Part shown: positions 1 through 64,000 of the stretch, piece by piece
Position numbering within the stretch: position 1 is the stretch's first letter
Layout: every line of letters begins with the position of its first letter
DNA from: an uncultured Rhodocyclaceae bacterium
Lineage (GTDB): Bacteria > Pseudomonadota > Gammaproteobacteria > Burkholderiales > Rhodocyclaceae
DNA: 64,000 bases
Assembly (NCBI GenBank): GCA_907163225.1
Contig: OU015322.1
Span: 3,253,501 to 3,317,500 of the forward strand
Reading direction: 5' to 3'
The notes under the pieces: model-generated
Told to the model about the DNA's origin: nothing
What the model saw: only the letters and a program-made list of their open reading frames with translations
Databases searched by the model: none
Program-made: the position numbers and the translations under genes

Positions 1-1
1 C

Positions 2-463
2 TTCAAGGAGTTGGCCGATCGTAAGCACGAAATTTTCGATGAAGACTTGCATGCACTCGTTTCAGACGAAGTGGTGACGCCGGATCAGGAACATTTCAAG
101 CTGCTTTATTCCCGTGTCTGCTCCGAAACTGGTGAGATGCCTCACGCCAAGGTGATTTTGAGCGTCGGTGGCGTTGAGCGTAAGGGTGAGGCAGGTGGAG
201 GCGGCCCGGTCGATGCAAGCTTCAAGGCCATTGAAAGCATCGTCAACAGCGGCGCTGAGTTGATGCTTTATTCCGTCAACGCGATCACGACGGGTACGGA
301 CGCCCAAGGTGAAGTGACAACACGGCTTGCCAAGGATGGTCGCATCGTTAACGGTAACGGGGCTGATACGGATATCGTTATCGCTTCGGCACGCTCGTAT
401 CTGAATGCACTGAACAAGCTGCATTCGTCACGAGACAAGGTCAAGGCCCAGGGCGACGTCTGA
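2..463 (+). CDS. leuA: 2-isopropylmalate synthase, C-terminal part
   Basis: The gene enters from the left edge, so only about the last 153 residues are present. They form the leucine-sensing allosteric domain: the glycine-rich [11 protein letters not shown] stretch and the [12 protein letters not shown] segment are typical of the LeuA regulatory region. The enzyme condenses acetyl-CoA with 2-oxoisovalerate in the first committed step of leucine synthesis. The active-site barrel lies outside the window. A hairpin follows the stop codon. Confidence 0.93.
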
Positions 464-483
464 TTTCGTGACGTTTGTCTGAG

Positions 484-517
484 AAAAGCCGCTTCAGCTT
501 TGCTGGGCGGCTTTTTC
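484..517. terminator. Intrinsic terminator between leuA and the convergent DUF2069 gene
   Basis: A stem AAAAGCCGC/GCGGCTTTTT with a 14-base loop ends in a T-run on the plus strand and an A-run on the left. It could therefore serve both convergent genes. It overlaps the last codons of the minus-strand gene. Confidence 0.75.
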
Positions 518-871
518 TACTTTTGGCCCGCGCGTGGCGCGGATAAAAAGGATGGTTGATACGAAGAGAATTGCGGCAAGCAAGGCTTCGCCAATTGCCA
601 ATTGCTGAATCAGTCCGTGGTCGCTGGTTGCACGCAAAGCGCCCTCCATCAGGTAGAACTGGATGAACAGAGAGAGCCACTTGTAGGTGTAGCGTTTGCC
701 GCGCAGGATGCCGAACAGCGGGATCAGCAGGAAGGCACCTTTGAGAATCATCCATGAGCCACCTGGCTTGAGCGGGGCCAGCCAGCCTTCCCACGCCAGG
801 CACAGGAAAATCAGTGCGATGAGGCTGGCGCTGGCAGAAATTTGGTAGCGGGTGGCGATTGTCACGGTCAA
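494..871 (-). CDS. DUF2069 family small inner-membrane protein
   Basis: A 125-residue hydrophobic protein with about four membrane segments (roughly residues 12-30, 40-58, 65-80 and 88-108) and a charged C-terminus. The size and the Trp/Gly-rich first half match the DUF2069 family, whose function is unknown. It overlaps the end of wrbA by four bases, so the two are probably co-transcribed. This pairing is common in betaproteobacteria. Confidence 0.75.
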   Translation of the reverse strand: MTVTIATRYQISASASLIALIFLCLAWEGWLAPLKPGGSWMILKGAFLLIPLFGILRGKRYTYKWLSLFIQFYLMEGALRATSDHGLIQQLAIGEALLAAILFVSTILFIRATRGPKVEKAAQQS

Positions 872-1458
872 CTCAATTTTTTGGCGAAATTTGCAAGGCG
901 CTGCCCCTGGAGAAATGCCAGGCGGCTCTCGGTTTCAGTCAGCAGGGGATTGCCGGTGGGGCCGGAGACATGGCTTGGGCCGTAAGGCGTTCCGCCAGTG
1001 CTGGTCGACGAGAGCTCGGGTTCGGTGAATGGTAAGCCGACGATCAGCATGCCGTGGTGGAGCAGGGGAATCATCATCGACAGCAGCGTGCTTTCGTTGC
1101 CACCATGCTGGCTACCGCCAGAAGTGAACACACAAGCTGGCTTGCCTGCAAGCGTGCCGTTCTGCCAGGCTGCGATGGTGCTATCCCAGAAGTACTTCAT
1201 CGGTGCAGCCATGTTGCCGAAGCGAACGGGGCTGCCCAGGGCTATACCGGCGCATTCCTGAAGATCGCATAATTCGACGTAAGGCGCACCTGCGTCCGGA
1301 ACATCAGGTTCGGTCGCCTCGCAGGTGGTTGAAACCCGCGGCACGGTGCGTAGACGGGCCTGGATCCCGGGCACGGTTTCGATGCCACAGGCGATGCGTT
1401 CAGCCAGAGCACGAACCGAGCCGCGGTGGCTGTAATAGAGGACGAGTATGTCTTGCAT
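868..1458 (-). CDS. wrbA: WrbA-type NAD(P)H:quinone oxidoreductase (flavodoxin fold)
   Basis: This 196-residue protein starts with the flavodoxin FMN-phosphate loop (VLYYSHRGSVRALAE). The family signatures GSPVRFGNMAAPMKYFWD and FTSGGSQHGGNE follow. WrbA enzymes reduce quinones by two electrons with FMN and protect against redox cycling. The length matches the family (about 190-200). Only 21 bp separate its start from the divergent gene at 1480, so the two promoters must overlap. Confidence 0.9.
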   Translation of the reverse strand: MQDILVLYYSHRGSVRALAERIACGIETVPGIQARLRTVPRVSTTCEATEPDVPDAGAPYVELCDLQECAGIALGSPVRFGNMAAPMKYFWDSTIAAWQNGTLAGKPACVFTSGGSQHGGNESTLLSMMIPLLHHGMLIVGLPFTEPELSSTSTGGTPYGPSHVSGPTGNPLLTETESRLAFLQGQRLANFAKKLS

Positions 1459-1479
1459 GGTCGGCTATTATACTGCCCC

Positions 1480-2313
1480 ATGCAAAACCCCTCCCGATCT
1501 CGTCGCGGCCGCCTGAAACCCAAGCAGGCGGGGAGTATTTTTCGACGCTTCCGTGACGAGAACATGATGCAGACCAGTTCTGCTCTGGCTTTCACGACGC
1601 TGATGGCATTGGTGCCTTTGGTGGCAGTGGTGCTTTCGGTGGCTGGCGCAATACCCTACCTAGATCTGCTGGTAGCGAAGCTTGAGCTATTGATCCGCGG
1701 TACCTTGCTGCCGCCAGGTGCAGCCGGCGCCATTGCCGGCAATATTGGCAAGTTCTCGCACAAGGCCCAGCAGCTGACACTGGCCGGCATTGCGGTGCTC
1801 AGTGTGACGGCGCTCTTGTTGATGAACACGATTGAGCGGGCATTCAATCATTTATGGCAAGTCGAGCCGCGCCCCATCCTGGCACGCTTGCGCTTGTATG
1901 CCTTCGTGACGGCAGTCTGGCCATTTATTTTGGGCGCTGTGGCCGGCGTCATTTCATTTGCTGTCACGACCTCCCTCGGGTTGTTCGACGAACCAGCCTG
2001 GTTTCGACGGGTTGCCCTGAAGGTCGTAGCCACGCTGATGTTGGGTCTGTTTTTCTCGTTTCTGTATTACGCGGTGCCAAATGCCAAAGTTTCCAGAAGA
2101 GCGGCGCTGACCGGCGGTGTTTTCGCTATGCTTGCGTTCTCTGCCATGCAGAAAGTCTTTGAGCTTTTTCTGGTCAGTTCGGCAATGCTAAAGAGCATTT
2201 ACGGCGCATTCGCTGCCTTTCCCGTATTTCTGGTTTGGCTCCACTTGTCGTGGGCGGTGGTGCTGTTTGGCGGGCTGATTGCCGCTACCGTAAATCGTCC
2301 GGGGCAACGCTGA
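1480..2313 (+). CDS. YihY/UPF0761 family inner-membrane protein
   Basis: The ATG at 1480 gives a 277-residue protein and fits the short gap to wrbA; an earlier in-frame start would run into wrbA. The protein has the FRRFRDENMMQTSSALAFTT entry motif and about six membrane segments of the YihY/BrkB family, once misnamed RNase BN. Its function is not settled. The 3' end overlaps the convergent PilZ-like gene by 29 bp. Confidence 0.88.
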   Translation: MQNPSRSRRGRLKPKQAGSIFRRFRDENMMQTSSALAFTTLMALVPLVAVVLSVAGAIPYLDLLVAKLELLIRGTLLPPGAAGAIAGNIGKFSHKAQQLTLAGIAVLSVTALLLMNTIERAFNHLWQVEPRPILARLRLYAFVTAVWPFILGAVAGVISFAVTTSLGLFDEPAWFRRVALKVVATLMLGLFFSFLYYAVPNAKVSRRAALTGGVFAMLAFSAMQKVFELFLVSSAMLKSIYGAFAAFPVFLVWLHLSWAVVLFGGLIAATVNRPGQR

Positions 2314-3802
2314 AAATTTCGATGGCGCTGGTTTGCTCGTCGAGATGCGTTGCCTGAATCTCCCGAATTTCAAGATTTATAGCTTCGTGCATGACAATGA
2401 TTCGCCGCGTGTATTCCTTCAGCAGGCCAGCGGGAAGCACAAGCGATTGCATTGGACGCAATGGCGGGGTTGCGGGGAGTATCAACGCTTCGACCTTGCT
2501 TGAGGGGTCGATGGCGTAAGGGTGGGCAATTTCGACGGCCACTGCCTTGGGGGCGAGAACCTGCAGTCCAAGTTCGACGTGTTCCGGATTTTCAGAAATG
2601 GCCCAGCGAATGATGCAGACATGCCACGCCGGAGGTGTTTCAGCATACTCGCCAGTAGCTTGTAGTGCGATGATGTCGCCAACCCGCAGATGGTCTGTCT
2701 GGCCGGATATGTGCATCAACGCGTAGCCATCCGGGCTTTCATTGGTCACCATCCATTCGCTCAGATCCCTTGCTTTTTCGGGATATCTGATCAGCTGCCA
2801 GAGATTGCCGAGGCCGGAGCAGAGATTTGCCCGGTACGACTGACGACGCCGCGGGAATCGTCGTTTTGCCGGATGCCCCCAAAGCTGGCTCAATCGCAGA
2901 AGAACGCCGGGGCCGCTGTGCTTGTCGGCAAATGACGGCAAACCAAGTGTTTTGGATGTAACGCCTTGCAGTAGCTCGGTTCGATGCGTTAGGGCGAGTT
3001 TTGCAATGGCATCGCACGAAAAATAGAGAACCCGGGCATCCGCGCCAGGGCTGCGACGGATCAGGGCGTGGGCAGGAAAGTCTTTGTCAAGATCAATCCA
3101 GAAAATGCCGTCGCTGTTGAGCGGGGGGGCTTCCAGAAGATCAATCGGGGGGGTGCAATGGCCGATATATTTGCTGATGAACTCCAGTTCTGCCGGGGAG
3201 AAGGAGGCAGGCTGAGCGATCCCTGCCAGCAGTATGCCGGTATATATTTCCAGAATACTCGGCGTTCCGTGGGGCCCGGGTATCTCATCAAGGCCAAGTC
3301 GCTTGGACGTTAGATAGGCTGAGTGTAGCTGCTGCCAGAGCCCAATAGCGGTGGGGGCGGCGATCAGGTGCGTAATTCGGACTTGCCAGGCAATGGTGTG
3401 CATCGCTCGTCGCAAAGATGTGTGCGGCGTACGTGGCACGCTTGGGCCTTCAGGGTCGAATAGGTCGGCGAGTGTGTTGAAATAATCCTGTGTTAGGGTT
3501 GCGAGCAAGTCTAGGAGAATGCGTACACGTTGCCGCAGTTTGCGCGAAATCGGTAGTGAAACTTCGTGCAGCCTAGGCAGTTCACAGTTGGCTATTCGCT
3601 CCGCCTGTACGTAGAGCAAATCAAGCAATTTGAGACGCTGGGCATTGGGAACCGGCGCCTCCCTCAGCAGAAGTAGCTGGCGGTAGAGTTGGTCGGCATC
3701 TTCGGCGCCTGTGCGGCCATGCGCAAGTGCCAGCCATTCAAGAATACTCTTGATATTGGTTTCGGAAGAGGAGGGCGAAAGTGCTTCTGGCGTGGCGCTC
3801 AT
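2285..3802 (-). CDS. Large protein with a degenerate PilZ-like C-terminal domain
   Basis: About 505 residues from the ATG at 3802; an in-frame ATG at 3850 would add 16 residues, and neither has a strong Shine-Dalgarno. The first 300 residues are helical and I do not recognise them. Numbered from 3850, residues 334-340 (RRRQSYR) hold an RxxxR and residues 370-375 (NESPDG) match NxSxxG, the two c-di-GMP contacts of PilZ domains. A PilZ-like ending follows (IIRW...LGLQVL). The spacing between motifs (about 30 residues) is longer than usual. It is probably a cyclic-di-GMP effector, but that is inferred from motifs only. Confidence 0.7.
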   Translation of the reverse strand: MSATPEALSPSSSETNIKSILEWLALAHGRTGAEDADQLYRQLLLLREAPVPNAQRLKLLDLLYVQAERIANCELPRLHEVSLPISRKLRQRVRILLDLLATLTQDYFNTLADLFDPEGPSVPRTPHTSLRRAMHTIAWQVRITHLIAAPTAIGLWQQLHSAYLTSKRLGLDEIPGPHGTPSILEIYTGILLAGIAQPASFSPAELEFISKYIGHCTPPIDLLEAPPLNSDGIFWIDLDKDFPAHALIRRSPGADARVLYFSCDAIAKLALTHRTELLQGVTSKTLGLPSFADKHSGPGVLLRLSQLWGHPAKRRFPRRRQSYRANLCSGLGNLWQLIRYPEKARDLSEWMVTNESPDGYALMHISGQTDHLRVGDIIALQATGEYAETPPAWHVCIIRWAISENPEHVELGLQVLAPKAVAVEIAHPYAIDPSSKVEALILPATPPLRPMQSLVLPAGLLKEYTRRIIVMHEAINLEIREIQATHLDEQTSAIEIFSVAPDDLR

Positions 3803-3904
3803 GGAGTCGCCAGAATAGCAAATATTTGCACTCTGACGATGAATCCGCATGTCGAAACTGGCTGCGGAATGCAGATGTCGAGTATTTTCTACTACCTAAG
3901 TGGT

Positions 3905-3932
3905 TTGTTTTTCCTTGGTAAAGCGCTATAAT
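3905..3932 (+). promoter_or_regulatory. Sigma-70 promoter of the rpsP operon
   Basis: A perfect -10 box TATAAT lies at 3927-3932 with TTGTTT 16 bp upstream. It ends 35 bp before the rpsP start. Confidence 0.6.
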
Positions 3933-3967
3933 CTCCGGTCTTTTTTCCAGCTAACGAAAGTATTCCC

Positions 3968-4222
3968 ATGGTTGTTATCCGTCTTGCCCGTGGTGGCGCC
4001 AAGAAGCGTCCGTTCTACAACATGGTTGTTACCGATTCCCGCAATCGTCGCGATGGCCGTTTCGTTGAGCGTATCGGCTTCTACAACCCGGTTGCTTCAG
4101 GCAATGCAGAAGCGCTGCGCGTTTCCACCGATCGTCTGGCCTACTGGCAGAGCAATGGCGCCCAACTCTCCCCGACTGTTGCCCGTCTGGTCAAGCAACA
4201 CGCTGCTCAGCAAGCCGCCTAA
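3968..4222 (+). CDS. rpsP: 30S ribosomal protein S16
   Basis: 84 residues beginning [18 protein letters not shown], the diagnostic start of bS16. It is the first gene of the conserved rpsP-rimM-trmD-rplS operon and is preceded by the promoter at 3905. Confidence 0.98.
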
Positions 4223-4231
4223 GTTTTAGTT

Positions 4232-4744
4232 TTGACCAGCAACGATATCGTCGTACTGGGTCGGCTGGCCGACCCCTACGGGATTCAGGGCTGGCTTTGG
4301 TTGTACCCCTTCGGAGATGATCCGCTGGCCTGGGCTGAAATGCCCGTCTGGTGGATCGCGCGAGAAGGAGAGTCGTGGCGCGAGTGCAGGCTGAAAAGCC
4401 TGAAAGCCCACGGTAACGGTGTGGTGGTGCTGTTAGATGGCGTTGCTGATCGTTCTGCTGCTGAAGTGATGAAGGGTGTTTTAGTCGGGGCGCCGCGCGA
4501 AGCGCTGCCCACGACTGACAAGAACGAGTTTTACTGGGCTGATCTGATCGGTCTGGATGTCATCAATACCGCTGACGAGCGGCTCGGCAAGGTGGTCGGG
4601 TTGATCGAAACTGGGGCCAACGCTGTGTTGCGAGTGCTGGGTGATGACAAGGTCGAGCGCTTGTTGCCATTTGTGTCGGCAGTGGTGCTGGCAGTAGAGA
4701 AGGAAGCCGGGCAGATTCGAGTGGAGTGGGGCAGCGACTGGTGA
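4232..4744 (+). CDS. rimM: 16S rRNA processing protein RimM
   Basis: The TTG start at 4232, 9 bp after rpsP, gives 170 residues. The N-terminal barrel ([17 protein letters not shown]) is followed by the PRC-barrel half ([11 protein letters not shown]...[16 protein letters not shown]). RimM binds S19 and assists maturation of the 30S head. Its stop overlaps the trmD start. Confidence 0.96.
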
Positions 4745-5505
4745 TCCGGTTTGACTGCATTACCCTCTTTCCGGAGATGTTCGCTGCGGTAACGGAAAGT
4801 GGCATTACCCGTCGGGGGCTGGAAGAGCAGCGCTGGGTGTGGCAAGGCTGGAATCCGCGTGATTTCGCTGAAAATGCCTGGCGACGCGTCGATGATCGTC
4901 CTTTCGGGGGCGGGCCGGGCATGCTGATGCAGCCCGGGCCGCTGGAGAAGGCGATCAGCGCGGCGAAGTTGCAGCAGCATGAGGCAGGGCTGGCGAAGAG
5001 CCGGGTCATCTACCTCTCGCCGCAGGGTGCGCCGCTCACTCATGAGCGGGTGATGCAACTGGCGACGGGCGATGAAGGGCTGATCCTTCTTTGTGGTCGT
5101 TATGAAGGGATTGACGAGCGGCTGATCGAGCGCTGTGTCGATGAAGAAATTTCGATCGGGGATTTTGTGCTTTCCGGTGGCGAGTTGCCGGCGATGGCCT
5201 TGATTGACGCCGTTGTCCGCCAGTTGCCGGGGGTGCTCGGAGATGCCGCTTCGGCGGTGGAAGATTCGTTTGTCGGTGGTTTGCTGGATTGTCCGCACTA
5301 CACCCGCCCGGAGGTTTACGAGGGCGAGGCGGTGCCGGCGGTTTTGCTTTCAGGAGACCACAAAAAAATTCGTCGCTGGCGGCTCAAACAGTCGCTGGCC
5401 CGAACCCGGAAGCGCCGGCCGGATTTGCTGGCGCACCGCAGTCTGACCGCGGAAGAAGCGCAACTACTCACGGAAATTTCCGGAGAGGAGCAATGCGGTG
5501 AGTAA
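4741..5505 (+). CDS. trmD: tRNA (guanine37-N1)-methyltransferase
   Basis: The GTG at 4741 overlaps the rimM stop (GTGA), which suggests translational coupling; a longer in-frame start at 4726 lies inside rimM and is less likely. About 254 residues. The SPOUT knot motifs are visible: [24 protein letters not shown] and the C-terminal HYTRPEVY. It methylates G37 of tRNAs using S-adenosylmethionine and prevents frameshifting. Confidence 0.96.
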
Positions 5506-5530
5506 GTGTTTATAAATTAAAGGATCTCAC

Positions 5531-5911
5531 ATGAACCTGATTGAACAGTTGGAAAAAGAAGAAATTGCTCGTCTGGGCAAGACCATTCCTGACTTCGCAC
5601 CGGGCGACACTATTGTCGTTCAAGTGAAGGTTAAGGAAGGTAACCGCGAGCGTCTGCAGGCTTACGAAGGCGTCGTTATCGCCAAGCGTAACCGCGGCCT
5701 GAACTCTGCTTTCACCGTGCGCAAGATTTCGTCCGGTGAAGGCGTCGAGCGTACTTTCCAGTCCTATTCTCCGCTGGTCGCTTCCATCGAAGTGAAGCGT
5801 CGTGGTGATGTCCGCCGCGCCAAGCTGTACTACCTGCGCGAGCGTTCTGGCAAGTCTGCACGTATCAAGGAAAAGCTGGTCCGCAAGGAAAAGCCGGTCG
5901 CTGCTGCTTAA
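5531..5911 (+). CDS. rplS: 50S ribosomal protein L19
   Basis: 126 residues with the L19 signature ([35 protein letters not shown]). AAAGGATCTCAC precedes the ATG as ribosome-binding site. It is the last gene of the operon, followed by a strong terminator. Confidence 0.98.
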
Positions 5912-5928
5912 GCGATTGTTCCGGATTG

Positions 5929-5956
5929 AAAAAGGGCGCCTCGGCGCCCTTTTTTA
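5929..5956 (+). terminator. Terminator of the rpsP-rplS operon
   Basis: A stem AAAGGGCGCC/GGCGCCCTTT with a tight loop is followed by a T-run. Confidence 0.9.
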
Positions 5957-5971
5957 TTGCTTTCGGTTTTG

Positions 5972-5995
5972 CTCGATTTTTCTGGTTGACCGCAG
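5972..5995 (+). repeat. Dispersed GGTTGACCG repeat, copy 1
   Basis: Forward copy with one change in the core (TCTGGTTGACCGCAGG), between rplS and folE2. Confidence 0.75.
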
Positions 5996-6036
5996 GAGTC
6001 AGTTTTGTGGCTCCCGCGCCGGATTGTCGGCAGTAA

Positions 6037-6855
6037 TTAAGGCTGGCAGTGGGTGCTGGGGTTCTTTTTGTCGTTCTCAATCAGCGCGTAGGCCGAGTGA
6101 TTGTGGATTGACTCAAAGTTTTCCGATTCCACGACATAGGCGTCGACGCGGGTTTCTGCATTGAGGCGTGCCGCTACGTCACGAACCATGTCTTCGACGA
6201 ACTTGGGGTTGTCGTAGGCGCGTTCGGTGACATATTTCTCATCAGGTCGCTTGAGCAGGCCGTAGAGCTCGCAGGAGGCTTCCTGCTCGACGAGCTGGAC
6301 GATTTCCTCGATCCACACGAATTCGTTGGTACGGGCCGTGACGGTGACGTGCGAGCGTTGGTTGTGGGCGCCGTACTCGGAAATTTTCTTGGAGCAGGGG
6401 CACAGGCTGGTGACCGGAACGACGACTTTGGTCGAGGTGACGATTTCGCCATTGCAGATATCGCCGATGAAAGTGACGTCATAGTCCATCAAACTCTGCA
6501 CGCCGGAAATCGGGGCTGTCTTGTTGATGAAGTACGGGAAATTCATCTCGATGTGACCGGTTTCGGCTTCGAGCTTGACGAGCATTTCGCGCAGCATGAT
6601 CGGGAAATTCTCGACCGAAATCTCGCGTTCGTGGCTGTTCAGGATCTCCACGAAGCGCGACATGTGCGTGCCCTTGAAGTTATGCGGCAGGCCAACGTAC
6701 ATATTGAACATGGCGATGGTGTGCTGGACGCCGGTCGATTTGTCCTGCACCTTGATCGGGTGGCGGATGGACTTAATGCCGACCTTGTTGATGGCGATAT
6801 GGCGCGTGTCGGCGGAGTTCTGGACGTCGGGGATGCTGGTGTTCGGGGTGTTCAT
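6037..6855 (-). CDS. folE2: GTP cyclohydrolase FolE2 (type IB)
   Basis: 272 residues of the FolE2/MptA family, which replaces zinc-dependent FolE in opening GTP to 7,8-dihydroneopterin triphosphate for folate and queuosine precursors. Seen in the sequence: [19 protein letters not shown] with the metal-binding Cys, and the late SIHNHSAYA His motif. The length is normal. Type IB enzymes use metals other than zinc and are often favoured under zinc shortage; no Zur site is obvious upstream. Confidence 0.93.
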
Positions 6856-6873
6856 GGGCTGTTCTTCAATGAA

Positions 6874-8730
6874 TTATTGTGGGGTTGTCCGGGCACGTAC
6901 TGCACGCACGATGCCGTCCTTGTCGAGGCCGAGTTCGGCCAGCAATTGTCCTTGTTCGCCGTGATCGATGAAGCGGTCGGGCAGGCCGAGGCGAAGTACC
7001 GGCACGTTCAGCCCGCGTTCCGCCAGCACGCGCTCGATTTCCGAGCCGGCGCCGCCGATCACAGCGTTTTCTTCGACGCTGACAAGCAGCGAATGGTTCC
7101 CGGCCAGTTCGACAATCAGCTCGATATCAAGCGGTTTGACGAAGCGCATGTTGGCGACGGTGGCGTCGAGTTCCTCGCCGGCAGCCAGCGCAGCCGGCAC
7201 CAGGCTGCCGAAGGCGAGCAGGGCGACATCCTTGCCCTGACGGCGGATTTCGCCCTTGCCGACGGGTAGCGTATCGAGATTGGTTGCCGGAATCTTGCCT
7301 GTGCCGCCACCTCGTGGGTAACGCACCATGCTCGGGCAATCCAGGGCATAGGCGGTGGACAGCATCTGGCGGCATTCGGCTTCGTCGGCCGGGGCCATGA
7401 CGACCATGTTCGGGATGCAGGTGACGAAGGAAAGGTCAAAAGTGCCGTGGTGGGTCGGGCCGTCGGCGCCGACCAGGCCGCCACGGTCGACCGCGAAAAC
7501 GACTGGCAGATTCTGCAAGGCGACGTCGTGGACCAGTTGATCGTAGCCGCGTTGCAGGAAGGTCGAATAGATGGCGACGACCGGCTTGAGGCCCTCGCAG
7601 GCGAGGCCGGCGGCGAAAGTGACGGCGTGCTGTTCGGCGATACCGACATCGAAATAGCGGTCAGCGTGTTCGGCCGAGAAGCGCACCATGCCGGAACCTT
7701 CGCGCATGGCCGGGGTGACGGCGACGAGGCGGGAGTCGGCTTTCGCCATGTCGCACAGCCAGTCGCCAAAAACCTGCGTGTAGGTCAGCTTGGCCGGGCC
7801 CTTGGCCGACTGGATGCCAACGCAGGCGGCGAACTTGCCGACGCCGTGGTACAAAATCGGGTCGTTCTCGGCCAGCTTGTAGCCCTGGCCCTTCTTGGTG
7901 ATGACGTGCAGGAACTTCGGGCCCTTCAGTTTCTTCAGGTTTTCCAGCGTCGGGATCAGGGCGTCGAGGTCGTGGCCGTCGATCGGGCCGTAATAGTGAA
8001 AGCCGAATTCCTCGAACAGCGTGCCGGGGGCGATCATGCCCTTGACGTGCTCTTCGGCGCGGCGCGCCAGTTCGAGCAGCGGCGGCGCGAAGCCGAGCAT
8101 GTGGCGGCCGGCCTCGCGGGCGACGTTGTAGGTCTTGCTGGAAGTCAGGCGGGTCAGGATGTTGTTCAGCGCGCCGACCGGCGGCGAAATTGACATCTCG
8201 TTGTCATTGAGGATGACCAGCATGTCGGCATCGGCGACGCCGGCATTGTTGAGCGCCTCGAAGGCCATGCCGGCCGACATCGCGCCGTCGCCGATAATGG
8301 CGATTGACTTGCGGTCCTCGCCCTTGTGTTTGGCGGCCAGTGCCATGCCCAGCGCCGCCGAAATCGAGGTCGACGAATGGCCAACGCCGAAGGTGTCGTA
8401 GGGGCTTTCGCTACGCTTGGGGAAGCCGGAGACGCCGTTGTGCATGCGCAATGTACTCATGCCTTCGCGGCGGCCGGTGAGTATTTTATGGGCGTAGCAC
8501 TGGTGGCCGACGTCCCAGACCAGCCGGTCGTCCGGCGTCTTGAAGACGGCGTGCAGGGCGATGGTCAGCTCGACGGTGCCGAGGTTGGACGACAGATGGC
8601 CGCCCGTTTTCGAGACGGAGTCGATGAGGAAGGCGCGCAGTTCAGTCGCCAGTTGCGGCAACTGCTTGCGGTCCAGTCGGCGCAGATCGGCCGGGCTGTT
8701 GATGTTTTCGAGCAGGCGGTAGGCGGTCAT
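6874..8730 (-). CDS. dxs: 1-deoxy-D-xylulose-5-phosphate synthase
   Basis: 618 residues, full length. The thiamine-diphosphate site reads [18 protein letters not shown]; the transketolase middle domain follows ([32 protein letters not shown]). The enzyme condenses pyruvate and glyceraldehyde-3-phosphate to open the MEP isoprenoid pathway. It begins exactly where ispA ends (one shared base), so xseB-ispA-dxs form one unit. Confidence 0.97.
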
Positions 8731-9623
8731 CAGAATTGCCGGTGGCAGATGAAATCGGCCAACTGGGTCAGGCGCGTGGCCCGTTCGCCGAAAATGGAGA
8801 GGGCGTCGAGGGCGTCGGTACGCAGTTCGTCGGCGTAGGCGCGGGCGGCTTCGAGGCCGAGCAGGCTGACGTAGGTCGGCTTGGCTGCCGCTTCGTCCTT
8901 GCCGGCGGTCTTGCCGAGCGTGGCGGTGCTCGCCGTGCAGTCGAGGATGTCATCGACGACCTGAAAGAGCAGGCCAGCGCGTTTGGCGAAGCGGTCGAGG
9001 TTGGCACGTTCCTCGGTCGAAAGCGGGTTGCCGGCCAGCGCGCCGAGCAGCACGGCGGCGCGGATCAGGGCGCCGGTCTTTAGCGCGTGCATGAGCTCCA
9101 GCTCAGGCTGGTTCAAGGGCTTGCCAACCGAGGCGAGGTCGATGGCCTGGCCGCCGGCCATGCCGCGCGAACCGCTGGCGTGGGCGAGCAGGGCGATCAT
9201 CTCGAGTTGCTGTTTCGCTTCGCCGATCGGCTGGCTTGCCAGCAGCTCGAAGGCTAGCGTCTGCAGGCTGTCGCCGACGAGCAGGGCGGTCGGTTCGTCG
9301 AATTCGACGTGGCAGGTCGGGCGGCCGCGGCGCAGCACGTCGTCGTCCATGCACGGCAGGTCGTCATGAACCAGCGAGTAGGCGTGGATCATTTCGACGG
9401 CGCTGGCGACGATGTCCAGCTTGTCAGGCGTAGCGCCAGTCAGTTGGCCGGCCGCATGGGCGAGTAACGGGCGGACGCGCTTCCCGCCACCGAGCGTGGC
9501 GTAGCGCATCGCGTCGTGCAGGCGGGCGGGAATGCTGTCACTGCCGGGCAGGAAGCGGGCGAGGGCGGATTCGGCGTGATCCTGCGTGACGGCCATCCAT
9601 TCGGCAAACGGGATGGCGCTCAC
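8730..9623 (-). CDS. ispA: Farnesyl diphosphate synthase (polyprenyl synthetase)
   Basis: 297 residues. Both aspartate-rich motifs that bind the magnesium-diphosphate are present: DDLPCMDDD (first) and DDILD (second), with GGKRVRP near the N-terminus. It elongates dimethylallyl diphosphate to farnesyl diphosphate. The start overlaps the xseB end by four bases. Confidence 0.95.
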
Positions 9624-9859
9624 TGAGCCTCCAGCGTCTTGCGGTCGACGTCCTTGAATTCGCCGTTTTCAAGAATGCGAATCTGTTCTTCGGCGTTGGC
9701 GAGCTGGCCCTGGCAGTGCTTCATCAGTTCCATGCCGCGCTTGTAGGCTGCGATGGAGGCTTCGAGCTCGAGTTTGCCGCCTTCCATGCTGGAGACGATG
9801 TTTTCAAGCTCGGCGAGCGCCGTCTCGAATTTCATGTCGGCGATGGGCTTTGTGGCCAT
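9620..9859 (-). CDS. xseB: Exodeoxyribonuclease VII small subunit
   Basis: 79 residues from the ATG at 9859; an upstream extension to 10069 would run under the Rieske gene and lacks homology. The pattern FETALAELENIVSSMEGGKL...LEASIAAYKRGMEL is the conserved XseB coiled coil. It leads the xseB-ispA-dxs operon, as in many proteobacteria. Confidence 0.94.
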   Translation of the reverse strand: MATKPIADMKFETALAELENIVSSMEGGKLELEASIAAYKRGMELMKHCQGQLANAEEQIRILENGEFKDVDRKTLEAQ

Positions 9860-9965
9860 GTTTGAGGCGATCAAGGAAACAGGCGAAAATACTCCATCAA
9901 GGGGCACCCGGTCAAATATCAGGGTAAAATATGTACCCCTTTTTAACCCCCGCTGAAGGCTTGGC

Positions 9966-11099
9966 ATGACCGACATGGCGACTCTGTCCCGGTTGGCCCC
10001 CGCAGTTTCCCAACTGCCGGTGGACTGGTATTTCGACGAGAAGATTTTCGAGCTGGAGAAAAAGCTCATCTTCGATGCCGGTTCGGGCTATGTCGGGCAC
10101 CAGTTGATGGTACCGGAGGCAGGGGATTACCGTTCGCTCGAGTGGAAGGATCACGGTCAGATGCTGCTCAACGGCGGCAACGCAGGGCCGAATGCCGGCA
10201 ACTGGCAGATGTCGAACGTCTGCCGCCATCGCCAGGCGATCATGCTGCAGGGATCGGGCACGTTGAACGGGCCGATTGTCTGCCCGATTCATCGGTGGAC
10301 CTACAACCAGGGCGGGGAACTGATCGGCGCGCCGCATTTTCCGCAGAATCCCTGCCTCAATCTGAACAAGGCGAAGCTGGAGAGCTGGAATGGTCTGCTC
10401 TTCAAGGGCCCGCGCTCGGCCAACGCCGACCTGGCCGGCATGAAGGTCGCGCCGGAACTCGATTTCACCGGCTACAAGCTCGACCACGTCGAGATGCACG
10501 AGTGCAATTACAACTGGAAGACTTTCATCGAGGTCTATCTCGAGGATTACCACGTTGCCCCTTACCACCCGGGCCTGGGAAATTTCGTCACCTGCGACGA
10601 TCTGACCTGGCAGTTCGGCGACTGGTATTCGGTACAGCGCGTAGGTGTCACCTCGCTGCAGAAGTCCGGCTCCAAGGCCTATGAGCGCTGGCAGAAGGCT
10701 GTTCTCGACATTTATGGCGCTGAAGGCAAAACGCCCGAGCATGGCGCCATCTGGCTGACCTATTTCCCGAACATCATGGTCGAGTGGTATCCGCACGTGC
10801 TGGTCGTATCGACGCTGATTCCGCAGGGTGTAAACAAGACGCTCAATGTCGTCGAGTTTTACTATCCGGAGGATATCGTCGATTTCGAGCGTGATTTCAT
10901 CGATGCCGAGCGCGCTGCCTACATGGAGACGGCCATCGAGGACGACGACATCGGCGAGCGCATGGACCGTGGGCGCTATGCGCTCATGAAGGAAGGGCGC
11001 AACGAGGTCGGGCCGTATCAAAGCCCGATGGAGGACGGCATGCAGCACTTCCACGAGTTTTATCGTCGGATCATGCAGTCGGCCATTGAGACGCGCTGA
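9966..11099 (+). CDS. Rieske-type aromatic-ring-hydroxylating oxygenase alpha subunit
   Basis: 377 residues. The Rieske [2Fe-2S] ligands are C86/H88 (CRH) and C106/H109 (CPIH). The catalytic mononuclear iron site is visible as EDYHVAPYHPG with D194, H196 and H201. No ferredoxin, reductase or beta subunit gene lies nearby, so the substrate and electron donor cannot be read from context. Related orphan subunits in this order are often labelled ring-hydroxylating dioxygenase alpha subunit. Confidence 0.87.
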   Translation: MTDMATLSRLAPAVSQLPVDWYFDEKIFELEKKLIFDAGSGYVGHQLMVPEAGDYRSLEWKDHGQMLLNGGNAGPNAGNWQMSNVCRHRQAIMLQGSGTLNGPIVCPIHRWTYNQGGELIGAPHFPQNPCLNLNKAKLESWNGLLFKGPRSANADLAGMKVAPELDFTGYKLDHVEMHECNYNWKTFIEVYLEDYHVAPYHPGLGNFVTCDDLTWQFGDWYSVQRVGVTSLQKSGSKAYERWQKAVLDIYGAEGKTPEHGAIWLTYFPNIMVEWYPHVLVVSTLIPQGVNKTLNVVEFYYPEDIVDFERDFIDAERAAYMETAIEDDDIGERMDRGRYALMKEGRNEVGPYQSPMEDGMQHFHEFYRRIMQSAIETR

Positions 11100-11109
11100 C
11101 ATTTCAATT

Positions 11110-11136
11110 TCGGGCCGTTTTTCCGGTTGACCGTAG
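11110..11136 (+). repeat. Dispersed GGTTGACCG repeat, copy 2
   Basis: Forward copy with a full core (TTCCGGTTGACCGTAG), preceded by CGGGCCGTTT, in the gap after the Rieske gene. Confidence 0.85.
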
Positions 11137-11141
11137 CAATG

Positions 11142-11180
11142 AAGGCGGCGGGGTAAAATCCGCCGCCTTTGTCATTTTTC
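11142..11180 (+). terminator. Hairpin after the Rieske oxygenase gene
   Basis: Stem AAGGCGGCG/CGCCGCCTT with a 10-base loop, followed by a broken T-tract (TGTCATTTTTC). It overlaps a possible TTG start of the next gene at 11169, which argues for that gene starting at the ATG at 11196. Confidence 0.65.
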
Positions 11181-11195
11181 GAGCCCTACCGCCTG

Positions 11196-12047
11196 ATGCA
11201 ATCCCTGTGGATGATCGCCGCCAGTTTTCTCTTCGCCTGCATGGGCGTCTGCGTCAAGTTTGCCGCGCAGAGCCATTCGGCCGTGGAGATCACTTTTTAC
11301 CGCAGCTTCATCTCGCTGATCCTGATGTTCGGGCTGGTTCGCCTTAACAGCGTATCGCTGGCGACGGTCCATTGGTGCTGGCAGATTACGCGCGGCACGG
11401 TTGGTTTTATTGCGCTGTTTTCGTATTTTTACGCCATCACGCTGCTGCCGCTGGCCACTGCCGTGACGCTCAATTACACCTCAGCGATCTTCTTGGCCCT
11501 TTACCTCGGTTTCGCCGGCATGCAGCTGCGTAAGGGCATCATGGGCGCCCTTGTTCTCGGCCTCGTCGGTGTCGTGCTGCTGCTCAAGCCGACCATGAAC
11601 GCTGATCAGCTGGTCGGTGGCCTGATCGGCTTGGGCTCCGGCATCATGGCCGGCATGGCCTATTTCAGCGTGCGCGAACTCGGCGCGCGCGGCGAGCCAG
11701 AAATGCGCACGGTGTTCTATTTTTCGCTGGTTTCGTCGGTTGGTGCCGGTGCCTGGCTGCTGTTCAGCGACATTCATGCGGTCGACCTCAGAAGCGGCCT
11801 GCTTCTGCTCGGCGTCGCCTGCTTCGCCACGGTTGCCCAGCTGGCCATGACGCGCGCCTACACGCGCGGCAAGACACTCATGTCGGCGGCGCTGGCCTAC
11901 AGCACGGTGATCTTCTCCAGCCTGTTCGGCATGGCCTTTTGGGGCGAGGTGCTCGATGCCTCGGCGTGGGCGGCTATCGCCTTGATTATTCTGTCAGGCA
12001 TTGCAGCCACGCACTTTTCCCGCGCCAGCCCGGTGGAACAGGATTAA
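11196..12047 (+). CDS. EamA/DMT-family transporter
   Basis: About 283 residues with ten predicted membrane segments in two EamA repeats. The conserved FYRSFISLI motif is in the first repeat and a YSTVIFSSLFG segment in the last. Members export or import small metabolites across the inner membrane; the substrate cannot be told from sequence. Confidence 0.87.
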   Translation: MQSLWMIAASFLFACMGVCVKFAAQSHSAVEITFYRSFISLILMFGLVRLNSVSLATVHWCWQITRGTVGFIALFSYFYAITLLPLATAVTLNYTSAIFLALYLGFAGMQLRKGIMGALVLGLVGVVLLLKPTMNADQLVGGLIGLGSGIMAGMAYFSVRELGARGEPEMRTVFYFSLVSSVGAGAWLLFSDIHAVDLRSGLLLLGVACFATVAQLAMTRAYTRGKTLMSAALAYSTVIFSSLFGMAFWGEVLDASAWAAIALIILSGIAATHFSRASPVEQD

Positions 12048-12083
12048 ACTTTCTCCAGACAAAACCAACAACGGAGCAAAACC

Positions 12084-12425
12084 ATGATCGTCATCGACCA
12101 CCAACCGAGCCGTGTCAACGTGGCTGTGTTCGGCGAATTCACTTTGGCCGATTACAAGGAGTTTGAGGAAGTCGTCAATTTCAAGGTGAAGTTCGAAGGC
12201 CCGGTCGATCTCTGCTTCGATCTGAGCCAGATGGCCGGCCTGACGCTGGATGTGGCCTGGGAAGAGGTCAAGTTCTCGCGCGCCCATGCCAACGACTTCA
12301 AGCGCGTCGCCGTCGTCACCGACAGCCAGTGGGTTACGTGGAGCGCCTGGCTGTCGCAGACTTTCGTCAACGCCGATGTCGAGGTCTTCACCAACGCCGA
12401 AGAAGCCAGGGCCTGGCTGGACTGA
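12084..12425 (+). CDS. STAS/SpoIIAA-like domain protein
   Basis: A 113-residue single-domain protein: short beta strands, then the TDSQWVTWSAWLSQTF segment characteristic of the SpoIIAA-like (CRAL-TRIO/STAS-fold) family. It is soluble with no signal peptide, and its role is unknown. It has a good ribosome-binding site (ACGGAGCAAAACC) and sits 6 bp before the sulfurtransferase gene, suggesting co-transcription. Confidence 0.75.
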   Translation: MIVIDHQPSRVNVAVFGEFTLADYKEFEEVVNFKVKFEGPVDLCFDLSQMAGLTLDVAWEEVKFSRAHANDFKRVAVVTDSQWVTWSAWLSQTFVNADVEVFTNAEEARAWLD

Positions 12426-12431
12426 TCGGGC

Positions 12432-13271
12432 ATGAGCTTCACCACGCTGGTTGATGTCGCGACGCTGCAGGCGCATATCGATGACCCGAACTGGCTGATC
12501 GTCGATGTCCGCCACCAGTTGGCCGACACCGGCTACGGCGAGCGAGTTTATGCCGAGAGCCACATTCCCGGCGCGGTCTTCCTGCATTGCGACCGTGACC
12601 TGTCCGGGTCGATGAACGGCTGTAATGGCCGTCACCCGTTGCCCGATCCGGAAAAGCTGGCGCACAGGCTCGGTGAAATCGGCATCGGGGTGACAACGCA
12701 GGTCGTGGTCTACGACGACGCCCAGGGGATGATCGCCGGCCGCCTGTGGTGGTTGCTGCGCTGGCTCGGCCATGACCGCGTGGCGCTGCTCGACGGCGGG
12801 CTGCAAGCCTGGTTGGCGGCGGGCGGGGCAATGACCGACGTCGTGCCCACGCTCTCGCCGCGTCTCTTTGTGCCGCTCCGGCAAAACCAATTGGTCGAAG
12901 CCGATTACGTCCTGGAGCGCATTGAAACGCCGCACATGCGCCTCGTCGATGCGCGTGGTTCGGACCGTTTTCGTGGCGAGAACGAGACCATCGACCCGGT
13001 CGGCGGCCACATTCCCGGTGCGGTCAATCGTTTCTTCAAGGACAACCTGCTGTCCGACGGTCGTTTCAAGCCGGCAGCCGAGCTGCGCGCCGAGTGGCTG
13101 GCCATCCTGGCCGGTTCGCCGCCCGATCTGGTTGTGCATCAATGCGGCTCGGGCGTATCGGCTTGCCTTAACCTGCTCGCCATGGAAATCGCCGGCCTGC
13201 CAGGTTCTTACCTCTACGCTGGCTCGTGGAGCGAGTGGTGCGCCGATACCGGTCGCCCGGTAGAGCGCTGA
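12432..13271 (+). CDS. Two-domain rhodanese-type sulfurtransferase
   Basis: 279 residues with two rhodanese domains. The second carries the catalytic loop CGSGVSA with the sulfur-accepting cysteine; the first domain lacks a catalytic cysteine, as normal for this class. The CGSGVSA loop favours mercaptopyruvate over thiosulfate as sulfur donor, by family knowledge. The conserved DAR-S-RFRGENE linker is present. Confidence 0.9.
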   Translation: MSFTTLVDVATLQAHIDDPNWLIVDVRHQLADTGYGERVYAESHIPGAVFLHCDRDLSGSMNGCNGRHPLPDPEKLAHRLGEIGIGVTTQVVVYDDAQGMIAGRLWWLLRWLGHDRVALLDGGLQAWLAAGGAMTDVVPTLSPRLFVPLRQNQLVEADYVLERIETPHMRLVDARGSDRFRGENETIDPVGGHIPGAVNRFFKDNLLSDGRFKPAAELRAEWLAILAGSPPDLVVHQCGSGVSACLNLLAMEIAGLPGSYLYAGSWSEWCADTGRPVER

Positions 13272-13285
13272 TCGGCCGGTAGGTC

Positions 13286-13459
13286 ATGGAAAGCCCGAAG
13301 ACTGGCATCATCCTTCTCTCGCTGGTTGCCATCACCACGGCATCTGGCGCTTTTCTCGGCTGGACCCTGCGGCCGCCAGCGCTGCCGGCCGAAATGGCCA
13401 AGCCTGCTGCTGAAATGCCAGCCGAAAAACCGGCCAACCTCAAGGCGCCAGGCGAGTAA
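13286..13459 (+). CDS. Small single-pass membrane protein, Ala/Pro-rich tail
   Basis: A 57-codon ORF: an N-terminal hydrophobic segment (GIILLSLVAITTASGAFLG) and then a Pro/Ala/Lys tail (PAEMAKPAAEMPAEKPA). It starts 14 bp after the sulfurtransferase stop and its end overlaps the convergent queG by 20 bp. I recognise no family. Position and composition suggest a real membrane-anchored peptide, but the evidence is modest. Confidence 0.45.
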   Translation: MESPKTGIILLSLVAITTASGAFLGWTLRPPALPAEMAKPAAEMPAEKPANLKAPGE

Positions 13460-14486
13460 GCGCCCATTCGACATGCTCGCGGATCAGTGCCGAGGGATGA
13501 TCCAGTTTCATTTTTAGCGCTTTTTTCCGGTTGACCGTGGAAGTCCCGTTACCAAGGGCCACGGCGATATTGCGCAGCCAGCGTTCGTGTCCGATCCGGC
13601 GGATCGGGTTGCCGGCCAGCCGTTGGTCAAATTCCGCTTCCGTCCAGGCGAACAGGTCGATCAGCGTCGCGGTGTCCAGTCCGTGGCGTGGTGAAAACTC
13701 CGGGTCGCCGATCTGGGCGAAGCGGTTCCACGGACAGCAAAGCTGGCAGTCGTCGCAGCCGTAAATGCGGTTGCCAATCAACGGACGGAATTCTTCGGGG
13801 ATCGGGCCGGCCAGCTCGATGGTCAGGTAGGAAATGCAGCGTCGGGCATCGACCTGGTACGGTGCGACGATGGCGCCGGTTGGGCAGGCGTCGAGGCAGG
13901 CTGTGCAGGTGCCGCAATGCTCGTCGATCGGTTCGTCGGGCGGCAGTGGCAGGTCGGTGTAAATGTCGCCAAGAAAGCGCCACGAGCCTTGCTTGGAGAG
14001 CAGCAGCGTGTGCTTGCCGCGCCAGCCGAGGCCGGCCTGGCGGGCAAATTCCACTTCCATGACCGGGGCCGAATCGGAAAAGACGCGGTAGCCGAACGGC
14101 CCGGTTAGTTCGCTGATCGAGTCGGCCAGCTTCTGCAGCCGGCTGCGGATCAGTTTGTGATAATCGCGCCCCTGGGCGTAGCGTGAAATCGCCGCCTGCT
14201 CGGGCCCGTCGGTGGTTTTGCGGTGCGGCAGGTAGTCGATGGCCGCACTGATCACGGTGATCGTTCCCGGATGCAGTTGCTGCGGGTCGGCGCGCAATTC
14301 GGCATGGCGAGCCATATAATCCATCTCGCCGTGGCAGCCCGCCGCCAGCCATTCCCGCATTTTCTCGACGGCGGGGCCGGGTTCGGCCCGTGCCACGCCA
14401 ATGGCAGCAAAGCCGAGTTCCTTGCCGGCCTCGCGGATTTTTTCCTTGAGCGCCGCGTATTCCACCGTGGAGTCCTGATTGTGCAT
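13440..14486 (-). CDS. queG: Epoxyqueuosine reductase
   Basis: 348 residues. Two [4Fe-4S] motifs are clear: CGTCTACLDACP and CDDCQLCCPWN. QueG, a cobalamin enzyme, performs the last step of queuosine synthesis in tRNA. A copy of the dispersed repeat lies in the 3' part and is translated as STVNRKKALK without breaking the frame. The ATG overlaps the divergent tsaE start. Confidence 0.95.
   Translation of the reverse strand: MHNQDSTVEYAALKEKIREAGKELGFAAIGVARAEPGPAVEKMREWLAAGCHGEMDYMARHAELRADPQQLHPGTITVISAAIDYLPHRKTTDGPEQAAISRYAQGRDYHKLIRSRLQKLADSISELTGPFGYRVFSDSAPVMEVEFARQAGLGWRGKHTLLLSKQGSWRFLGDIYTDLPLPPDEPIDEHCGTCTACLDACPTGAIVAPYQVDARRCISYLTIELAGPIPEEFRPLIGNRIYGCDDCQLCCPWNRFAQIGDPEFSPRHGLDTATLIDLFAWTEAEFDQRLAGNPIRRIGHERWLRNIAVALGNGTSTVNRKKALKMKLDHPSALIREHVEWALTRLAP
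13513..13540 (+). repeat. Dispersed GGTTGACCG repeat, copy 3 (inside queG)
   Basis: Forward copy TTTTTTCCGGTTGACCGTGG, antisense to queG coding sense. Confidence 0.8.
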
Positions 14487-14996
14487 AGCCCCGATGTTAC
14501 CGCCGTTTTCGAATTGCCCGACGAGGCGGCCACCCAGCGCCTGGGCGAAATGTTGGCGCCATTGCTGCAGCCGGGGGCGGTCATTTTCCTCGAAGGCGAC
14601 CTCGGGGCGGGCAAAACCACGCTGTCACGAGCCATGATCCGTGCCCTCGGTCACACCGGTTCGGTCAAGAGTCCGACCTATTCACTGGTTGAAGTTTACG
14701 TAATTTCGAGCTTATACTTATATCACTTTGATTTTTATCGTTTCGAGTACCCTGAGGAGTTTCTCGATGCGGGCTTTGATGAATACTTTAATGACACTGC
14801 GATCTGTCTGGTCGAATGGCCGGAAAGGGCTGCTGGCTGCGTTCCGGCGCCAGACCTGCGGTTGCGTATTCATCATGCAGGTGTCGGGCGTGTCCTCGAA
14901 GCCGTGGCAAATTCACCGAAAGGGCAGGCATGTCTAAACACGCTCATCCCAGCCATGGCCGTCGCCAACTCCTCCGCTACGCCGGCGCCTCTCTGA
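14481..14996 (+). CDS. tsaE: tRNA threonylcarbamoyladenosine biosynthesis ATPase
   Basis: The GTG start at 14481 gives 171 residues; it overlaps the divergent queG start by six bases and no better start was found. The Walker A is GDLGAGKTTLSR; HFDFYRFEYPEE and LVEWPERA are family hallmarks. TsaE powers the TsaBD complex that makes t6A37 in tRNA. Its 3' end overlaps amiC by 67 bp, and both are translated in different frames. Confidence 0.9.
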   Translation: MHSPDVTAVFELPDEAATQRLGEMLAPLLQPGAVIFLEGDLGAGKTTLSRAMIRALGHTGSVKSPTYSLVEVYVISSLYLYHFDFYRFEYPEEFLDAGFDEYFNDTAICLVEWPERAAGCVPAPDLRLRIHHAGVGRVLEAVANSPKGQACLNTLIPAMAVANSSATPAPL

Positions 14997-16279
14997 TCCT
15001 ATCCGTGACGCCCCTGGCCGGCGCTGCGGCCAAGCTGCCGTCCGTTCTCGCCGTGCGCATCTGGCCGGCCGCCGACTACACACGCGTGACGCTCGAACAC
15101 GATGCGCCGCTCAAATTCACGCATTTCACGGTTGAAAATCCTGACCGTCTCGTCGTCGATATCGAAGGCGTCGAATTCAACAGCGTTCTCGATGGTCTGG
15201 CCCGCAAGCTGACGACGGATGATCCGAACATCAAGCTGCTGCGTGCCGGCCGCTTCAAGCCGGGCGTCGTACGTCTGGTGATGGAGCTCAAGGGCAAGGT
15301 CAATCCGCAGGTGTTTACGCTGGAACCGGCTGGTGAATACGGCCGCCGTCTGGTACTTGATGTCTACCCGGTCAACCCGCCCGACCCGATGATGGCGCTG
15401 CTCGAAGGGCGCAAGGACGCCGTCGAGCCGTTGAAAAATGAGCCGGATTTCCAGCTTCTCGAAAAGCGTCAGGATGAATTGGCGGCTAAGAAGCCTGACA
15501 AGGCGCCGATTGAGGCACCGGAAGTTCATACCAGCAAAAAATCAGGCAAACCGATTGTCGACCGCATGGTGACCATTACCCTCGATCCGGGGCATGGTGG
15601 TGAGGATCCCGGCGCTGTCGGCAAGGCCGGCAGTTTCGAAAAAAATGTCACCCTTGAGGTTGCCCGTCGCCTGAAAGCCCGGATCGATGCGGAGCCAAAC
15701 ATGCGCGCCGTGCTGACTCGGGATTCCGATTTCTTTGTACCGCTGCAAATGCGCGTCCAGAAGGCGCGGCGGGTGCAGTCCGACCTATTCCTGTCGATTC
15801 ACGCTGACGCCTGGATAAAACCGGATGCCAGGGGCTCGTCGGTATTCGTGCTGTCTGAAAAAGGCGCTTCCAGTACGCAGGCCCGCCTGCTTGCCCAGAA
15901 GGAAAATCAGGCTGACCTGATCGGTGGCGTCAATATCGGTAACAAGGATATTTTTCTCGCCCGCACCCTGCTTGATCTGTCGCAGACCGGCACGATCAAC
16001 GACAGCCTGAAACTGGGCAAATATCTGCTCGGCGAATTAGGTGCGATCAACACGCTGCATAAAGCGCACGTCGAGCAAGCCGGTTTTGCCGTGCTCAAGG
16101 CGCCGGATATTCCGTCGGCGCTGATCGAAACGGCCTTCATCTCCAACCCGGAAGAAGAGGCCCGGCTGAACGACGATGCCTATCAGGAAAAACTGGCCGG
16201 AGCGATCGTTCGCGGTATCCGGCAATATTTCATCAAGCATCCGCCCGGGCCTAAAGCCAAACTGGCCTTGCTCGGCTAG
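14930..16279 (+). CDS. amiC: N-acetylmuramoyl-L-alanine amidase with AMIN domain, Tat-type signal
   Basis: 449 residues. The N-terminus has twin arginines then a hydrophobic stretch (GRRQLLRYAGASLILSV), consistent with Tat export of AmiA/AmiC. An AMIN domain (about 40-150) targets the septum. The catalytic Amidase_3 domain has the zinc ligands in TLDPGHGGEDPGA and SIHADA. It splits daughter-cell peptidoglycan. Overlap with tsaE is a conserved arrangement. Confidence 0.93.
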   Translation: MSKHAHPSHGRRQLLRYAGASLILSVTPLAGAAAKLPSVLAVRIWPAADYTRVTLEHDAPLKFTHFTVENPDRLVVDIEGVEFNSVLDGLARKLTTDDPNIKLLRAGRFKPGVVRLVMELKGKVNPQVFTLEPAGEYGRRLVLDVYPVNPPDPMMALLEGRKDAVEPLKNEPDFQLLEKRQDELAAKKPDKAPIEAPEVHTSKKSGKPIVDRMVTITLDPGHGGEDPGAVGKAGSFEKNVTLEVARRLKARIDAEPNMRAVLTRDSDFFVPLQMRVQKARRVQSDLFLSIHADAWIKPDARGSSVFVLSEKGASSTQARLLAQKENQADLIGGVNIGNKDIFLARTLLDLSQTGTINDSLKLGKYLLGELGAINTLHKAHVEQAGFAVLKAPDIPSALIETAFISNPEEEARLNDDAYQEKLAGAIVRGIRQYFIKHPPGPKAKLALLG

Positions 16280-17313
16280 AACAGCTCCACTTCGCCCTTG
16301 GCGATTTCCTTGATGGCCACGTCGCCTGAGGCAACCAGTTTTTCATAGCAGTCGACCCGGTTCCGGCCATGGCGCTTGGCGAAATACAGCGCTTCGTCGG
16401 CCCGGTCGATGACATCGGTGGGTGTGTCGTTGGGCATTAGTGCGCTGAAGCCGATGCTGACGGTAATGTGCCCGACCCGGCTGAATAGCTGTTTTTCAAC
16501 ATTGGTTCGGAAGCGTTCCAGCGTGGCGAGAGCGTACTGCGCTTCCGTTGGCTGCAACAGGGCGATGAATTCCTCGCCGCCAAAACGAAATAGTTGGTCA
16601 TCGAAGCGGAAGGACTGGCGCATTTCCTGGGCGAGCATGATCAGGACTTCGTCGCCGATCAGGTGGCCGAAGTTGTCGTTTACCTGCTTGAAGTGGTCGA
16701 TATCGCAGACCGCCAGCCAGTGACTGCTATCGGGGGTGCCGCGGCGCCGGCTTTCCGGGCCGCTGAGCAGATCGTCGCTGGCGGCCTTGCCGAGTAGTTC
16801 GAAGAGGTGCTTGTCGAAAGTCTTGCGACTGGCCAGCCCGGTCAGCGTATCCGCCTCGCCGTAATCGAGCAGGGCAATGTGGTTACCAAAATATTCGATC
16901 AGCCCCATCAGGGTCACGCGCTGTTGGGCCGAAAACTCGTTCGAGAGAGACAGGTCAACCAGGTAGATGGGTGCGTCGAGCCGGATAACCGGAAAAACAA
17001 TACGATGCGAACCGTTTTCCTGGTGGTCAAGGACGGCTGAACGCTCCTTCCGGCAACGGTTGAGCAGCGGGTCGCGCTCGATCGGATGGCAGTAGCGGTG
17101 GTCCGGCAGGTAGGCGTTTCGCAGGAATGGGCCGTTCGGCCCGGCACCCGCACAGGCAAATACCATCGCTTTTTTGTTTCCCGCGTAGCAGCGGTAGATG
17201 ACGAGGCGCTCGGGGTGAAAGAGATCAAGCATCGCGTCAACCATGGCCGAGTTGATTTCAGTGCGGTCGCGGCGCGCTGAAATCCCGACAACATGGTTGA
17301 TGAGTTCGAGCAT
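16276..17313 (-). CDS. Diguanylate cyclase with N-terminal sensor region
   Basis: 345 residues. About 150 N-terminal residues resemble a GAF-like sensor; then a GGDEF domain with active site RFGGEEF. An intact inhibitory site RxxD (RFDD) sits five residues ahead, so feedback inhibition by c-di-GMP is expected. No membrane segment, so cytosolic. It converges on amiC with a 4-bp overlap. Confidence 0.92.
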   Translation of the reverse strand: MLELINHVVGISARRDRTEINSAMVDAMLDLFHPERLVIYRCYAGNKKAMVFACAGAGPNGPFLRNAYLPDHRYCHPIERDPLLNRCRKERSAVLDHQENGSHRIVFPVIRLDAPIYLVDLSLSNEFSAQQRVTLMGLIEYFGNHIALLDYGEADTLTGLASRKTFDKHLFELLGKAASDDLLSGPESRRRGTPDSSHWLAVCDIDHFKQVNDNFGHLIGDEVLIMLAQEMRQSFRFDDQLFRFGGEEFIALLQPTEAQYALATLERFRTNVEKQLFSRVGHITVSIGFSALMPNDTPTDVIDRADEALYFAKRHGRNRVDCYEKLVASGDVAIKEIAKGEVELF

Positions 17314-17475
17314 TATTTCTGGAGAATGGTGATTTTGATAAACAAGTTAATTATATCAATATTTTTGGGTGAATGGCTTGCGGACTATGCAATAAATGAG
17401 CGACATGCAGGAGTGCTCCGCCTGTGCCGCGCAGGGAGTGGCTATTGCAGCGACGAGTAGGCGGCGTGCCTGATG

Positions 17476-18687
17476 CTATGCATTTCGTCCGTGCATGACA
17501 ATGCGCGAGGCGATCCAGATGGCGAGCAGATTCGCTCCGATGGCGACGTAGCCGACCAGCGGGTAGCCGACGATTCGTCCGTCGGCATCGAGCGAGGTGA
17601 GGAAGCCGGCCAGCGTCGTGGCCAAGCCCATCGCCAGCGATTGGGTGGTGCCGTTGAGTGACATGAAGGTGCCGCGCAGTTTGGGTTGCGCGGAGGAGGC
17701 GATGATGGCCATGGCCGGGATCATGCGCCCTGAAATCAGCACGAAGAAGCTGGCCGAGATGATCAGCCAGCCCCAAAGCGGCACGACGCCGGCGTGGGTG
17801 AGGATCAGCGTCGGCACCATGGCGAGCAGCGCTACCCGGCGATAAACTTCCACCTTGCCGTGTTTGTCGGCCCAGTGCCCGATCAGGCGGGCGCTGATGA
17901 AGGTGGCCGAGCCGCCGACCAAATAGACGATGGGGATGTCCGCCTGCGCGATACCGACGTTATTCACCGCATAGACGGTAATGTACGGAATGACCGTGAA
18001 GCCGGAAAAAATGATCAGTGCCGAGAAGAGCAGGGCGCGCAGGTGGTTGCTGTCGCCGAGAACGCTGAAGGTGGTCGAGAACAGGTGGGCGTGTTTTTCT
18101 TCGCTCAGGTGCTGGCGAAGTTCGGGCAGGAAGCGCAGGCCGACGATGAGGAAAACGACGGTCAGCGCGGCGATCAGCACGAAAGGCGCACGCCAGCCGA
18201 GGTGATTGGCCAGCCACAGCGAGAGCGGCACGCCGGCAATGGTCGAAATCGAAAAGGCGCTCGACACGATGCCGCTGGCGCGCGCCCGGCGCGAAAATGG
18301 AATGGTGTCGGCAATCATGGTCTGCACCAGCGCGCCCATGATGCCGCCGAACACCCCGGCCAGGCCGCGCGCCACGATCAGCGTGGAATACCCCGGCGCC
18401 AGACCGCAGGCCAGTGTCGCCAGTCCAAACAGGGTGAAGACCAGCAGCAACAGGCGCTTGCGCTCGAAGCGATCGACGAAGGTCGCCGCCAGAATGCCGG
18501 AAGCCGCTGCGCTGAAACTGTAGGACGCCACCAGCAGCCCGAACTCGTGCGTTCCGATGCCAAACGCTGCCATCAGGACAGGCCCGAGCGGCATCATGAT
18601 CATGAAATCAAGAATATGGCTGAACTGGATCCCGGCCAGTGTCAGCAGGAAAAAGCGTTCGGTACGGGGTGAAAGCTCGGTGGTCAT
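17476..18687 (-). CDS. MFS transporter (AraJ/DHA1-like)
   Basis: 403 residues with twelve predicted membrane segments. The MFS loop signature between helices 2 and 3 reads VDRFERKRLLL, and RGLAGVFGGIMGA follows. It is probably a drug or metabolite exporter; there are no neighbours to define a substrate. The 160 bp upstream of its stop (17314-17475) hold nothing I recognise. Confidence 0.88.
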   Translation of the reverse strand: MTTELSPRTERFFLLTLAGIQFSHILDFMIMMPLGPVLMAAFGIGTHEFGLLVASYSFSAAASGILAATFVDRFERKRLLLLVFTLFGLATLACGLAPGYSTLIVARGLAGVFGGIMGALVQTMIADTIPFSRRARASGIVSSAFSISTIAGVPLSLWLANHLGWRAPFVLIAALTVVFLIVGLRFLPELRQHLSEEKHAHLFSTTFSVLGDSNHLRALLFSALIIFSGFTVIPYITVYAVNNVGIAQADIPIVYLVGGSATFISARLIGHWADKHGKVEVYRRVALLAMVPTLILTHAGVVPLWGWLIISASFFVLISGRMIPAMAIIASSAQPKLRGTFMSLNGTTQSLAMGLATTLAGFLTSLDADGRIVGYPLVGYVAIGANLLAIWIASRIVMHGRNA

Positions 18688-18780
18688 GGCGGGCCTAGGG
18701 TTTGGCGTGGCGCCAAGGATACCCCCGGTTTGCGGCGGCGGCGTGATGGCTGTTTCGCTTGCTGGGTGGATTCGAGCGGG

Positions 18781-18831
18781 TTTCTGCGGTCAACCGGGAT
18801 TTTGGTCGAATTTTCCGGTTGACCGCAGAAA
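18781..18831. repeat. Dispersed repeat copies 4a/4b as a head-to-head palindrome
   Basis: A reverse copy (18781-18797) and a forward copy (18815-18831) face each other with 17 identical bases per arm and a 17-base spacer. They would form a strong hairpin. The pair lies in the 270-bp gap between the MFS gene and the flavin oxidoreductase. Confidence 0.9.
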
Positions 18832-18920
18832 GCTGCTGCGCTGCGGGGCGGTGGAAAGAATGTCGCTCGCCGCCCTGCAAACCGTGAACCAAACGGAATA
18901 TTGCGGCTCGAAGCAGGAGG

Positions 18921-18949
18921 AGGATAAAGACAAGGATAAAGACAAGGAT
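18921..18949. repeat. 12-bp tandem repeat ahead of the flavin oxidoreductase
   Basis: AGGATAAAGACA occurs about 2.4 times head to tail, some 45 bp ahead of the likely start of the next gene. Confidence 0.8.
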
Positions 18950-18995
18950 TCGGGGCGCCATGCCCGTCACCCCGCAGCAACGCCGGGAGATTCTG

Positions 18996-20264
18996 ATGAA
19001 TACCGAAAATAGCCTTCTGTTTTCGCCCATCCGCATCGGGCAACTCACGCTGCCGGCGCGGCTGTTCAAAACCGCCACGGCGGAAACGCGCGCGACGCTT
19101 GATGGCTTTGCCACGCCGGCGGTGGTCGATTTCTACACGCTGCTCGCCCGTGGTGAAACGCCGCTGATCATCACCGGCAACATCTATGTCAGCCGCGATG
19201 GCAAATCGGCCCCGATGCAGCTCGGTGCTGACCACGACGACAAGATTGCCGGCCTCGCCGAGGTCGTTGATGCGGTGCACGCCCACGGCGGCAAATTCTT
19301 CGCCCAGCTCAACCACTGCGGGCGCCAGGTGATACCGCGCTTTGCCCAGTCGCCGGTTGCCTACTCGGCCTCGAACGTCAAAGACCTGCTCACTGGCACC
19401 CAGCCGCAAGCCCTCAGCGTGGCCGAAATCCAGCGCTTTGTCGCTTGCTACGCCGATGCCGCCGCGCGCTGCCAGCGGGCCGGCTTCGACGGTGTGCAAC
19501 TGCATTCGGCCAACGGCTACCTGCTCAGCCAGTTCCTCACGCCTTACACCAACCGCCGAACCGACGACTACGGCGGCTCCATGGAAAACCGCACGCGCTT
19601 CCACCGTGAAATTCTCCAGGCCATCCGCGCCCGTCTCGGCCCGGATTTTCCCGTCATCATCAAAATGAACGGCGCGGACTGGCTACCCCTGCGCGACGGC
19701 CTGAAAACCGGCCAGCTGGTTGACGCCGCCGTGATGTTCGAGCGCGCCGGTTTCGATGCCGTCGAGATTTCCGTGGGTCACTACGAATCCGGATTTCCCA
19801 TGGTCTGCGGCACCTTCGAGCTGGGTCTGCGCCACATGGTCGACGGCAGCATGCGCTACCTGCCGGAGCCGCGCCGCACCCTGCTGCGCGTCTTCCGGCC
19901 GCTCGTCACGCTGGCCTCCAATCTGCTCTGGCCGGGGCGTCAGGGCTACAACCTCGACTACACGCCGCAGTTCAAGGAAAAATTGAGCATTCCGGTCATC
20001 TGCGTTGGCGGTTTTCGCACCCGCGACGCGATGGAGGCGGCCATTGCCGAAGGCAAATGTGATGCAGTCTCGGCCGGCCGCGCTTTCATCGCCGATCCCT
20101 TCTTCTACCGCCACACCCGCGACCGGCAGCTCGGCCCGCGCTGCGTTGACTGCAACGGCTGCGTCGGCCACCTCGGCGCCCAGCCCGCCGAGTGCTACCA
20201 CCCGACCGTCAAGGCGGACAAGGACGCCATGCTGGCGCGCGAAGGCGGGCTGCTAGCGCGCTGA
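18996..20264 (+). CDS. NADH:flavin oxidoreductase (old yellow enzyme family)
   Basis: 422 residues from the ATG at 18996, preceded by GGGAGATTC; an earlier in-frame ATG at 18960 is less well placed. OYE barrel motifs: QLNHCGRQV, the substrate-binding HSANGYLLSQFLTPYTNRR with the YGGS turn, and the FMN-phosphate SAGRAFIADP. The C-terminal CVDCNGCVG cysteine cluster suggests a possible iron-sulfur site as in longer 2,4-dienoyl-CoA reductase relatives, but the NAD domain is absent. Substrate unknown. Confidence 0.87.
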   Translation: MNTENSLLFSPIRIGQLTLPARLFKTATAETRATLDGFATPAVVDFYTLLARGETPLIITGNIYVSRDGKSAPMQLGADHDDKIAGLAEVVDAVHAHGGKFFAQLNHCGRQVIPRFAQSPVAYSASNVKDLLTGTQPQALSVAEIQRFVACYADAAARCQRAGFDGVQLHSANGYLLSQFLTPYTNRRTDDYGGSMENRTRFHREILQAIRARLGPDFPVIIKMNGADWLPLRDGLKTGQLVDAAVMFERAGFDAVEISVGHYESGFPMVCGTFELGLRHMVDGSMRYLPEPRRTLLRVFRPLVTLASNLLWPGRQGYNLDYTPQFKEKLSIPVICVGGFRTRDAMEAAIAEGKCDAVSAGRAFIADPFFYRHTRDRQLGPRCVDCNGCVGHLGAQPAECYHPTVKADKDAMLAREGGLLAR

Positions 20265-20309
20265 GTGGCCAGCCAGTCCTTGTCTGAACTACTGCCGGAA
20301 ACGGTGGCG

Positions 20310-20956
20310 TCAGGCCACGCGCTCTTCTTGCCGCGCCTGTTCCCAGGCGTGAATCGCCTGCTTCCGCGTTATGCCCCAGTGGTAGCCGCCCAGTTCTCCG
20401 CTCTGCTGGATGACGCGGTGGCAGGGGATGAGAAACGCCACGGGGTTGGCGCCAACCGCCTGGCCGACGGCCCGCGCCGAATGCGGACGGCCTACCGCCG
20501 CCGCCACCTGCGCATAGCTGGCGACCGAAGCCGGACTGATCTGCAGCAAGGCCTTCCAGACGCTGACCTGAAAGTTGGTGCCGGAAACATGCAAGGAGAT
20601 TGGCGCCGTGCCATTGCTCCCCACTTCTCCGCCAAACATGGCATTGATGACCGCCAATGACTGGACTCGATCTTCAAGCAGTTCGGCATGTGGCCACTGA
20701 TTGCGCAACTCAGCCAGCGGCGCCGCGATTTCGCCATCATCCACAAACGAAAATTTGCAGATGCCTTTTTTCGTGATGGCAATAAACGCCTTGCCGAAAG
20801 GCGTGTCGTGCACCGCAAACCGGATGCGCAGGCCGGCGCCTTTTGCCTTGAATTCGCCCGGCGTCACCGCCTCAAGATGAATGAAATGGTCGTACAGGCG
20901 CGACGCACTGCTCAAACCGAGCGTGTCCGACACTTCAAGCAGGGGCTTCGCCTCGC
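20310..20956 (-). pseudogene. ada-like gene, 3' fragment (methyltransferase domain), split by a mobile element
   Basis: This is the C-terminal 70% of an Ada-type fusion whose N-terminus lies at 26088-26298. It keeps the end of the AraC-type helix-turn-helix (LGLSSASRLYDHF...TPGEFK) and the whole alkyltransferase domain with the acceptor-cysteine motif PCHRV. A GTG at 20933 might still allow a free-standing methyltransferase of 207 residues. Codons show no decay, so the break looks recent. Joining both parts over one copy of CCTCGC restores 283 codons in frame. Confidence 0.88.
20951..20956. repeat. Target-site duplication, left copy
   Basis: CCTCGC, identical to 26088-26093; the two bracket the inserted element exactly. 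Confidence 0.85.
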
Positions 20957-21003
20957 TGCAGAATATCCATCCAGTTGACCACCCAAACCTATCCGACCTG
21001 ACC
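20957..21003 (+). repeat. Terminal inverted repeat, istB-side end
   Basis: Starts TGCAGAATATCC; contains GACCACCCAA and then ATCCGACCTGACC. Pairs with 26041-26087 in inverted orientation with one single-base gap. The subterminal motif GGTCAGGTYGGAT also occurs at 26018-26030, in the multi-repeat style of IS21 ends. Confidence 0.82.
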
Positions 21004-21019
21004 GGGCAATCTCACCAGA

Positions 21020-21244
21020 TCACTGATTTCGAGCAACTGACCATCCTGCCGAAACGAGGTGGTAATCTGAGGCTACCGGAATCAGCTTTTCTTCGCCCGC
21101 ACCCTTCCGCATCGATTCTCCCTTCAGTTCCATAAAATGCGCCCGACGCACAATCCGATCCAGGATGGCATCTGCGACGCTCGGATCGTTGAACAGGTCA
21201 TGGATGACCATCCAGCTCCTGGATTCCCCCCAATGGACCTGCAT
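21020..21244 (-). pseudogene. istB remnant (C-terminal end of the IS21 helper ATPase)
   Basis: The translation has the conserved IstB tail: DPSVADAILDRIVRRAH followed by ELKGESMRK. Everything upstream (Walker motifs) is gone. It points toward the adjacent element end, as istB does in complete IS21 elements. In the same frame it is fused to the NERD scrap upstream, giving a chimeric 151-codon ORF that is probably meaningless. Confidence 0.75.
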
Positions 21245-21257
21245 TCTCGTGGGCGGG

Positions 21258-21403
21258 AACTCCTCGCCGCGGATGCCGGCCTGGATGTTGCGGATCTCCT
21301 GTTTGATGCGCTTCCTGGTATCGGTATTGCAGTCAGGGCGGGACAATAGGGCTTGCAGGGCTTGTCTCGCGGATTTCTTATCGTCGGCATCTTTGATGAT
21401 CAT
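21258..21403 (-). pseudogene. NERD-domain protein, N-terminal scrap
   Basis: About 48 residues (MIIKDADDKKSARQALQ...DTRKRIKQEIRNIQAG) match the start of a family of nuclease-related-domain proteins, then homology stops at the junction with the istB remnant. The ATG at 21403 is intact but the catalytic region is missing. Confidence 0.6.
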
Positions 21404-21554
21404 CGTGCCAACAGGTGGCTTCTCAACCGCTCGAAAGCGTAGCCCGCCCCATGGGCTCAAGCATCCCCCTTGCAAGCGTCATTTTGCCGCCCAAGGGCGA
21501 TTCGAGACGGTCAAGTCGAGCAATCCTGATCAACAGAATACAATCTGGCATGGG

Positions 21555-22496
21555 TCAGCGGAAATGGCGTTTAACGACCGAAGGCGGAACACCTTTGAGG
21601 CGGATAAAGGCACGCCGCATTCGCTCTACGTCCGTGAAGCCACATTGGCGCGCTACAACCTGTACCGAGCCGTTGCCGCTTTCTAATGCGGCGCTCGCAG
21701 CCTCGACTCTTAGCCGCTCAACGGCCCGGGCCGGGGTTGTGCCGATCTCTGAAGCGAAGCATCGGGCGAAATGCCTTGGACTCATGCACGCCTGATCCGC
21801 GAGGTCGCCGACCGAGAGCGGTTTGTCCAGATTGCTGCGGATGTAATCGAGTAGACCAGCGAAGCGACCATCGCCCATGCCCATTTCCAGCAATGCGGAA
21901 TACTGGGATTGCCCGCCTGGGCGACGGTAATAAACCACAAGTTGGTGGGCAACGTGACGAGCGATCTGCTCTCCGAGGTCATCGGCGATCAAGGCTAAAG
22001 AAAGATCGATGCCCGCACTAATTCCCGCCGAGGTCCATAGATTACCGTCATTGACATAGATACGGTTCTCATCGAGGAACACGTTGGGAAATCGGCGTCT
22101 GAAGTCGGCGCTACGCCGCCAGTGTGTTGTCGCCTTCCGTCCATTGAGCAACCCAGCTGAGGCGAGCAGGTAGGCTCCGGAACACACGCTCGCCATGCGC
22201 CGCGCTTTCTGCGACAGATCGCGGATGAAGGCAAGCACCTCTGCCGAGGCCGTAGCTTCAATGACACCCTCGCCACCAACAGCGATTACGGTATCCGCAT
22301 CGAACACTTGGGCGAACGGCATGGTGAGCAGCGTAGTACCGGCCGAACTTTCCACCGTACCGCCTTCCTGGCTGACCAAAATCAGTTCATATGTTGTCGA
22401 TTCCATCCGGTTGGCCATCTCGAAAGCAGCAATCGGACCGGCCACATCCAACAATTGAAAATCAGGGAATACGACGAAAACCAGCTTGTGTGCCAT
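21555..22496 (-). CDS. GlxA-family transcriptional regulator (DJ-1/PfpI + AraC HTH)
   Basis: 313 residues. Residues 1-170 form a DJ-1/PfpI-like domain with the nucleophile-elbow sequence VCSGAYLLASAGLL; residues about 215-313 are an AraC/XylS double helix-turn-helix (LADQACMSPRHFARCF, ARQCGFTDVERMRRAF). It is divergent from the isonitrile-synthase-like gene with an 89-bp, AT-richer gap, so it probably controls that operon. Such regulators usually sense small nitrogenous ligands; the ligand here is unknown. Confidence 0.9.
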   Translation of the reverse strand: MAHKLVFVVFPDFQLLDVAGPIAAFEMANRMESTTYELILVSQEGGTVESSAGTTLLTMPFAQVFDADTVIAVGGEGVIEATASAEVLAFIRDLSQKARRMASVCSGAYLLASAGLLNGRKATTHWRRSADFRRRFPNVFLDENRIYVNDGNLWTSAGISAGIDLSLALIADDLGEQIARHVAHQLVVYYRRPGGQSQYSALLEMGMGDGRFAGLLDYIRSNLDKPLSVGDLADQACMSPRHFARCFASEIGTTPARAVERLRVEAASAALESGNGSVQVVARQCGFTDVERMRRAFIRLKGVPPSVVKRHFR

Positions 22497-22585
22497 GGCA
22501 GAAAACGAGGGAACTATGTCTTTTACACTGTAGCCTATCCATGCAATATGTCAATGGCAACTATTCACAACACAAGGAGGAAGCC

Positions 22586-23806
22586 ATGTCGATGTCTGAA
22601 CCGCTGTCTGCACCTGTATCCGCTGCCTACCAGCAGCTTCCGGTAGGATTGAGTGGGGAGATCATTTCTCGGTCCCAGATCGGGCAGGAATTTGTCTGGC
22701 CGAAGAGCGACCCTCGTTCGCAGTGGCAGCCGCAGCGTACCTACGGCCCCAGTGACGATGCCCGGATTCGGCACCTCGGCATCTCACCCCACTTCGACAT
22801 GGATGCGTTTTTGGAGCGAACCCAAACATTTGATTTGCCATCGCGGATCATCGAATTGCTGAACCACAACGCCTTTCAGTTCAATTCACGAAAGAAATTC
22901 CGCGAATGCGACCAGTGGCGGCAGATGGTTATGGAGGCTTGCGAAAAAGGTACTCCAATTGAGATTCTGATCCTCGCGTTCTGCGTAATCAGTAATCCGA
23001 CCAAGCGGGTGCAACCGACCGAGGTGACCACGGCAGATGATGTATCACTACTCCACATAGACAATATTGCTCGCCACATCGCGAACATCTACCCACCGGG
23101 AGCTGTTTTCCATGTGATCAGTGATAGCACCTTCTATGCGCTGCCGCTGGGGGTTACATCAGTCGAAGCTCAGAATTATCTGGTTCAGCTACGTCAGCGT
23201 ACCGAAGACCTGCAGATTGCGGACACCATCAAGATTCACGATATTTCCGACTATCTGTCCCACTATAACCAGTTCTTCCACGAACGGTTCGAGATTTGGC
23301 GCGCCAAGTTCCTTGCCGATCCGCTGTCGCATGATTTGCCTGCGGACGAATACCAGCGCTGGCATGCCAGCATGCGCGCCACGCTCAATTCCCGGCGTAT
23401 GGGATTCTCCTACGAGCAGTTGGCGGCCATTTTCTGTGCCGATTCCGGCATTTCCCTGGCTTACCTCGATGACAGTGCCACTCTGGTGCTGGCCGAGTAC
23501 CGGGCCTTGAAGGCGGCGGCCGCCGATACGAACTGGGAGAAACGCCATTTCCCGAACGCCATTCGGGCTACGATCCACGCTAAGAAAATTCCGGTTTTAG
23601 GTCTTCGCCTGTATCCGGAATACAAGCGGGGCTCCCGTCTCCTCCCTTACTATGGAATCGCAGTCCTGGTGCCAGGCGATAGTGATGGCGCCGAGCGGAT
23701 GGAAATCCGGCACGAGATAACCGTGATCGGTAATCCATCCTTCACCCGGGTGGTCGATGAGAAGGGGCTGACGCAATTCTACGAACCGTCGAAGCCCAGC
23801 ATATGA
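22586..23806 (+). CDS. Divergent DIT1/PvcA-family protein, possible isonitrile (isocyanide) synthase
   Basis: 406 residues from the ATG at 22586, with a strong AAGGAGGAAGCC ribosome-binding site. The order of motifs resembles DIT1/PvcA enzymes: AFCVISNPTKRVQP, then DDVSLLHIDNIARHI, IYPPGAVFHVISD with a following LGV, and late on IRATIHAKK and LPYYGIAVL. PvcA/IsnA enzymes make an isonitrile from the amino group of Trp or Tyr and a carbon of ribulose-5-phosphate. The match is distant; the substrate is unknown and no PvcB-type oxygenase is present. Overlaps the next gene by ATGA. Confidence 0.6.
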   Translation: MSMSEPLSAPVSAAYQQLPVGLSGEIISRSQIGQEFVWPKSDPRSQWQPQRTYGPSDDARIRHLGISPHFDMDAFLERTQTFDLPSRIIELLNHNAFQFNSRKKFRECDQWRQMVMEACEKGTPIEILILAFCVISNPTKRVQPTEVTTADDVSLLHIDNIARHIANIYPPGAVFHVISDSTFYALPLGVTSVEAQNYLVQLRQRTEDLQIADTIKIHDISDYLSHYNQFFHERFEIWRAKFLADPLSHDLPADEYQRWHASMRATLNSRRMGFSYEQLAAIFCADSGISLAYLDDSATLVLAEYRALKAAAADTNWEKRHFPNAIRATIHAKKIPVLGLRLYPEYKRGSRLLPYYGIAVLVPGDSDGAERMEIRHEITVIGNPSFTRVVDEKGLTQFYEPSKPSI

Positions 23807-24975
23807 ACCGCAACATCTTTCTGCTGGCGCTCTCCCAGGCGGCGATGATGACCACGGTCAGTCTCGTGCTTTCATCGTCGGCCCTGGTGGGGGCTCAACT
23901 CTCGTCGCCGGATTTAGCCACCGTGCCACTCGCTGTCCAATACCTGGGGACCATGGTGATGCTTTATCCGGTGGCCAGGCTCATGGAGCGCTTTGGACGC
24001 CGCTTCATCTTCTGTTGCGGAGCCCTGGTCGGTGCAGCGGGCTTGGCATGCGCAGCTTTCGGCGTCCGGATTGGCAGTTTTGCTCTGTTTGCAACGGCTG
24101 GGTTCTTGATCGGCACCTTTGGTGCGGTCGGGCAATACTACCGGTTTGCGGCTGTCGATTCGGTGACTCCGGAAAGAAAAAGCCTGGCTATCTCCTGGAC
24201 GCTGACTGGCGGACTCCTTGCTGCTGTGGCAGGGCCGATGCTCGCTCGGTGGACGAAGGATGCGCTTGAGCCGGCCTTCTACGCCAGCTTTCTTTCATTG
24301 GCGGGCGTGGCGTTGTTGGGCGCCCTGTTCGCGACGGGCCTCAGCTTGCCGCCAATGGAAAGGGCGGAAGACAAGCAAGCGCGGCGATCATTGTCGGAGA
24401 TTGCCCGTAATCCCAAGTTGACCATGGCTATTTTGGGAGGTGTCGTTGGCTATGCCGTGATGAATCTCCTGATGACCGCCACGCCTCTGGCCATGATGTG
24501 TTCACGGCTCGGTTTCTCCCAGACTGCCGTGGTTATTCAATGGCACGTGCTCGCCATGTTTGCCCCTTCATTTTTCACCGGAACCCTCATTCAGAGAATC
24601 GGCACCATACCGGTCATGCTATTGGGCTGTCTCTTGAACCTCGGGAGCATTGCAGTCAGCCTGACTGGGATTGAGTTGGTTCACTTTGAGGCTGCACTGA
24701 TTCTGCTGGGGGTCGGCTGGAATTTTCTCTACATCGGAGCCACTGCTCTGCTGACCGAAAACTGTCGCAAGGAGGAAGCTGCCCGCGTTCAGGCCCTGAA
24801 TGATACGCTCGTCTTTCTGGGCGTCACGACCGCGACCTTACTCTCCGGTGCGATGGTCAATGCGCTGGGATGGCAGACAGTCAATCTGTATGCCGTCTTT
24901 CCGATCCTGCTCGTCGTGGCAGGGCTCGTTCGATTGATGAATCGGCCTCGTCTCTCATGGTTGCGCGCGGGGTGA
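23803..24975 (+). CDS. MFS transporter of the cassette
   Basis: 390 residues with about twelve membrane segments and the MFS loop signature LMERFGRRFIF. It overlaps the isonitrile-synthase-like gene by four bases (ATGA), so the two are translationally coupled. This suggests export of that enzyme's product or uptake of its precursor. Confidence 0.86.
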   Translation: MNRNIFLLALSQAAMMTTVSLVLSSSALVGAQLSSPDLATVPLAVQYLGTMVMLYPVARLMERFGRRFIFCCGALVGAAGLACAAFGVRIGSFALFATAGFLIGTFGAVGQYYRFAAVDSVTPERKSLAISWTLTGGLLAAVAGPMLARWTKDALEPAFYASFLSLAGVALLGALFATGLSLPPMERAEDKQARRSLSEIARNPKLTMAILGGVVGYAVMNLLMTATPLAMMCSRLGFSQTAVVIQWHVLAMFAPSFFTGTLIQRIGTIPVMLLGCLLNLGSIAVSLTGIELVHFEAALILLGVGWNFLYIGATALLTENCRKEEAARVQALNDTLVFLGVTTATLLSGAMVNALGWQTVNLYAVFPILLVVAGLVRLMNRPRLSWLRAG

Positions 24976-25056
24976 TTGATGAAGATCGAGAAACCGCCCA
25001 CCGAAGACTTTGTAGCGCCCCTCTTCACTCCCGATGCTCCGGATGGAGGCAGCGCC

Positions 25057-25743
25057 ATGACCTCCCCGGTAAGAGCTTTGATTTTTGATCTGGATGGCAC
25101 ACTGGTAGATACGCTTGACGGCATCGCGAACGCGATCAACTGCGCGTTGATGCGCCATGGTCTTGCACCGCTGACTATTTCAGAGGTTGCTGATCGTGTA
25201 GGCGAAGGCGGCACGGCCCTGGTGGAATACGCATTGAAGAAAACCGGACACGAAGGCCACTCGGAAAGAGTCGCCCAATTACAGGAAAGTTATTTCCAAG
25301 CTTATCTTTCCGCACCCATCCATGGGACGAGGATTTTTCCGGACGTGATTCCGATGCTGGAACGCGCCGAAGCCCGAAACTTGGATCTTGCCATTTGCAC
25401 CAACAAAGCAGGAGTCCTTGCCGAGGCGGTACTGGAAGGCTTAGGCTTGACTCGATACTTTCGTTTTTTGGTCTATGGTGACTCGTTGCCGTATCGCAAG
25501 CCCCATCCGGGGCCGATTAAGTGGATCGTCGGGCAAATGGGGGTTCCACTAGAGGCCTGTGTCATGGTTGGAGATACCGAAAACGATGTTCTTGCTGCTC
25601 GAAACTCTGGTGTGCGGTCCGTTTTCGTGAGTTTTGGCTACAGCAAATTGGAATCCTTGAGGAGCCAGCCGGATTGGGTTGTTCATCACTTTGATCAACT
25701 GGATCCCATATTGCGTAATTTCGACCGTCAGCGGCATACTTGA
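25057..25743 (+). CDS. HAD-superfamily phosphatase (phosphoglycolate-phosphatase-like)
   Basis: 228 residues from the ATG at 25057, preceded by GGAGGCAGCGCC; a start at 24979 directly after the MFS stop would add 26 unconserved residues. HAD motifs: FDLDGTLVDT (nucleophile Asp), CTNKA, KPHPGPIKW and VGDTENDVLAA. It is the third gene of the cassette operon. Isonitrile synthases consume ribulose-5-phosphate, so a sugar-phosphate-type phosphatase beside one is suggestive, but the link is inference. Confidence 0.88.
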   Translation: MTSPVRALIFDLDGTLVDTLDGIANAINCALMRHGLAPLTISEVADRVGEGGTALVEYALKKTGHEGHSERVAQLQESYFQAYLSAPIHGTRIFPDVIPMLERAEARNLDLAICTNKAGVLAEAVLEGLGLTRYFRFLVYGDSLPYRKPHPGPIKWIVGQMGVPLEACVMVGDTENDVLAARNSGVRSVFVSFGYSKLESLRSQPDWVVHHFDQLDPILRNFDRQRHT

Positions 25744-26040
25744 GAATGAGCCGGAGCATCAAATTTGAACTGAGACGTTCGCGGTTGTGACAACGGTTGT
25801 GCTTCGCAGGTGATGTTGGAACCTGTCCAATTCAGGGAGCGATATCGAGGAGCGACATGCCGTAATAAATAGGGAGACGTGACCATATGACAAATGAGCT
25901 GGAGGTTGGCGCGCTCCGCTTCTTGCTGCCTGGCTCGTTCGGCTTCGCCGAGCCGAGACCACAGGGAAATCGTGACAAATCACGATAGATGTTTCGTAAA
26001 AAAGGCGAAGACAACCTGGTCAGGTTGGATGCGATTGTAT
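25744..26040. other. Non-coding tail of the cassette
   Basis: About 300 bp between the HAD gene and the terminal repeat. No convincing ORF. A subterminal direct-repeat motif GGTCAGGTTGGAT sits at 26018-26030. A small inverted repeat GGCTTCGCCGAGCC is at about 25941. An istA gene would be expected near this end of an IS21 element; none is left. Confidence 0.6.
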
Positions 26041-26087
26041 GGGTCAGATCCGAGAAGATTGGGTGGTCTGTTCAGTGCGGTTCTGCA
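26041..26087 (-). repeat. Terminal inverted repeat, far end
   Basis: Read on the minus strand it starts TGCAGAACCGCACTG and reaches GACCACCCAA one base earlier than the other end; both finish near CTGACC. Confidence 0.82.
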
Positions 26088-26093
26088 CCTCGC
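26088..26093. repeat. Target-site duplication, right copy
   Basis: CCTCGC, identical to 20951-20956. Confidence 0.85.
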
Positions 26094-26298
26094 GCAGCAA
26101 TTGTTTGGCGCGCTCCACCGTCAGCACCTGCAGGAATCGCTTCGGCGTCACACCCGCCCAGCGGCAAAACAGGCGCTGGAAATGAAACGGACTCAAATGC
26201 AGGTGCGCCGCAATTTCTTCCAGCGTCGGCTGTCTGTCGACCCGGCTGGCGATGAAGTCGATGGCGTTTGCGATGCGGTCGTAATCGGTCGTGGGCAT
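26088..26298 (-). pseudogene. ada-like gene, 5' fragment (AraC HTH half)
   Basis: Starts at the ATG at 26298 (MPTTDYDRIANAID). It holds the first half of the AraC-type DNA-binding domain, including LSPFHFQRLFCRWAGVTPK and LTVERAKQLLRE, and then runs into the element, where it would end 16 codons later. The other 70% of the gene is at 20310-20956. Intact relatives are about 280-residue fusions of an AraC HTH and an O6-alkylguanine-DNA alkyltransferase. Confidence 0.88.
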
Positions 26299-26793
26299 GG
26301 TTTGCTCGTATGTTACCTCGTGGCTGGCATCGAGATCGGCGTGAGCTTGCCGCTTCCGTTTTCGTTCCGAGGGTTGCTCAGAACGACTGGCGTGCCGAAG
26401 TACAAAATGGGTGGAGCGCAGGATTTGTGCATGGCTGATTCCCGGTAAAGTTTGGTGTCCGCAAAAACAGGGGGGTGATTGCGCGACAGCCCCAGTATCG
26501 CCAGCCTGTCGTGCCGCGGCGACCCGAATCTTGCGGCCTTGCGCTGCGGCCAACGCCGAGCGAAGCCAAGCCCCTTCCTCAAGGGCCGGTGGCATGTTTG
26601 GGTATGTCGATTTCGACCAAAATTTCCGGTTGACCGCAGGCGTTGAATCGCCGGCACGTTCGCCCCGGTGATTCCAGAACCAAATTGGGTATTGCCACTC
26701 AAACACCATGTAGCCGTCAGCCAACGACACTCATTGCTCCACATGCGCCTATCTCCCGGCTACTTTCTCCAATTCCAGAATGAGAGGCATGCC
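26299..26793. other. Gap upstream of the split ada-like gene
   Basis: About 495 bp with several overlapping but unconvincing ORFs and no family I recognise. It contains repeat copy 5. It probably includes the ada-like promoter. Confidence 0.5.
26611..26640 (+). repeat. Dispersed GGTTGACCG repeat, copy 5
   Basis: Forward copy: TTTCGACCAAAA then TTTCCGGTTGACCGCAGG. Confidence 0.88.
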
Positions 26794-26974
26794 ATGAAAT
26801 CATCACTGAACTTCCGCCTGGTGCGGCCTGGCATTTTTGCTGCAGTGGCCATCGTCCTCGCATCGTTTGCCCTGCCGGCCATCGCTGACCGTCCATAGCG
26901 CCAAGCACAAGCCCGGCGAGATTCGCGGTCAGTTGATACCCCCGAGTGCCGCCGCCCCTAAATATTCCTACTGA
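26794..26974 (+). pseudogene. Small exported protein with a frameshift
   Basis: The ATG at 26794 opens a clear signal peptide (LVRPGIFAAVAIVLASFALPAIA), but the frame stops at 26898. A second frame continues smoothly (VHSAKHKPGEIRGQLIPPS) to a stop at 26974. Together they look like a short exported protein broken by a frameshift or internal deletion. Family unknown. Confidence 0.35.
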
Positions 26975-26989
26975 AACCAGCCCGATCAA

Positions 26990-27478
26990 ATGCCCATGCC
27001 CCAATCCCTCTACGACTTCAGCGCCCAGCGCCTGAACGGTGATGAGCAACCCCTTGATGCCTACCGTGGCAAGGTTCTGCTCATCGTCAATACCGCCAGC
27101 CAATGCGGTTTCACACCGCAATACACAGGCCTTGAAGCGCTCTACCGACGTTTCAGGGATCAGGGTTTTCTTGTGCTCGGCTTTCCCTGCAACCAGTTCG
27201 GCGGGCAGGAACCCGGCGACGCCGAGGCCATCGGCCAGTTCTGTCAGACCAGCCATGACGTCACCTTCCCCCTCTTCGCCAAGATCGACGTCAACGGCGA
27301 CAACGCCCACCCGCTCTACAGCTGGCTCAAGCATGAAGGCACCGGCATCCTCGGTACCGAGGCCATCAAATGGAATTTCACCAAATTTCTGGTCGACCGT
27401 GGCGGCAAGGTCGTCCACCGCTACGCCCCGGCCACTCGGCCCGACGAATTGGTGGATGTGATTGAAGAGCTGCTCTGA
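26990..27478 (+). CDS. Glutathione peroxidase family protein (Cys type)
   Basis: 162 residues. The peroxidatic residue is cysteine (NTASQCGFTPQY) rather than selenocysteine; FPCNQFGGQEP and WNFTKFLVD supply the remaining family motifs. Bacterial members usually act with thioredoxin as peroxide scavengers. A second ATG lies two codons downstream. Confidence 0.93.
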   Translation: MPMPQSLYDFSAQRLNGDEQPLDAYRGKVLLIVNTASQCGFTPQYTGLEALYRRFRDQGFLVLGFPCNQFGGQEPGDAEAIGQFCQTSHDVTFPLFAKIDVNGDNAHPLYSWLKHEGTGILGTEAIKWNFTKFLVDRGGKVVHRYAPATRPDELVDVIEELL

Positions 27479-27565
27479 AGCGCCATCCTGCACCGCATGT
27501 TGTCGACGGAATCGATCCCGTTCGTATCAATCGATCCATCAGCCCATCGCCCAAAAAGGAACCCC

Positions 27566-27796
27566 ATGCAAACCCAAATGCACACCATGAGCAACCTGTT
27601 CGCACAGCTCGGCTTGCCCAGCGACGATGCGGCCGTTGAGCGCTTCATTGCGAGCCATCGACCACTGGAAAACGGCATTGCCCTCTACCGCGCGCCTTTC
27701 TGGAGTGCGGCGCAACGCGCGTTTCTCAAAGAGGAAATCATCGAAGATGCGGACTGGGCATCGGTCATCGACGAACTCAACGGGCGCCTGAGATAA
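27566..27796 (+). CDS. DUF2789 family protein
   Basis: 76 residues from the ATG at 27566. The layout MHTMSNLFAQLGLPSDDAA, FWSAAQRAFLKEEIIEDADW matches DUF2789, a small soluble family of unknown role. The upstream AAAAAGGAACCCC gives a good ribosome-binding site. An ORF extension to 27497 is not supported. Confidence 0.75.
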   Translation: MQTQMHTMSNLFAQLGLPSDDAAVERFIASHRPLENGIALYRAPFWSAAQRAFLKEEIIEDADWASVIDELNGRLR

Positions 27797-27950
27797 CGCC
27801 GTTGGCATCCTGCAGAAATGTTTGCTCCAGGAATTCGTTCGCCTGAAAAATATGCCAAACATTGCAATCAATTGGCATCAATCTTGCGCTAAACTGCATT
27901 GACCGTTTCCATCTGGAGATGGCATTAAACCAATAATGTGAGGAGCTAAA

Positions 27951-28397
27951 TTGAAAAAAATCATCGCAATTAGCCTGGTTGCCGTAGCAGCCGGATTCAG
28001 TACTACGGCTATCAGTGCCGGAGAGTTTGGCAGCGCCGCTGAAGCCAAGGCCATGCTCGAAAAGGCCGTTTCTGCGGTCAAGGCCAACAAGTCGGCCGCC
28101 CTGGGTCAATTTGCCAAGGGCGAAGGCGGCTTCCGGGATCGTGACCTCTATCCCTTCTGTGGCGGCCCTGACGGCAACTTTACTGCGCATCCGAGCCTGA
28201 CCGGAAAAAGCATGAAAGACCTGATGAGCAAAGCCAATGAACCGATTGGCGCCAAGCTCTACGAAGCGGCCAAAGAGGGCAGCATCGCTGAAGTCCCCTA
28301 CATGTGGCCGCGTCCGGGCACGACTGAGCCGGTTCAAAAGTTGAGCTACGTGACCAAGATCGGCGATCAGGTCTGTGCCGTGGGTTACTACAAGTAA
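27951..28397 (+). CDS. Periplasmic single-Cache domain protein
   Basis: TTG start at 27951 behind GAGGAGCTAAA; 148 residues. A signal peptide ends near TTAISA; the mature part has the Cache features KGEGGFRDRDLYPFC and NFTAHPSL...G. Such free-standing Cache proteins may be ligand-binding partners of membrane sensors. The partner is not evident here. Confidence 0.85.
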   Translation: MKKIIAISLVAVAAGFSTTAISAGEFGSAAEAKAMLEKAVSAVKANKSAALGQFAKGEGGFRDRDLYPFCGGPDGNFTAHPSLTGKSMKDLMSKANEPIGAKLYEAAKEGSIAEVPYMWPRPGTTEPVQKLSYVTKIGDQVCAVGYYK

Positions 28398-28451
28398 GTC
28401 ACCTGGTTAGCTACCGCCGGCGATCTTCCGGCGGCAACTGAGCTGGAAACA

Positions 28452-28483
28452 CAATGGCCCGCCTCATTTGAGGCGGGCCATTG
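28452..28483 (+). terminator. Terminator after the Cache gene
   Basis: A perfect 14-bp stem CAATGGCCCGCCTC with a four-base loop; only a weak T-tract follows. Confidence 0.7.
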
Positions 28484-28584
28484 TCGTTCATGAGCGACGC
28501 TATTGGTGTGGAAAGCAGTTGCAACGCCCATTTGGAAGGGCTTTGCCTGTCGTCAGGCAGCGACGGCCTGTCACGCGCTGCCGC

Positions 28585-28965
28585 TTATTTGCTGCCGCCC
28601 TCCAGCCCCAGCTTGGCGCCCGACGCCATCACCCGGTCGCCCAGTTGCTGCAGCGTTTCCTGAGCCTCGTCGGCGGCTTCCTGCATCTCTTCGGCGGTCA
28701 AGGGCCGAAGCAACGCATCCAGTTCAATCCGCTGAATGTTCGGGCACTTCGCGACGACACCGTGCAGGATGCCGTCCACCTTCTTCGCGCCCAGCCCGAA
28801 CAGCACCTTTTCCAGCACAAACACGCGGACGACAATGATGTCCTCCTCATTCTGCGCCGTCGCCTGTACCGCCTCGATTTCCCTGCGCAGATAGCCGCGG
28901 AACTTGAGCGGCGTGATAGCGGCCGGCACCTGCAGGATGGAAGAACGGAATTGGCCTTGGATCAT
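28585..28965 (-). CDS. Hypothetical soluble protein
   Basis: 126 residues from the ATG at 28965 (MIQGQFRSSILQVPAAI); an upstream in-frame start at 29028 is less likely. It is rich in charged helices toward the C-terminus (LTAEEMQEAADEAQETLQQ). No signal peptide or membrane segment. Family not recognised. Confidence 0.6.
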   Translation of the reverse strand: MIQGQFRSSILQVPAAITPLKFRGYLRREIEAVQATAQNEEDIIVVRVFVLEKVLFGLGAKKVDGILHGVVAKCPNIQRIELDALLRPLTAEEMQEAADEAQETLQQLGDRVMASGAKLGLEGGSK

Positions 28966-29184
28966 GATTGGGCTGAAGACTGGAAAACGGCGATTTTCGC
29001 AGAAGGGCGGGAGATGAGAAAGCACCAATCCAGGCCAGGTGCCTGCTTAGCCGGAGCGGATGGCCTTGGCTCGCAATTCCGTGAAATACGCCTGGGATTA
29101 ACTGCGGGATTTTTGGAGGGTCGGTAGCGCTGGATAAGCAGGCGCAGGCAGCAGCGGAGCGGATTCGGCGGCAGGGGGAGGGAG

Positions 29185-29219
29185 CCTGCGGTCAACCGGA
29201 AAAAACGGGCAAATTTAAA
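29185..29219 (-). repeat. Dispersed GGTTGACCG repeat, copy 6
   Basis: Reverse copy: CCTGCGGTCAACCGG followed by AAAAAACGGGCAAATTT. Confidence 0.88.
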
Positions 29220-29302
29220 AAATCAGCCGCGAAAAAAAGAGGCTACCCAAAAAACTGCCAACAATCGGCATGACCTTCCCAAAGGTCAGCCTGATTTTTA
29301 CC

Positions 29303-30007
29303 TCAAACCAGCACTCGCCGCAGCGCCCGTATCTTGCTCCACAGCACCGCCTTGGGAAGCGTCACTGCCATCACCAGCAGGCAGCGCTCCAACCAATCCG
29401 GGCGATTCTGCAAACGCTCGATGGCGCGCTCGAGATCGCGGGCAATTGCATCGCCGTAAGCCCCTTGGGCCTTGAGCAACGCCTTGCGCAGCAAGGGCAA
29501 CGAAGGGTTCATCATCGCCAGATCGATCACGTCGCCGCTGAACACACTGTCGTCGCTCCAGCGATCCGAATTCGCCAGCAACTTGCTCGTCGCCATGTCC
29601 AGTGCCGTCAGTGTCGAAACTCCGCAAACCTGATCTTTTGCGCTGGGCGCATCAAGCTCGATTCGTCCCTCAAGGACAATCTCGAATTTGATCGGTAACT
29701 CATCGACCCGCAGCGCCGCGCGAATGCCGTACTGATCGGCCCGCACCTCCCGCGCCAGCCGAAACCGCTCACCATCCGGCCGCAACAACCCGGCAAAACC
29801 CGCTTCGCCAGTCAACAACTGGCGCAGACGACGATAGCTGTCGAGATCCGAAACCAGAAAATCCATATCCACCGACTCGCGATACTCGCCAAAACGCAAC
29901 GCCATCGCCGTGCCGCCGCCAAACAGGCAATTCGCCTCACGCAACAAATCACCATCCAGCGCCGACAACACCCGGGCAATCCGGCGATGGTGCGGGCGCT
30001 CAAACAT
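29303..30007 (-). CDS. AbiEii/AbiGii-type nucleotidyltransferase (toxin-like)
   Basis: 234 residues from the ATG at 30007. The nucleotidyltransferase signature is LFGGGTAMALRFGEYRESVDMDFLVSD in pieces: GGTAM, then SVDMDF with the catalytic aspartates. AbiEii-family proteins are toxins of type IV-like pairs. It overlaps the HTH gene upstream by eight bases, so they form a two-gene operon. Confidence 0.82.
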   Translation of the reverse strand: MFERPHHRRIARVLSALDGDLLREANCLFGGGTAMALRFGEYRESVDMDFLVSDLDSYRRLRQLLTGEAGFAGLLRPDGERFRLAREVRADQYGIRAALRVDELPIKFEIVLEGRIELDAPSAKDQVCGVSTLTALDMATSKLLANSDRWSDDSVFSGDVIDLAMMNPSLPLLRKALLKAQGAYGDAIARDLERAIERLQNRPDWLERCLLVMAVTLPKAVLWSKIRALRRVLV

Positions 30008-30503
30008 CGCCGGCTCCGGGCGACTCCGCGCCACCGAAAGCCAGCCGCAAGGCATCAATCAAGTTCCGCTCACGCGGCAACAAGGCAGCCTCATCGACAT
30101 GCCGCCAGTTGCGCTCATAAATCCCCAGCGCCTCGCGCGGCGTCAATTCACCCGTGCCCTGAACCTGCCACGCCAGCTGCTTCAACGTCGGGTAATCAGC
30201 CAGCCGAACCCGTGCTGGCAACCAGCCAGCCTTCTCGTCCGCCGTGCTTTTAGCCGCCTCGTCGCCTACAACTGCCACCGAAAAAGTCATCCCCAGCGAA
30301 GCCAGCACATTCAGATAAGCCCCCATCGTCACCGACGGCTCGCCCTGCTCGATGCGATGCACGCTCACCCGCGACATCCCGGCCGCCTCCGCCAACGCCG
30401 TCGCGCTCACCCGCAAAGCCTTGCGCTGGGCACGAATACGGGCGCCGAGAGCGGTAAGCTGCTCGGCAACAATAGCGGGATTTTCTGGGGATTTAGCTGG
30501 CAT
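30000..30503 (-). CDS. XRE-family HTH antitoxin/regulator paired with the AbiEii gene
   Basis: 167 residues from the ATG at 30503 (other ATGs at 30515 and 30554). An XRE helix-turn-helix (LAEAAGMSRVSVHRIEQGEPSV) is followed by a C-terminal extension that may bind the partner toxin. A palindrome just upstream is a candidate operator. Confidence 0.82.
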   Translation of the reverse strand: MPAKSPENPAIVAEQLTALGARIRAQRKALRVSATALAEAAGMSRVSVHRIEQGEPSVTMGAYLNVLASLGMTFSVAVVGDEAAKSTADEKAGWLPARVRLADYPTLKQLAWQVQGTGELTPREALGIYERNWRHVDEAALLPRERNLIDALRLAFGGAESPGAGDV

Positions 30504-30521
30504 TGTGTTTCTCATACTAGG

Positions 30522-30537
30522 CAAATATTTATATTTG
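30522..30537. promoter_or_regulatory. Candidate operator of the AbiEii/XRE operon
   Basis: CAAATAT TT ATATTTG, two perfect 7-bp arms, lies 18 bp ahead of the likely antitoxin start. Confidence 0.55.
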
Positions 30538-30673
30538 TCAATATTGAGAAACATATTTTAAGATCATCGGCGGAGGAAAACCGCAATGCTGCGGAACTGA
30601 CCACCTCAACACGGAAGCCCGTGCAGACGGCGACAGGAGGGAATGGCGGAACAAGATCGGTTCGCCAATGCTT

Positions 30674-30706
30674 CCACGGTCAACCGGGAAATATCGCCAA
30701 ATTTGA
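30674..30706 (-). repeat. Dispersed GGTTGACCG repeat, copy 7
   Basis: Reverse copy: CCACGGTCAACCGGG, then AAATATCGCCAAATTTG. Confidence 0.88.
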
Positions 30707-30775
30707 AAGGGTCAAAACGCAAATGCTTTTGACCCCTGTGGTTCCTATGACAATCGCAGCCCGAGCCCACTCGCG

Positions 30776-31240
30776 CTAAGTATTGGGGAATTTGACCGCA
30801 ACCGGGCCGCGCTCCTTGCTTCTGACCACGACACTGTGCGCAAGCTTGTCATGCCACCCCTGTTTCCTGCGGTCAAAGCCAACCCAGATCAGCCCAAGCC
30901 CAAGCGGGATCACCGACACGAAATACGCCAGGTATCTCCCGATACTTTGACCGACAGAAAGCGCAGCGCCAGAGTCCGCATCCACAACGCGAAGCGACAA
31001 AGCCATCTTCCCTGGTGTGGCCTGCTTTTGCGTCCAAAACCAGATCGCGCCAACGGCAGGCAATGCCCAGGAAATAACAAAATCCGCAGGGCCGGAAATC
31101 AGGCTCTCCGAATCAAAATATTCCCAGCCATAAATTGAAATGAGAAGTGGGAAGGTGATTGCCATGAGCAGCAGTGTATCGATAACGGCTGCCCCACCGC
31201 GTATCCAGAAGCCTGCGTATTCGAAATCTGATTCGTTCAT
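30776..31240 (-). CDS. RDD family membrane protein
   Basis: 154 residues. The RDD hallmark GFWIRGGAAVIDTLLL opens the protein, and TPGKMALSLRVVDADSG marks the second conserved block. Three or four membrane segments. Role unknown; it sits among accessory genes. Confidence 0.85.
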   Translation of the reverse strand: MNESDFEYAGFWIRGGAAVIDTLLLMAITFPLLISIYGWEYFDSESLISGPADFVISWALPAVGAIWFWTQKQATPGKMALSLRVVDADSGAALSVGQSIGRYLAYFVSVIPLGLGLIWVGFDRRKQGWHDKLAHSVVVRSKERGPVAVKFPNT

Positions 31241-31323
31241 AGATGGTCCTGTTTTAAATAAGGCGAAGGAAATAAATTTGCTCTGACTCCTATTGCTGTT
31301 GTTGCTTCAAACTTGACACCGGC

Positions 31324-31884
31324 CTACTTGTTAATCGCCTTTGCTGCCCCCATGAATATTAAGGAAATCAATTCAAGTAAAAGCAGCATTCCATATATAA
31401 GAAGAAAGAAACTTGCGCCGGCCAGAAAAAATTTTCCGTCGCAAGCTTTTGCTATTAATGAGACAAGTATGGCGATGACCATTATTAATAGAGGATACCC
31501 CATGTCAGCATTTAGCAAATTTGAAGATCCTGTGTTTGTGATATCTTTCCGGTCAACTAAGCCAGGTAGTGAAAAAATTAAAGCGTAGACTCCTAAACCA
31601 AAACCAAGAAGATTGGGAAATATGCTTAGCACTAGATCGTATCCGGTTTCTGGTTTTGATATTGGAAGCAGATCAAAATTAAGACACGATATGAAATCGT
31701 TGCCGTAAAAAATAAACGTGATACATAGCGCAAGTCCAAGCCTTGCCCATAGCCTAGAAATCCAAGATAAAAGTGGAGCGAAGCGTGAAACAAACATTGT
31801 GTCTCCACGCCAAAGATAGGCATTAAAGACAAGTAAAATATCTTTAATAACCGGGATCTTGATCAGGCGAGGAAATATATCCAT
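31324..31884 (-). CDS. Unknown protein with four membrane segments, partner of the gene at 31894
   Basis: 186 residues, clearly AT-rich compared with its surroundings. Hydrophobic segments at roughly 40-62, 82-104, 128-147 and 153-180. It starts 9 bp after the 301-residue gene, so they form a two-gene operon. No family recognised. The layout (soluble protein then 4-TM protein) recalls phage RexA/RexB, by architecture only. An ATG at 31797 is another possible start. Confidence 0.65.
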   Translation of the reverse strand: MDIFPRLIKIPVIKDILLVFNAYLWRGDTMFVSRFAPLLSWISRLWARLGLALCITFIFYGNDFISCLNFDLLPISKPETGYDLVLSIFPNLLGFGLGVYALIFSLPGLVDRKDITNTGSSNLLNADMGYPLLIMVIAILVSLIAKACDGKFFLAGASFFLLIYGMLLLLELISLIFMGAAKAINK

Positions 31885-31893
31885 GATGAACCT

Positions 31894-32799
31894 CTAATTT
31901 GGAGAGACATTTCGGCGTGAATTTGCTTCGGCGGCACGAATAGAGTTCAATATTTCCATTCGATAGCGATCTTCGCTATCCTTTGCCCCCAAAACAACAT
32001 TGGTTCTTACCGGATGATCTTTCATATGGAAAACTTTGCGCCTCAAATTATCGCCAACTTTTACGACGTACGAAATGGTTGCGTTTCCATATGTTTTTGC
32101 GGTGTTCAAGAAAGCTGTTGAATAAGCAGTTAACCCCATTTTCCCATCGCTGGCTGACTTCTCAATGTGTGCCAATGAGTGGACATTTTTCCCTTTTAGT
32201 TCTGAAACTACCTCGTCGACAAATTTATCAGAGTTTGCGAATGTAACTTCCACTTCGATTCGATTGTAACCGACGGCATCTTTAAATACAGCCTCAAGTG
32301 CATCCCCCGAAGAGAGCTCAATTATTTTTAGCTCGTAGTTATAAAACTCGCTAATTATAATAGGTTTAAAAAACGATTTTAATGCATCAATGAATACGTT
32401 TTCAGATGGAAGTCGCCCTGATTTGTCTGACTCTTGAATTGCCATGATATGCCTAGCATGGTCAAATACAAACCTAAATGAGTATTTTTTGGAGGTTGAA
32501 TTTGGTCCGCCTTTGAATTCAATTTCATCTGTATATAGGTCCTTCACCTCACCTGCAGAGTCGAATTTTATAAACTCACCGTAGGAGAAATTATCTTGTA
32601 TAAAAATCCAAGATGGGGCGAATAGCATATCGTTTCGAAGTTGAAATGAAAAAACTTTTAGTTGATGCGCTCGTACGGCCTCGGTGACATTATTTTTCAA
32701 TTTCCCCATGAGGTTGGAGTATCCAACCTCACCTACCTCACCGATTTCATCGGTGTTGCTTGGAAGGAGTTGAATATTGTAGTAACGAAAGACTGGCAT
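31894..32799 (-). CDS. Unknown soluble protein, RexA/DUF4747-like in layout
   Basis: 301 residues, AT-rich, no signal peptide. It begins MPVFRYYNIQLLP; a mid-N-terminal block KKYSFRFVFDHARHIMAIQE followed by a NVFIDALKSFF helix resembles the core of DUF4747/RexA-type proteins as I know them. The resemblance is weak. Base composition unlike neighbours and its position beside toxin-antitoxin pairs suggest a transferred defence module. Confidence 0.6.
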   Translation of the reverse strand: MPVFRYYNIQLLPSNTDEIGEVGEVGYSNLMGKLKNNVTEAVRAHQLKVFSFQLRNDMLFAPSWIFIQDNFSYGEFIKFDSAGEVKDLYTDEIEFKGGPNSTSKKYSFRFVFDHARHIMAIQESDKSGRLPSENVFIDALKSFFKPIIISEFYNYELKIIELSSGDALEAVFKDAVGYNRIEVEVTFANSDKFVDEVVSELKGKNVHSLAHIEKSASDGKMGLTAYSTAFLNTAKTYGNATISYVVKVGDNLRRKVFHMKDHPVRTNVVLGAKDSEDRYRMEILNSIRAAEANSRRNVSPN

Positions 32800-32840
32800 A
32801 AATTACCCTTGGAAAAATACGAAAATTTGGTTTCTAAAAA

Positions 32841-33316
32841 TTAGCCGACCACCATCAACTCCCGCGTAGCACGCGTCATCGCTACATACAACAACCTCGC
32901 CTCATCATCCTTCCGTCCTTCATCCACCAACCGACCAGCCCCCGGTATCGCCACCAGCGGAAACTCCAGCCCCTTGCAGCTATGCATGGTCAGGAACTTC
33001 ACTGTGTCTTCCTTCTCCGCAAAGGTGATGTCGTCCTGGTAGGTCACCGGGATGCCGGCTTTTCTACCGGTTTGCCAATGTTGTAGTCGCGGTAGATGAC
33101 GGCCATGTCGCTCCTCGGGGTGCCGGTTTTGTGGGCTTCCTTGAGTTGGCTGGCTATATGGTCACTTCCTGCAGGCGAAAGGAGCCAAGCTAGATTTTCG
33201 CGGGTCCAGAGCAGCCAGTCGTCTTCGAGCTTTTGTTCGAGGCGGTTTGCCAAGCGCCGCTCACCGCCTGTCATGCGCGAGACGCAGGTGCCGATTGCCG
33301 GTATCAGCGCAGCCAA
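32841..33316 (-). pseudogene. NERD-UvrD helicase, internally deleted
   Basis: The first 45 or so residues (LIPAIGTCVSRMTGGERRLANRL) are the start of NERD-domain UvrD-like helicases. They run straight into late helicase sequence (PRSDMAVIYRDYNIG). A second ORF overlapping by four bases then carries the final helicase motifs (FLTMHSCKGLEFPLVAIPG, LLYVAMTRAT). The ATPase core of several hundred residues is missing. It is a decayed relic, about one fifth of full length. Confidence 0.8.
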
Positions 33317-33435
33317 GGCCGCTCCCTATGCTTTTGTAATCTGTTGATTATGCCATTTGTGAGCAAAGTGGCGGGGTATTACTTGGCTGTCGGATCATCG
33401 CTGATCAACGAAAACTACGGCTAGCCGGGGATTCT

Positions 33436-33466
33436 GTTTTTGGGAGATTTTTCCGGTTGACCGCAG
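33436..33466 (+). repeat. Dispersed GGTTGACCG repeat, copy 8
   Basis: Forward copy GATTTTTCCGGTTGACCGCAG in the gap between the helicase relic and the toxin gene. Confidence 0.88.
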
Positions 33467-33495
33467 AAGGCGCAGTCGCCAGACGAAAGCGGTTG

Positions 33496-33780
33496 CTAGT
33501 TCGGGAATTGCCGCTTGGTGTGAACTACGTTGAGGACGACGATGGCGTCAGCCCGAATTTGAACGAAAACTACGTAGGGGAGTTTGTTGACGACCAGTTC
33601 GCGGGCGCCTGGCACGCGGTCGCTTTCCCTGATCCGTTCGATGACGGGCGGGAGTGATTCGATTTCGGTGATGATTCGTCGTTCGACTGCGGCGGCGGTG
33701 CGGGGGCTGGCTTCCTGGTGGTAATAGACGAGGATTTCCTCAAGGTCGCTGAGCGCCTCGTCGGTCCAGAGTATGCGCAT
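33496..33780 (-). CDS. RelE/ParE-family toxin
   Basis: 94 residues with the ParE pattern LWTDEALSDLEEILVYY...GARELVVNKLPYVVFVQI...VLNVVHTKRQ. It starts two bases after the Phd-type antitoxin gene, a standard antitoxin-first operon. Confidence 0.9.
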   Translation of the reverse strand: MRILWTDEALSDLEEILVYYHQEASPRTAAAVERRIITEIESLPPVIERIRESDRVPGARELVVNKLPYVVFVQIRADAIVVLNVVHTKRQFPN

Positions 33781-33782
33781 CG

Positions 33783-34094
33783 TTAAGCGGTTTTACGGAG
33801 ACGCGCTTCGAGGCGGCTTTTCAGGAGCGACATCGCTTCGGTGTGCTCGCTCAGTTTGGTTTCGCCCGAGGCGACTCGTTCGATCGTCCGGTTCACCTTG
33901 CCGAAGAGCCATTCGTCGTAGCCGGATTCCTTGTCGATGAAGAAGTCGGAAAACAAGGTGTCGGCGGCGTCTTCGACGGAAATCATGATGCCGACCGGGC
34001 GGTCGTTCTTGGTCACGACGACGGGTTCCCGGCGGGCGGTATCGAGGAATTCGCCGAAGTGGTTCTTGGCGTCGCGGGCTGTCATGACTTTCAT
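33783..34094 (-). CDS. Phd/YefM-family antitoxin
   Basis: 103 residues from the ATG at 34094 (MKVMTARDAKNHFGEFLDTA), the conserved Phd N-terminal DNA-binding arm. An ATG at 34130 lies within the operator palindrome and is less likely. The C-terminal tail should wrap the toxin. Confidence 0.87.
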   Translation of the reverse strand: MKVMTARDAKNHFGEFLDTARREPVVVTKNDRPVGIMISVEDAADTLFSDFFIDKESGYDEWLFGKVNRTIERVASGETKLSEHTEAMSLLKSRLEARLRKTA

Positions 34095-34123
34095 TTTCTT
34101 ACCTTTTGTGCCGGGCTTGGTTA

Positions 34124-34147
34124 TGTCCATTGTAGCTATAATGGACA
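34124..34147. promoter_or_regulatory. Operator palindrome of the Phd/ParE operon
   Basis: Eight-base arms TGTCCATT/AATGGACA surround TAGCTA, a near-perfect 24-bp palindrome directly upstream of the antitoxin gene, where the toxin-antitoxin complex normally autoregulates. Confidence 0.7.
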
Positions 34148-34173
34148 TTCCGGCAAGGTCTGTCGATACCCGC

Positions 34174-35565
34174 TCACCAGACAAAGAAAACCAGTGTCCA
34201 CACCGTCGCCATCAGCCCGACCGGCAACAGCATGGCGATGCCGGCATTCCATTTTTGGCCGATATTTCCGGTTGACCGTAGCGTTAGCTGCAAGGCCAGC
34301 CACAGGCTGCCGAGGCAGCCGGCGGTCAGCAGGCCGATGCGGAAATAGGGCAGCCAGCCTAGCCAGACGTGTTCGGCCTTCAAATGCGTCACGGTGAGCA
34401 TTGACAGGCCGAGGATGACGCTGGCGGCGGCCAGTGGGGTTAAAGCCAGGGTGAAGCGTTGCCAGGTCAGATGTTCGGTTTTGAGAACGCGGGCGGCGAG
34501 GGCCGGGCCAATGAGCAGCAGGCTGCCGAGCAGAAAGCCGCCGCCGAGCAGGTAGGCGAGGATCAGGGCGCCGTCGAGCCAGGTGAACAGGTCGCTGGCT
34601 TCCGGGTAGTGGGTGAGCAGCCACCAGGGCACGTCGTTATCGAGCAGGGCGAAGTGGTCGTGGTCGACCAGCCATTCGGCGGCGGTCAGTTTGGCGCTGA
34701 GCAGCCAGGGGCTGAGCGTCCATTGGAAGGCGGCGGTGGCGACGCCGAGGACGCCGTAGACCAGCGTCAGCGCATCGGGCGTTTTGGCCGGGTTGTTGAA
34801 ATCGAGAACTTCGCTGAACGGTGAGCGGGCGGTGAGCGCTACGGCGTCGCGCTGGCCGGCGCAGCGGCCGCAGCTGTGGCATTCGCCGGCGCTGGTCATG
34901 CGGCGGACGTCGACCAGCGGGGCGCAGTTGACCGGCTCAAAATCGCCTTCATGGCGATCCCACGCTTCGCGGTCGACCTTGTAGTGCAGCGGGGCGATCT
35001 TGGCGAGGACGGCGAAGACGCCGGAGGCCGGGCACAGGTAGCGGCACCAGATGCGCTTTTCGCGGCCGTAGAGCAGGCCGATGCCGACGGCGGCAACGGT
35101 CGAGCCGCCGAGGACGAGCAGGGCAGCTTGCGGGTATTCGTAAACGCTGACCAGCTGGCCGTAGACGGTGGTGCACACGAAGGCGACAAACGGCCAACCC
35201 GACCACTTGAGCCATCTTGGCAGCGGCTTGCCGCGCCCGTACTGGCTGACCCATTCGGTGAGGGAGCCTTCGGGGCAGAACACGCCGCACCAAACGCGGC
35301 CCATGGTCACGGTGGCGATCATGACGCCCGGCCACCACAGGCCCCAGAAGCAGAATTGCGCGAACAGGCGCAGGTTGTTCCAGATGTGCGCGTCTTCTGG
35401 CGGTAAAGGCAAAAACGCCGGGATGATGACCATCGCGGCGTAGAGGACGACGATCAGCCATTGGGTGGCGATGATCAGGCGGCGGTTGTTCCGGAGAAAA
35501 AGGCCGATGCGTTCCAGCCGATTTCGTGGTCGGCTGGCGTGGATGCGGATGACGTGTTCAGCCAT
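34174..35565 (-). CDS. ftrD: FtrD-like polyferredoxin of the ferrous-iron uptake system
   Basis: 463 residues with many membrane segments and several cysteine clusters: WCGVFCPEGSLTEW, WCRYLCPASG and CHSCGRC, like NapH/NosR-type membrane ferredoxins. In Bordetella and Brucella FtrABCD this protein moves electrons during iron passage. It overlaps ftrC by eight bases. A copy of the dispersed repeat is translated near the C-terminus. Confidence 0.85.
   Translation of the reverse strand: MAEHVIRIHASRPRNRLERIGLFLRNNRRLIIATQWLIVVLYAAMVIIPAFLPLPPEDAHIWNNLRLFAQFCFWGLWWPGVMIATVTMGRVWCGVFCPEGSLTEWVSQYGRGKPLPRWLKWSGWPFVAFVCTTVYGQLVSVYEYPQAALLVLGGSTVAAVGIGLLYGREKRIWCRYLCPASGVFAVLAKIAPLHYKVDREAWDRHEGDFEPVNCAPLVDVRRMTSAGECHSCGRCAGQRDAVALTARSPFSEVLDFNNPAKTPDALTLVYGVLGVATAAFQWTLSPWLLSAKLTAAEWLVDHDHFALLDNDVPWWLLTHYPEASDLFTWLDGALILAYLLGGGFLLGSLLLIGPALAARVLKTEHLTWQRFTLALTPLAAASVILGLSMLTVTHLKAEHVWLGWLPYFRIGLLTAGCLGSLWLALQLTLRSTGNIGQKWNAGIAMLLPVGLMATVWTLVFFVW
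34252..34282 (+). repeat. Dispersed GGTTGACCG repeat, copy 9 (inside ftrD)
   Basis: Forward copy: TTTTTGGCCGATA then TTTCCGGTTGACCGTAGC, antisense to ftrD. Confidence 0.9.
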
Positions 35566-36361
35566 GGCTCGTTCTCCGCCAGGCGAACAGTACGATGCCC
35601 CAGTAGCTGGCCCAGGCGAGCAGGCTGCTCAGCGCCGGGCGGGCGCGGTAGCCGGAAAAATCGGCGAGCAGCTTGCCGCCCTTGGTCGTGTCGTCGATCA
35701 GCGTCGAGGTGTCCCACACCGGGTCGAGCAGCGGCGGCAGGTAGCCGGCGCCGATCAGGCGGTCGATGGCGGTGATGAGCAGGGCGGAGGCCAGCACCAG
35801 CAGGAGGATGGACGACAGGCGGAGGAGCAGGCCGATGTTGAGTTTGGCCAGGCTTTTTGCCGCCAGCCAGGCAGTCAGCCCGGCGGCACTGATGCCGGCC
35901 AGGAATCCGAACCACAGCGGTGTCAGGTCGCCTTCATGTGCCATGCCGTAGAGGAAAATGACCGTCTCCGCACCTTCACGAGCGACGGCCAGCGCGGCAA
36001 CCACGGCCACGCCCATGAAGCCGGCGCGTTGGCGGGCGGCAGCCAGGTCGGCGTGCAGTTTCGCCTTCATCTGCCGGCCGTTCTGGCGCATCCAGAGCAC
36101 CATCTGGGTGATCAGCCCGGCGGCGACGAAGAGCGTGGCAGTCTGGAAGATGTCCAGCGCCTCGCCGGTCAGTTCGTCCTGCACCGCGAGCAGTGCCCAG
36201 CCGAGCAGCAGAGCTAGACCGACGCCGACAGCAAGGCCGATGAACAGGGCACGATGGCCCTTGCCGGTGTCGTCGTTGGCCTGCAGCCAGGCGTAGAGAA
36301 TCCCGGCGATCAGAAAAGCCTCGAGGCTCTCCCGCCAGACGACAAAAAATGCGTTACCCAT
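35558..36361 (-). CDS. ftrC: FTR1-family iron permease
   Basis: 267 residues from the ATG at 36361 (MGNAFFVVWRESLEAF); an extension to 36424 would translate the leader. Two REXXE-type iron motifs are present: RESLE in helix 1 and REGAE mid-protein. It is the ferric-iron channel of the complex, receiving iron oxidised by the cupredoxin partner. Confidence 0.92.
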   Translation of the reverse strand: MGNAFFVVWRESLEAFLIAGILYAWLQANDDTGKGHRALFIGLAVGVGLALLLGWALLAVQDELTGEALDIFQTATLFVAAGLITQMVLWMRQNGRQMKAKLHADLAAARQRAGFMGVAVVAALAVAREGAETVIFLYGMAHEGDLTPLWFGFLAGISAAGLTAWLAAKSLAKLNIGLLLRLSSILLLVLASALLITAIDRLIGAGYLPPLLDPVWDTSTLIDDTTKGGKLLADFSGYRARPALSSLLAWASYWGIVLFAWRRTSHG

Positions 36362-36372
36362 GCTGTGCTCCG

Positions 36373-36411
36373 TGCTTGCTGGCTCGTTGTTCTGGTTTGG
36401 CTGGCTGGCGG
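36373..36411 (-). promoter_or_regulatory. GCCAGCCAGC leader motif ahead of ftrC
   Basis: On the transcript strand: CCGCCAGCCAGCC, then AGCCAGCAAGC, 12-50 nt ahead of the start codon. One of five similar leaders in this iron locus. Confidence 0.45.
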
Positions 36412-36438
36412 TTTGTTGGGCCAACTTGATTTGGCTGA

Positions 36439-36771
36439 CTACTTGGCGACAATCTTTCCTTGCCCGGTTTCCGGATGAAAGTCGTCAAAGAATTTGTACG
36501 TCCCCGGTTTCATCGGATAAAAAACCAGATTCCGCGTCACGCCGGGGGCGAGAACCAGTTCCTTCTTCAGTTCCAGGCTCTCGAATTCCGCCGCGCCCGG
36601 CCCTTCATTCTTCACCTCCAGCCGAAAGCGCGTCATGGCCGGCACTTCCAGCGTTTCCGGGTGAAGTCGGCCGTCCTTCATGAGCAGCTTGATGGTCGGC
36701 ATGTCGTCGGCCATTCCTGCGGTCGACTGGAAAAAAAGGCAAAAAACGAAAAGCAGGCGGGCGGTTTTCAT
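36439..36771 (-). CDS. ftrB: Cupredoxin-like periplasmic protein of the iron system
   Basis: 110 residues: signal peptide ending near STAGMA, then a cupredoxin-fold domain (TRFRLEVKNEGPGAAEFES, YPMKPGTYKFFDDFH). The classical Cys ligand of type I copper sites is missing, as in other FtrB-like proteins. It probably oxidises ferrous iron for the FTR1 permease. A divergent repeat copy is built into its signal peptide. Confidence 0.83.
   Translation of the reverse strand: MKTARLLFVFCLFFQSTAGMADDMPTIKLLMKDGRLHPETLEVPAMTRFRLEVKNEGPGAAEFESLELKKELVLAPGVTRNLVFYPMKPGTYKFFDDFHPETGQGKIVAK
36716..36747 (-). repeat. Dispersed repeat, copy 10 (degenerate, inside ftrB)
   Basis: Reverse copy with two core changes (CCTGCGGTCGACTGG), then an A-rich arm with AAAGGCAAAAAAC. 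Confidence 0.55.
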
Positions 36772-36780
36772 GAGCTTTCC

Positions 36781-38256
36781 TTAGTAGGCGATGTTGGCGC
36801 GCAGGGCGAAGACCTTGACCGACTTGGCTTCGCCATTGCCGCCGCCGTTGCTTACAAACTGGAGGTCAGGCGACAACTCGAACTGCGGCGAAACGCGGTA
36901 GCGGTAATAAATTTCCGCCAGCTTTTCGGCGCCCTGCGGCGTGAAGGTGAAGGCGCTTTGCGTCTGCGCTTCATCCTGCCAGGTGGTCACCGACGTGTTG
37001 CGATAGCCCTTGCCGGCCTGCAGCCAGGCGCCGCCAATGCCGATGCTGTCGGCCGCGCGGCCCCAATAGCTGCCGGAGAACTCGGCGCCGACCGTGGCCG
37101 CCTGGTTGAACGGCAACTCACCGTTGATCAGCTTGCCGTAACGCGCGAAGAGCTTGACGCCGTCGCCGACGCGCTGGTCGATGGAGGCACCAATCCCGGT
37201 GTGCTTGGCCAGCGTACCGTCGAAATCCGTGCCCTGGCTGCGGTTCCAGCCGTAGATCCGGTAGTTGCCGGTCAGGCCGCCGAACAGCTTGAGTTGCTTC
37301 TCCGCCTGCACCATGAGCAGCGGCGAAGACAGGCTGCGCTGGTAGTTGGCGCCCTTGTCACCGGCGCCGAAGAGGCCGACGGACAACCGCCAAGGCTCCA
37401 TCTTGTTGGTGTAATTCAGATACGAGGCGACAAAGCCCGGCTGGAAACCGTTGGCATCGACGCCGACCTCGCCACCCGCGTCGAGCAGCGGGTTATGGAC
37501 GAAGACGGAGTTGAGGAACTGCTTGGCCTCGTCGCCTGCCGCGGCGTTCTGGTCGAAGAAGCCGAAGATGTCCATCTTGCCGAACGTCAGCTCCAGCGTT
37601 TCGCGGGAGTAGGGCTTGAAGCCGAGGAAAGGCAGCGGAATCGCCGCCTGATACCAGGCCTGACCGAGGATGGCGACCGAATCGTCCGGGCTGCTGCCGG
37701 ACGCGCGGAAGGCCAGCGCATTTGGCGCGCTGGCGAAATGGCCGAGGCGCGAAAACGCAGCGTTGAGGCCAAGGCCCTGACCCATGCGCAGATGGGCAAA
37801 CAGCTTGTGATCGATGTCGCCAATCGGCGCCAGCGGCAATTCGATTGAAAGATCTGCCCGGTAGTTGAGCTGGCTGTTGCCACCTTCGACGTCCTTCGGC
37901 AACCCGGAAGCGAACTGGCCGACCGTGGCCAGGGAGGCGCCAACCTTGATGCCTTCTAGCCCTTCGGCAATTTTGGCGGCCTTCTTCATGCCCAACGCGT
38001 CCTTCTCGACCGCCTTCAGGCGCACGGTCAGTTCCGGCTCGCTTTCGGAAAGGCGCGGGCTGTCGAGACCCTTGGCGATCGCCTCGTTTTCACCCTTCAG
38101 CGACTTGACCTGTTTTTCCAGATCGGCGTTGCGCGCTTCCAGCTTTTCCATGCGCTCGACCAGTTTTTGCAGCGTCGCAGCGTCCGGGCCGGCGGCCAGC
38201 GCGGGCAGGGCCAGCCCCGCCACGACCAGCGCAGCGGTGATTTTGGCGAGTTTCAT
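36781..38256 (-). CDS. Outer-membrane porin-like protein with N-terminal coiled coil
   Basis: 491 residues: signal peptide (ALVVAGLALPALA), a coiled coil at about 30-65 (LQKLVERMEKLEARNADLEK), then a long beta-barrel ending RANIAY with a terminal aromatic residue. It lies between ftrA and ftrB with gaps of 2 and 9 bp, so it is part of the operon. A dedicated porin is not part of classic FtrABCD. It may bring iron or its chelates across the outer membrane. Confidence 0.8.
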   Translation of the reverse strand: MKLAKITAALVVAGLALPALAAGPDAATLQKLVERMEKLEARNADLEKQVKSLKGENEAIAKGLDSPRLSESEPELTVRLKAVEKDALGMKKAAKIAEGLEGIKVGASLATVGQFASGLPKDVEGGNSQLNYRADLSIELPLAPIGDIDHKLFAHLRMGQGLGLNAAFSRLGHFASAPNALAFRASGSSPDDSVAILGQAWYQAAIPLPFLGFKPYSRETLELTFGKMDIFGFFDQNAAAGDEAKQFLNSVFVHNPLLDAGGEVGVDANGFQPGFVASYLNYTNKMEPWRLSVGLFGAGDKGANYQRSLSSPLLMVQAEKQLKLFGGLTGNYRIYGWNRSQGTDFDGTLAKHTGIGASIDQRVGDGVKLFARYGKLINGELPFNQAATVGAEFSGSYWGRAADSIGIGGAWLQAGKGYRNTSVTTWQDEAQTQSAFTFTPQGAEKLAEIYYRYRVSPQFELSPDLQFVSNGGGNGEAKSVKVFALRANIAY

Positions 38257-38258
38257 GA

Positions 38259-38804
38259 TCAGTAACCGCCTTTTTTACCGATGCCGACGTAGGTGAATTC
38301 ATACTCGACTTCAAACGGCTTGAACCACGGGCGGACGCCGGTGGCGCGGTCGGTGTGGCGGCCAAAATGCGAATGCGGGTTGGCCGAGGGCGGCAGGATG
38401 GTGTATTTCACCTTGTACTTGCCGGGGCCGGCCAGCTTGACGTTGTCGCCGTAGTGCGGGCCGTCGTTGGCGACCATGGGCATGAAATCGCCGGCGATCT
38501 TGAAGTCGCCACCGATTTTGGAAACCTCGAATTTGACCATCAGGTAAGGCATCCAGGCGCCTTCCTCAAAACCGTTCGGGTTGTTGGCCAGCGCATGAAT
38601 GTCGGCTTCGAGATGCATGTCGGACTCGGACGCCTTGCGCATGTGGCCTTCCGGCTCCATTTCGACTGGCTGTAGATAAACGGCGGCGATTTCCATGCCG
38701 TTGCGCTGCTGCGGCACGCCGATCGGGTATTCGAGCGCGAGGGCCGGCGCGGCCAGTGCGGCGGATAAAGCTAGTGCGGAAACGATTTTTTTCATGCTCA
38801 GCAT
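38259..38804 (-). CDS. ftrA: P19/Tp34-family periplasmic iron-binding protein
   Basis: 181 residues. The ATG at 38804 is preceded by GGGAG; an inner ATG at 38795 is possible. Signal peptide, then the P19 pattern: GMEIAAVYLQPVEMEP, MHLEADIHA, MVANDGPHYGDN and HFGRHTD, supplying Met/His/Glu metal ligands. P19 proteins hold ferrous iron and copper. It heads the ftrA-porin-ftrB-ftrC-ftrD operon. Confidence 0.9.
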   Translation of the reverse strand: MLSMKKIVSALALSAALAAPALALEYPIGVPQQRNGMEIAAVYLQPVEMEPEGHMRKASESDMHLEADIHALANNPNGFEEGAWMPYLMVKFEVSKIGGDFKIAGDFMPMVANDGPHYGDNVKLAGPGKYKVKYTILPPSANPHSHFGRHTDRATGVRPWFKPFEVEYEFTYVGIGKKGGY

Positions 38805-38824
38805 TTTTTATGACTCCCTGGTTT

Positions 38825-38860
38825 CTCTGGCTGGCTGGCAATCCGCGTTGGCTGGCTTGA
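38825..38860 (-). promoter_or_regulatory. GCCAGCCAGC leader motif ahead of ftrA
   Basis: Transcript strand: AAGCCAGCCAACGCGG, then TTGCCAGCCAGCCAGAG, 20-56 nt ahead of the start. Confidence 0.5.
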
Positions 38861-38881
38861 GGATGTTGTAAAACGAAATTT

Positions 38882-39307
38882 TTACAGCGGTGCAGCCCCC
38901 GGCTGGGTGACGAAACCGATCTTGGTCAGTCCGGCACGGCGGGCGGCGCTCATCGTTTCGGCCACCGTTTCGTAGCGGGTGGCGCGGTCGGCGCGCAGGT
39001 GCATTTCCACCTTGGCATCCTGCGCTACCGCCTCGCGGAAGCGCGCTTCGAGACTGCTACGGTCAACCGGAATTTCGGCCAAAAATACGCGGTTGTCGGC
39101 GTCAATGCTGACCTGCAGCGTCAGCGGCTTTTCCGGCGTCGGCGTGCTCGAAGCGCGCGGCAGATCGACCGGCACCTGATGCGTCATCAACGGCGCCGTG
39201 ATGATGAAAATGATCAGCAAAACCAGCATCACGTCGACCAGCGGCGTCATGTTGATTTCCGCTGTTGGCATCTGGTGATTCTGCGCGTTGAAGCTACCCA
39301 TCGCCAT
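38882..39307 (-). CDS. exbD: Biopolymer transport protein ExbD
   Basis: 141 residues from the ATG at 39307. A single membrane segment carries the essential aspartate (INMTPLVDVMLVLLIIFI); the rest is periplasmic. With ExbB it couples the proton gradient to TonB. The periplasmic sequence FLAEIPVDRSS is encoded by a copy of the dispersed repeat. Confidence 0.94.
   Translation of the reverse strand: MAMGSFNAQNHQMPTAEINMTPLVDVMLVLLIIFIITAPLMTHQVPVDLPRASSTPTPEKPLTLQVSIDADNRVFLAEIPVDRSSLEARFREAVAQDAKVEMHLRADRATRYETVAETMSAARRAGLTKIGFVTQPGAAPL
39057..39088 (-). repeat. Dispersed GGTTGACCG repeat, copy 11 (inside exbD)
   Basis: Reverse copy: CTACGGTCAACCGGAATTT, then CGGCCAAAAATA; nearly the full consensus. 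Confidence 0.88.
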
Positions 39308-39391
39308 GTCAGATCTCCCGCCGGGCCGTCCCAAGGGAGGCCTGTGCCCCCTCGGGGGGCAATGAACAAAGTGAGTGCAGGGGGCGCGTCA
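39308..39391. repeat. Palindromic GC-rich spacer between exbB and exbD
   Basis: An 84-bp gap in an otherwise compact operon holds nested inverted repeats (TGCCCCCTCGGGGGGCA; GCCCCCT again matched by AGGGGGC downstream). Similar GC-rich palindromes recur between genes in many betaproteobacteria. It could attenuate or protect the message. Confidence 0.5.
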
Positions 39392-40126
39392 TCATGCCGC
39401 CTCCGTCGCAACGCGGGCACGCATCGGGTGGATCTGCGCGCTGTTGGCGACAAACGGCTTGCCGACCGTGAAGAAGGCATGCAGGTCGTGGGCGAAGGCG
39501 TCGAGGTCAGCCAGGATGACGCGGTTGGCGCGGGTGAAGGCGTTGTAGGCGAAAACGGCGGGCAGCGCGACGGCGAGGCCGGCGGCGGTCATGATCAGCG
39601 CCTCGCCAACCGGGCCGGCAACTTTTTCGAGCGCCGCCTGACCGGACAGGCCGATGGCGACCAGCGCGTGGTAAATGCCCCAGACGGTTCCGAGCAGGCC
39701 GACGAAAGGTGCCGTGGCGCCAGTCGTGGCGAGCAGGGTCAGGCCGTTTTCCATACCGGCTTGCGTGGTCGACAACTGCTGGCGCAGGGCGCGTTCCATC
39801 TGTTCAGCCGGGTCGAAGCGCGAGGCAAGGCGGCCGGGGGCAGTTTCGCAATCGTTGTTGCAGCAATTGGCCTGGGTGGCAAGCTGGGCGTAGGGGCTGT
39901 TTTCATCGGCCTGACGCAGGAGTGTGATGCCTTCGGCGACGCTGCTCGCCGACCAGAAGGCGCCGACCGCCTTGGCCGAGCGGCGCATCGTCCACCAATC
40001 GACGGCTTTGGCCAGAATCAGATACCAGCTGATGATGGACATGATGGCGAGAATGATGGCGACGGCGTGCGAAATGCTGTCGCCACTGGCCCACAGGTGG
40101 GCGAAACCGAAGGTGTTTTCCTGCAT
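39392..40126 (-). CDS. exbB: Biopolymer transport protein ExbB
   Basis: 244 residues with three membrane segments in the MotA/TolQ/ExbB pattern: SLISWYLILAKAVDWW near the N-terminus, TTGATAPFVGLLGTVWGIY and GEALIMTAAGLAVALPAVFAYN. It forms the proton channel with ExbD. It lies one base from tonB. Confidence 0.94.
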   Translation of the reverse strand: MQENTFGFAHLWASGDSISHAVAIILAIMSIISWYLILAKAVDWWTMRRSAKAVGAFWSASSVAEGITLLRQADENSPYAQLATQANCCNNDCETAPGRLASRFDPAEQMERALRQQLSTTQAGMENGLTLLATTGATAPFVGLLGTVWGIYHALVAIGLSGQAALEKVAGPVGEALIMTAAGLAVALPAVFAYNAFTRANRVILADLDAFAHDLHAFFTVGKPFVANSAQIHPMRARVATEAA

Positions 40127-40127
40127 T

Positions 40128-40799
40128 TTATTGCTCCAATTTGAAAATGATGGGGACCAGCACCCAGCTCTGGACGGCCGTGTCGCCGCGCTTGGCCGGC
40201 ACGAATTTCCAGTTGCGAACCGTTTTTTGCGCCGATTCGTCGAGTCGCTGGCTGCCTGAAGATGTCCTGATTTCGACGTTATCGGCAGCGCCCTGCGGAT
40301 TGACCGAAACGCGCAGGATGACCTTGCCCTCTTCGCCCATGCGGCGCGCCATTGGCGGGTAGGGCGGGGACGGATTTTTCAGGTAATCGGCATCGAACCG
40401 CGCCTGGCTGACCGGTTCGGCGGCCGGAGCCGGGGGCGTTGCCGGCTTGGCTTCAACAGCGGCAGCCTGGGGAGCGGCTGCCGGCACGGTGGTGGCGCTC
40501 GGCTCAAGGGCCGGGCTGGGTGCTTTCGCGACTGGCGTCGGCGCGGGCGATGGGTTGGGCGTCGGTACTCGCGGCTGCTTCACCGGCACCGGCTTGGCCA
40601 TGGGCAGGGGCTTGGCTTCGGGTGTCTTTGGGAGTTCCGGCGTTTGCAGCAGATCGACAATCAGCGGAATTTCCATGATCTGCGGCACGACGGTTTTTGC
40701 GGCCAGGATCAGCAAAAATGCGCCGACATGAAGTCCGATGACCAGCATCAGCAGGCTGCTGCGCTGGGTGGATGAGGGGCGGGGGAGGGTGTAGCTCAT
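40128..40799 (-). CDS. tonB: TonB energy transducer
   Basis: 223 residues from the ATG at 40799. One N-terminal membrane anchor (SSLLMLVIGLHVGAFLLILA), a long Pro/Lys spacer (KPLPMAKPVPVKQPRVPTP) and a C-terminal domain with the YPPMARRMGEEGKVILRV core. It spans the periplasm to open TonB-dependent receptors such as the one at 44248. Confidence 0.93.
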   Translation of the reverse strand: MSYTLPRPSSTQRSSLLMLVIGLHVGAFLLILAAKTVVPQIMEIPLIVDLLQTPELPKTPEAKPLPMAKPVPVKQPRVPTPNPSPAPTPVAKAPSPALEPSATTVPAAAPQAAAVEAKPATPPAPAAEPVSQARFDADYLKNPSPPYPPMARRMGEEGKVILRVSVNPQGAADNVEIRTSSGSQRLDESAQKTVRNWKFVPAKRGDTAVQSWVLVPIIFKLEQ

Positions 40800-40814
40800 G
40801 GGCGATGCTTTATC

Positions 40815-40876
40815 GGTGGCTGGCCGCCGCGCCACAAAAAAGCCCTTGGCTGGCTGGCGGGCGCTTGCTGGCTTGG
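40815..40876 (-). promoter_or_regulatory. GCCAGCCAGC leader motif ahead of tonB
   Basis: Transcript strand: AAGCCAGCAAGCGCCCG, then CCAGCCAGCCAAGG, then GGCCAGCCACC, 16-77 nt ahead of the tonB start. Confidence 0.5.
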
Positions 40877-40903
40877 GGGAACGAGAGGTACAACGGAGAA
40901 AAA

Positions 40904-41080
40904 CTATTTGGTCAGGATCAGCTTGTTTTCGCGCGTGACGCGCAACAGGTAGCGCTGCCCGGCGTGTTCGATTTCGACAATCGAGGCGCCGCCGAGGATT
41001 TTCTCGCTATCGATCCTGGGGCGGTTTTCCGGCTTTTCGTTGGCCGGTGGGCGCTCAAGAGCGGGGGGGTGAGGGTTCAT
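40904..41080 (-). CDS. hemP: HemP-like hemin uptake protein
   Basis: 58 codons. The C-terminal half (SEKILGGASIVEIEHAGQRYLLRVTRENKLILTK, read in parts) is the HemP domain: the SxxLL-like start, then YxLRxTRxxKLILTK. In betaproteobacteria HemP acts as an activator of haem-receptor expression under low iron. It precedes tonB and follows a Fur-like box. Confidence 0.85.
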   Translation of the reverse strand: MNPHPPALERPPANEKPENRPRIDSEKILGGASIVEIEHAGQRYLLRVTRENKLILTK

Positions 41081-41125
41081 GGTAACTGTCTAATGCAAAC
41101 AAGAATTGATCGCATTCTAACTAAA

Positions 41126-41140
41126 TGAGAATGAATGTCA
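41126..41140. promoter_or_regulatory. Fur-like box ahead of hemP
   Basis: TGAGAAT G AATGTCA, a 7-1-7 match to the Fur consensus, 46 bp ahead of hemP. Confidence 0.6.
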
Positions 41141-41354
41141 ATTGTTAGTGCAAATCACTCGCAATTGAATGTTGTGCTTTTTAGCCGAACTGACGGGTTG
41201 TCGGCGAGTTCCGGCCGGTTTGCCGGTGATCCGCTGAGCGCAGCCCGCCAGCGACTGGCGCAGCATGCGGTGAGCGGCGGTTGCCGGGCAGGAGGTTTCG
41301 GTCGCACGGCCGATCCAGCAGCCAAAGCCGCAGGTTACCTGCCCGGCCAACGGA

Positions 41355-42380
41355 TCAGCGATAGCCGACCCGGTCGAGCATTTTCTGGGCGTTGCCCAGA
41401 TGCTTGGCCATGTTGCTCAGCGGCAGTTGGTCGGCCTGGAAGCTGCCCAATTCAGCGAGTTCTTCGTTGTCCACCTTCACGCTGGGTACGGCAGGCCATT
41501 CGTTGTTGCCGTTGGCGAAATAGCGCTGGGCGTCGTCGCTGACCAGGTATTCGAGGAACTTGATCGCGGCCTCGCGGTTTTTGCTGGTCTTGACCACGCC
41601 ACCGCCGGAGACATTGATGTGCGTGCCGTAACTGCCCTGATTGGGCCAGACGACCCCGAGCCGCTTGGTCAGGTTGCGCTCCTCGACCTTGTCGGAACCC
41701 ATCATGCGGGCGAGGTAGTAGCTGTTGGAAACGGCAACGGCGCATTCGCCAATGGCAACCGACCTGATCTGGTCGGTATCGCCACCGCGCGGCGAGCGGG
41801 CCAGATTGGCGACCAGGCCTTTGGCCCATTCTTCGGCCTTGGCGTCACCGTTGTGGGCGATCTGCGTGGCCACCAGCGCCAGATTGTAGATGTGCCCGCC
41901 CGGAATGCTGCACAGCATGCCTTTCAGCTTGGGGTCGGCCAGTGATTCGTAGGTCGGCACATCTTCGGCTTTCAGCTTGCGCTTGTTGTAAATGATCATG
42001 CGCGCCCGGGTGGAGAACGAAAACCACGTGTCGGAGCGCAGGTGCGCCGGAATGCGCGCCTCCAGCAGCTTGGATTTGACCGGGGCGAACATGCCGCCGG
42101 CGTCGGCAATGACCAGACTGGCAGCATCGGCGGTGATGAAAATGTCGGCCGGACTGTTGGCGCCTTCGGTGCGGATGCGCTCGATCAGCTCGTGCGCCTT
42201 GCCTTCGATGCGGTTGATCTGGATGCCCGTCTGCTTGGTGAAGTTGCCGTACAGCGCCTCGTCGGCTTGGTAGTGGCGGGCCGAATAGAGATTGAGCACC
42301 TTGTCGTCGGTGAGTGCCGGGCTGGCGGCAAAGAGGGCGGTGAATAGGGCTGGCATGGCCCAGGTGATGGGTTTCAGCAT
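41355..42380 (-). CDS. Ferric-iron ABC transporter substrate-binding protein
   Basis: 341 residues: signal peptide, then the FbpA/FutA pattern (NLYSARHYQADEALY, GQTGIQ-like segment, SNSYYLARM with the iron-binding tyrosine pair). No permease or ATPase gene lies beside it, so it must share a transporter encoded elsewhere. It precedes afuA-type genes in name only; the symbol is left blank. Confidence 0.9.
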   Translation of the reverse strand: MLKPITWAMPALFTALFAASPALTDDKVLNLYSARHYQADEALYGNFTKQTGIQINRIEGKAHELIERIRTEGANSPADIFITADAASLVIADAGGMFAPVKSKLLEARIPAHLRSDTWFSFSTRARMIIYNKRKLKAEDVPTYESLADPKLKGMLCSIPGGHIYNLALVATQIAHNGDAKAEEWAKGLVANLARSPRGGDTDQIRSVAIGECAVAVSNSYYLARMMGSDKVEERNLTKRLGVVWPNQGSYGTHINVSGGGVVKTSKNREAAIKFLEYLVSDDAQRYFANGNNEWPAVPSVKVDNEELAELGSFQADQLPLSNMAKHLGNAQKMLDRVGYR

Positions 42381-42393
42381 GATGGTCCCGTAG

Positions 42394-43077
42394 TCAGGTC
42401 ACCGCCCATTGGCGGAGCAGGTTGTGATAAACGCCGGTCAGTTTGAGCAGGCGCGGGTCGTCGGCGGCGAGGGCGGGGGTGATGCCCTGGATGGATTGGT
42501 CGAGATCGAAGAGCAGGACGCGCGAGCTGTCGTTCTGGACCATGCTCTGTATCCAGAAAAACGAGGCGACGCGGGCGCCTGCCGTCACTGGTGTTACCTG
42601 ATGCAGGCTGCTCGATGGATAGAGCACCATGTCGCCAGCCGCCAGCTTGACGGCCTGGATGCCGAACGGCCCTTCAACCTGCAATTCGCCGCCTTCGTAC
42701 TCATCCGGCTCGGCGAGAAATAGCGTGGCGGAAAGATCGCTGCGTACCGAAACATTGCCGCCGGGCACCGCCATCACAGCGCTGTCGACATGGGCGCCAT
42801 AGGTGCCGCCATCGGCGTAATAATTGAATTTGGGCGGGTAGATGCGATTGGGCAGCGCGGCCGAAACGAACAGCGGATTGTTGCCCAGCTTGCGCAGGAT
42901 GAAATTGCCCAGTTCGACCGCCAGCGGCGAACCGTCCGCCAGTTGCAGATTGCGTTTGACCGAGCGGGCCAGCGTGCCGGCGGTTTTCAGCCCGTCCTGC
43001 CATTCGGCTGCGTCGAGCTTTTGGCGAAACTGAAGTACTTCGTCCTTGCTGAGGACGCCCTGGATGGGAATCAGCAT
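42394..43077 (-). CDS. piuC: PiuC-like Fe(II)/2-oxoglutarate-dependent hydroxylase
   Basis: 227 residues from the ATG at 43077. PKHD-type hydroxylase motifs: [10 protein letters not shown] (the HxD iron ligands), [14 protein letters not shown] and [16 protein letters not shown] with the distal His and Arg. PiuC homologues accompany catechol-siderophore receptors and may modify the siderophore. It overlaps the flavin oxidase upstream by seven bases. Confidence 0.9.
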
Positions 43078-44198
43078 GATCTTGCCTCGTCGTTGAATCG
43101 AAAAATATTGTCCGGGCCGATGTCGGCCAGCGTTGCGCAACCGGCCTGTGCCATGCAGACCTCCAGTTCTTCGCGCAAGGTCTTGAGCAGGTGGGCGACG
43201 CCCAGTGCGCCGGCCACCGCCAGCGCATAAACCTGCAGGCGGCCGATGAGCACGGCATCGGCGCCGAGCGCCAGGGCCTTGAAAATGTCGCTGCCCGAGC
43301 GAACGCCGCTATCGAGCAGCAGCGGGAAATCGTCGCCGACGGCGCGGCGGATGCCGGGCAGCACGTCAAGGCTGGCCGGCACACCATCCAGCGCGCGGCC
43401 GCCGTGATTGGAAACGATCAGGCCGGCGACGCCCATGGCCTGCAGGCGGGTGGCGTCAGCGGGGTGGAGCACGCCCTTGACCAGCACCGGCAGGTGGGTC
43501 TGGCCGAGCAGCCAGGCCAGATCGTTCCAGGTCGGCGCCTGGTGCATCGCACCCTGAAAAACGCGGCTGGCGCCCGGTTCGAGCACGATGGGGGGCGGCG
43601 CCGGGTAATCGGCCAGGTTGGCGTCGATAACGTCGGGCGGCATGACAAAGCCGGCTTCCTGGGCTCGCCGGCTGGGCAGCTTGATCGCCGTGTCCAGCGT
43701 GACGACGAGCGCGGTGTGCCCGGTCATTTCTGCCCGTTTTATCAGGTTGACCGTAGCAGCCTGTGTCGGCTGGCAATACAGCTGGAACCAGCGTTCGGCG
43801 CCAGCCATTGGCGCGACGTCTTCGAGTTTTTGTGATGCGAGCGTGCTGCTCACCAGGCAGGTATCGGTGGCGGCGGCGGCCCGTGCCGTTTCGAGTTCGC
43901 CAAGTGGGTGCACCAGCCGCTGGTAGGCGACCGGGGCGAGCAGGATGGGGTGCGCCCAGCTTCGCCCGAACAGTTCGTGGCGGGTATGGCCGGCGCGCAC
44001 ATCGCAGAGCAGGCGCGGCAGGATCTGCGTGCGGGCAAAGGCTTTGCGATTGGCAGCGAGCGTCAGTTCGTCGCCGCAACCGCCGGCGATGTAGGCGAGG
44101 TTTGGCGTCGCAATGAAATGCGGCGCCAAGCGTTCGTAGTCTGCCGCGCAGAGAATATCGCGGGGAATTTGTTGCAGTGGAGGATGTGGATTGTTCAT
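43071..44198 (-). CDS. FMN-dependent alpha-hydroxy-acid oxidase
   Basis: 375 residues of the lactate/glycolate-oxidase family: [13 protein letters not shown] with the catalytic His/Arg and [25 protein letters not shown] for FMN phosphate. It lies in an operon with piuC and downstream of the receptor gene. A role in siderophore processing or redox release is possible but unproven. A repeat copy is translated mid-gene (ATVNLIK). Confidence 0.87.
43727..43757 (+). repeat. Dispersed repeat, copy 12 (inside the hydroxy-acid oxidase gene)
   Basis: Forward copy with changes: TGCCCGTTTTATCAGG, then TTGACCGTAGC. Confidence 0.65.
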
Positions 44199-44199
44199 G

Positions 44200-44233
44200 A
44201 AAAAAGCCGGGCGAATCCACAGATCCGCCCGGC
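44200..44233 (-). terminator. Terminator of the TonB-receptor gene
   Basis: Stem GCCGGGCG/CGCCCGGC with a 12-base loop, followed on the minus strand by TTTTTTCA. It separates the receptor from the next gene. Confidence 0.8.
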
Positions 44234-44247
44234 CCTTGCCGGTGGGG

Positions 44248-46530
44248 TTAGAAGTCGTAGTTCAGGGTCAGGCGTGCATTGATCGCGTCGCCTTTGTAGA
44301 GGAAGGAGCCGGAGCGATAGCCGGCCAGGTAATAGTCAGCGTTGAAGACGTTGCCGACATTCAGGCGGACCTTGGCCTGCTTGGTCACGCGATAGTCGGC
44401 GAAGACGTCGACCACGGTGTAGGCCGGGATCGGCTGTGAATACAGGCCAAGCGCCGAAGCAGGCTGACGATTTGCCGCAACGTCAGCTGCGGTCACAAAA
44501 CCCGCTGCCGTATCCGGTTGTCCTGCGTACTTCTCGCTCTCGTACTTGACGGCAGAACCGAACGCGAATGCTGGCGTCAGTTGATAGCGCAGTTGAGCCG
44601 AGGCGGTAATGTCGGCAAAATTGCTCAGGCGTTTGCCAACGTTGTCGGCAGTCGCTGAACCGAGAATCTCAGACTCCATGAAGGCGACACCGGCGAAAGC
44701 GCTCAACTTGTCAGTCACGTTACCGGCCAGGCCGAATTCGATACCCCGAACGCGGTTCTTGCCGGTGTTGAAGTTGCCGACCGAGGCGTATCCCGCGTTA
44801 CCTTCCATGACATCGGATTTGGTGGCTTGAAAAATCGCTGCCGTGGCCAGCAGCTTTTCGCCCAGCAGGTTCCACTTGGTGCCCAGTTCGATGTTTTTGG
44901 TCTTCTCGGGTTTGGCGCCAGAGGCCGATCCATTGTAGGTTACCAGGCCACCGTAGCCGGCGCTGGCGCCCACGTCGGATTCGCCGCCGTTGAGGTCAGC
45001 GGCGGAGGCGTAAGAGGCGTAGACGTTGGCATAGGGCAGGAGCTTGTAAGCCAGCCCGAAGTGGCTGTTCCACATGCCTTCGTTTTGGCTGCCGTAATCG
45101 GTGACTGCGCTGGTGTTTTGGGTGCGTAGAGAAATCTCGTTCTTGTCGTAGCGCACGCCGGCAAATGCCGTCCATTTGTCCGTCAGGTCAACGGTGTCCA
45201 TGATCGACGCTGAGAGCGCCTTTGCATGCCAGTCAATATCCCAATTCCCTTTGGTATGGGCGCGTGACAGGGCGCCGTTGATGGCGCTGAATGAAACGCC
45301 ATTCAAACGCGTGGTGCCGGAGATGCTGTAAACACCGTTGAGCACAGCGTGATCGGTGTACTCAAGGCCGATGTTGAATTCATGCTTCATTCCGGCCAAG
45401 TGCGTGTCAATGAAAAGATTTGTCTGGTTGGCAAAGTACTCAACGTCCTGCCAACCCTGGTGGGTGCTCAAATTGAGGCTGCTTGTGCTGGCGTAGGAGC
45501 CGCCAGTCGTGATGTAGCCGTTGTCCGAGCGTCCCCAGCGTGTCGCGTTGCTTAGGCGCACGCTGTCGCTGAATTGGTAATTGATGCGCGCAGTGAGGGT
45601 GTCGACTTCTGATTTCAGGAAGTCGCCGTTTTGTACATAAACAGGCGCATTCCCAAAAGGCTTGCGGTTGGGTGCGGTGCCAAAAAGGTAGCTGCCCAGG
45701 TCTGGTTTGTCTTCGGCACGCAGGCCGTAGTAATCGAAGACAACACTGAGTTTGTCGCTCGGCTTGAACAGGCCGGAGAGGGCGACGCCCTTGCGTTCGC
45801 GGTCGGCCGGGTCGCGATCCGGAACGCCCTGGTAGCCGTAAAGTACATTTGCACGCAAGGCGACGTTGTCATTGACGACGTGGTTGGCATCGAGCGTTAA
45901 ACGGCCGTAGCTATCGGTGCCGATGCCAGCAGAAATCTTGGTGAAGTCGTAATCGGTCGTTGCCTGTTTGGTGATGGCGTTGATGGCGCCGCCAACCGTG
46001 CCGCGTCCGGCAAAGCTGGAGCTGGGGCCCTTGGAGACTTCAACCTGTTCGACGGCGAAGCTCTCGCGAATAGTCATGCCGGGGTCGCGCAGACCGTCGA
46101 CGAAGACGTCGGAACGGGCTTCGTAGCCACGAATGATGTAGCGGTCGCCAAAGGCGTTGCCGTTTTCGCCGGTGCCAAGCGTGATGCCGGGCTGGGCGTC
46201 GAGAATTTCACGGAGGTCGGTGAAGCCGGAGTCTTCGATCTGGGTCTTGGTCATGACCTGAATCGTCGCCGGGGTTTCAGCCAGCGGACGCTTGCGGCGA
46301 TCGTCGCCGGATTTCTTGGCCTTGTACGGCGCACCGGATTCGGCGTAGGGGTTGTGATCGAACGCACGCTCGACAACCGTTACCGCCTTCATCTCGGTTT
46401 CGTTGTCAGCGCCGATGGCGCCCATGGGCATCATCATGGCCGTGGAGACGCCCAGCGCGATGCTGGTCTTGGCCATGCCGGGAACCCGGAAGCTGGCCGG
46501 GAACTGGGTTTTGTTGGTTTCTTTTTTCAT
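44248..46530 (-). CDS. TonB-dependent catecholate-siderophore receptor (Fiu-like)
   Basis: 760 residues from the ATG at 46530 (MKKETNKTQF), with an unusually long leader before the signal core. Plug domain at about 80-210 (TPATIQVMTKTQIEDSG, YIIRGYEARSDVFVDGLRD), then a 22-strand-type barrel ending LTLNYDF with terminal Phe. With piuC and tonB-exbBD it forms a siderophore uptake unit. The ligand is not proven. Confidence 0.92.
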   Translation of the reverse strand: MKKETNKTQFPASFRVPGMAKTSIALGVSTAMMMPMGAIGADNETEMKAVTVVERAFDHNPYAESGAPYKAKKSGDDRRKRPLAETPATIQVMTKTQIEDSGFTDLREILDAQPGITLGTGENGNAFGDRYIIRGYEARSDVFVDGLRDPGMTIRESFAVEQVEVSKGPSSSFAGRGTVGGAINAITKQATTDYDFTKISAGIGTDSYGRLTLDANHVVNDNVALRANVLYGYQGVPDRDPADRERKGVALSGLFKPSDKLSVVFDYYGLRAEDKPDLGSYLFGTAPNRKPFGNAPVYVQNGDFLKSEVDTLTARINYQFSDSVRLSNATRWGRSDNGYITTGGSYASTSSLNLSTHQGWQDVEYFANQTNLFIDTHLAGMKHEFNIGLEYTDHAVLNGVYSISGTTRLNGVSFSAINGALSRAHTKGNWDIDWHAKALSASIMDTVDLTDKWTAFAGVRYDKNEISLRTQNTSAVTDYGSQNEGMWNSHFGLAYKLLPYANVYASYASAADLNGGESDVGASAGYGGLVTYNGSASGAKPEKTKNIELGTKWNLLGEKLLATAAIFQATKSDVMEGNAGYASVGNFNTGKNRVRGIEFGLAGNVTDKLSAFAGVAFMESEILGSATADNVGKRLSNFADITASAQLRYQLTPAFAFGSAVKYESEKYAGQPDTAAGFVTAADVAANRQPASALGLYSQPIPAYTVVDVFADYRVTKQAKVRLNVGNVFNADYYLAGYRSGSFLYKGDAINARLTLNYDF

Positions 46531-46629
46531 ATTCCTATCGGGGTGAAATGAAATCACCGGACAGGACGCCCGCGCGTGCATTGAGCCCCTTGCGCTGGAA
46601 GGCAGTCCTACGGCTAGTCAGTTGGAAAC

Positions 46630-46657
46630 AGGCTGGCTGGCGTAAGGCTGGCTGACC
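46630..46657 (-). promoter_or_regulatory. GCCAGCCAGC leader motif ahead of the receptor gene
   Basis: Transcript strand: GGTCAGCCAGCCTTACGCCA then GCCAGCCTG, 100-127 nt ahead of the start. Confidence 0.5.
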
Positions 46658-46690
46658 GGGCGTAAAGAGCGCTTACCATGAATTGCAAGC

Positions 46691-46722
46691 AACGAATACA
46701 AATGATAATGTATCGTATTCGC
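46691..46722. promoter_or_regulatory. Fur-like region ahead of the receptor gene
   Basis: AATGATAATGTATCGTATTC contains TGATAAT, half of the Fur consensus, with overlapping imperfect halves (GAATAC/GTATTC flanks). About 165 bp ahead of the receptor start. Confidence 0.6.
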
Positions 46723-46769
46723 GATTCTGATACAAGTTGTTACACGCTCCTGGCGCAGGTTCTGTTGCG

Positions 46770-46800
46770 AATTTGCCGAATTATTCCGGTTGACCGTAGG
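46770..46800 (+). repeat. Dispersed GGTTGACCG repeat, copy 13
   Basis: Forward copy: AATTTGCCGAATTATT, then CCGGTTGACCGTAGG, ending three bases before the stop of the DUF2325 gene. Confidence 0.88.
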
Positions 46801-46803
46801 TGG

Positions 46804-48117
46804 CTACGTGGCCAGGCTGGCAGGTGCCGGGTCGTTCTGCGTTTCGTCAATCAGTCGCGACAGACCCGATGCGCCGCTATTTTTCATGTAGATGCACGGC
46901 TTGCCGGTTCGTTTGCACTGTTCCTTGACCCGCCAGTAGGCGTTGTGGCTGATGCAGCCAGCCTGGCAGATGACGAGATCAGCGGCGGCCAGGAAGCCGT
47001 CAATGCGGTGCAGGCTTTCTTCCAGCCCGCCGTCGTGATGCAGGAAACGTCCGCCGCGCTGCTCAATGACCTGGCGATAGCTGTCGATCGACCCGGAGCG
47101 GCCGCCGACGCAAAGGATGCTTTTGCCGGAGAGATTGGCCTCGATGTCGTCGGGCGTTGTTGCGTCGTTCGTCGGGCTGGCGCTTTCGGCCAGCAGGAAC
47201 TGGATGGTTTTTTCGGCCTCTTCGGCCTGGGCGCGTAGCCGGTCGAGTTCCCGCCCCAGTTCGCCGGCTTGCGCCGTCAGCGCGCTGGCCCGGGCTTCGG
47301 CATCGCTGGCGCGGCGGGCCAGGGCCTGGCGGTCCTTGAGATCGGGTAGGCTGCTGCGCAGCAAATCCAGCTGGCCGGTCAGCGTCGCCATGTAGGCATC
47401 CTTGCCGGCGATGTCGATGCGAAGTTCGGCAACGCGCTGGCCGAGCTGCTGTGTCTCCCGCGATTTTTCGGCGCGCTGGGCTTCGATTTCCCGGCGCGCT
47501 TCGTCAAGTTGTCGGCGCAATTGGGCATTGTCCGCCTTCAGCGTCTTCAGCACCGATAGCTCGGCCCGCGTGCCCGTGCCGAGCTGGTGCTGGATCATGT
47601 GGATGTCGGCATAAATATCCTGTTCAAGCAGGGCGTCGCAGGCCGGATGCGTCCAGCTCGCCCACAGGGCGGCGGGGAGGTCGATGCCGGTGTGGACGGC
47701 ATCCTTCCACAGCGCGCGCAGGGCGTCGGCATCCTTGGCCTTGGCAAAGACCCGGACGTTGAGCAGGAAGCGTTTTTCCAGCTGCTTGTGCAGCGATTCG
47801 GCCAGTGGCGTCCGCGTTTCGCAGGCGCCCACCGCCGTCGTGTGCAGCACGAAATCACTGGTGTCGCGGGGGAATTGCATGTTTTTGGCCATCAGGCCAC
47901 GCAACTCATCAACGCCGAAACAGACGCCAATGACCGGGCAATGGAATTTGTGCGGGATGTCCCACAGCTTGCGGCGGCGCGAGCCGGCCCTTGCGGTGGG
48001 TATCTCTTCTGCCGGGCCCTTCAGGCGAAGCTGCTCGGCAAAGGTTTCAACTGTTTTGGGGGCTTGTGACGGAGGTGCAAAAAAGCCACCGGCGACGTGA
48101 AAGGGGTGTTCGGACAT
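46804..48117 (-). CDS. DUF2325 protein with long coiled coil
   Basis: 437 residues from the ATG at 48117, with GAGGAGTCTGTCC as ribosome-binding site. The N-terminal part (to about 190) is helical; residues 190-330 are coiled coil (LRRQLDEARREIEAQRAEK); the C-terminus is a DUF2325 domain (ILCVGGRSGSIDSYRQVIE...CQAGCISHN...GKPCIYMKNSG). DUF2325 proteins are of unknown function. The Cys/His residues could bind metal. It leads or closes an operon with the two small genes upstream. Confidence 0.8.
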   Translation of the reverse strand: MSEHPFHVAGGFFAPPSQAPKTVETFAEQLRLKGPAEEIPTARAGSRRRKLWDIPHKFHCPVIGVCFGVDELRGLMAKNMQFPRDTSDFVLHTTAVGACETRTPLAESLHKQLEKRFLLNVRVFAKAKDADALRALWKDAVHTGIDLPAALWASWTHPACDALLEQDIYADIHMIQHQLGTGTRAELSVLKTLKADNAQLRRQLDEARREIEAQRAEKSRETQQLGQRVAELRIDIAGKDAYMATLTGQLDLLRSSLPDLKDRQALARRASDAEARASALTAQAGELGRELDRLRAQAEEAEKTIQFLLAESASPTNDATTPDDIEANLSGKSILCVGGRSGSIDSYRQVIEQRGGRFLHHDGGLEESLHRIDGFLAAADLVICQAGCISHNAYWRVKEQCKRTGKPCIYMKNSGASGLSRLIDETQNDPAPASLAT

Positions 48118-48137
48118 GGACAGACTCCTCGGCGATA

Positions 48138-48170
48138 AAGGCTGGCTGGCCGGATGCCCGGTTGGCTTGC
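48138..48170 (-). promoter_or_regulatory. GCCAGCCAGC leader motif ahead of the DUF2325 gene
   Basis: Transcript strand: GCAAGCCAACCGGGC, then CCGGCCAGCCAGCC, 20-53 nt ahead of the start. Confidence 0.5.
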
Positions 48171-48184
48171 AGGGATATGTTTCT

Positions 48185-48215
48185 GAAATTGGCCGTTTTT
48201 TCGGGTTGACCGTGG
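48185..48215 (+). repeat. Dispersed GGTTGACCG repeat, copy 14
   Basis: Forward copy: AAATTGGCCGTTTTTT, then CGGGTTGACCGTGG; one core change. Confidence 0.8.
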
Positions 48216-48260
48216 AAATGGCTTTTATTGGTAGGCGGGGGAAAACTGCCGCAAGGATGC

Positions 48261-48743
48261 TCAGGCCAATGGCATGAAGGGCGCGATCAGCGGGCACTGG
48301 AAATTGACTGCCAGTGCATCGCGCTCGCGGGCCAGACGCTCGCATTCGGCGTGGGCGGCGCGGATGGTTTTGTCGAGAAACCAGACGCGACGCTCGGCCT
48401 CTTCGCCGTCGCCCGACGCGGCGTGGGCTTGCTGCAAGTGCTGCCCCAGTTCAATGACCGCCCGACCTGAGTCCATGTCGTTCAGACGCTGGCGCTGGGT
48501 GGCCACCAGCTCGTTGAGCCGATTGATTTCATTGAGCTGGGCGATGATCTTGCTGGCCGATTCGGTCGCATTGCGCCGCTGGGCCTGACGGGATTGGCGC
48601 AGTGCGCCGCTCAGGGCGGCGACTTCGGCTTCCAGTCGAGCAATTCGGCTGACGCTGTCTTCCTCTGCCGGCAGACTGAGGTCGGCTTGCGGGTCAGCGC
48701 TGTCGCGCTCCAGGCGCTGGCGGTTTTTAAGCGGTGCCAGCAT
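48261..48743 (-). CDS. Coiled-coil protein of unknown function
   Basis: 160 residues from the ATG at 48743; a longer start at 48839 would lie under the next gene. Heptad-like pattern over about 40-150 (RIARLEAEVAALSGALRQSRQ, LNEINRLNELVATQRQRL). No membrane segment. Its start overlaps the gene at 48727 by 17 bp. It belongs to the DUF2325 group. Confidence 0.65.
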   Translation of the reverse strand: MLAPLKNRQRLERDSADPQADLSLPAEEDSVSRIARLEAEVAALSGALRQSRQAQRRNATESASKIIAQLNEINRLNELVATQRQRLNDMDSGRAVIELGQHLQQAHAASGDGEEAERRVWFLDKTIRAAHAECERLARERDALAVNFQCPLIAPFMPLA

Positions 48744-48936
48744 GGCCGGGTTCCTGGGGTGAACTGAGGCGATGGCTGGCCCGCTCGCAGAGTTGGCGGG
48801 TTTCGTCGTCCACCTCCGCCATGTCGCCCAGTCGTTCAAGCAAGCGGGCAGCGTGCAGCGCCGAGTGCGGGCAACCGGTTTCGTGATGGATGAGCACCAG
48901 GCTCAGGGCGCCAGCCCAAAGTTCGCTGCTTGGCAT
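48727..48936 (-). CDS. Small unknown protein upstream of the coiled-coil gene
   Basis: 69 residues with one amphipathic helical region (LHAARLLERLGDMAEVDDETRQ) and a His/Cys pair early on (IHHETGCPH). Family not recognised. It is kept because the spacing (17-bp overlap) fits an operon and the GC-third-position pattern looks coding. Confidence 0.5.
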   Translation of the reverse strand: MPSSELWAGALSLVLIHHETGCPHSALHAARLLERLGDMAEVDDETRQLCERASHRLSSPQEPGHAGTA

Positions 48937-48956
48937 GATCGTTCCTTGCGGGAAAA

Positions 48957-49067
48957 TTAATTTGAAATGCCGGCGAAGAGCAGCCAGAACAGTAGGCCGG
49001 CCAGTGAGGTGTTGAAGAGCAGGCTAGGCATGAATGACGATTCGTTGTTGAGAATTGTTCTCATCAT
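48957..49067 (-). CDS. Tiny predicted membrane protein with Fur-like boxes at its start
   Basis: 35 or 36 codons depending on which of two adjacent ATGs (49067, 49064) is used. After a polar start (RTILNNESSF) comes one hydrophobic helix (LFNTSLAGLLFWLLFAGIS). A Fur-like box overlaps its first codons and another lies 25-40 bp upstream, so it would be expressed under iron limitation. No clear Shine-Dalgarno. Confidence 0.45.
   Translation of the reverse strand: MMRTILNNESSFMPSLLFNTSLAGLLFWLLFAGISN
49049..49063. promoter_or_regulatory. Fur-like box 1 of the divergent region
   Basis: TGAGAAT T GTTCTCA, an almost perfect 7-1-7 palindrome. Confidence 0.7.
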
Positions 49068-49091
49068 AGGTGGTGGCCGTTATTTTGTAAA

Positions 49092-49106
49092 TAGGAATTA
49101 TTCTCA
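49092..49106. promoter_or_regulatory. Fur-like box 2 of the divergent region
   Basis: TAGGAAT T ATTCTCA, a 7-1-7 match 28 bp from box 1. Confidence 0.6.
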
Positions 49107-49176
49107 AGCAATGAACGTGGATTTCATGCTGTTACCTCGAAAATTAATCAGTAAATTCTAATTTACTACTATCATA

Positions 49177-49196
49177 GTAAGTAATCGAATACTTAC
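49177..49196. promoter_or_regulatory. Candidate operator of the TetR regulator
   Basis: GTAAGTA...TACTTAC, a 20-bp palindrome 11 bp ahead of the tetR-type start; such sites are typical of TetR autoregulation. Confidence 0.65.
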
Positions 49197-49207
49197 TTGG
49201 TGCGGAT

Positions 49208-49816
49208 ATGCAGCAATCACGAAGTCGTCTTCCCTCGGCCGATCGCCAGAGCGAAATCATTGCGGCAGTGCTGCGCCTGGCTGCCACCACCGGGCCAGCC
49301 GGCATCACCACCGGCGAAATAGCCCGCCAGTTGAATCTGACGCAGGGTGCCGTCTTCCGGCATTTTCCAAACAAGGAAGCGATCTGGCTGGCAGTGATGG
49401 GGTGGGTGGCGGAAACGCTGCTGGCTAGGCTGGCGGCAGCGAGGGATGGCGCGGCGTCACCGGTGGCGGCGTTGCGGGCGCTGTTCATGGCGCATATCCG
49501 TTTCGTGGTGGCTCACCCGGGCGTTCCCCGGTTGATTTTCAATGAGTTGCAACAGCCCGGCGACAGCCCGGTCAAGGCTTGCGTCCGTTCTTTGCTGGCC
49601 GATTACCGGCGGCTGCTCGCAGCATTGCTGGATGAAGCCGGGCAGCGTGGACAACTGATCGTCGGACTCGATCAGGCAGCGGCAGCGACGCTGTTTATTG
49701 GCAGCGTGCAAGGCTTGGTCATGCAATCGATGTTGCTTGGCAGCGCAGAAGACATGGTGCTCGCCGCCGAGCCGGTTTTTACCCTGTATCTCGGCGCAAT
49801 TTCGGAGGCCGCATGA
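49208..49816 (+). CDS. TetR-family transcriptional regulator
   Basis: 202 residues. The HTH is TGEIARQLNLTQGAVFRHFPNKEA (read in parts). The all-helical C-terminal domain binds an unknown ligand. It is the first gene of the exporter operon and overlaps the next gene by four bases; a palindrome lies directly upstream. Confidence 0.92.
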   Translation: MQQSRSRLPSADRQSEIIAAVLRLAATTGPAGITTGEIARQLNLTQGAVFRHFPNKEAIWLAVMGWVAETLLARLAAARDGAASPVAALRALFMAHIRFVVAHPGVPRLIFNELQQPGDSPVKACVRSLLADYRRLLAALLDEAGQRGQLIVGLDQAAAATLFIGSVQGLVMQSMLLGSAEDMVLAAEPVFTLYLGAISEAA

Positions 49817-51003
49817 AACTCAATGGACTGATTTCACGGCGGATCGGCATTTCGCTGCTGGCGCTGGCCTTGCTCGTATTGTTCGCCATGGTGATTGTTC
49901 GGGCCGGGCCCTTTGCGCCGGTGCGGGTTACCCTGGCTTCGACGAGTGAGGGAACGATTCGTCCGGCACTGTTCGGCATCGGTACGGTCGAGGCGCAGCG
50001 TTCCTATCTGGTTGGGCCGACGACGGCCGGCCGGGTCAGCCGGGTGCTGGTCGATGTCGGCGAAACGGTCAGGGCCGGCCAGTTGCTGGCCGAAATGGAC
50101 CCGGTCGATCTCGACGAGCGGATCGGCGCGCTGGCCGCTTCGGTCGCCCGCGCCAAGAGCGCCATCCAGGCCGCCGAGGCCCAGCAACAGGACGCCGGGG
50201 CGCGCCACCGTCTGGCGGCTGCCAATACGCGGCGCTACCTTGATCTTGGCGAGAAGAAATTTGTCAGTTCCAGCGCCGTTGAGATCAAGCAGCAGGAACA
50301 GATTTCGGCTTCGGCCGGGATCGATGTTGCCGCAGCCAATCTGGCCGCGGCTCGCCAGGAGTTGCAGCGCTTGCAGGCTGAAAAGGCCGGGCTGGGCCAG
50401 CAGCGCCGGAATATCCGCTTGCTGGCGCCGGCCGACGGGGTGATTACGGCGCGCGACGCCGAGGCGGGATCGACGGTGGTCGCCGGGCAGGCGGTGATTC
50501 GGCTGGTTGAACCCAGCAGCCTGTGGGTCAAGGTCCGCCTTGATCAGGCGCACTCGCGCGGCCTGGCGCTGGGCTTGCCGGCCGAAATTGCCCTGCGCTC
50601 GAATGTTTCCCAGGCACTGCCGGGCAAGGTCGCCCGGCTCGAACTGGTGAGCGACAGCGTGACCGAAGAACGTGTCGTGCAGGTGGCTTTCGATCAAATC
50701 CCCAGTGGCGTGGCGCTGGGCGAACTGGCCGAGGTCAGTTTGCAGCTGCCGGCGACGGAAGACGCCCTGCTCTTGCCGAATGCCAGTATCAAACGGCAGG
50801 GCGAGCAGAATGGGGTATGGGTTTTCCGGGACGGCAAAATCGGTTTTGCCCCGGTCAAGCTGGGCGCCAGCAGCCTGGATGGACAGGTGCAAGTGCTTGA
50901 TGGCCTGCCGGTCGGCGCGCAGGTGGTTGTCCATAGCGAAAAGGAGCTGACGGCGGGCAGCCGCGTCAAGGTGGTCGATTCGCTGGTCGGGGGCGGCGCA
51001 TGA
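49813..51003 (+). CDS. HlyD/MacA-type periplasmic adaptor (DevB-like)
   Basis: 396 residues. An N-terminal anchor (ISLLALALLVLFAMVIV), a biotinyl-lipoyl region (GRVSRVLVDVGETVRAGQLLAEMD), a coiled-coil hairpin at about 105-190 and the beta-barrel part (LLAPADGVITARDAEAGSTV). It links an inner-membrane ABC exporter to an outer-membrane channel that is not encoded here. Confidence 0.9.
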   Translation: MKLNGLISRRIGISLLALALLVLFAMVIVRAGPFAPVRVTLASTSEGTIRPALFGIGTVEAQRSYLVGPTTAGRVSRVLVDVGETVRAGQLLAEMDPVDLDERIGALAASVARAKSAIQAAEAQQQDAGARHRLAAANTRRYLDLGEKKFVSSSAVEIKQQEQISASAGIDVAAANLAAARQELQRLQAEKAGLGQQRRNIRLLAPADGVITARDAEAGSTVVAGQAVIRLVEPSSLWVKVRLDQAHSRGLALGLPAEIALRSNVSQALPGKVARLELVSDSVTEERVVQVAFDQIPSGVALGELAEVSLQLPATEDALLLPNASIKRQGEQNGVWVFRDGKIGFAPVKLGASSLDGQVQVLDGLPVGAQVVVHSEKELTAGSRVKVVDSLVGGGA

Positions 51004-52193
51004 TCAGCCTGGCCGGCCGGGACATTCTGCATTCCTGGAGCAAATTCGTTTTCACCGGGGTCGGGCTGGGCTTGCTGATCGGCGTCACGCTGACCATGGC
51101 CGGCGTCTATCGCGGCATGGTCGACGATGCCAAGGCGCTGCTCAACAACAGCGGCGCCGATCTGTGGGTGGTGCAGAAGGAAACGCTCGGCCCCTACGCC
51201 GAGTCGTCCAGCCTGCACGATGATATTTACCGCAGCATCCGCGGCCTGCCAGGCGTCGCGCAGGCGGCCAACGTGACCTACCTGACCATGCAGGTTCGCC
51301 ACGGCGATAGCGATGTACGGGCCATGGTGGTCGGCTTCGAGCCCGGGCAGCCCGGTGAGCCGGGTTACCTGGTGGCTGGCCGGCAGATCACGCGCAGCCA
51401 TTACGAGGCGGTGGCCGACCTCAAGACCGGCTTTCGCCTCGGCGAGTCGATCCGGATTCGCCGCCACGACTACACGGTGGTCGGGCTGACCCAGCGCATG
51501 GTTTCCTCGGGCGGCGATCCGATGGTTTTTATCCCGTTGAAGGATGCGCAGGAGGCGCAGTTTCTCAAGGACAACGACGCCATCCGCAACGACCGGGCGC
51601 GGACTGCGGCCAACCCGGCGCTCAACCGGCCGGGGGTGCCCGGTCTGCTGGAGGCGATCCAGGCGTCGCAGGCGACGAATCGCAACGTCAATGCGGTTCT
51701 GGTCAAGGTCGGTGCCGGGTTGTCGCCGGAAGTGGTAGCCGAGCCGATTCGTCGCTGGAAGCACTTGCAGGCCTACACCCGCGAGCAGATGGAGGAAGTC
51801 CTGGTGGCCAAGCTGATCGCCACGTCGGCCCGGCAGATCGGCATGTTCCTGGTCATCCTGGCGATTGTCAGCGCGGCGATTGTCGCCTTCATCATTTACA
51901 CGATGACGCTGGGCAAGATCCGGGAAATCGCCGTGCTCAAGTTGATCGGCACCCGCAACCGGACGATCGCCGGGATGATCCTGCAGCAGGCGCTGGGGCT
52001 GGGGGTGATCGGATTTATTGTCGGCAAGACCGTGGCGACCTTCTGGGCGCCGGCTTTCCCGAAATACGTGCTGCTCGAAACCGGGGATGCCGTGCGCGGT
52101 TTCGTCGCGGTCATGGTGATCTGCGCCATCGCCAGCACGCTGGCCATCCGGGCGGCGCTGAACGTCGATCCGGCGACGGCGATCGGTGGCTGA
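51000..52193 (+). CDS. ABC exporter permease, FtsX/DevC type
   Basis: 397 residues: one membrane helix near the N-terminus (VFTGVGLGLLIGVTLTMAG), a large periplasmic domain (to about 270) and three C-terminal helices. The segment NNSGADLWVVQKETLGPYAES resembles DevC of heterocyst glycolipid export. Overlaps both neighbours. Confidence 0.9.
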   Translation: MISLAGRDILHSWSKFVFTGVGLGLLIGVTLTMAGVYRGMVDDAKALLNNSGADLWVVQKETLGPYAESSSLHDDIYRSIRGLPGVAQAANVTYLTMQVRHGDSDVRAMVVGFEPGQPGEPGYLVAGRQITRSHYEAVADLKTGFRLGESIRIRRHDYTVVGLTQRMVSSGGDPMVFIPLKDAQEAQFLKDNDAIRNDRARTAANPALNRPGVPGLLEAIQASQATNRNVNAVLVKVGAGLSPEVVAEPIRRWKHLQAYTREQMEEVLVAKLIATSARQIGMFLVILAIVSAAIVAFIIYTMTLGKIREIAVLKLIGTRNRTIAGMILQQALGLGVIGFIVGKTVATFWAPAFPKYVLLETGDAVRGFVAVMVICAIASTLAIRAALNVDPATAIGG

Positions 52194-52194
52194 G

Positions 52195-52905
<711 letters not shown>

Positions 52906-52936
52906 AAACTTCTCTGGCTGGATGACAGGAGGATGC

Positions 52937-53245
52937 ATGCATCACCGCTGGCTGCACATATTTCTCTTATTGGCGCTGACTGTCGCCAGCCTGCCAGCAC
53001 AGGCCCGCGGCCCCTGGCGGGCGAGCGAGGGTAACACCCGTGGCTGGCAGTTCATGACGCCGGAAGAGCGCGTCGAGCATCAGGCAAAAATCCGCAGTTT
53101 CCGAACCCTGGAAGAATGTGAGCGCTATCGGGCCGAGCACCATCACCTGATGGCCGAACGGGCAGCCCGGCAAGGTGGGCAGCTGAGCAGCGGGGGGCGG
53201 GATATTTGCGAGCATCTGCGCCCGGTGGCCGGCGACATGCGTTGA
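52937..53245 (+). CDS. Small exported protein of unknown function
   Basis: 102 residues from the ATG at 52937, after a strong ACAGGAGG site. Signal peptide (IFLLLALTVASLPAQA), then a charged domain (MTPEERVEHQAKIRSF, LEECERYRAEHHHLMAERA) with clustered His and a late Cys. It lies between the ABC exporter and the flavocytochrome, so it may serve either. Not recognised as a named family. Confidence 0.7.
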   Translation: MHHRWLHIFLLLALTVASLPAQARGPWRASEGNTRGWQFMTPEERVEHQAKIRSFRTLEECERYRAEHHHLMAERAARQGGQLSSGGRDICEHLRPVAGDMR

Positions 53246-53263
53246 CGGCCAGCAAGTCATTCC

Positions 53264-54517
53264 ATGAATTTTTTGCGCACTCTGTCGATCCCGCTGCTGA
53301 CGGCCGTACTGCTCGGCATTCCGGTCATCTGGGCGTTTCCGGCGGAGCTCCCGGCCTGGCGCAGTCTCGGCATCGTCCTCGGCTGGGCCGGCTGCGGCCT
53401 GCTGCTCGCCAGCCTGTTGCTGATGCTGCGCGAAACCTGGCTGGCCGAGTGGCTGGGCGGACTGGCTCGGATGTATGCCTGGCACCATGTTCTCGGGACG
53501 GTGGCCTACCTGATCCTGCTCGCCCACCCGTTGGCACTGGCCGCCGACAACCTGGCCACCTCGCCCGTCCTGGCCTGGGCGCTGCTCTCGCCATCGGCGC
53601 AGGGCTGGCCGCTGTGGTCCGGCTGGCTGGCCTTGCTGTGCCTGATGCTGGGCATGGCGAGCGCCTTCGCCAAGCGCCTGACTTATCCAGTCTGGCGCTG
53701 GCTGCACGGCTTGCTTGGCGTCGCCATCCTGCTCGGCTGCCTTCATCTTTGGCTGCTTGGTCTCGGCCCGACATTTTTCTTCGTGTTGCTGCTCAGCTTG
53801 CTTTTCATCGGCTGGCGACTGATCCGCGTCGATGGCAGCCTGGCGGCCCGGCCTTATCTGGTCAGCCAGGTCCAGAAGGTAGCGGAGGGCGTCGTCGAAA
53901 TTTCACTGCGTCCGTTGGCGGCGCCGATTTCCGCGCGAGCCGGGCAGTTTGTGCTGGTTGGCTTTGATGACGGCGGGCGCTTCGAGGGCTGCGGGGAGTC
54001 TCATCCTTTCACGCTTAGCGCCATCGATCCGGATGGCCATCTGCGTATCAGCGTCAAGGCGCTGGGCGATTGCACGCAGCATCTGCAATCGGTCGAAATT
54101 GGCGTTGCGGCCAGGGTGCAAGGTGGGTTCGGGGATTTTCTGATCGACCGGCCGGGGACAGCGCAAATCTGGCTGGCCGGCGGCATCGGCATCACGCCGT
54201 TTCTGGCGGTGCTGCGCGACAAGCCACTGACTGGGCCGACCACGCTGATCTATCTTTATCGCCAGGATGTCGATGCCGCCTACGTCGAGGAACTTCGCAC
54301 CCTGGCGGCGGGGCAGCCGCAGCTGAACCTCCAGCTGCATCGTGGGGAAAGCGATGCTGCAAGCCTGGCTGCCTGGTTGCCCGAGGCGGCAGCGCTGGTC
54401 GGGCAAACTGCCTATCTGTGCGGACCGCCGGGCTTGGTCCGGGCTGCCGTACGGATTCTTGGCCAGCGCGGTATGCCGTCGGCGCACATCCATTTTGAAG
54501 GTTTCGACTTCCGATGA
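53264..54517 (+). CDS. Ferric-reductase-like transmembrane flavoprotein
   Basis: 417 residues. Six membrane helices with haem-ligand histidines (MYAWHHVLG, WLHGLLGVA, GCLHLW), then an FAD domain (SHPFTLSAI) and an NAD(P)H domain (GGIGITPFL, CGPPGLV). It moves electrons from cytosolic NAD(P)H across the membrane. It overlaps the cytochrome b5-like gene by four bases; together they look like a short electron-transfer chain to the periplasm. Confidence 0.88.
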   Translation: MNFLRTLSIPLLTAVLLGIPVIWAFPAELPAWRSLGIVLGWAGCGLLLASLLLMLRETWLAEWLGGLARMYAWHHVLGTVAYLILLAHPLALAADNLATSPVLAWALLSPSAQGWPLWSGWLALLCLMLGMASAFAKRLTYPVWRWLHGLLGVAILLGCLHLWLLGLGPTFFFVLLLSLLFIGWRLIRVDGSLAARPYLVSQVQKVAEGVVEISLRPLAAPISARAGQFVLVGFDDGGRFEGCGESHPFTLSAIDPDGHLRISVKALGDCTQHLQSVEIGVAARVQGGFGDFLIDRPGTAQIWLAGGIGITPFLAVLRDKPLTGPTTLIYLYRQDVDAAYVEELRTLAAGQPQLNLQLHRGESDAASLAAWLPEAAALVGQTAYLCGPPGLVRAAVRILGQRGMPSAHIHFEGFDFR

Positions 54518-54885
54518 TGCGCAAGCTCTTCCTTCTGGGTACTAGCCTTTTCTGGCTGCTGATCCTGACGCTCTGGTTTCAGGCCGGTCATGCGCCGCCT
54601 GCGCGGACGGAAGTGGCGATGCCGGTCGAAACAACCTACACGCTGGCCGAGGTCAGCCAGCATTCGCTGGAGAGCGATTGCTGGATGGCGATTGACGGCC
54701 AGGTGTACGACCTGACGGCCTATCTTCCCGAGCATCCGTCGAAGCCGAGCATCATTCTGCCGTGGTGCGGCCAGGAGGCTTCCGAGGCCTACCGGACGAA
54801 GACCAAAGGCCGAACGCATTCACCGGCAGCTGATCAGTTGTTGTTGGGTTATCGGATTGGTCCGTTGCAGAAGGACTCGCGCTAA
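54514..54885 (+). CDS. Membrane-anchored cytochrome b5-like protein
   Basis: 123 residues: an N-terminal anchor (LFLLGTSLFWLLILTLWF), then a b5 fold (YTLAEVSQHSLESDCWMAID, VYDLTAYLPEHPS). The first haem histidine is in EHPS (the usual HPGG is altered to HPSK); the second is in RTHSPAA. It is likely the electron acceptor of the flavoprotein upstream. Confidence 0.85.
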   Translation: MMRKLFLLGTSLFWLLILTLWFQAGHAPPARTEVAMPVETTYTLAEVSQHSLESDCWMAIDGQVYDLTAYLPEHPSKPSIILPWCGQEASEAYRTKTKGRTHSPAADQLLLGYRIGPLQKDSR

Positions 54886-54900
54886 CCTTGGACTGCTGCG

Positions 54901-54955
54901 ACCATAGAAGCAAAGGCTGGCCCTAGGACCATAGGAGCAAGGGCTGGCCGTACGG
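54901..54955. repeat. 27-bp direct repeat, two copies
   Basis: ACCATAGAAGCAAAGGCTGG and ACCATAGGAGCAAGGGCTGG, each followed by CC-TA-G, lie head to tail after the b5 gene. They adjoin repeat copy 15. Confidence 0.75.
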
Positions 54956-54981
54956 TCAACCGGAAAAAATGGCCAAAAATG
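54951..54981 (-). repeat. Dispersed GGTTGACCG repeat, copy 15
   Basis: Reverse copy: TACGGTCAACCGGAAAAAAT, then GGCCAAAAAT; nearly full consensus. Confidence 0.88.
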
Positions 54982-55021
54982 AAATTTTGCCTCCGTATAA
55001 AACCAAGGAATTTTTCAGACA

Positions 55022-55050
55022 AGAAAAAGGCCACGGATTTGCCGTGGCCT
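55022..55050 (-). terminator. Terminator of the deaD gene
   Basis: Stem AGGCCACGG/CCGTGGCCT with a five-base loop and TTTTTCTT following on the minus strand. Confidence 0.85.
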
Positions 55051-55074
55051 GGGTGCGTTAGCGTTTAAGAACGA

Positions 55075-56889
55075 TTAGCGGTCGAAACTCTTTTTCTTGA
55101 AGCTGCGCTCACCGTCGAATTTGCGGTCAGCGGCGCCATCTGGGCGGCCTTCATCCGGGCGCAGGTTGATGGGGATGCCGCGAACGCGGGTGCGCTTGAG
55201 GGCGTTGGCGGCTTCGGCAGGCATGCCGGCCGGCAGTTCAACGGTGCTCGACTCGTCGTAGAGGCCGATGCGGCCGATGAAACGGCTTTCGATGCCGGCT
55301 TCGTTGGCGATGGCGCCAACGATGTCCTTGACCTGCGCGCCGTGGTCCCTGCCCACATCGATGCGGTAACGCACCATGTCGCCGGTCGGGGCGGAGCGGG
55401 CCGGGCGCTCTTCGCGACGCGGGCGCTCGCCACGGCTTTCGAAGCTGGGTTTGTCGCCACGGTCGAAACGCTCGCTAGAACGCGGCTTGCGCTCGTCACG
55501 GTCGAAACTGCCCGGACGCGGGCGGCTGTCGCGCTCGAAGGAGGGGGCCGGTGCCGGACGCGGGTCTTCACCAACGATCTGCAGCGGCTTGGCTTCCTGG
55601 GCCATCATGGCCAGCGCGGCAGCGACTTCTTCGGCGCCGACATTCTGCTCTTCGGCAATTTGCGACACGATGTTGGCGAAGAAATCGAGACCTTCGGCAT
55701 TCAGCACTTCAGAGACCTTGGCCTTGAAGTCGGAAACGCGCTTGTTGGTCACGTCGGCACGGCTGGGCAGGGTCAGCGGGGCGATTGGCGAGCGGGTAGC
55801 GCGCTCGATGGTGCGCAGCATGCGGATTTCACGCGGCGCGACGAACAAAATGGCGTTGCCGGTGCGGCCGGCGCGGCCGGTGCGGCCGATGCGGTGCACG
55901 TAGGCTTCGGTGTCGTACGGGATGTCGTAGTTCACAACGTGGCTGACGCGCGGCACGTCGATGCCGCGAGCGGCAACGTCGGTGGCGATGACGATGTCCA
56001 GCGCGCCGGACTTCAACTGCTCGATGACGCGTTCGCGCATCTGCTGGTTGAGGTCGCCGTTCAATGCGGCAGCAGCGTAGCCACGGGCGTTGAGCTTGTC
56101 GGCCAGTTCGACGGTCGCGGTTTTGGTGCGGACGAAGATGATGGCGGCGTCGAAGTCTTCTTCAACTTCCAAAATGCGGGTCAGCGCGTCCAGCTTGTGC
56201 ATGCCGGAAACCTGCCAGTAAACCTGACGGATGGCGGCAACGGTGGCGGTGGCCGACTTGATCTTGATTTCGCGCGGCTCGACCAGGTATTTCTGGGCGA
56301 CGCGGCGGATCTGTTCCGGCATGGTGGCCGAGAACAGCGCGGTCTGGTGCTTTTCCGGGGTGCGTTCGAGAATCCACTCGACGTCGTCGATGAAGCCCAT
56401 GCGCAGCATTTCGTCGGCTTCGTCGAGAACCATGGTTTTCAGGTTGTCGAGGTTGAGCGTCTTGCGCTCGAGGTGGTCCATGACGCGACCCGGGGTGCCG
56501 ACGATGATGTGGGCGCCGCGCGACAGCTGCTTGAGCTGGATGGTGTAGCTCTGGCCGCCGTAGATGGGCAGGACGTGGAAGCCGGGCAGATTCTTGGCGT
56601 AGCTCTGGAGTGCTTCGGCAACCTGGATGGCCAGTTCGCGTGTCGGCGTCAGGATCAGGGCCTGCGGCTTCATCAGCTTGACGTCGATGGTTTCCATCAG
56701 CGGCAGGGCGAAAGCGGCGGTCTTGCCGGTGCCGGTCTGGGCCATGCCGATCAGGTCATGGCCTTCGAGCAGGACGGGAATACATTGGGCCTGGATGGGC
56801 GACGGGGTTTCGTAGCCGATTTCGGTGAGGGTTTTGAGTAGCGTTTCGCTTAAGCCGAGATCGGCAAAGCTTTCGACGGAGGTCGACAT
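55075..56889 (-). CDS. deaD: DEAD-box RNA helicase
   Basis: 604 residues from the ATG at 56889 (AGGAAACAGCACC upstream). Helicase motifs: AQTGTGKT, PTRELA, DEAD (VLDEADEMLRMGF), SAT, and HRIGRTGRAGR. After about residue 440 an Arg/Asp/Ser-rich linker leads to a DbpA-type RNA-binding domain (YRIDVGRDHGAQVKDIVGAI...RGIPINLRPD). This domain order is that of DeaD/CsdA, which acts in ribosome assembly and cold growth. The 200-bp leader (56890-57089) shows nothing else. Confidence 0.93.
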   Translation of the reverse strand: MSTSVESFADLGLSETLLKTLTEIGYETPSPIQAQCIPVLLEGHDLIGMAQTGTGKTAAFALPLMETIDVKLMKPQALILTPTRELAIQVAEALQSYAKNLPGFHVLPIYGGQSYTIQLKQLSRGAHIIVGTPGRVMDHLERKTLNLDNLKTMVLDEADEMLRMGFIDDVEWILERTPEKHQTALFSATMPEQIRRVAQKYLVEPREIKIKSATATVAAIRQVYWQVSGMHKLDALTRILEVEEDFDAAIIFVRTKTATVELADKLNARGYAAAALNGDLNQQMRERVIEQLKSGALDIVIATDVAARGIDVPRVSHVVNYDIPYDTEAYVHRIGRTGRAGRTGNAILFVAPREIRMLRTIERATRSPIAPLTLPSRADVTNKRVSDFKAKVSEVLNAEGLDFFANIVSQIAEEQNVGAEEVAAALAMMAQEAKPLQIVGEDPRPAPAPSFERDSRPRPGSFDRDERKPRSSERFDRGDKPSFESRGERPRREERPARSAPTGDMVRYRIDVGRDHGAQVKDIVGAIANEAGIESRFIGRIGLYDESSTVELPAGMPAEAANALKRTRVRGIPINLRPDEGRPDGAADRKFDGERSFKKKSFDR

Positions 56890-57089
56890 GGTGCTGTTTC
56901 CTTTCCTCGCCGCCTTTGACGTTGTTTTAACTGGCGACGGATTGGCCCGATGGTCGGGCGGCCTGGGTGACCCCGACGCAGCCATGCCGGGGAACGAATC
57001 AATGGGGTGAATCCTGCACAAGAACCTAAAAAACCGGGGGCTGCTCGGAATGACTGCGGGCGAAACATCAACGCATTGAACTGATTATT

Positions 57090-57884
57090 CTACCTTTTTT
57101 TCGCGAGGAGCACCAGTTCACTCTCGCTGAAACCCGCTGCGAGGCGGGCCGCTTCGTTCATTTTTCCCTGTGGCCAGGGTGCCTCGTAACGGATGAGCAG
57201 GTCGCGGTAAGTGCTTTCCGGTTCCAGTCCGCGCTCGGCGCAGAGGTGGCGGAACCAGCGATCACCAAGGCCGACGTGGCCGATTTCGTCACGCAAAATG
57301 ATGTCGAGGATGCGGGCGCTTTCATGGTCGCCGACCTGTTCGAGTTTCATCTGGATCGGCGGTGTGGCGTCGAGGCCACGTGCTTCAAGCAGGCGCGGGA
57401 CGAGTGCCATGCGGACAAGGGCATCGTCGGTGGTTTTTTCTGCCATGTCCCACAGGCCGGCATGAGCGGGGAAGTCGCCGTAGTCGTAGCCGAGGGATTG
57501 CAGGCGGGTGCGCAGCAGTTCGAAATGCTCGGCCTCTTCGGCCGCAACGCCGATCCAGTCGGCGTAATAGCTTTCCGGCAGGCCGCGAAAACGGGCGGCG
57601 TGGTCGAGGGCGAGGTTGATGGCCGTGAATTCGATGTGCACGATGGCGTGGAGGAGCCTGGCGCGGCCTTCCGGCGTGGCCGGGCTGCGATTGGGCACAT
57701 CTCTGTGCGGCAGCAGTTCGGGTTTGGCCGGGCGGCCGCAAACGAGCGTGACCGGCGTGCTATTGCGCCAATCCAGCCGGCCGGCCTGCCAGTCGGCGGC
57801 GATTGCTGCGGTCAACCGGATTTTTTCGTCAATTTCGCAAACGGCCAGGGCTTCGGCCAGACGAACGAAAAGCGACTCCATCAC
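57090..57884 (-). CDS. DUF455 ferritin-like protein
   Basis: 264 residues. A ferritin-like four-helix core with carboxylate/His pairs (LLHAIVHIEFTAINLALDHA, AAEEAEHFELLRTRL, LRDEIGHVGLGDRWF) that would bind a di-metal centre. Function of DUF455 is not settled. Repeat copy 16 encodes part of the N-terminus (KIRLTAAI). Overlaps the aldo/keto reductase by four bases. Confidence 0.85.
   Translation of the reverse strand: MMESLFVRLAEALAVCEIDEKIRLTAAIAADWQAGRLDWRNSTPVTLVCGRPAKPELLPHRDVPNRSPATPEGRARLLHAIVHIEFTAINLALDHAARFRGLPESYYADWIGVAAEEAEHFELLRTRLQSLGYDYGDFPAHAGLWDMAEKTTDDALVRMALVPRLLEARGLDATPPIQMKLEQVGDHESARILDIILRDEIGHVGLGDRWFRHLCAERGLEPESTYRDLLIRYEAPWPQGKMNEAARLAAGFSESELVLLAKKR
57804..57834 (-). 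repeat. Dispersed GGTTGACCG repeat, copy 16 (inside the DUF455 gene)
   Basis: Reverse copy: CTGCGGTCAACCGGATTTTT, then TCGTCAATTT. Confidence 0.85.
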
Positions 57885-58927
57885 GGCGCCGGGTTGGTGT
57901 AGCGCAGGTGGATGGCGTCGATTTCAGCCAACAGTTCCGGCGACATCGGCGTCTGCATGGCGGGCAGGGTTTCCCTCAACTGCGCCAGCGACGAGGCGCC
58001 GATGATGGTGCTGGCCACGAACCAGCGCGTGCGGGCGAAACCGAGCGCCAGCTGCGTGGGTGTCAGTCCGTGTTTCGTGGCCAGTTCGGCGTAGGCCTGT
58101 AGCGCCGGGACAACATTCGGCTTGGTATAGCGCTGGCCGAAGGAGGGCCATTGGGTCAGGCGACCTTTGGCATTAGGATTGGCCAGATATTTTCCGGTCA
58201 GATGCCCGAATGCCAGCGGTGAGTAGGCGAGCAGCCCGACTTTTTGACGATGGCAAACTTCGCTCAGGCCTGTTTCGAACGTCCGGTTGAGCAGGCTGTA
58301 GGCATTTTGCGTCGACACGATGCGCGGCAGCCCCAGTTCGTCAGCCAGCCGGGTGAATTCCATGATGCCCCACGGGTGCTCGTTGGAGAGGCCAATGTGC
58401 CGCACCTTGCCTTCGCGCACCAGTTCTCCCAGCGCTTCAAGCTGCTCGCGGATCGGGGTGCCCATCCGGTCTTTCTCAGGCTCGAATTTCCATTGCCCGA
58501 ACATCGGCTGGTTGCGTTCCGGCCAGTGCAATTGATAGAGGTCGACGTAGTCGGTCTGCAGGCGTTGCAGCGAGCCGTCGATGGCGGCGCGAATATTGGC
58601 GCGATCCATCGCTGGCGGGCCTTTGCGTATCCAAGGCAGATTGCGGCTGGGGCCGGCGACCTTGGTGGCGATCAACAGCTTGTCGCGCGGCTGATTTTTC
58701 AGCCAGCGGCCGACGATGGATTCCGAAGCGCCGCAGGTGTCAGGGCGTGGCGGGACGGCGTACATCTCGGCGGTGTCGATGAAATTGATGCCGGCGGCAA
58801 GCGCAAAATCCAGCTGAGCGTGCGCGTCGGCCTCGTTCGTTTGCTCGCCGAAGGTCATCGTGCCGAGGCAGACTTCGGGGACGTTGAGCGCGCTTCCACC
58901 AAGCGCATTGATCTGGAAGGGGGTCAT
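57881..58927 (-). CDS. Aldo/keto reductase, Tas-like
   Basis: 348 residues from the ATG at 58927. Catalytic tyrosine in NFIDTAEMYAVPP; lysine in LLIATKVAG; NADPH-binding end (ASTIIGASSLAQLRE). The long PPRPDTCGASE insertion after the Tyr motif is typical of Tas. Substrate unknown. The ATG lies just 3' of repeat copy 17. Confidence 0.9.
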   Translation of the reverse strand: MTPFQINALGGSALNVPEVCLGTMTFGEQTNEADAHAQLDFALAAGINFIDTAEMYAVPPRPDTCGASESIVGRWLKNQPRDKLLIATKVAGPSRNLPWIRKGPPAMDRANIRAAIDGSLQRLQTDYVDLYQLHWPERNQPMFGQWKFEPEKDRMGTPIREQLEALGELVREGKVRHIGLSNEHPWGIMEFTRLADELGLPRIVSTQNAYSLLNRTFETGLSEVCHRQKVGLLAYSPLAFGHLTGKYLANPNAKGRLTQWPSFGQRYTKPNVVPALQAYAELATKHGLTPTQLALGFARTRWFVASTIIGASSLAQLRETLPAMQTPMSPELLAEIDAIHLRYTNPAP

Positions 58928-58939
58928 AGGCAGACTCCA

Positions 58940-58971
58940 AAATTGGGCAAAATTCAGGGTTGACCGCAGAG
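58940..58971 (+). repeat. Dispersed repeat, copy 17
   Basis: Forward copy: AAATTGGGCAAAATTC, then AGGGTTGACCGCAG. It supplies the last codons and the stop of the gene at 58954. Confidence 0.7.
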
Positions 58972-59286
58972 AACGCCATAAATCAGTACATGGCGCTTCA
59001 AGACAGTATCGAAAGTAGCCGGCACAATCGCCAGGCAATGTTCGTCCGGTGTCGGACAGTTTTTTTCCGTCCATTTTTTGGCCGCGGCATAAGCCTCGTC
59101 GAAGCTCGCAAAAATGCCTTGCAGTGCGGCAGAGCGGACTGGCAAAAACGTGCCTGAATCTCGATCGAGCAGTGTGGCGGTGTCGAGCATTTGCACGGCA
59201 TACCCGGCCGCCGCTCTGGGGAGCGGCAGCGCATCGAGTTCGAAACGATCACCGAAGGCGTTGGCGGCAAACAAAGGATTGACCAT
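58954..59286 (-). CDS. Hypothetical protein ending in a repeat copy
   Basis: 110 residues from the ATG at 59286 (MVNPLFAANAFGDRFELDAL). No signal peptide or recognised domain; a middle helix (SFDEAYAAAKKWTEKN) and a C-terminal PATFDTVLKRHVLIYGVL strand region. The final residues LCGQP and the stop codon are contributed by the dispersed repeat. Confidence 0.6.
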   Translation of the reverse strand: MVNPLFAANAFGDRFELDALPLPRAAAGYAVQMLDTATLLDRDSGTFLPVRSAALQGIFASFDEAYAAAKKWTEKNCPTPDEHCLAIVPATFDTVLKRHVLIYGVLCGQP

Positions 59287-59379
59287 GCCGTATTTTAGCG
59301 GGAAGCGCTTCCTCGAATGTCGCTCCGCGGTGCTGGGTGCTAGAATTGATGGCTGTAATAATAACTTCACGGAACTGTC

Positions 59380-60018
59380 ATGTTCGGACGTCTGATGCCC
59401 AGGGAGGGCAAGTATTTTGATCTGTTCAACTCACATGCCGAGTTGATCGCGCTGGGTGGGACGGCTTTATCCAATATGATCGCCGCGCTGGTAGACAACC
59501 CGGAGAAGGCGCCGCTATATGCCGAGGAAATCGATGCGCTGGAGCGCAAGGCAGATGCCATTACCCACGACACGCTGGCGCAACTGCACACGGCTTTTAT
59601 AACCCCCTTCGATCGTGATGAAATTCATCAGTTGATCAACGGTATGGACGACATCCTGGACATCATGCAGGACGTTGCCGAGTCGATGACCCTGTACGAC
59701 ATTCATCGCGTACCGCCTGAAGCCAAGGCGATGGCCGTCGTGACCGAAAACTGCTGCCTCTGCGTCCAGTCCGTGGTCAAACTCCTGCACAGCATGGACA
59801 ACGCGCCGTCGATTCTCAAGCTTTGTCATCAGATCAACGAGCTGGAATCCGAGGCTGACCGCTCGCTGCGTGGCGCCATGTCCAAAATATTCCGCGAAGA
59901 GCCGGATGTTCGCGAGGTCGTCAAGCTCAAGGAAATCTACGAACTGCTCGAATCGGTCACCGACCGCTGCAAGGACGTAGCCGGCACGGTCGAGGCCATC
60001 GTTCTCGAAAACTCCTGA
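59380..60018 (+). CDS. DUF47/PhoU-like phosphate transport accessory protein
   Basis: 212 residues, all helical, with the DUF47 metal-binding pattern (FITPFDRDEIHQLINGMDDILD; INELESEADRSLRGAM). Genes of this family nearly always precede pit and modulate the transporter. 14 bp separate it from pit. Confidence 0.92.
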   Translation: MFGRLMPREGKYFDLFNSHAELIALGGTALSNMIAALVDNPEKAPLYAEEIDALERKADAITHDTLAQLHTAFITPFDRDEIHQLINGMDDILDIMQDVAESMTLYDIHRVPPEAKAMAVVTENCCLCVQSVVKLLHSMDNAPSILKLCHQINELESEADRSLRGAMSKIFREEPDVREVVKLKEIYELLESVTDRCKDVAGTVEAIVLENS

Positions 60019-60032
60019 GCGGGTAGCTCGCT

Positions 60033-61040
60033 ATGGAGACCCTAAATATCAGTCTCGGGGTTATCGTTACCCTGGTGATCGTGGCCTTGCTGTTCGATTT
60101 TATGAACGGCTTTCACGATGCGGCAAATTCAATTGCCACCATCGTTTCGACCCGCGTGCTAAAGCCGCATCAGGCAGTCATCTGGGCGGCAGCTTTCAAT
60201 TTTCTCGCCTATTTTTTGTTTCAGCTCAAGGTCGCCTCGACCATTGGAAAAGGCACGATTGATCCGGCGATTGTCGATCACTACGTCATTTTCGGTGCCT
60301 TGATCGGCGCCATCATCTGGAACATTATTACGTGGTACTACGGCATCCCTTCGTCTTCCTCGCACGCGCTGGTCGGCGGGCTGGTCGGTGCGGCCATCGC
60401 CAAGGCGGGTGTTGGCGGCCTGATTTCCGCTGGGGTGCTGAAGATCATTGCGTTCATTTTCATCGCCCCATTCCTTGGCTTCATGATTGGCGGCACCTTG
60501 ATGGTCATTGTTTCGTGGATTTGCCGGCATATGGCACCCCGAAAGGTGGACAAGCATTTTCGACGTCTCCAGCTTCTCTCTGCTGCGGCCTATAGCCTTG
60601 GTCACGGCGGAAATGACGCCCAGAAGACGATCGGCATCATCTGGATGCTACTGATTGCAGCTGGCGTTTCCAAATCAACTGATGCCATTCCCGGTTGGGT
60701 GGTCTTGGCCTGCTACAGCGCAATGGGTTTGGGTACCATGTTTGGTGGATGGCGTATCGTCAAGACAATGGGCAACCGCATTACCAAGCTGAATCAGGCC
60801 CGCGGTTTCTGCGCTAACAGCGGCGGGGCGGTAACTCTGTTTCTCGCAACCGCTTTCGGCATTCCGGTTTCGACCACGCACACGATTACTGGAGCGATCG
60901 CGGGCGTTGGATCGACGCGAGGCGCTCGTGCGGTGCGTTGGGGTGTCGCAGGCGGCATCGTCTGGGCGTGGATTCTGACCATTCCCTGTAGCGCTGCGAT
61001 GGCAGCGCTTGCCTGGTACATCGGCACCCTCATTCTTTGA
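60033..61040 (+). CDS. pit: Low-affinity inorganic phosphate transporter
   Basis: 335 residues with about ten membrane segments. PiT repeats: FDFMNGFHDAANSIATIVSTR and, in the second half, LGHGGNDAQKTIG. A sodium- or proton-coupled metal-phosphate symporter of the inner membrane. Confidence 0.93.
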   Translation: METLNISLGVIVTLVIVALLFDFMNGFHDAANSIATIVSTRVLKPHQAVIWAAAFNFLAYFLFQLKVASTIGKGTIDPAIVDHYVIFGALIGAIIWNIITWYYGIPSSSSHALVGGLVGAAIAKAGVGGLISAGVLKIIAFIFIAPFLGFMIGGTLMVIVSWICRHMAPRKVDKHFRRLQLLSAAAYSLGHGGNDAQKTIGIIWMLLIAAGVSKSTDAIPGWVVLACYSAMGLGTMFGGWRIVKTMGNRITKLNQARGFCANSGGAVTLFLATAFGIPVSTTHTITGAIAGVGSTRGARAVRWGVAGGIVWAWILTIPCSAAMAALAWYIGTLIL

Positions 61041-61186
61041 TTCTCAGGATTGTCTGTTATGGATTCCTGCTAGCCGTGCTGGCAGGAATCGTCTCGTTTT
61101 ATCCAGTGCTTTGGGAGTTGGCCCTGGTGGCTGCCATTGGCGGGATTTATTGGTTCTTCTTCCGCGTCCCTCCCCAAGACAACTAA
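61037..61186 (+). CDS. Small hydrophobic ORF after pit
   Basis: 49 codons from a TTG that overlaps the pit stop (TTTGA). Nearly the whole product is hydrophobic (YGFLLAVLAGIVSFYPVLW, LALVAAIGGIYWFFF). It ends four bases inside the convergent DUF465 gene. A coupled small membrane protein is plausible, but there is no homology support. Confidence 0.35.
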   Translation: MILRIVCYGFLLAVLAGIVSFYPVLWELALVAAIGGIYWFFFRVPPQDN

Positions 61187-61404
61187 GCCGGAATATCCGG
61201 TACCAGCATCTCTTCAAGCTTGAGGATGCGATCCTTCAGAAGAAGTTTCCGCTTCTTCAGTCGGCGAATCAGCAGTTCTTCCGGGGGCGGGTTGTCTATC
61301 AGGTGATTGATCACCTGGTCTAGGTCGCGATGCTCGACCTGCAGTTCATGTAATTGGGCGCGAACGTCGCTGATCTCCGTTTCGGTCAGCGGGTGAAGGG
61401 ACAT
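61183..61404 (-). CDS. DUF465 (YdcH-like) protein
   Basis: 73 residues. The central pattern LDQVINHL...PPEELLIRRLKKRKLLLKDRI is the DUF465 helical hairpin. Small cytosolic family of unknown role. Confidence 0.85.
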   Translation of the reverse strand: MSLHPLTETEISDVRAQLHELQVEHRDLDQVINHLIDNPPPEELLIRRLKKRKLLLKDRILKLEEMLVPDIPA

Positions 61405-61474
61405 TGTCGGCTCCTGAAGACTTCTGGTGTATTTGCTAGAATACCTTGAACTGACTAGCGGAGGAGAGAGAAAA

Positions 61475-61783
61475 ATGCATCACCATGTGATTGTCTCGTT
61501 TGGCAAAGATAAAGAGTACGAATTCAAGTTTCCGGGCGGGGTAGCGCCCGAAGAGGCACGCAAGTGGTTCGATCATGAGTTCACTGTTCTTGAGTGCGAC
61601 GTCGCAACTCCCACCGGCAAGATTCTCGCGGTTGACCGCATCCTGAGTGTCGCCAAATATGCCGGCGACGCACGCTTTCAGAATCAGCCCACCTGGGCAC
61701 AGCAGTTTGCCAAATACACAGCAGCTTTGCTTGGGCGCGAACTCATACGCATCGACGTAGAGCACTACAGCATCGGCTATTAA
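61475..61783 (+). CDS. Hypothetical protein upstream of greB
   Basis: 102 residues from the ATG at 61475, after GGAGGAGAGAG. Soluble, alpha/beta, no signal peptide (HHHVIVSFGKDKEYEFKFPGG; RKWFDHEFTVLECDVA). Its stop overlaps the greB start (TAATG), so they are coupled. Not recognised. Confidence 0.75.
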   Translation: MHHHVIVSFGKDKEYEFKFPGGVAPEEARKWFDHEFTVLECDVATPTGKILAVDRILSVAKYAGDARFQNQPTWAQQFAKYTAALLGRELIRIDVEHYSIGY

Positions 61784-62340
61784 TGAACAAGGCGTTCGTC
61801 AGGGAGAGCGATGGTGACGACGAAGAGGAGCATCAGCCAGAGCTGAAGATGCCGGCGGGAACGCGCAACTATATTACGCCCTCCGGGCATGCTCGCCTAA
61901 GGAGTGAGCTCGATCATCTAGTCAAACGAGAACGTCCGGATGTCGTTGAAATAGTCTCTTGGGCAGCCTCGAACGGCGACCGGTCTGAAAACGGCGACTA
62001 TATATATGGCAAGCGACGTCTCCGAGAGATCGATCGCCGCATTCGTTTTCTGACCAAGCGTTTGGATATTGCAGAGATAGTCGATCCGCTACGCCAGGGA
62101 AATAACGACCAAGTATTTTTTGGTGCTCGCGTAACGATTGCTGATATCGACGGCCTGGAAAATACCTATACGATCGTTGGCGTTGATGAGGCAGATGTCT
62201 CGCAAGGTCGAATCAGCTGGATTTCGCCGCTGGCACGTGCGCTACTCAAGGCGCGGGAAGGGGATTTAGTCCGTTTTCAAAGCCCTGTGGGGATACGAGA
62301 GATCGATATACTGGAGGTGAGATATGAAGAGGTCGCCTGA
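61783..62340 (+). CDS. greB: Transcription elongation factor GreB
   Basis: 185 residues. N-terminal coiled coil with the Gre tip (SNGDRSENGDYIYGKRRLREIDRRI read in parts) and a C-terminal FKBP-like domain (ISWISPLARALLKAREGD). It stimulates RNA cleavage in backtracked RNA polymerase. An extra acidic N-terminus (SDGDDEEEHQ) is longer than in E. coli. Confidence 0.92.
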   Translation: MNKAFVRESDGDDEEEHQPELKMPAGTRNYITPSGHARLRSELDHLVKRERPDVVEIVSWAASNGDRSENGDYIYGKRRLREIDRRIRFLTKRLDIAEIVDPLRQGNNDQVFFGARVTIADIDGLENTYTIVGVDEADVSQGRISWISPLARALLKAREGDLVRFQSPVGIREIDILEVRYEEVA

Positions 62341-62387
62341 TTTTTGGGGTTTTCTGAGCGGGTAGTCCGATATATTTCAGATTGGTG

Positions 62388-62415
62388 TTGACGTCGTGAA
62401 TTTAGTCTGTAGAAT
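62388..62415 (+). promoter_or_regulatory. rrn promoter P1
   Basis: TTGACG, 16-bp spacer, TAGAAT. Confidence 0.65.
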
Positions 62416-62493
62416 GCGCACCTCTCCTGCGGTACCGGGTGTTTTCGGTGGTTCGGGAGGGCGGGCGAGGTAGCAAGAAATTGCAAAAAACGC

Positions 62494-62522
62494 TTGACGG
62501 CAAGAGAGAAGTTCTTCATAAT
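62494..62522 (+). promoter_or_regulatory. rrn promoter P2
   Basis: TTGACG, 17-bp spacer, CATAAT; about 210 bp ahead of 16S. Confidence 0.7.
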
Positions 62523-62574
62523 CTTGCCTCTCTGCTGCAGACGAAGCGAAAGCGACGGCGCGGTGAAGAAAGAA

Positions 62575-62590
62575 AGTTCTTTAACAATTT
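62575..62590 (+). promoter_or_regulatory. boxA-like antitermination site in the rrn leader
   Basis: AGTTCTTTAACAATTT resembles the boxA element bound by NusB/NusE. The rest of 62341-62731 is leader with no ORF. Confidence 0.55.
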
Positions 62591-62731
62591 GGACAACCGA
62601 TAGGTGTGGGTGCCTTGATGCTAGTGACTTTGGTCACAAAAAGTATTAAAGGCAATCACACGGATGGAGAGATCCATCGAGGTAGAAGTAACATTCTACC
62701 GTCAGTGAATTGTGAGTAGTAATGTTGGATT

Positions 62732-64000
<1,269 letters not shown>

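What the first reader, a model, noticed from the sequence alone, without database searches (positions are those of the whole stretch)
20951..26093. A transposase-less IS21-like cassette with exact boundaries
Seen directly: identical 6-bp sequences CCTCGC at 20951 and 26088 enclose 5,131 bp whose ends are inverted copies (both start TGCAGAA, share GACCACCCAA and a CTGACC end over about 47 bp). A second subterminal motif, GGTCAGGTYGGAT, is also shared by both ends. IS21 elements are known to end TG...CA, to have several terminal repeats and to duplicate 4-8 bp. An istB remnant sits at the expected end. istA is absent, so this looks like a mobile insertion cassette moved in trans.
Basis: partly seen in the sequence, partly recalled or inferred. 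Interest (0 to 1): 0.9.

Follow-up and report, generated by a model that had tools for sequence, protein, structure and literature searches.

The report
Transposase-less IS21 cargo cassette in ada
A block of four genes has inserted into a DNA-repair-type gene as a piece of mobile DNA that kept the ends of an IS21-type transposon but lost the enzyme that moves it, and similar stripped-down gene carriers turn up in related bacteria.

Summary
Observation confirmed; interpretation largely supported. Window 20957-26087 (5,131 bp) is bordered by exact 6-bp repeats CCTCGC and inverted, repeat-rich ends. It splits an Ada-like gene; joined flanks give one open frame, and congener G418 has the uninterrupted site. 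A complete parent-type element exists: G239:C21:39970-50856, a 10,887-bp IS21-family transposon (TSD CCCAGT; IRL, cargo, CI-like repressor, Ner-like gene, istA, istB, IRR), whose termini match the cassette over 234 bp (left, 87%) and about 185 bp (right). Plasmids pECO-dc1b and Rms149 carry similar elements with 6-bp TSDs. The window copy kept only the end of istB. Cargo: GlxA/FtrA-type regulator, distant isonitrile-synthase-like gene, MFS transporter, HAD phosphatase. The genome holds no close istA. End-model searches gave eight end pairs in this family; only G239's encloses istA/istB, and three others carry PADLOC defence candidates. Whether this cassette moved in trans or lost its transposase after landing is unsettled; in trans slightly favoured. 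New variant of a known kind (mobile insertion cassette).

The parts
20951..20956 (.). Target-site duplication CCTCGC, left copy
   Evidence: Sequence; present once in the uninterrupted site of G418
20957..21030 (+). Left terminus, IRR-type end (TGCAGAATATCC..., GACC at offset 20, subterminal repeats)
   Evidence: Alignments A1/A3; R1 match E 1.1e-13 (this end is among those R1 was built from); offset
20966..21199 (-). istB 3' remnant plus IRR region, 87% identical to the complete G239 element; one indel near the last istB codons
   Evidence: PF01695 positions 200-232; tblastn E 8e-17
21200..21405 (-). Stretch of unknown origin abutting the istB remnant; 83-84% DNA match in two family genomes (G190, G098); no Pfam family
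21555..22496 (-). GlxA/FtrA-type transcriptional regulator (DJ-1/PfpI + AraC HTH)
   Evidence: Pfam; NCBIfam FtrA 222 bits, below its cut-off of 425
22586..23806 (+). Distant isonitrile-synthase-like gene (DIT1_PvcA family)
   Evidence: PF05141 2.9e-15; NCBIfam PvcA 37 bits, cut-off 600; PDB 9dhm, 9dh4, 3e59 at E 1e-7 to 1e-6
23803..24975 (+). MFS transporter
   Evidence: PF07690
24976..25743 (+). HAD hydrolase of the phosphoglycolate-phosphatase type
   Evidence: Pfam HAD_2; NCBIfam phosphoglycolate phosphatase hits below their cut-offs
25907..26087 (-). Right terminal region (IRL side) with a palindromic GGCTCGGCGAAGCCGAACGAGCC stretch; shared with the ends in G239 and G109
26009..26087 (-). 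Right terminus, IRL-type end (TGCAGAACCGCACTG..., GACC at offset 19)
   Evidence: R1 match E 6.9e-17 (this end is among those R1 was built from)
26088..26093 (.). Target-site duplication CCTCGC, right copy
   Evidence: Sequence
20310..20956 (-). 3' part of the split Ada-like gene (O6-methylguanine-DNA methyltransferase domain)
   Evidence: one open frame when flanks are joined
26094..26298 (-). 5' part of the split Ada-like gene (AraC-type HTH), taking MPTTDYDRIANAID as the start; the mechanical ORF runs further upstream

Best explanation
The stretch is a non-autonomous derivative of a cargo-carrying IS21-family transposon. Shown by sequence: both IS21-type ends, a 6-bp target duplication, an interrupted Ada-like gene, an uninterrupted site in a congener, and a complete relative whose two terminal regions match. 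Shown: it has no istA and only the 3' end of istB. Inferred: an IstA/IstB pair supplied from elsewhere (in trans) recognised the two ends and moved the 5.1-kb block into the Ada-like gene; with the transposase source gone the block is stranded. Inferred from families only: the payload is a self-contained unit in which a divergently encoded regulator controls an isonitrile-synthase-like enzyme, an exporter and a phosphatase. Odds: about 0.88 that this is a transposase-deleted IS21-family cargo element inserted here; about 0.55 that it was already transposase-less when it moved (lowered from a first estimate of 0.6, because the indel in the istB remnant proved to lie only near its last codons).
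For: Exact TSD and ends. Joined flanks: one open frame with AraC HTH and methyltransferase parts. Uninterrupted site in G418 over the whole 605-nt query at 75%, with CCTCGC once and no gap at the junction; G416 also spans the junction (nt 273-600, 67%). Complete element G239, 10,887 bp, TSD CCCAGT, with CI-like, Ner-like, istA (518 aa) and istB (246 aa). Left side 87% identical over 234 bp, right side aligning over about 185 bp. Related elements with 6-bp TSDs on pECO-dc1b and Rms149. In eight pairs compared (window, G239, pECO-dc1b, Rms149, G062, G141, G240, G172) one end has its GACC-type repeat at offset 19 and the other at 20 (for G239 the aligned GACCACC is used, since the script caught an earlier GACC; in G240 the motif reads GAGC). 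Other end pairs without istA/istB: two have exact 5-bp duplications (G062, G240) and one a 6-bp duplication with a mismatch (G141); the G240 flanks are continuous in 9 of 39 other congeners.
Against: No close istA is in the genome: the G239 IstA search found none (a miss of its first look, since direct tblastn does detect the one other IS21, a frameshifted remote copy with IstA pieces about 24-40% and IstB about 31-33% identical). The in-trans step is therefore not observed. The cassette is single copy. The retained istB tail fits deletion of a once complete element equally well. No second site with this end-plus-cargo combination was found. The end-offset rule does not hold for two pairs: G293's right end is eroded and G070's right end is weak (GACC at offset 14).
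Confidence: 0.88

Rival explanations
1. A complete cargo-carrying IS21 transposon inserted in the Ada-like gene and later lost istA and most of istB by a deletion in place, so it never moved as a transposase-less cassette.
For: The istB 3' remnant still abuts IRR in its native place. A stretch of unknown origin at 21200-21405 beside it could mark a deletion/replacement junction. A review passage reports deletions next to insertions of an IS21-family member, ISPve1 (PMC9330008, passages).
Against: The TSD is perfect and the two ada halves have no stop in the joined frame, while the short istB remnant carries an indel; but that indel lies near the last codons, so this is weak. Other transposase-less end pairs with cargo of their own exist.
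Confidence: 0.38
2. The gene block moved by another route (homologous or illegitimate recombination) and the ends are older, unrelated IS21 scars.
For: Relatives of the cargo lie at 77-90% DNA identity at other loci in Thauera, a Sideroxydans MAG, two Oceanospirillum species and Parazoarcus without recognisable ends.
Against: A perfect TSD flush with both ends, one gene split by the whole unit, and an ungapped uninterrupted site in G418.
Confidence: 0.03
3. The repeats are chance similarities and there is no element.
For: Border pairs with 6-bp repeats and TG..CA are common in the window (1,922), and some have higher ungapped end identity (up to 25/47 against 17/47).
Against: The complete relative and the uninterrupted site. 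The end-model hits (E 7e-17 and 1e-13) are partly circular, as R1 contains these two ends.
Confidence: 0.01

Closest known systems
IS21 family (IstA/IstB)
   Same: TG...CA ends with several terminal repeats, short target duplication, istB at the IRR end; related istA/istB in the complete relatives
   Different: The window copy has no istA and only the end of istB; the complete relatives carry cargo between IRL and istA, with CI-like and Ner-like genes in G239 and pECO-dc1b
Mobile insertion cassettes (MICs; described with IS231 in Bacillus cereus; seen as passages of PMC3281130 and PMC4444841)
   Same: IS-type ends enclosing passenger genes instead of a transposase
   Different: IS21-family ends; the searches listed no IS21-based MIC that I could see; mobilisation not shown here
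Transporter IS (tIS; definition seen in a passage of PMC9330008)
   Same: An IS derivative with passenger genes; fits the complete relatives (G239, pECO-dc1b, Rms149)
   Different: The window copy lacks the transposase
IS21-type cargo element on plasmid Rms149 (recalled, not verified: possibly the transposon named Tn1012 by Haines et al. 2005; paper not held)
   Same: Similar ends, 6-bp TSD, cargo, then istA, istB and IRR
   Different: 20.5 kb, intact istA/istB, other cargo (type I secretion, glycosyltransferase, large calcium-binding protein); the two genes before istA have no Pfam hit, so a CI/Ner switch is not shown there

Membership tests
IS21 family (complete element) | istA transposase gene | tested here: not met
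   No istA in the cassette (tblastn best E 0.2)
IS21 family (complete element) | intact istB | tested here: not met
   Only profile positions 200-232 of 238
IS21 family (termini only) | TG...CA ends with multiple subterminal repeats (multiple repeats also stated in passages of PMC10122671) | tested here: met
   6 bp CCTCGC
IS21 family (termini only) | Termini shared with an element that has intact istA/istB | tested here: met
   G239
Mobile insertion cassette | IS-type ends around passenger genes, no transposase | tested here: met
Mobile insertion cassette | Mobilised in trans by a related transposase | not testable with these tools
   Needs a transposition assay; no close istA found in the genome
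Transporter IS / cargo transposon | Passenger genes plus a complete transposase | tested here: not met
   Met by G239, pECO-dc1b, Rms149, not by the window copy
L-tyrosine isonitrile synthase PvcA (cargo gene) | NCBIfam NF045653 cut-off | tested here: not met
   37.3 bits against a cut-off of 600; distant homology only

The most novel reading that the evidence does not exclude
The window cassette belongs to a so far unrecognised population of transposase-less IS21-ended gene cassettes in this bacterial family, each enclosing a small functional unit (metabolic genes or single-gene phage-defence candidates), fed by rare IS21-family cargo transposons, at least some of which control their transposase with a phage-like CI/Ner switch.
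Probability: 0.45. Interest if true: 0.75.

Novelty: new variant of a known kind. Interest (0 to 1): 0.55.

Why it matters
IS21 elements are usually treated as two-gene insertion sequences. Here the family acts as a gene carrier: three complete versions are 9-20 kb long (two of the three with CI-like and Ner-like genes before istA), and stripped versions hold only cargo between recognisable ends. The end model makes such cassettes findable where no transposase gene flags them. Three of the stripped cassettes carry PADLOC defence candidates, which suggests a route by which defence genes could move, though enrichment over background was not tested. A direct test is simple: does a G239-type IstA/IstB pair move a marker bounded by these two ends?

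Tried and rejected
A second copy of the left 544 bp in the own genome: none. A plasmid search with the whole cassette: 48 of 72,556 records matched, none over 80% of the query; the 20 rows listed were short matches in or around the GlxA-regulator part. A first loose regular-expression scan for ends gave noise and was discarded. IS21 copies in G137 (L050) and G112 (L049) share istB similarity but other termini by inspection; set aside. The idea that the G062 insertion site is a hotspot filled by this kind of cassette: 20 regions were fetched, 19 of them from this site (one, from G408, only in part) and one the G240 flank region of G281; the 19 were searched with R2 and gave two weak hits (E 0.0046 in L160, 0.094 in L170); rejected. 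Ends around the cargo relatives in Thauera, Sideroxydans, Oceanospirillum and Parazoarcus: none significant (best E 0.11). R2 over 370 class genomes: the window's own two ends strong, three other genomes weak (E 2e-4 to 9e-4); the first look scores few candidates per genome, so absence is weak evidence. No clear partner end was found for the Citrobacter pPSV, Serratia CP068396, P. frederiksbergensis and P. veronii relatives or for G382; in some the IRL could lie beyond the fetched stretch. G293 and G172 pairs lack a clear TSD and the G070 right end is weak; they are counted as pairs but flagged. One search missed the genome's own remote IS21, which the family model and a direct tblastn do find. 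Literature: seven of ten searches used; their listings showed no IS21-based MIC and no CI/Ner-controlled IS21 cargo transposon that I could recognise. Passages were seen of PMC10122671, PMC4133298, PMC9330008, PMC3281130 and PMC4444841; PMC7765201 had none of the terms. The Rms149 paper is not held, so an earlier description there is possible.
Full report
What is there. CCTCGC stands at 20951-20956 and 26088-26093, and the 5,131 bp between them begin and end with inverted TGCAGAA... termini. Of 1,922 border pairs in the window with TG..CA and an exact 6-bp repeat 1-20 kb apart, only this pair and one sharing its right end have all seven first bases identical; but in ungapped identity over 47 bp this pair (17) is beaten by others (up to 25). 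With gaps the first 60 bp score 18.0 against at most 16.5 in 1,000 shuffles. The repeats alone are moderate evidence.

Insertion is real. The left flank is the methyltransferase part and the right flank the AraC-type HTH part of one Ada-like protein. Joining the flanks with one CCTCGC gives a single open frame. In 60 genomes of the genus, 10 matched the 605-nt joined query, the own one included; of the 59 others, G418 matches it whole at 75%, G416 spans the junction partly (67%), seven match only in short pieces that do not cross it, and 50 do not match. The G418 alignment has no gap at the junction.

The parent kind. A right-end pattern (up to 3 mismatches) occurs in 2 of 394 other family genomes, G109 and G239. 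G239 carries a complete element: C21:39970-50856, 10,887 bp, TSD CCCAGT. From IRL it holds a MacB-type permease, an ABC ATPase, an HlyD-type fusion protein and an outer-membrane efflux protein, further genes, a CI-like repressor on the opposite strand, a Ner-like gene (HTH_35), istA (518 aa), istB (246 aa) and IRR. Its istB 3' part and IRR are 87% identical to window 20966-21199, and about 185 bp of its IRL side align with the window's right side. Of 390 family genomes searched with its istA-istB-IRR DNA, five matched at E <= 1e-20 and only G239 over the full length. E. coli plasmid pECO-dc1b has the same layout (9,358 bp, TSD GCTGGC, nickel/cobalt-efflux cargo by its annotation). P. aeruginosa Rms149 has a related element (record 10243-30753, 20,511 bp, TSD GCGCCT, type I secretion cargo), but the two genes before its istA have no Pfam hit and no match to the CI-like or Ner-like proteins of the others. 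IstA of pECO-dc1b and Rms149 are 66% and 48% identical to G239's; pECO CI-like and Ner-like are 61% and 75% identical to G239's.

Anatomy of the ends. Aligned ends show TGCxxAAT, then GACCA, then two further TGACC-type repeats about 24 bp apart. In eight pairs (window, G239, pECO-dc1b, Rms149, G062, G141, G240, G172) one end has the first GACC-type repeat at offset 19 (IRL type) and the other at 20 (IRR type) (G239 by the aligned GACCACC; G240 reads GAGC). G293 (right end eroded) and G070 (right end weak, offset 14) were left out of this count.

What the window copy lost. It has no istA (best tblastn E 0.2) and only the last part of istB, with an indel near the last codons. Next to it lies a stretch of about 206 bp of unknown origin. 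The own genome offers no close transposase: the one other istA found is broken into two frames, its pieces about 24-40% identical to the queries, with an IstB about 31-33% identical; the protein search had missed it.

Cargo. A DJ-1/PfpI-AraC regulator, a DIT1_PvcA-family protein far from the characterised tyrosine enzyme, an MFS transporter and a HAD phosphatase. One scan of genome contigs found six related loci: Thauera butanivorans (all four genes), a Sideroxydans MAG (two loci, one cut by the contig end, one without the HAD gene), Oceanospirillum sediminis and O. beijerinckii, and Parazoarcus communis, at 77-90% DNA identity, without significant ends. The cargo seems to travel by more than one route. 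That it makes and exports an isonitrile is inference from families only.

More stripped cassettes. End model R1 matched 21 of 297 family genomes at E <= 0.01, the own one included. Opposite-facing pairs there: the window, G239, G062:C13 (1.9 kb, TSD TCAGC), G141:C1 (8.4 kb, 6-bp TSD with one mismatch), G240:C6 (3.2 kb, TSD GTAGC), G293:C26 (about 2.3 kb, no clear TSD); after unfiltered search of fetched loci also G172:C5 (2.0 kb, no clear TSD) and G070:C20 (2.9 kb, right end weak). Of these eight only G239 has istA/istB: six IstA/IstB queries gave no tblastn hit at E <= 1e-4 in the six others fetched, and the window has only the istB tail. The joined G240 flanks match continuously in 9 of 39 other congeners (eight strong, G422 weak), with a small length difference near the junction in the one aligned, G281. 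PADLOC (18 proteins in all): G062 291 aa = PDC-S14 (343 bits), G240 299 aa = PDC-S32 (99 bits; AbiJ_NTD4 in Pfam), G070 839 aa = PDC-S28 (1,057 bits); none for G293's two proteins, for the second G062 protein or for two further G240 proteins; a weak restriction-enzyme hit (20 bits) for G172's 577-aa protein; nothing for the window's synthase and 17 bits for its HAD protein. G141's cargo (TctA, a hydrolase) and the window's regulator and MFS were not scanned with PADLOC. Whether three of seven exceeds background was not tested. Unpaired end hits (such as G109, G264, G043) were not counted as cassettes.

In trans or deleted later? The TSD and the ada halves are undamaged and the istB tail carries an indel, but only near its end; this is weak.

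Known or new. Transposase-less IS-ended cassettes are an established idea (MICs; passages of PMC3281130 and PMC4444841), as are IS with passenger genes (passage of PMC9330008). Searches listed no IS21-based case that I could recognise. The Rms149 element may have been named before (Tn1012, recalled, unverified). Hence: new variant of a known kind.

Noticed in passing
L129 1407-3312, L131 1203-4380, L135 953-3838: Three transposase-less IS21-ended cassettes in other genomes carry PADLOC phage-defence candidates PDC-S14, PDC-S32 and PDC-S28; the right end of L135 is weak.
   Followed up: partly
G062:C13:58606-61116 and loci L157-L174, L176: The flanks of the G062 cassette (a hemerythrin-domain gene and an ADP-ribosylglycohydrolase gene) are separated by about 0.15 to 24 kb in many congeners: a variable site, not filled by this end family in the 19 regions examined.
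   Followed up: partly
L006 7905-8309 and L007 7962-8471: In Parazoarcus communis and Oceanospirillum beijerinckii the isonitrile-synthase-like gene lacks about 0.8-0.9 kb of its middle while the neighbouring regulator and MFS genes stay open.
   Followed up: no
window 25907-25967: The palindromic GGCTCGGCGAAGCCGAACGAGCC stretch beside the right end also occurs at other places in family genomes (G112, G062, G177, G135, G078), where one search lists no end, and beside the cargo in Parazoarcus.
   Followed up: partly
phages collection, hits H66-H73: IstA relatives (about 36-47% identical to pECO-dc1b IstA) are encoded in Escherichia phages PhiR12, Acidithiobacillus phage AcaML1 and an unnamed phage record, so IS21-type transposases also sit in phage genomes.
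   Followed up: no
G000:C1:1457215-1458112 (L098): The only other IS21 found in the genome has a frameshifted istA and a remote istB, with IS66-like genes next to it (the latter named from translations).
   Followed up: partly
L138 2637-3458: Just outside the right end of the G172 cassette lies a gene matching PADLOC candidate PDC-S64 (87 bits).
   Followed up: no
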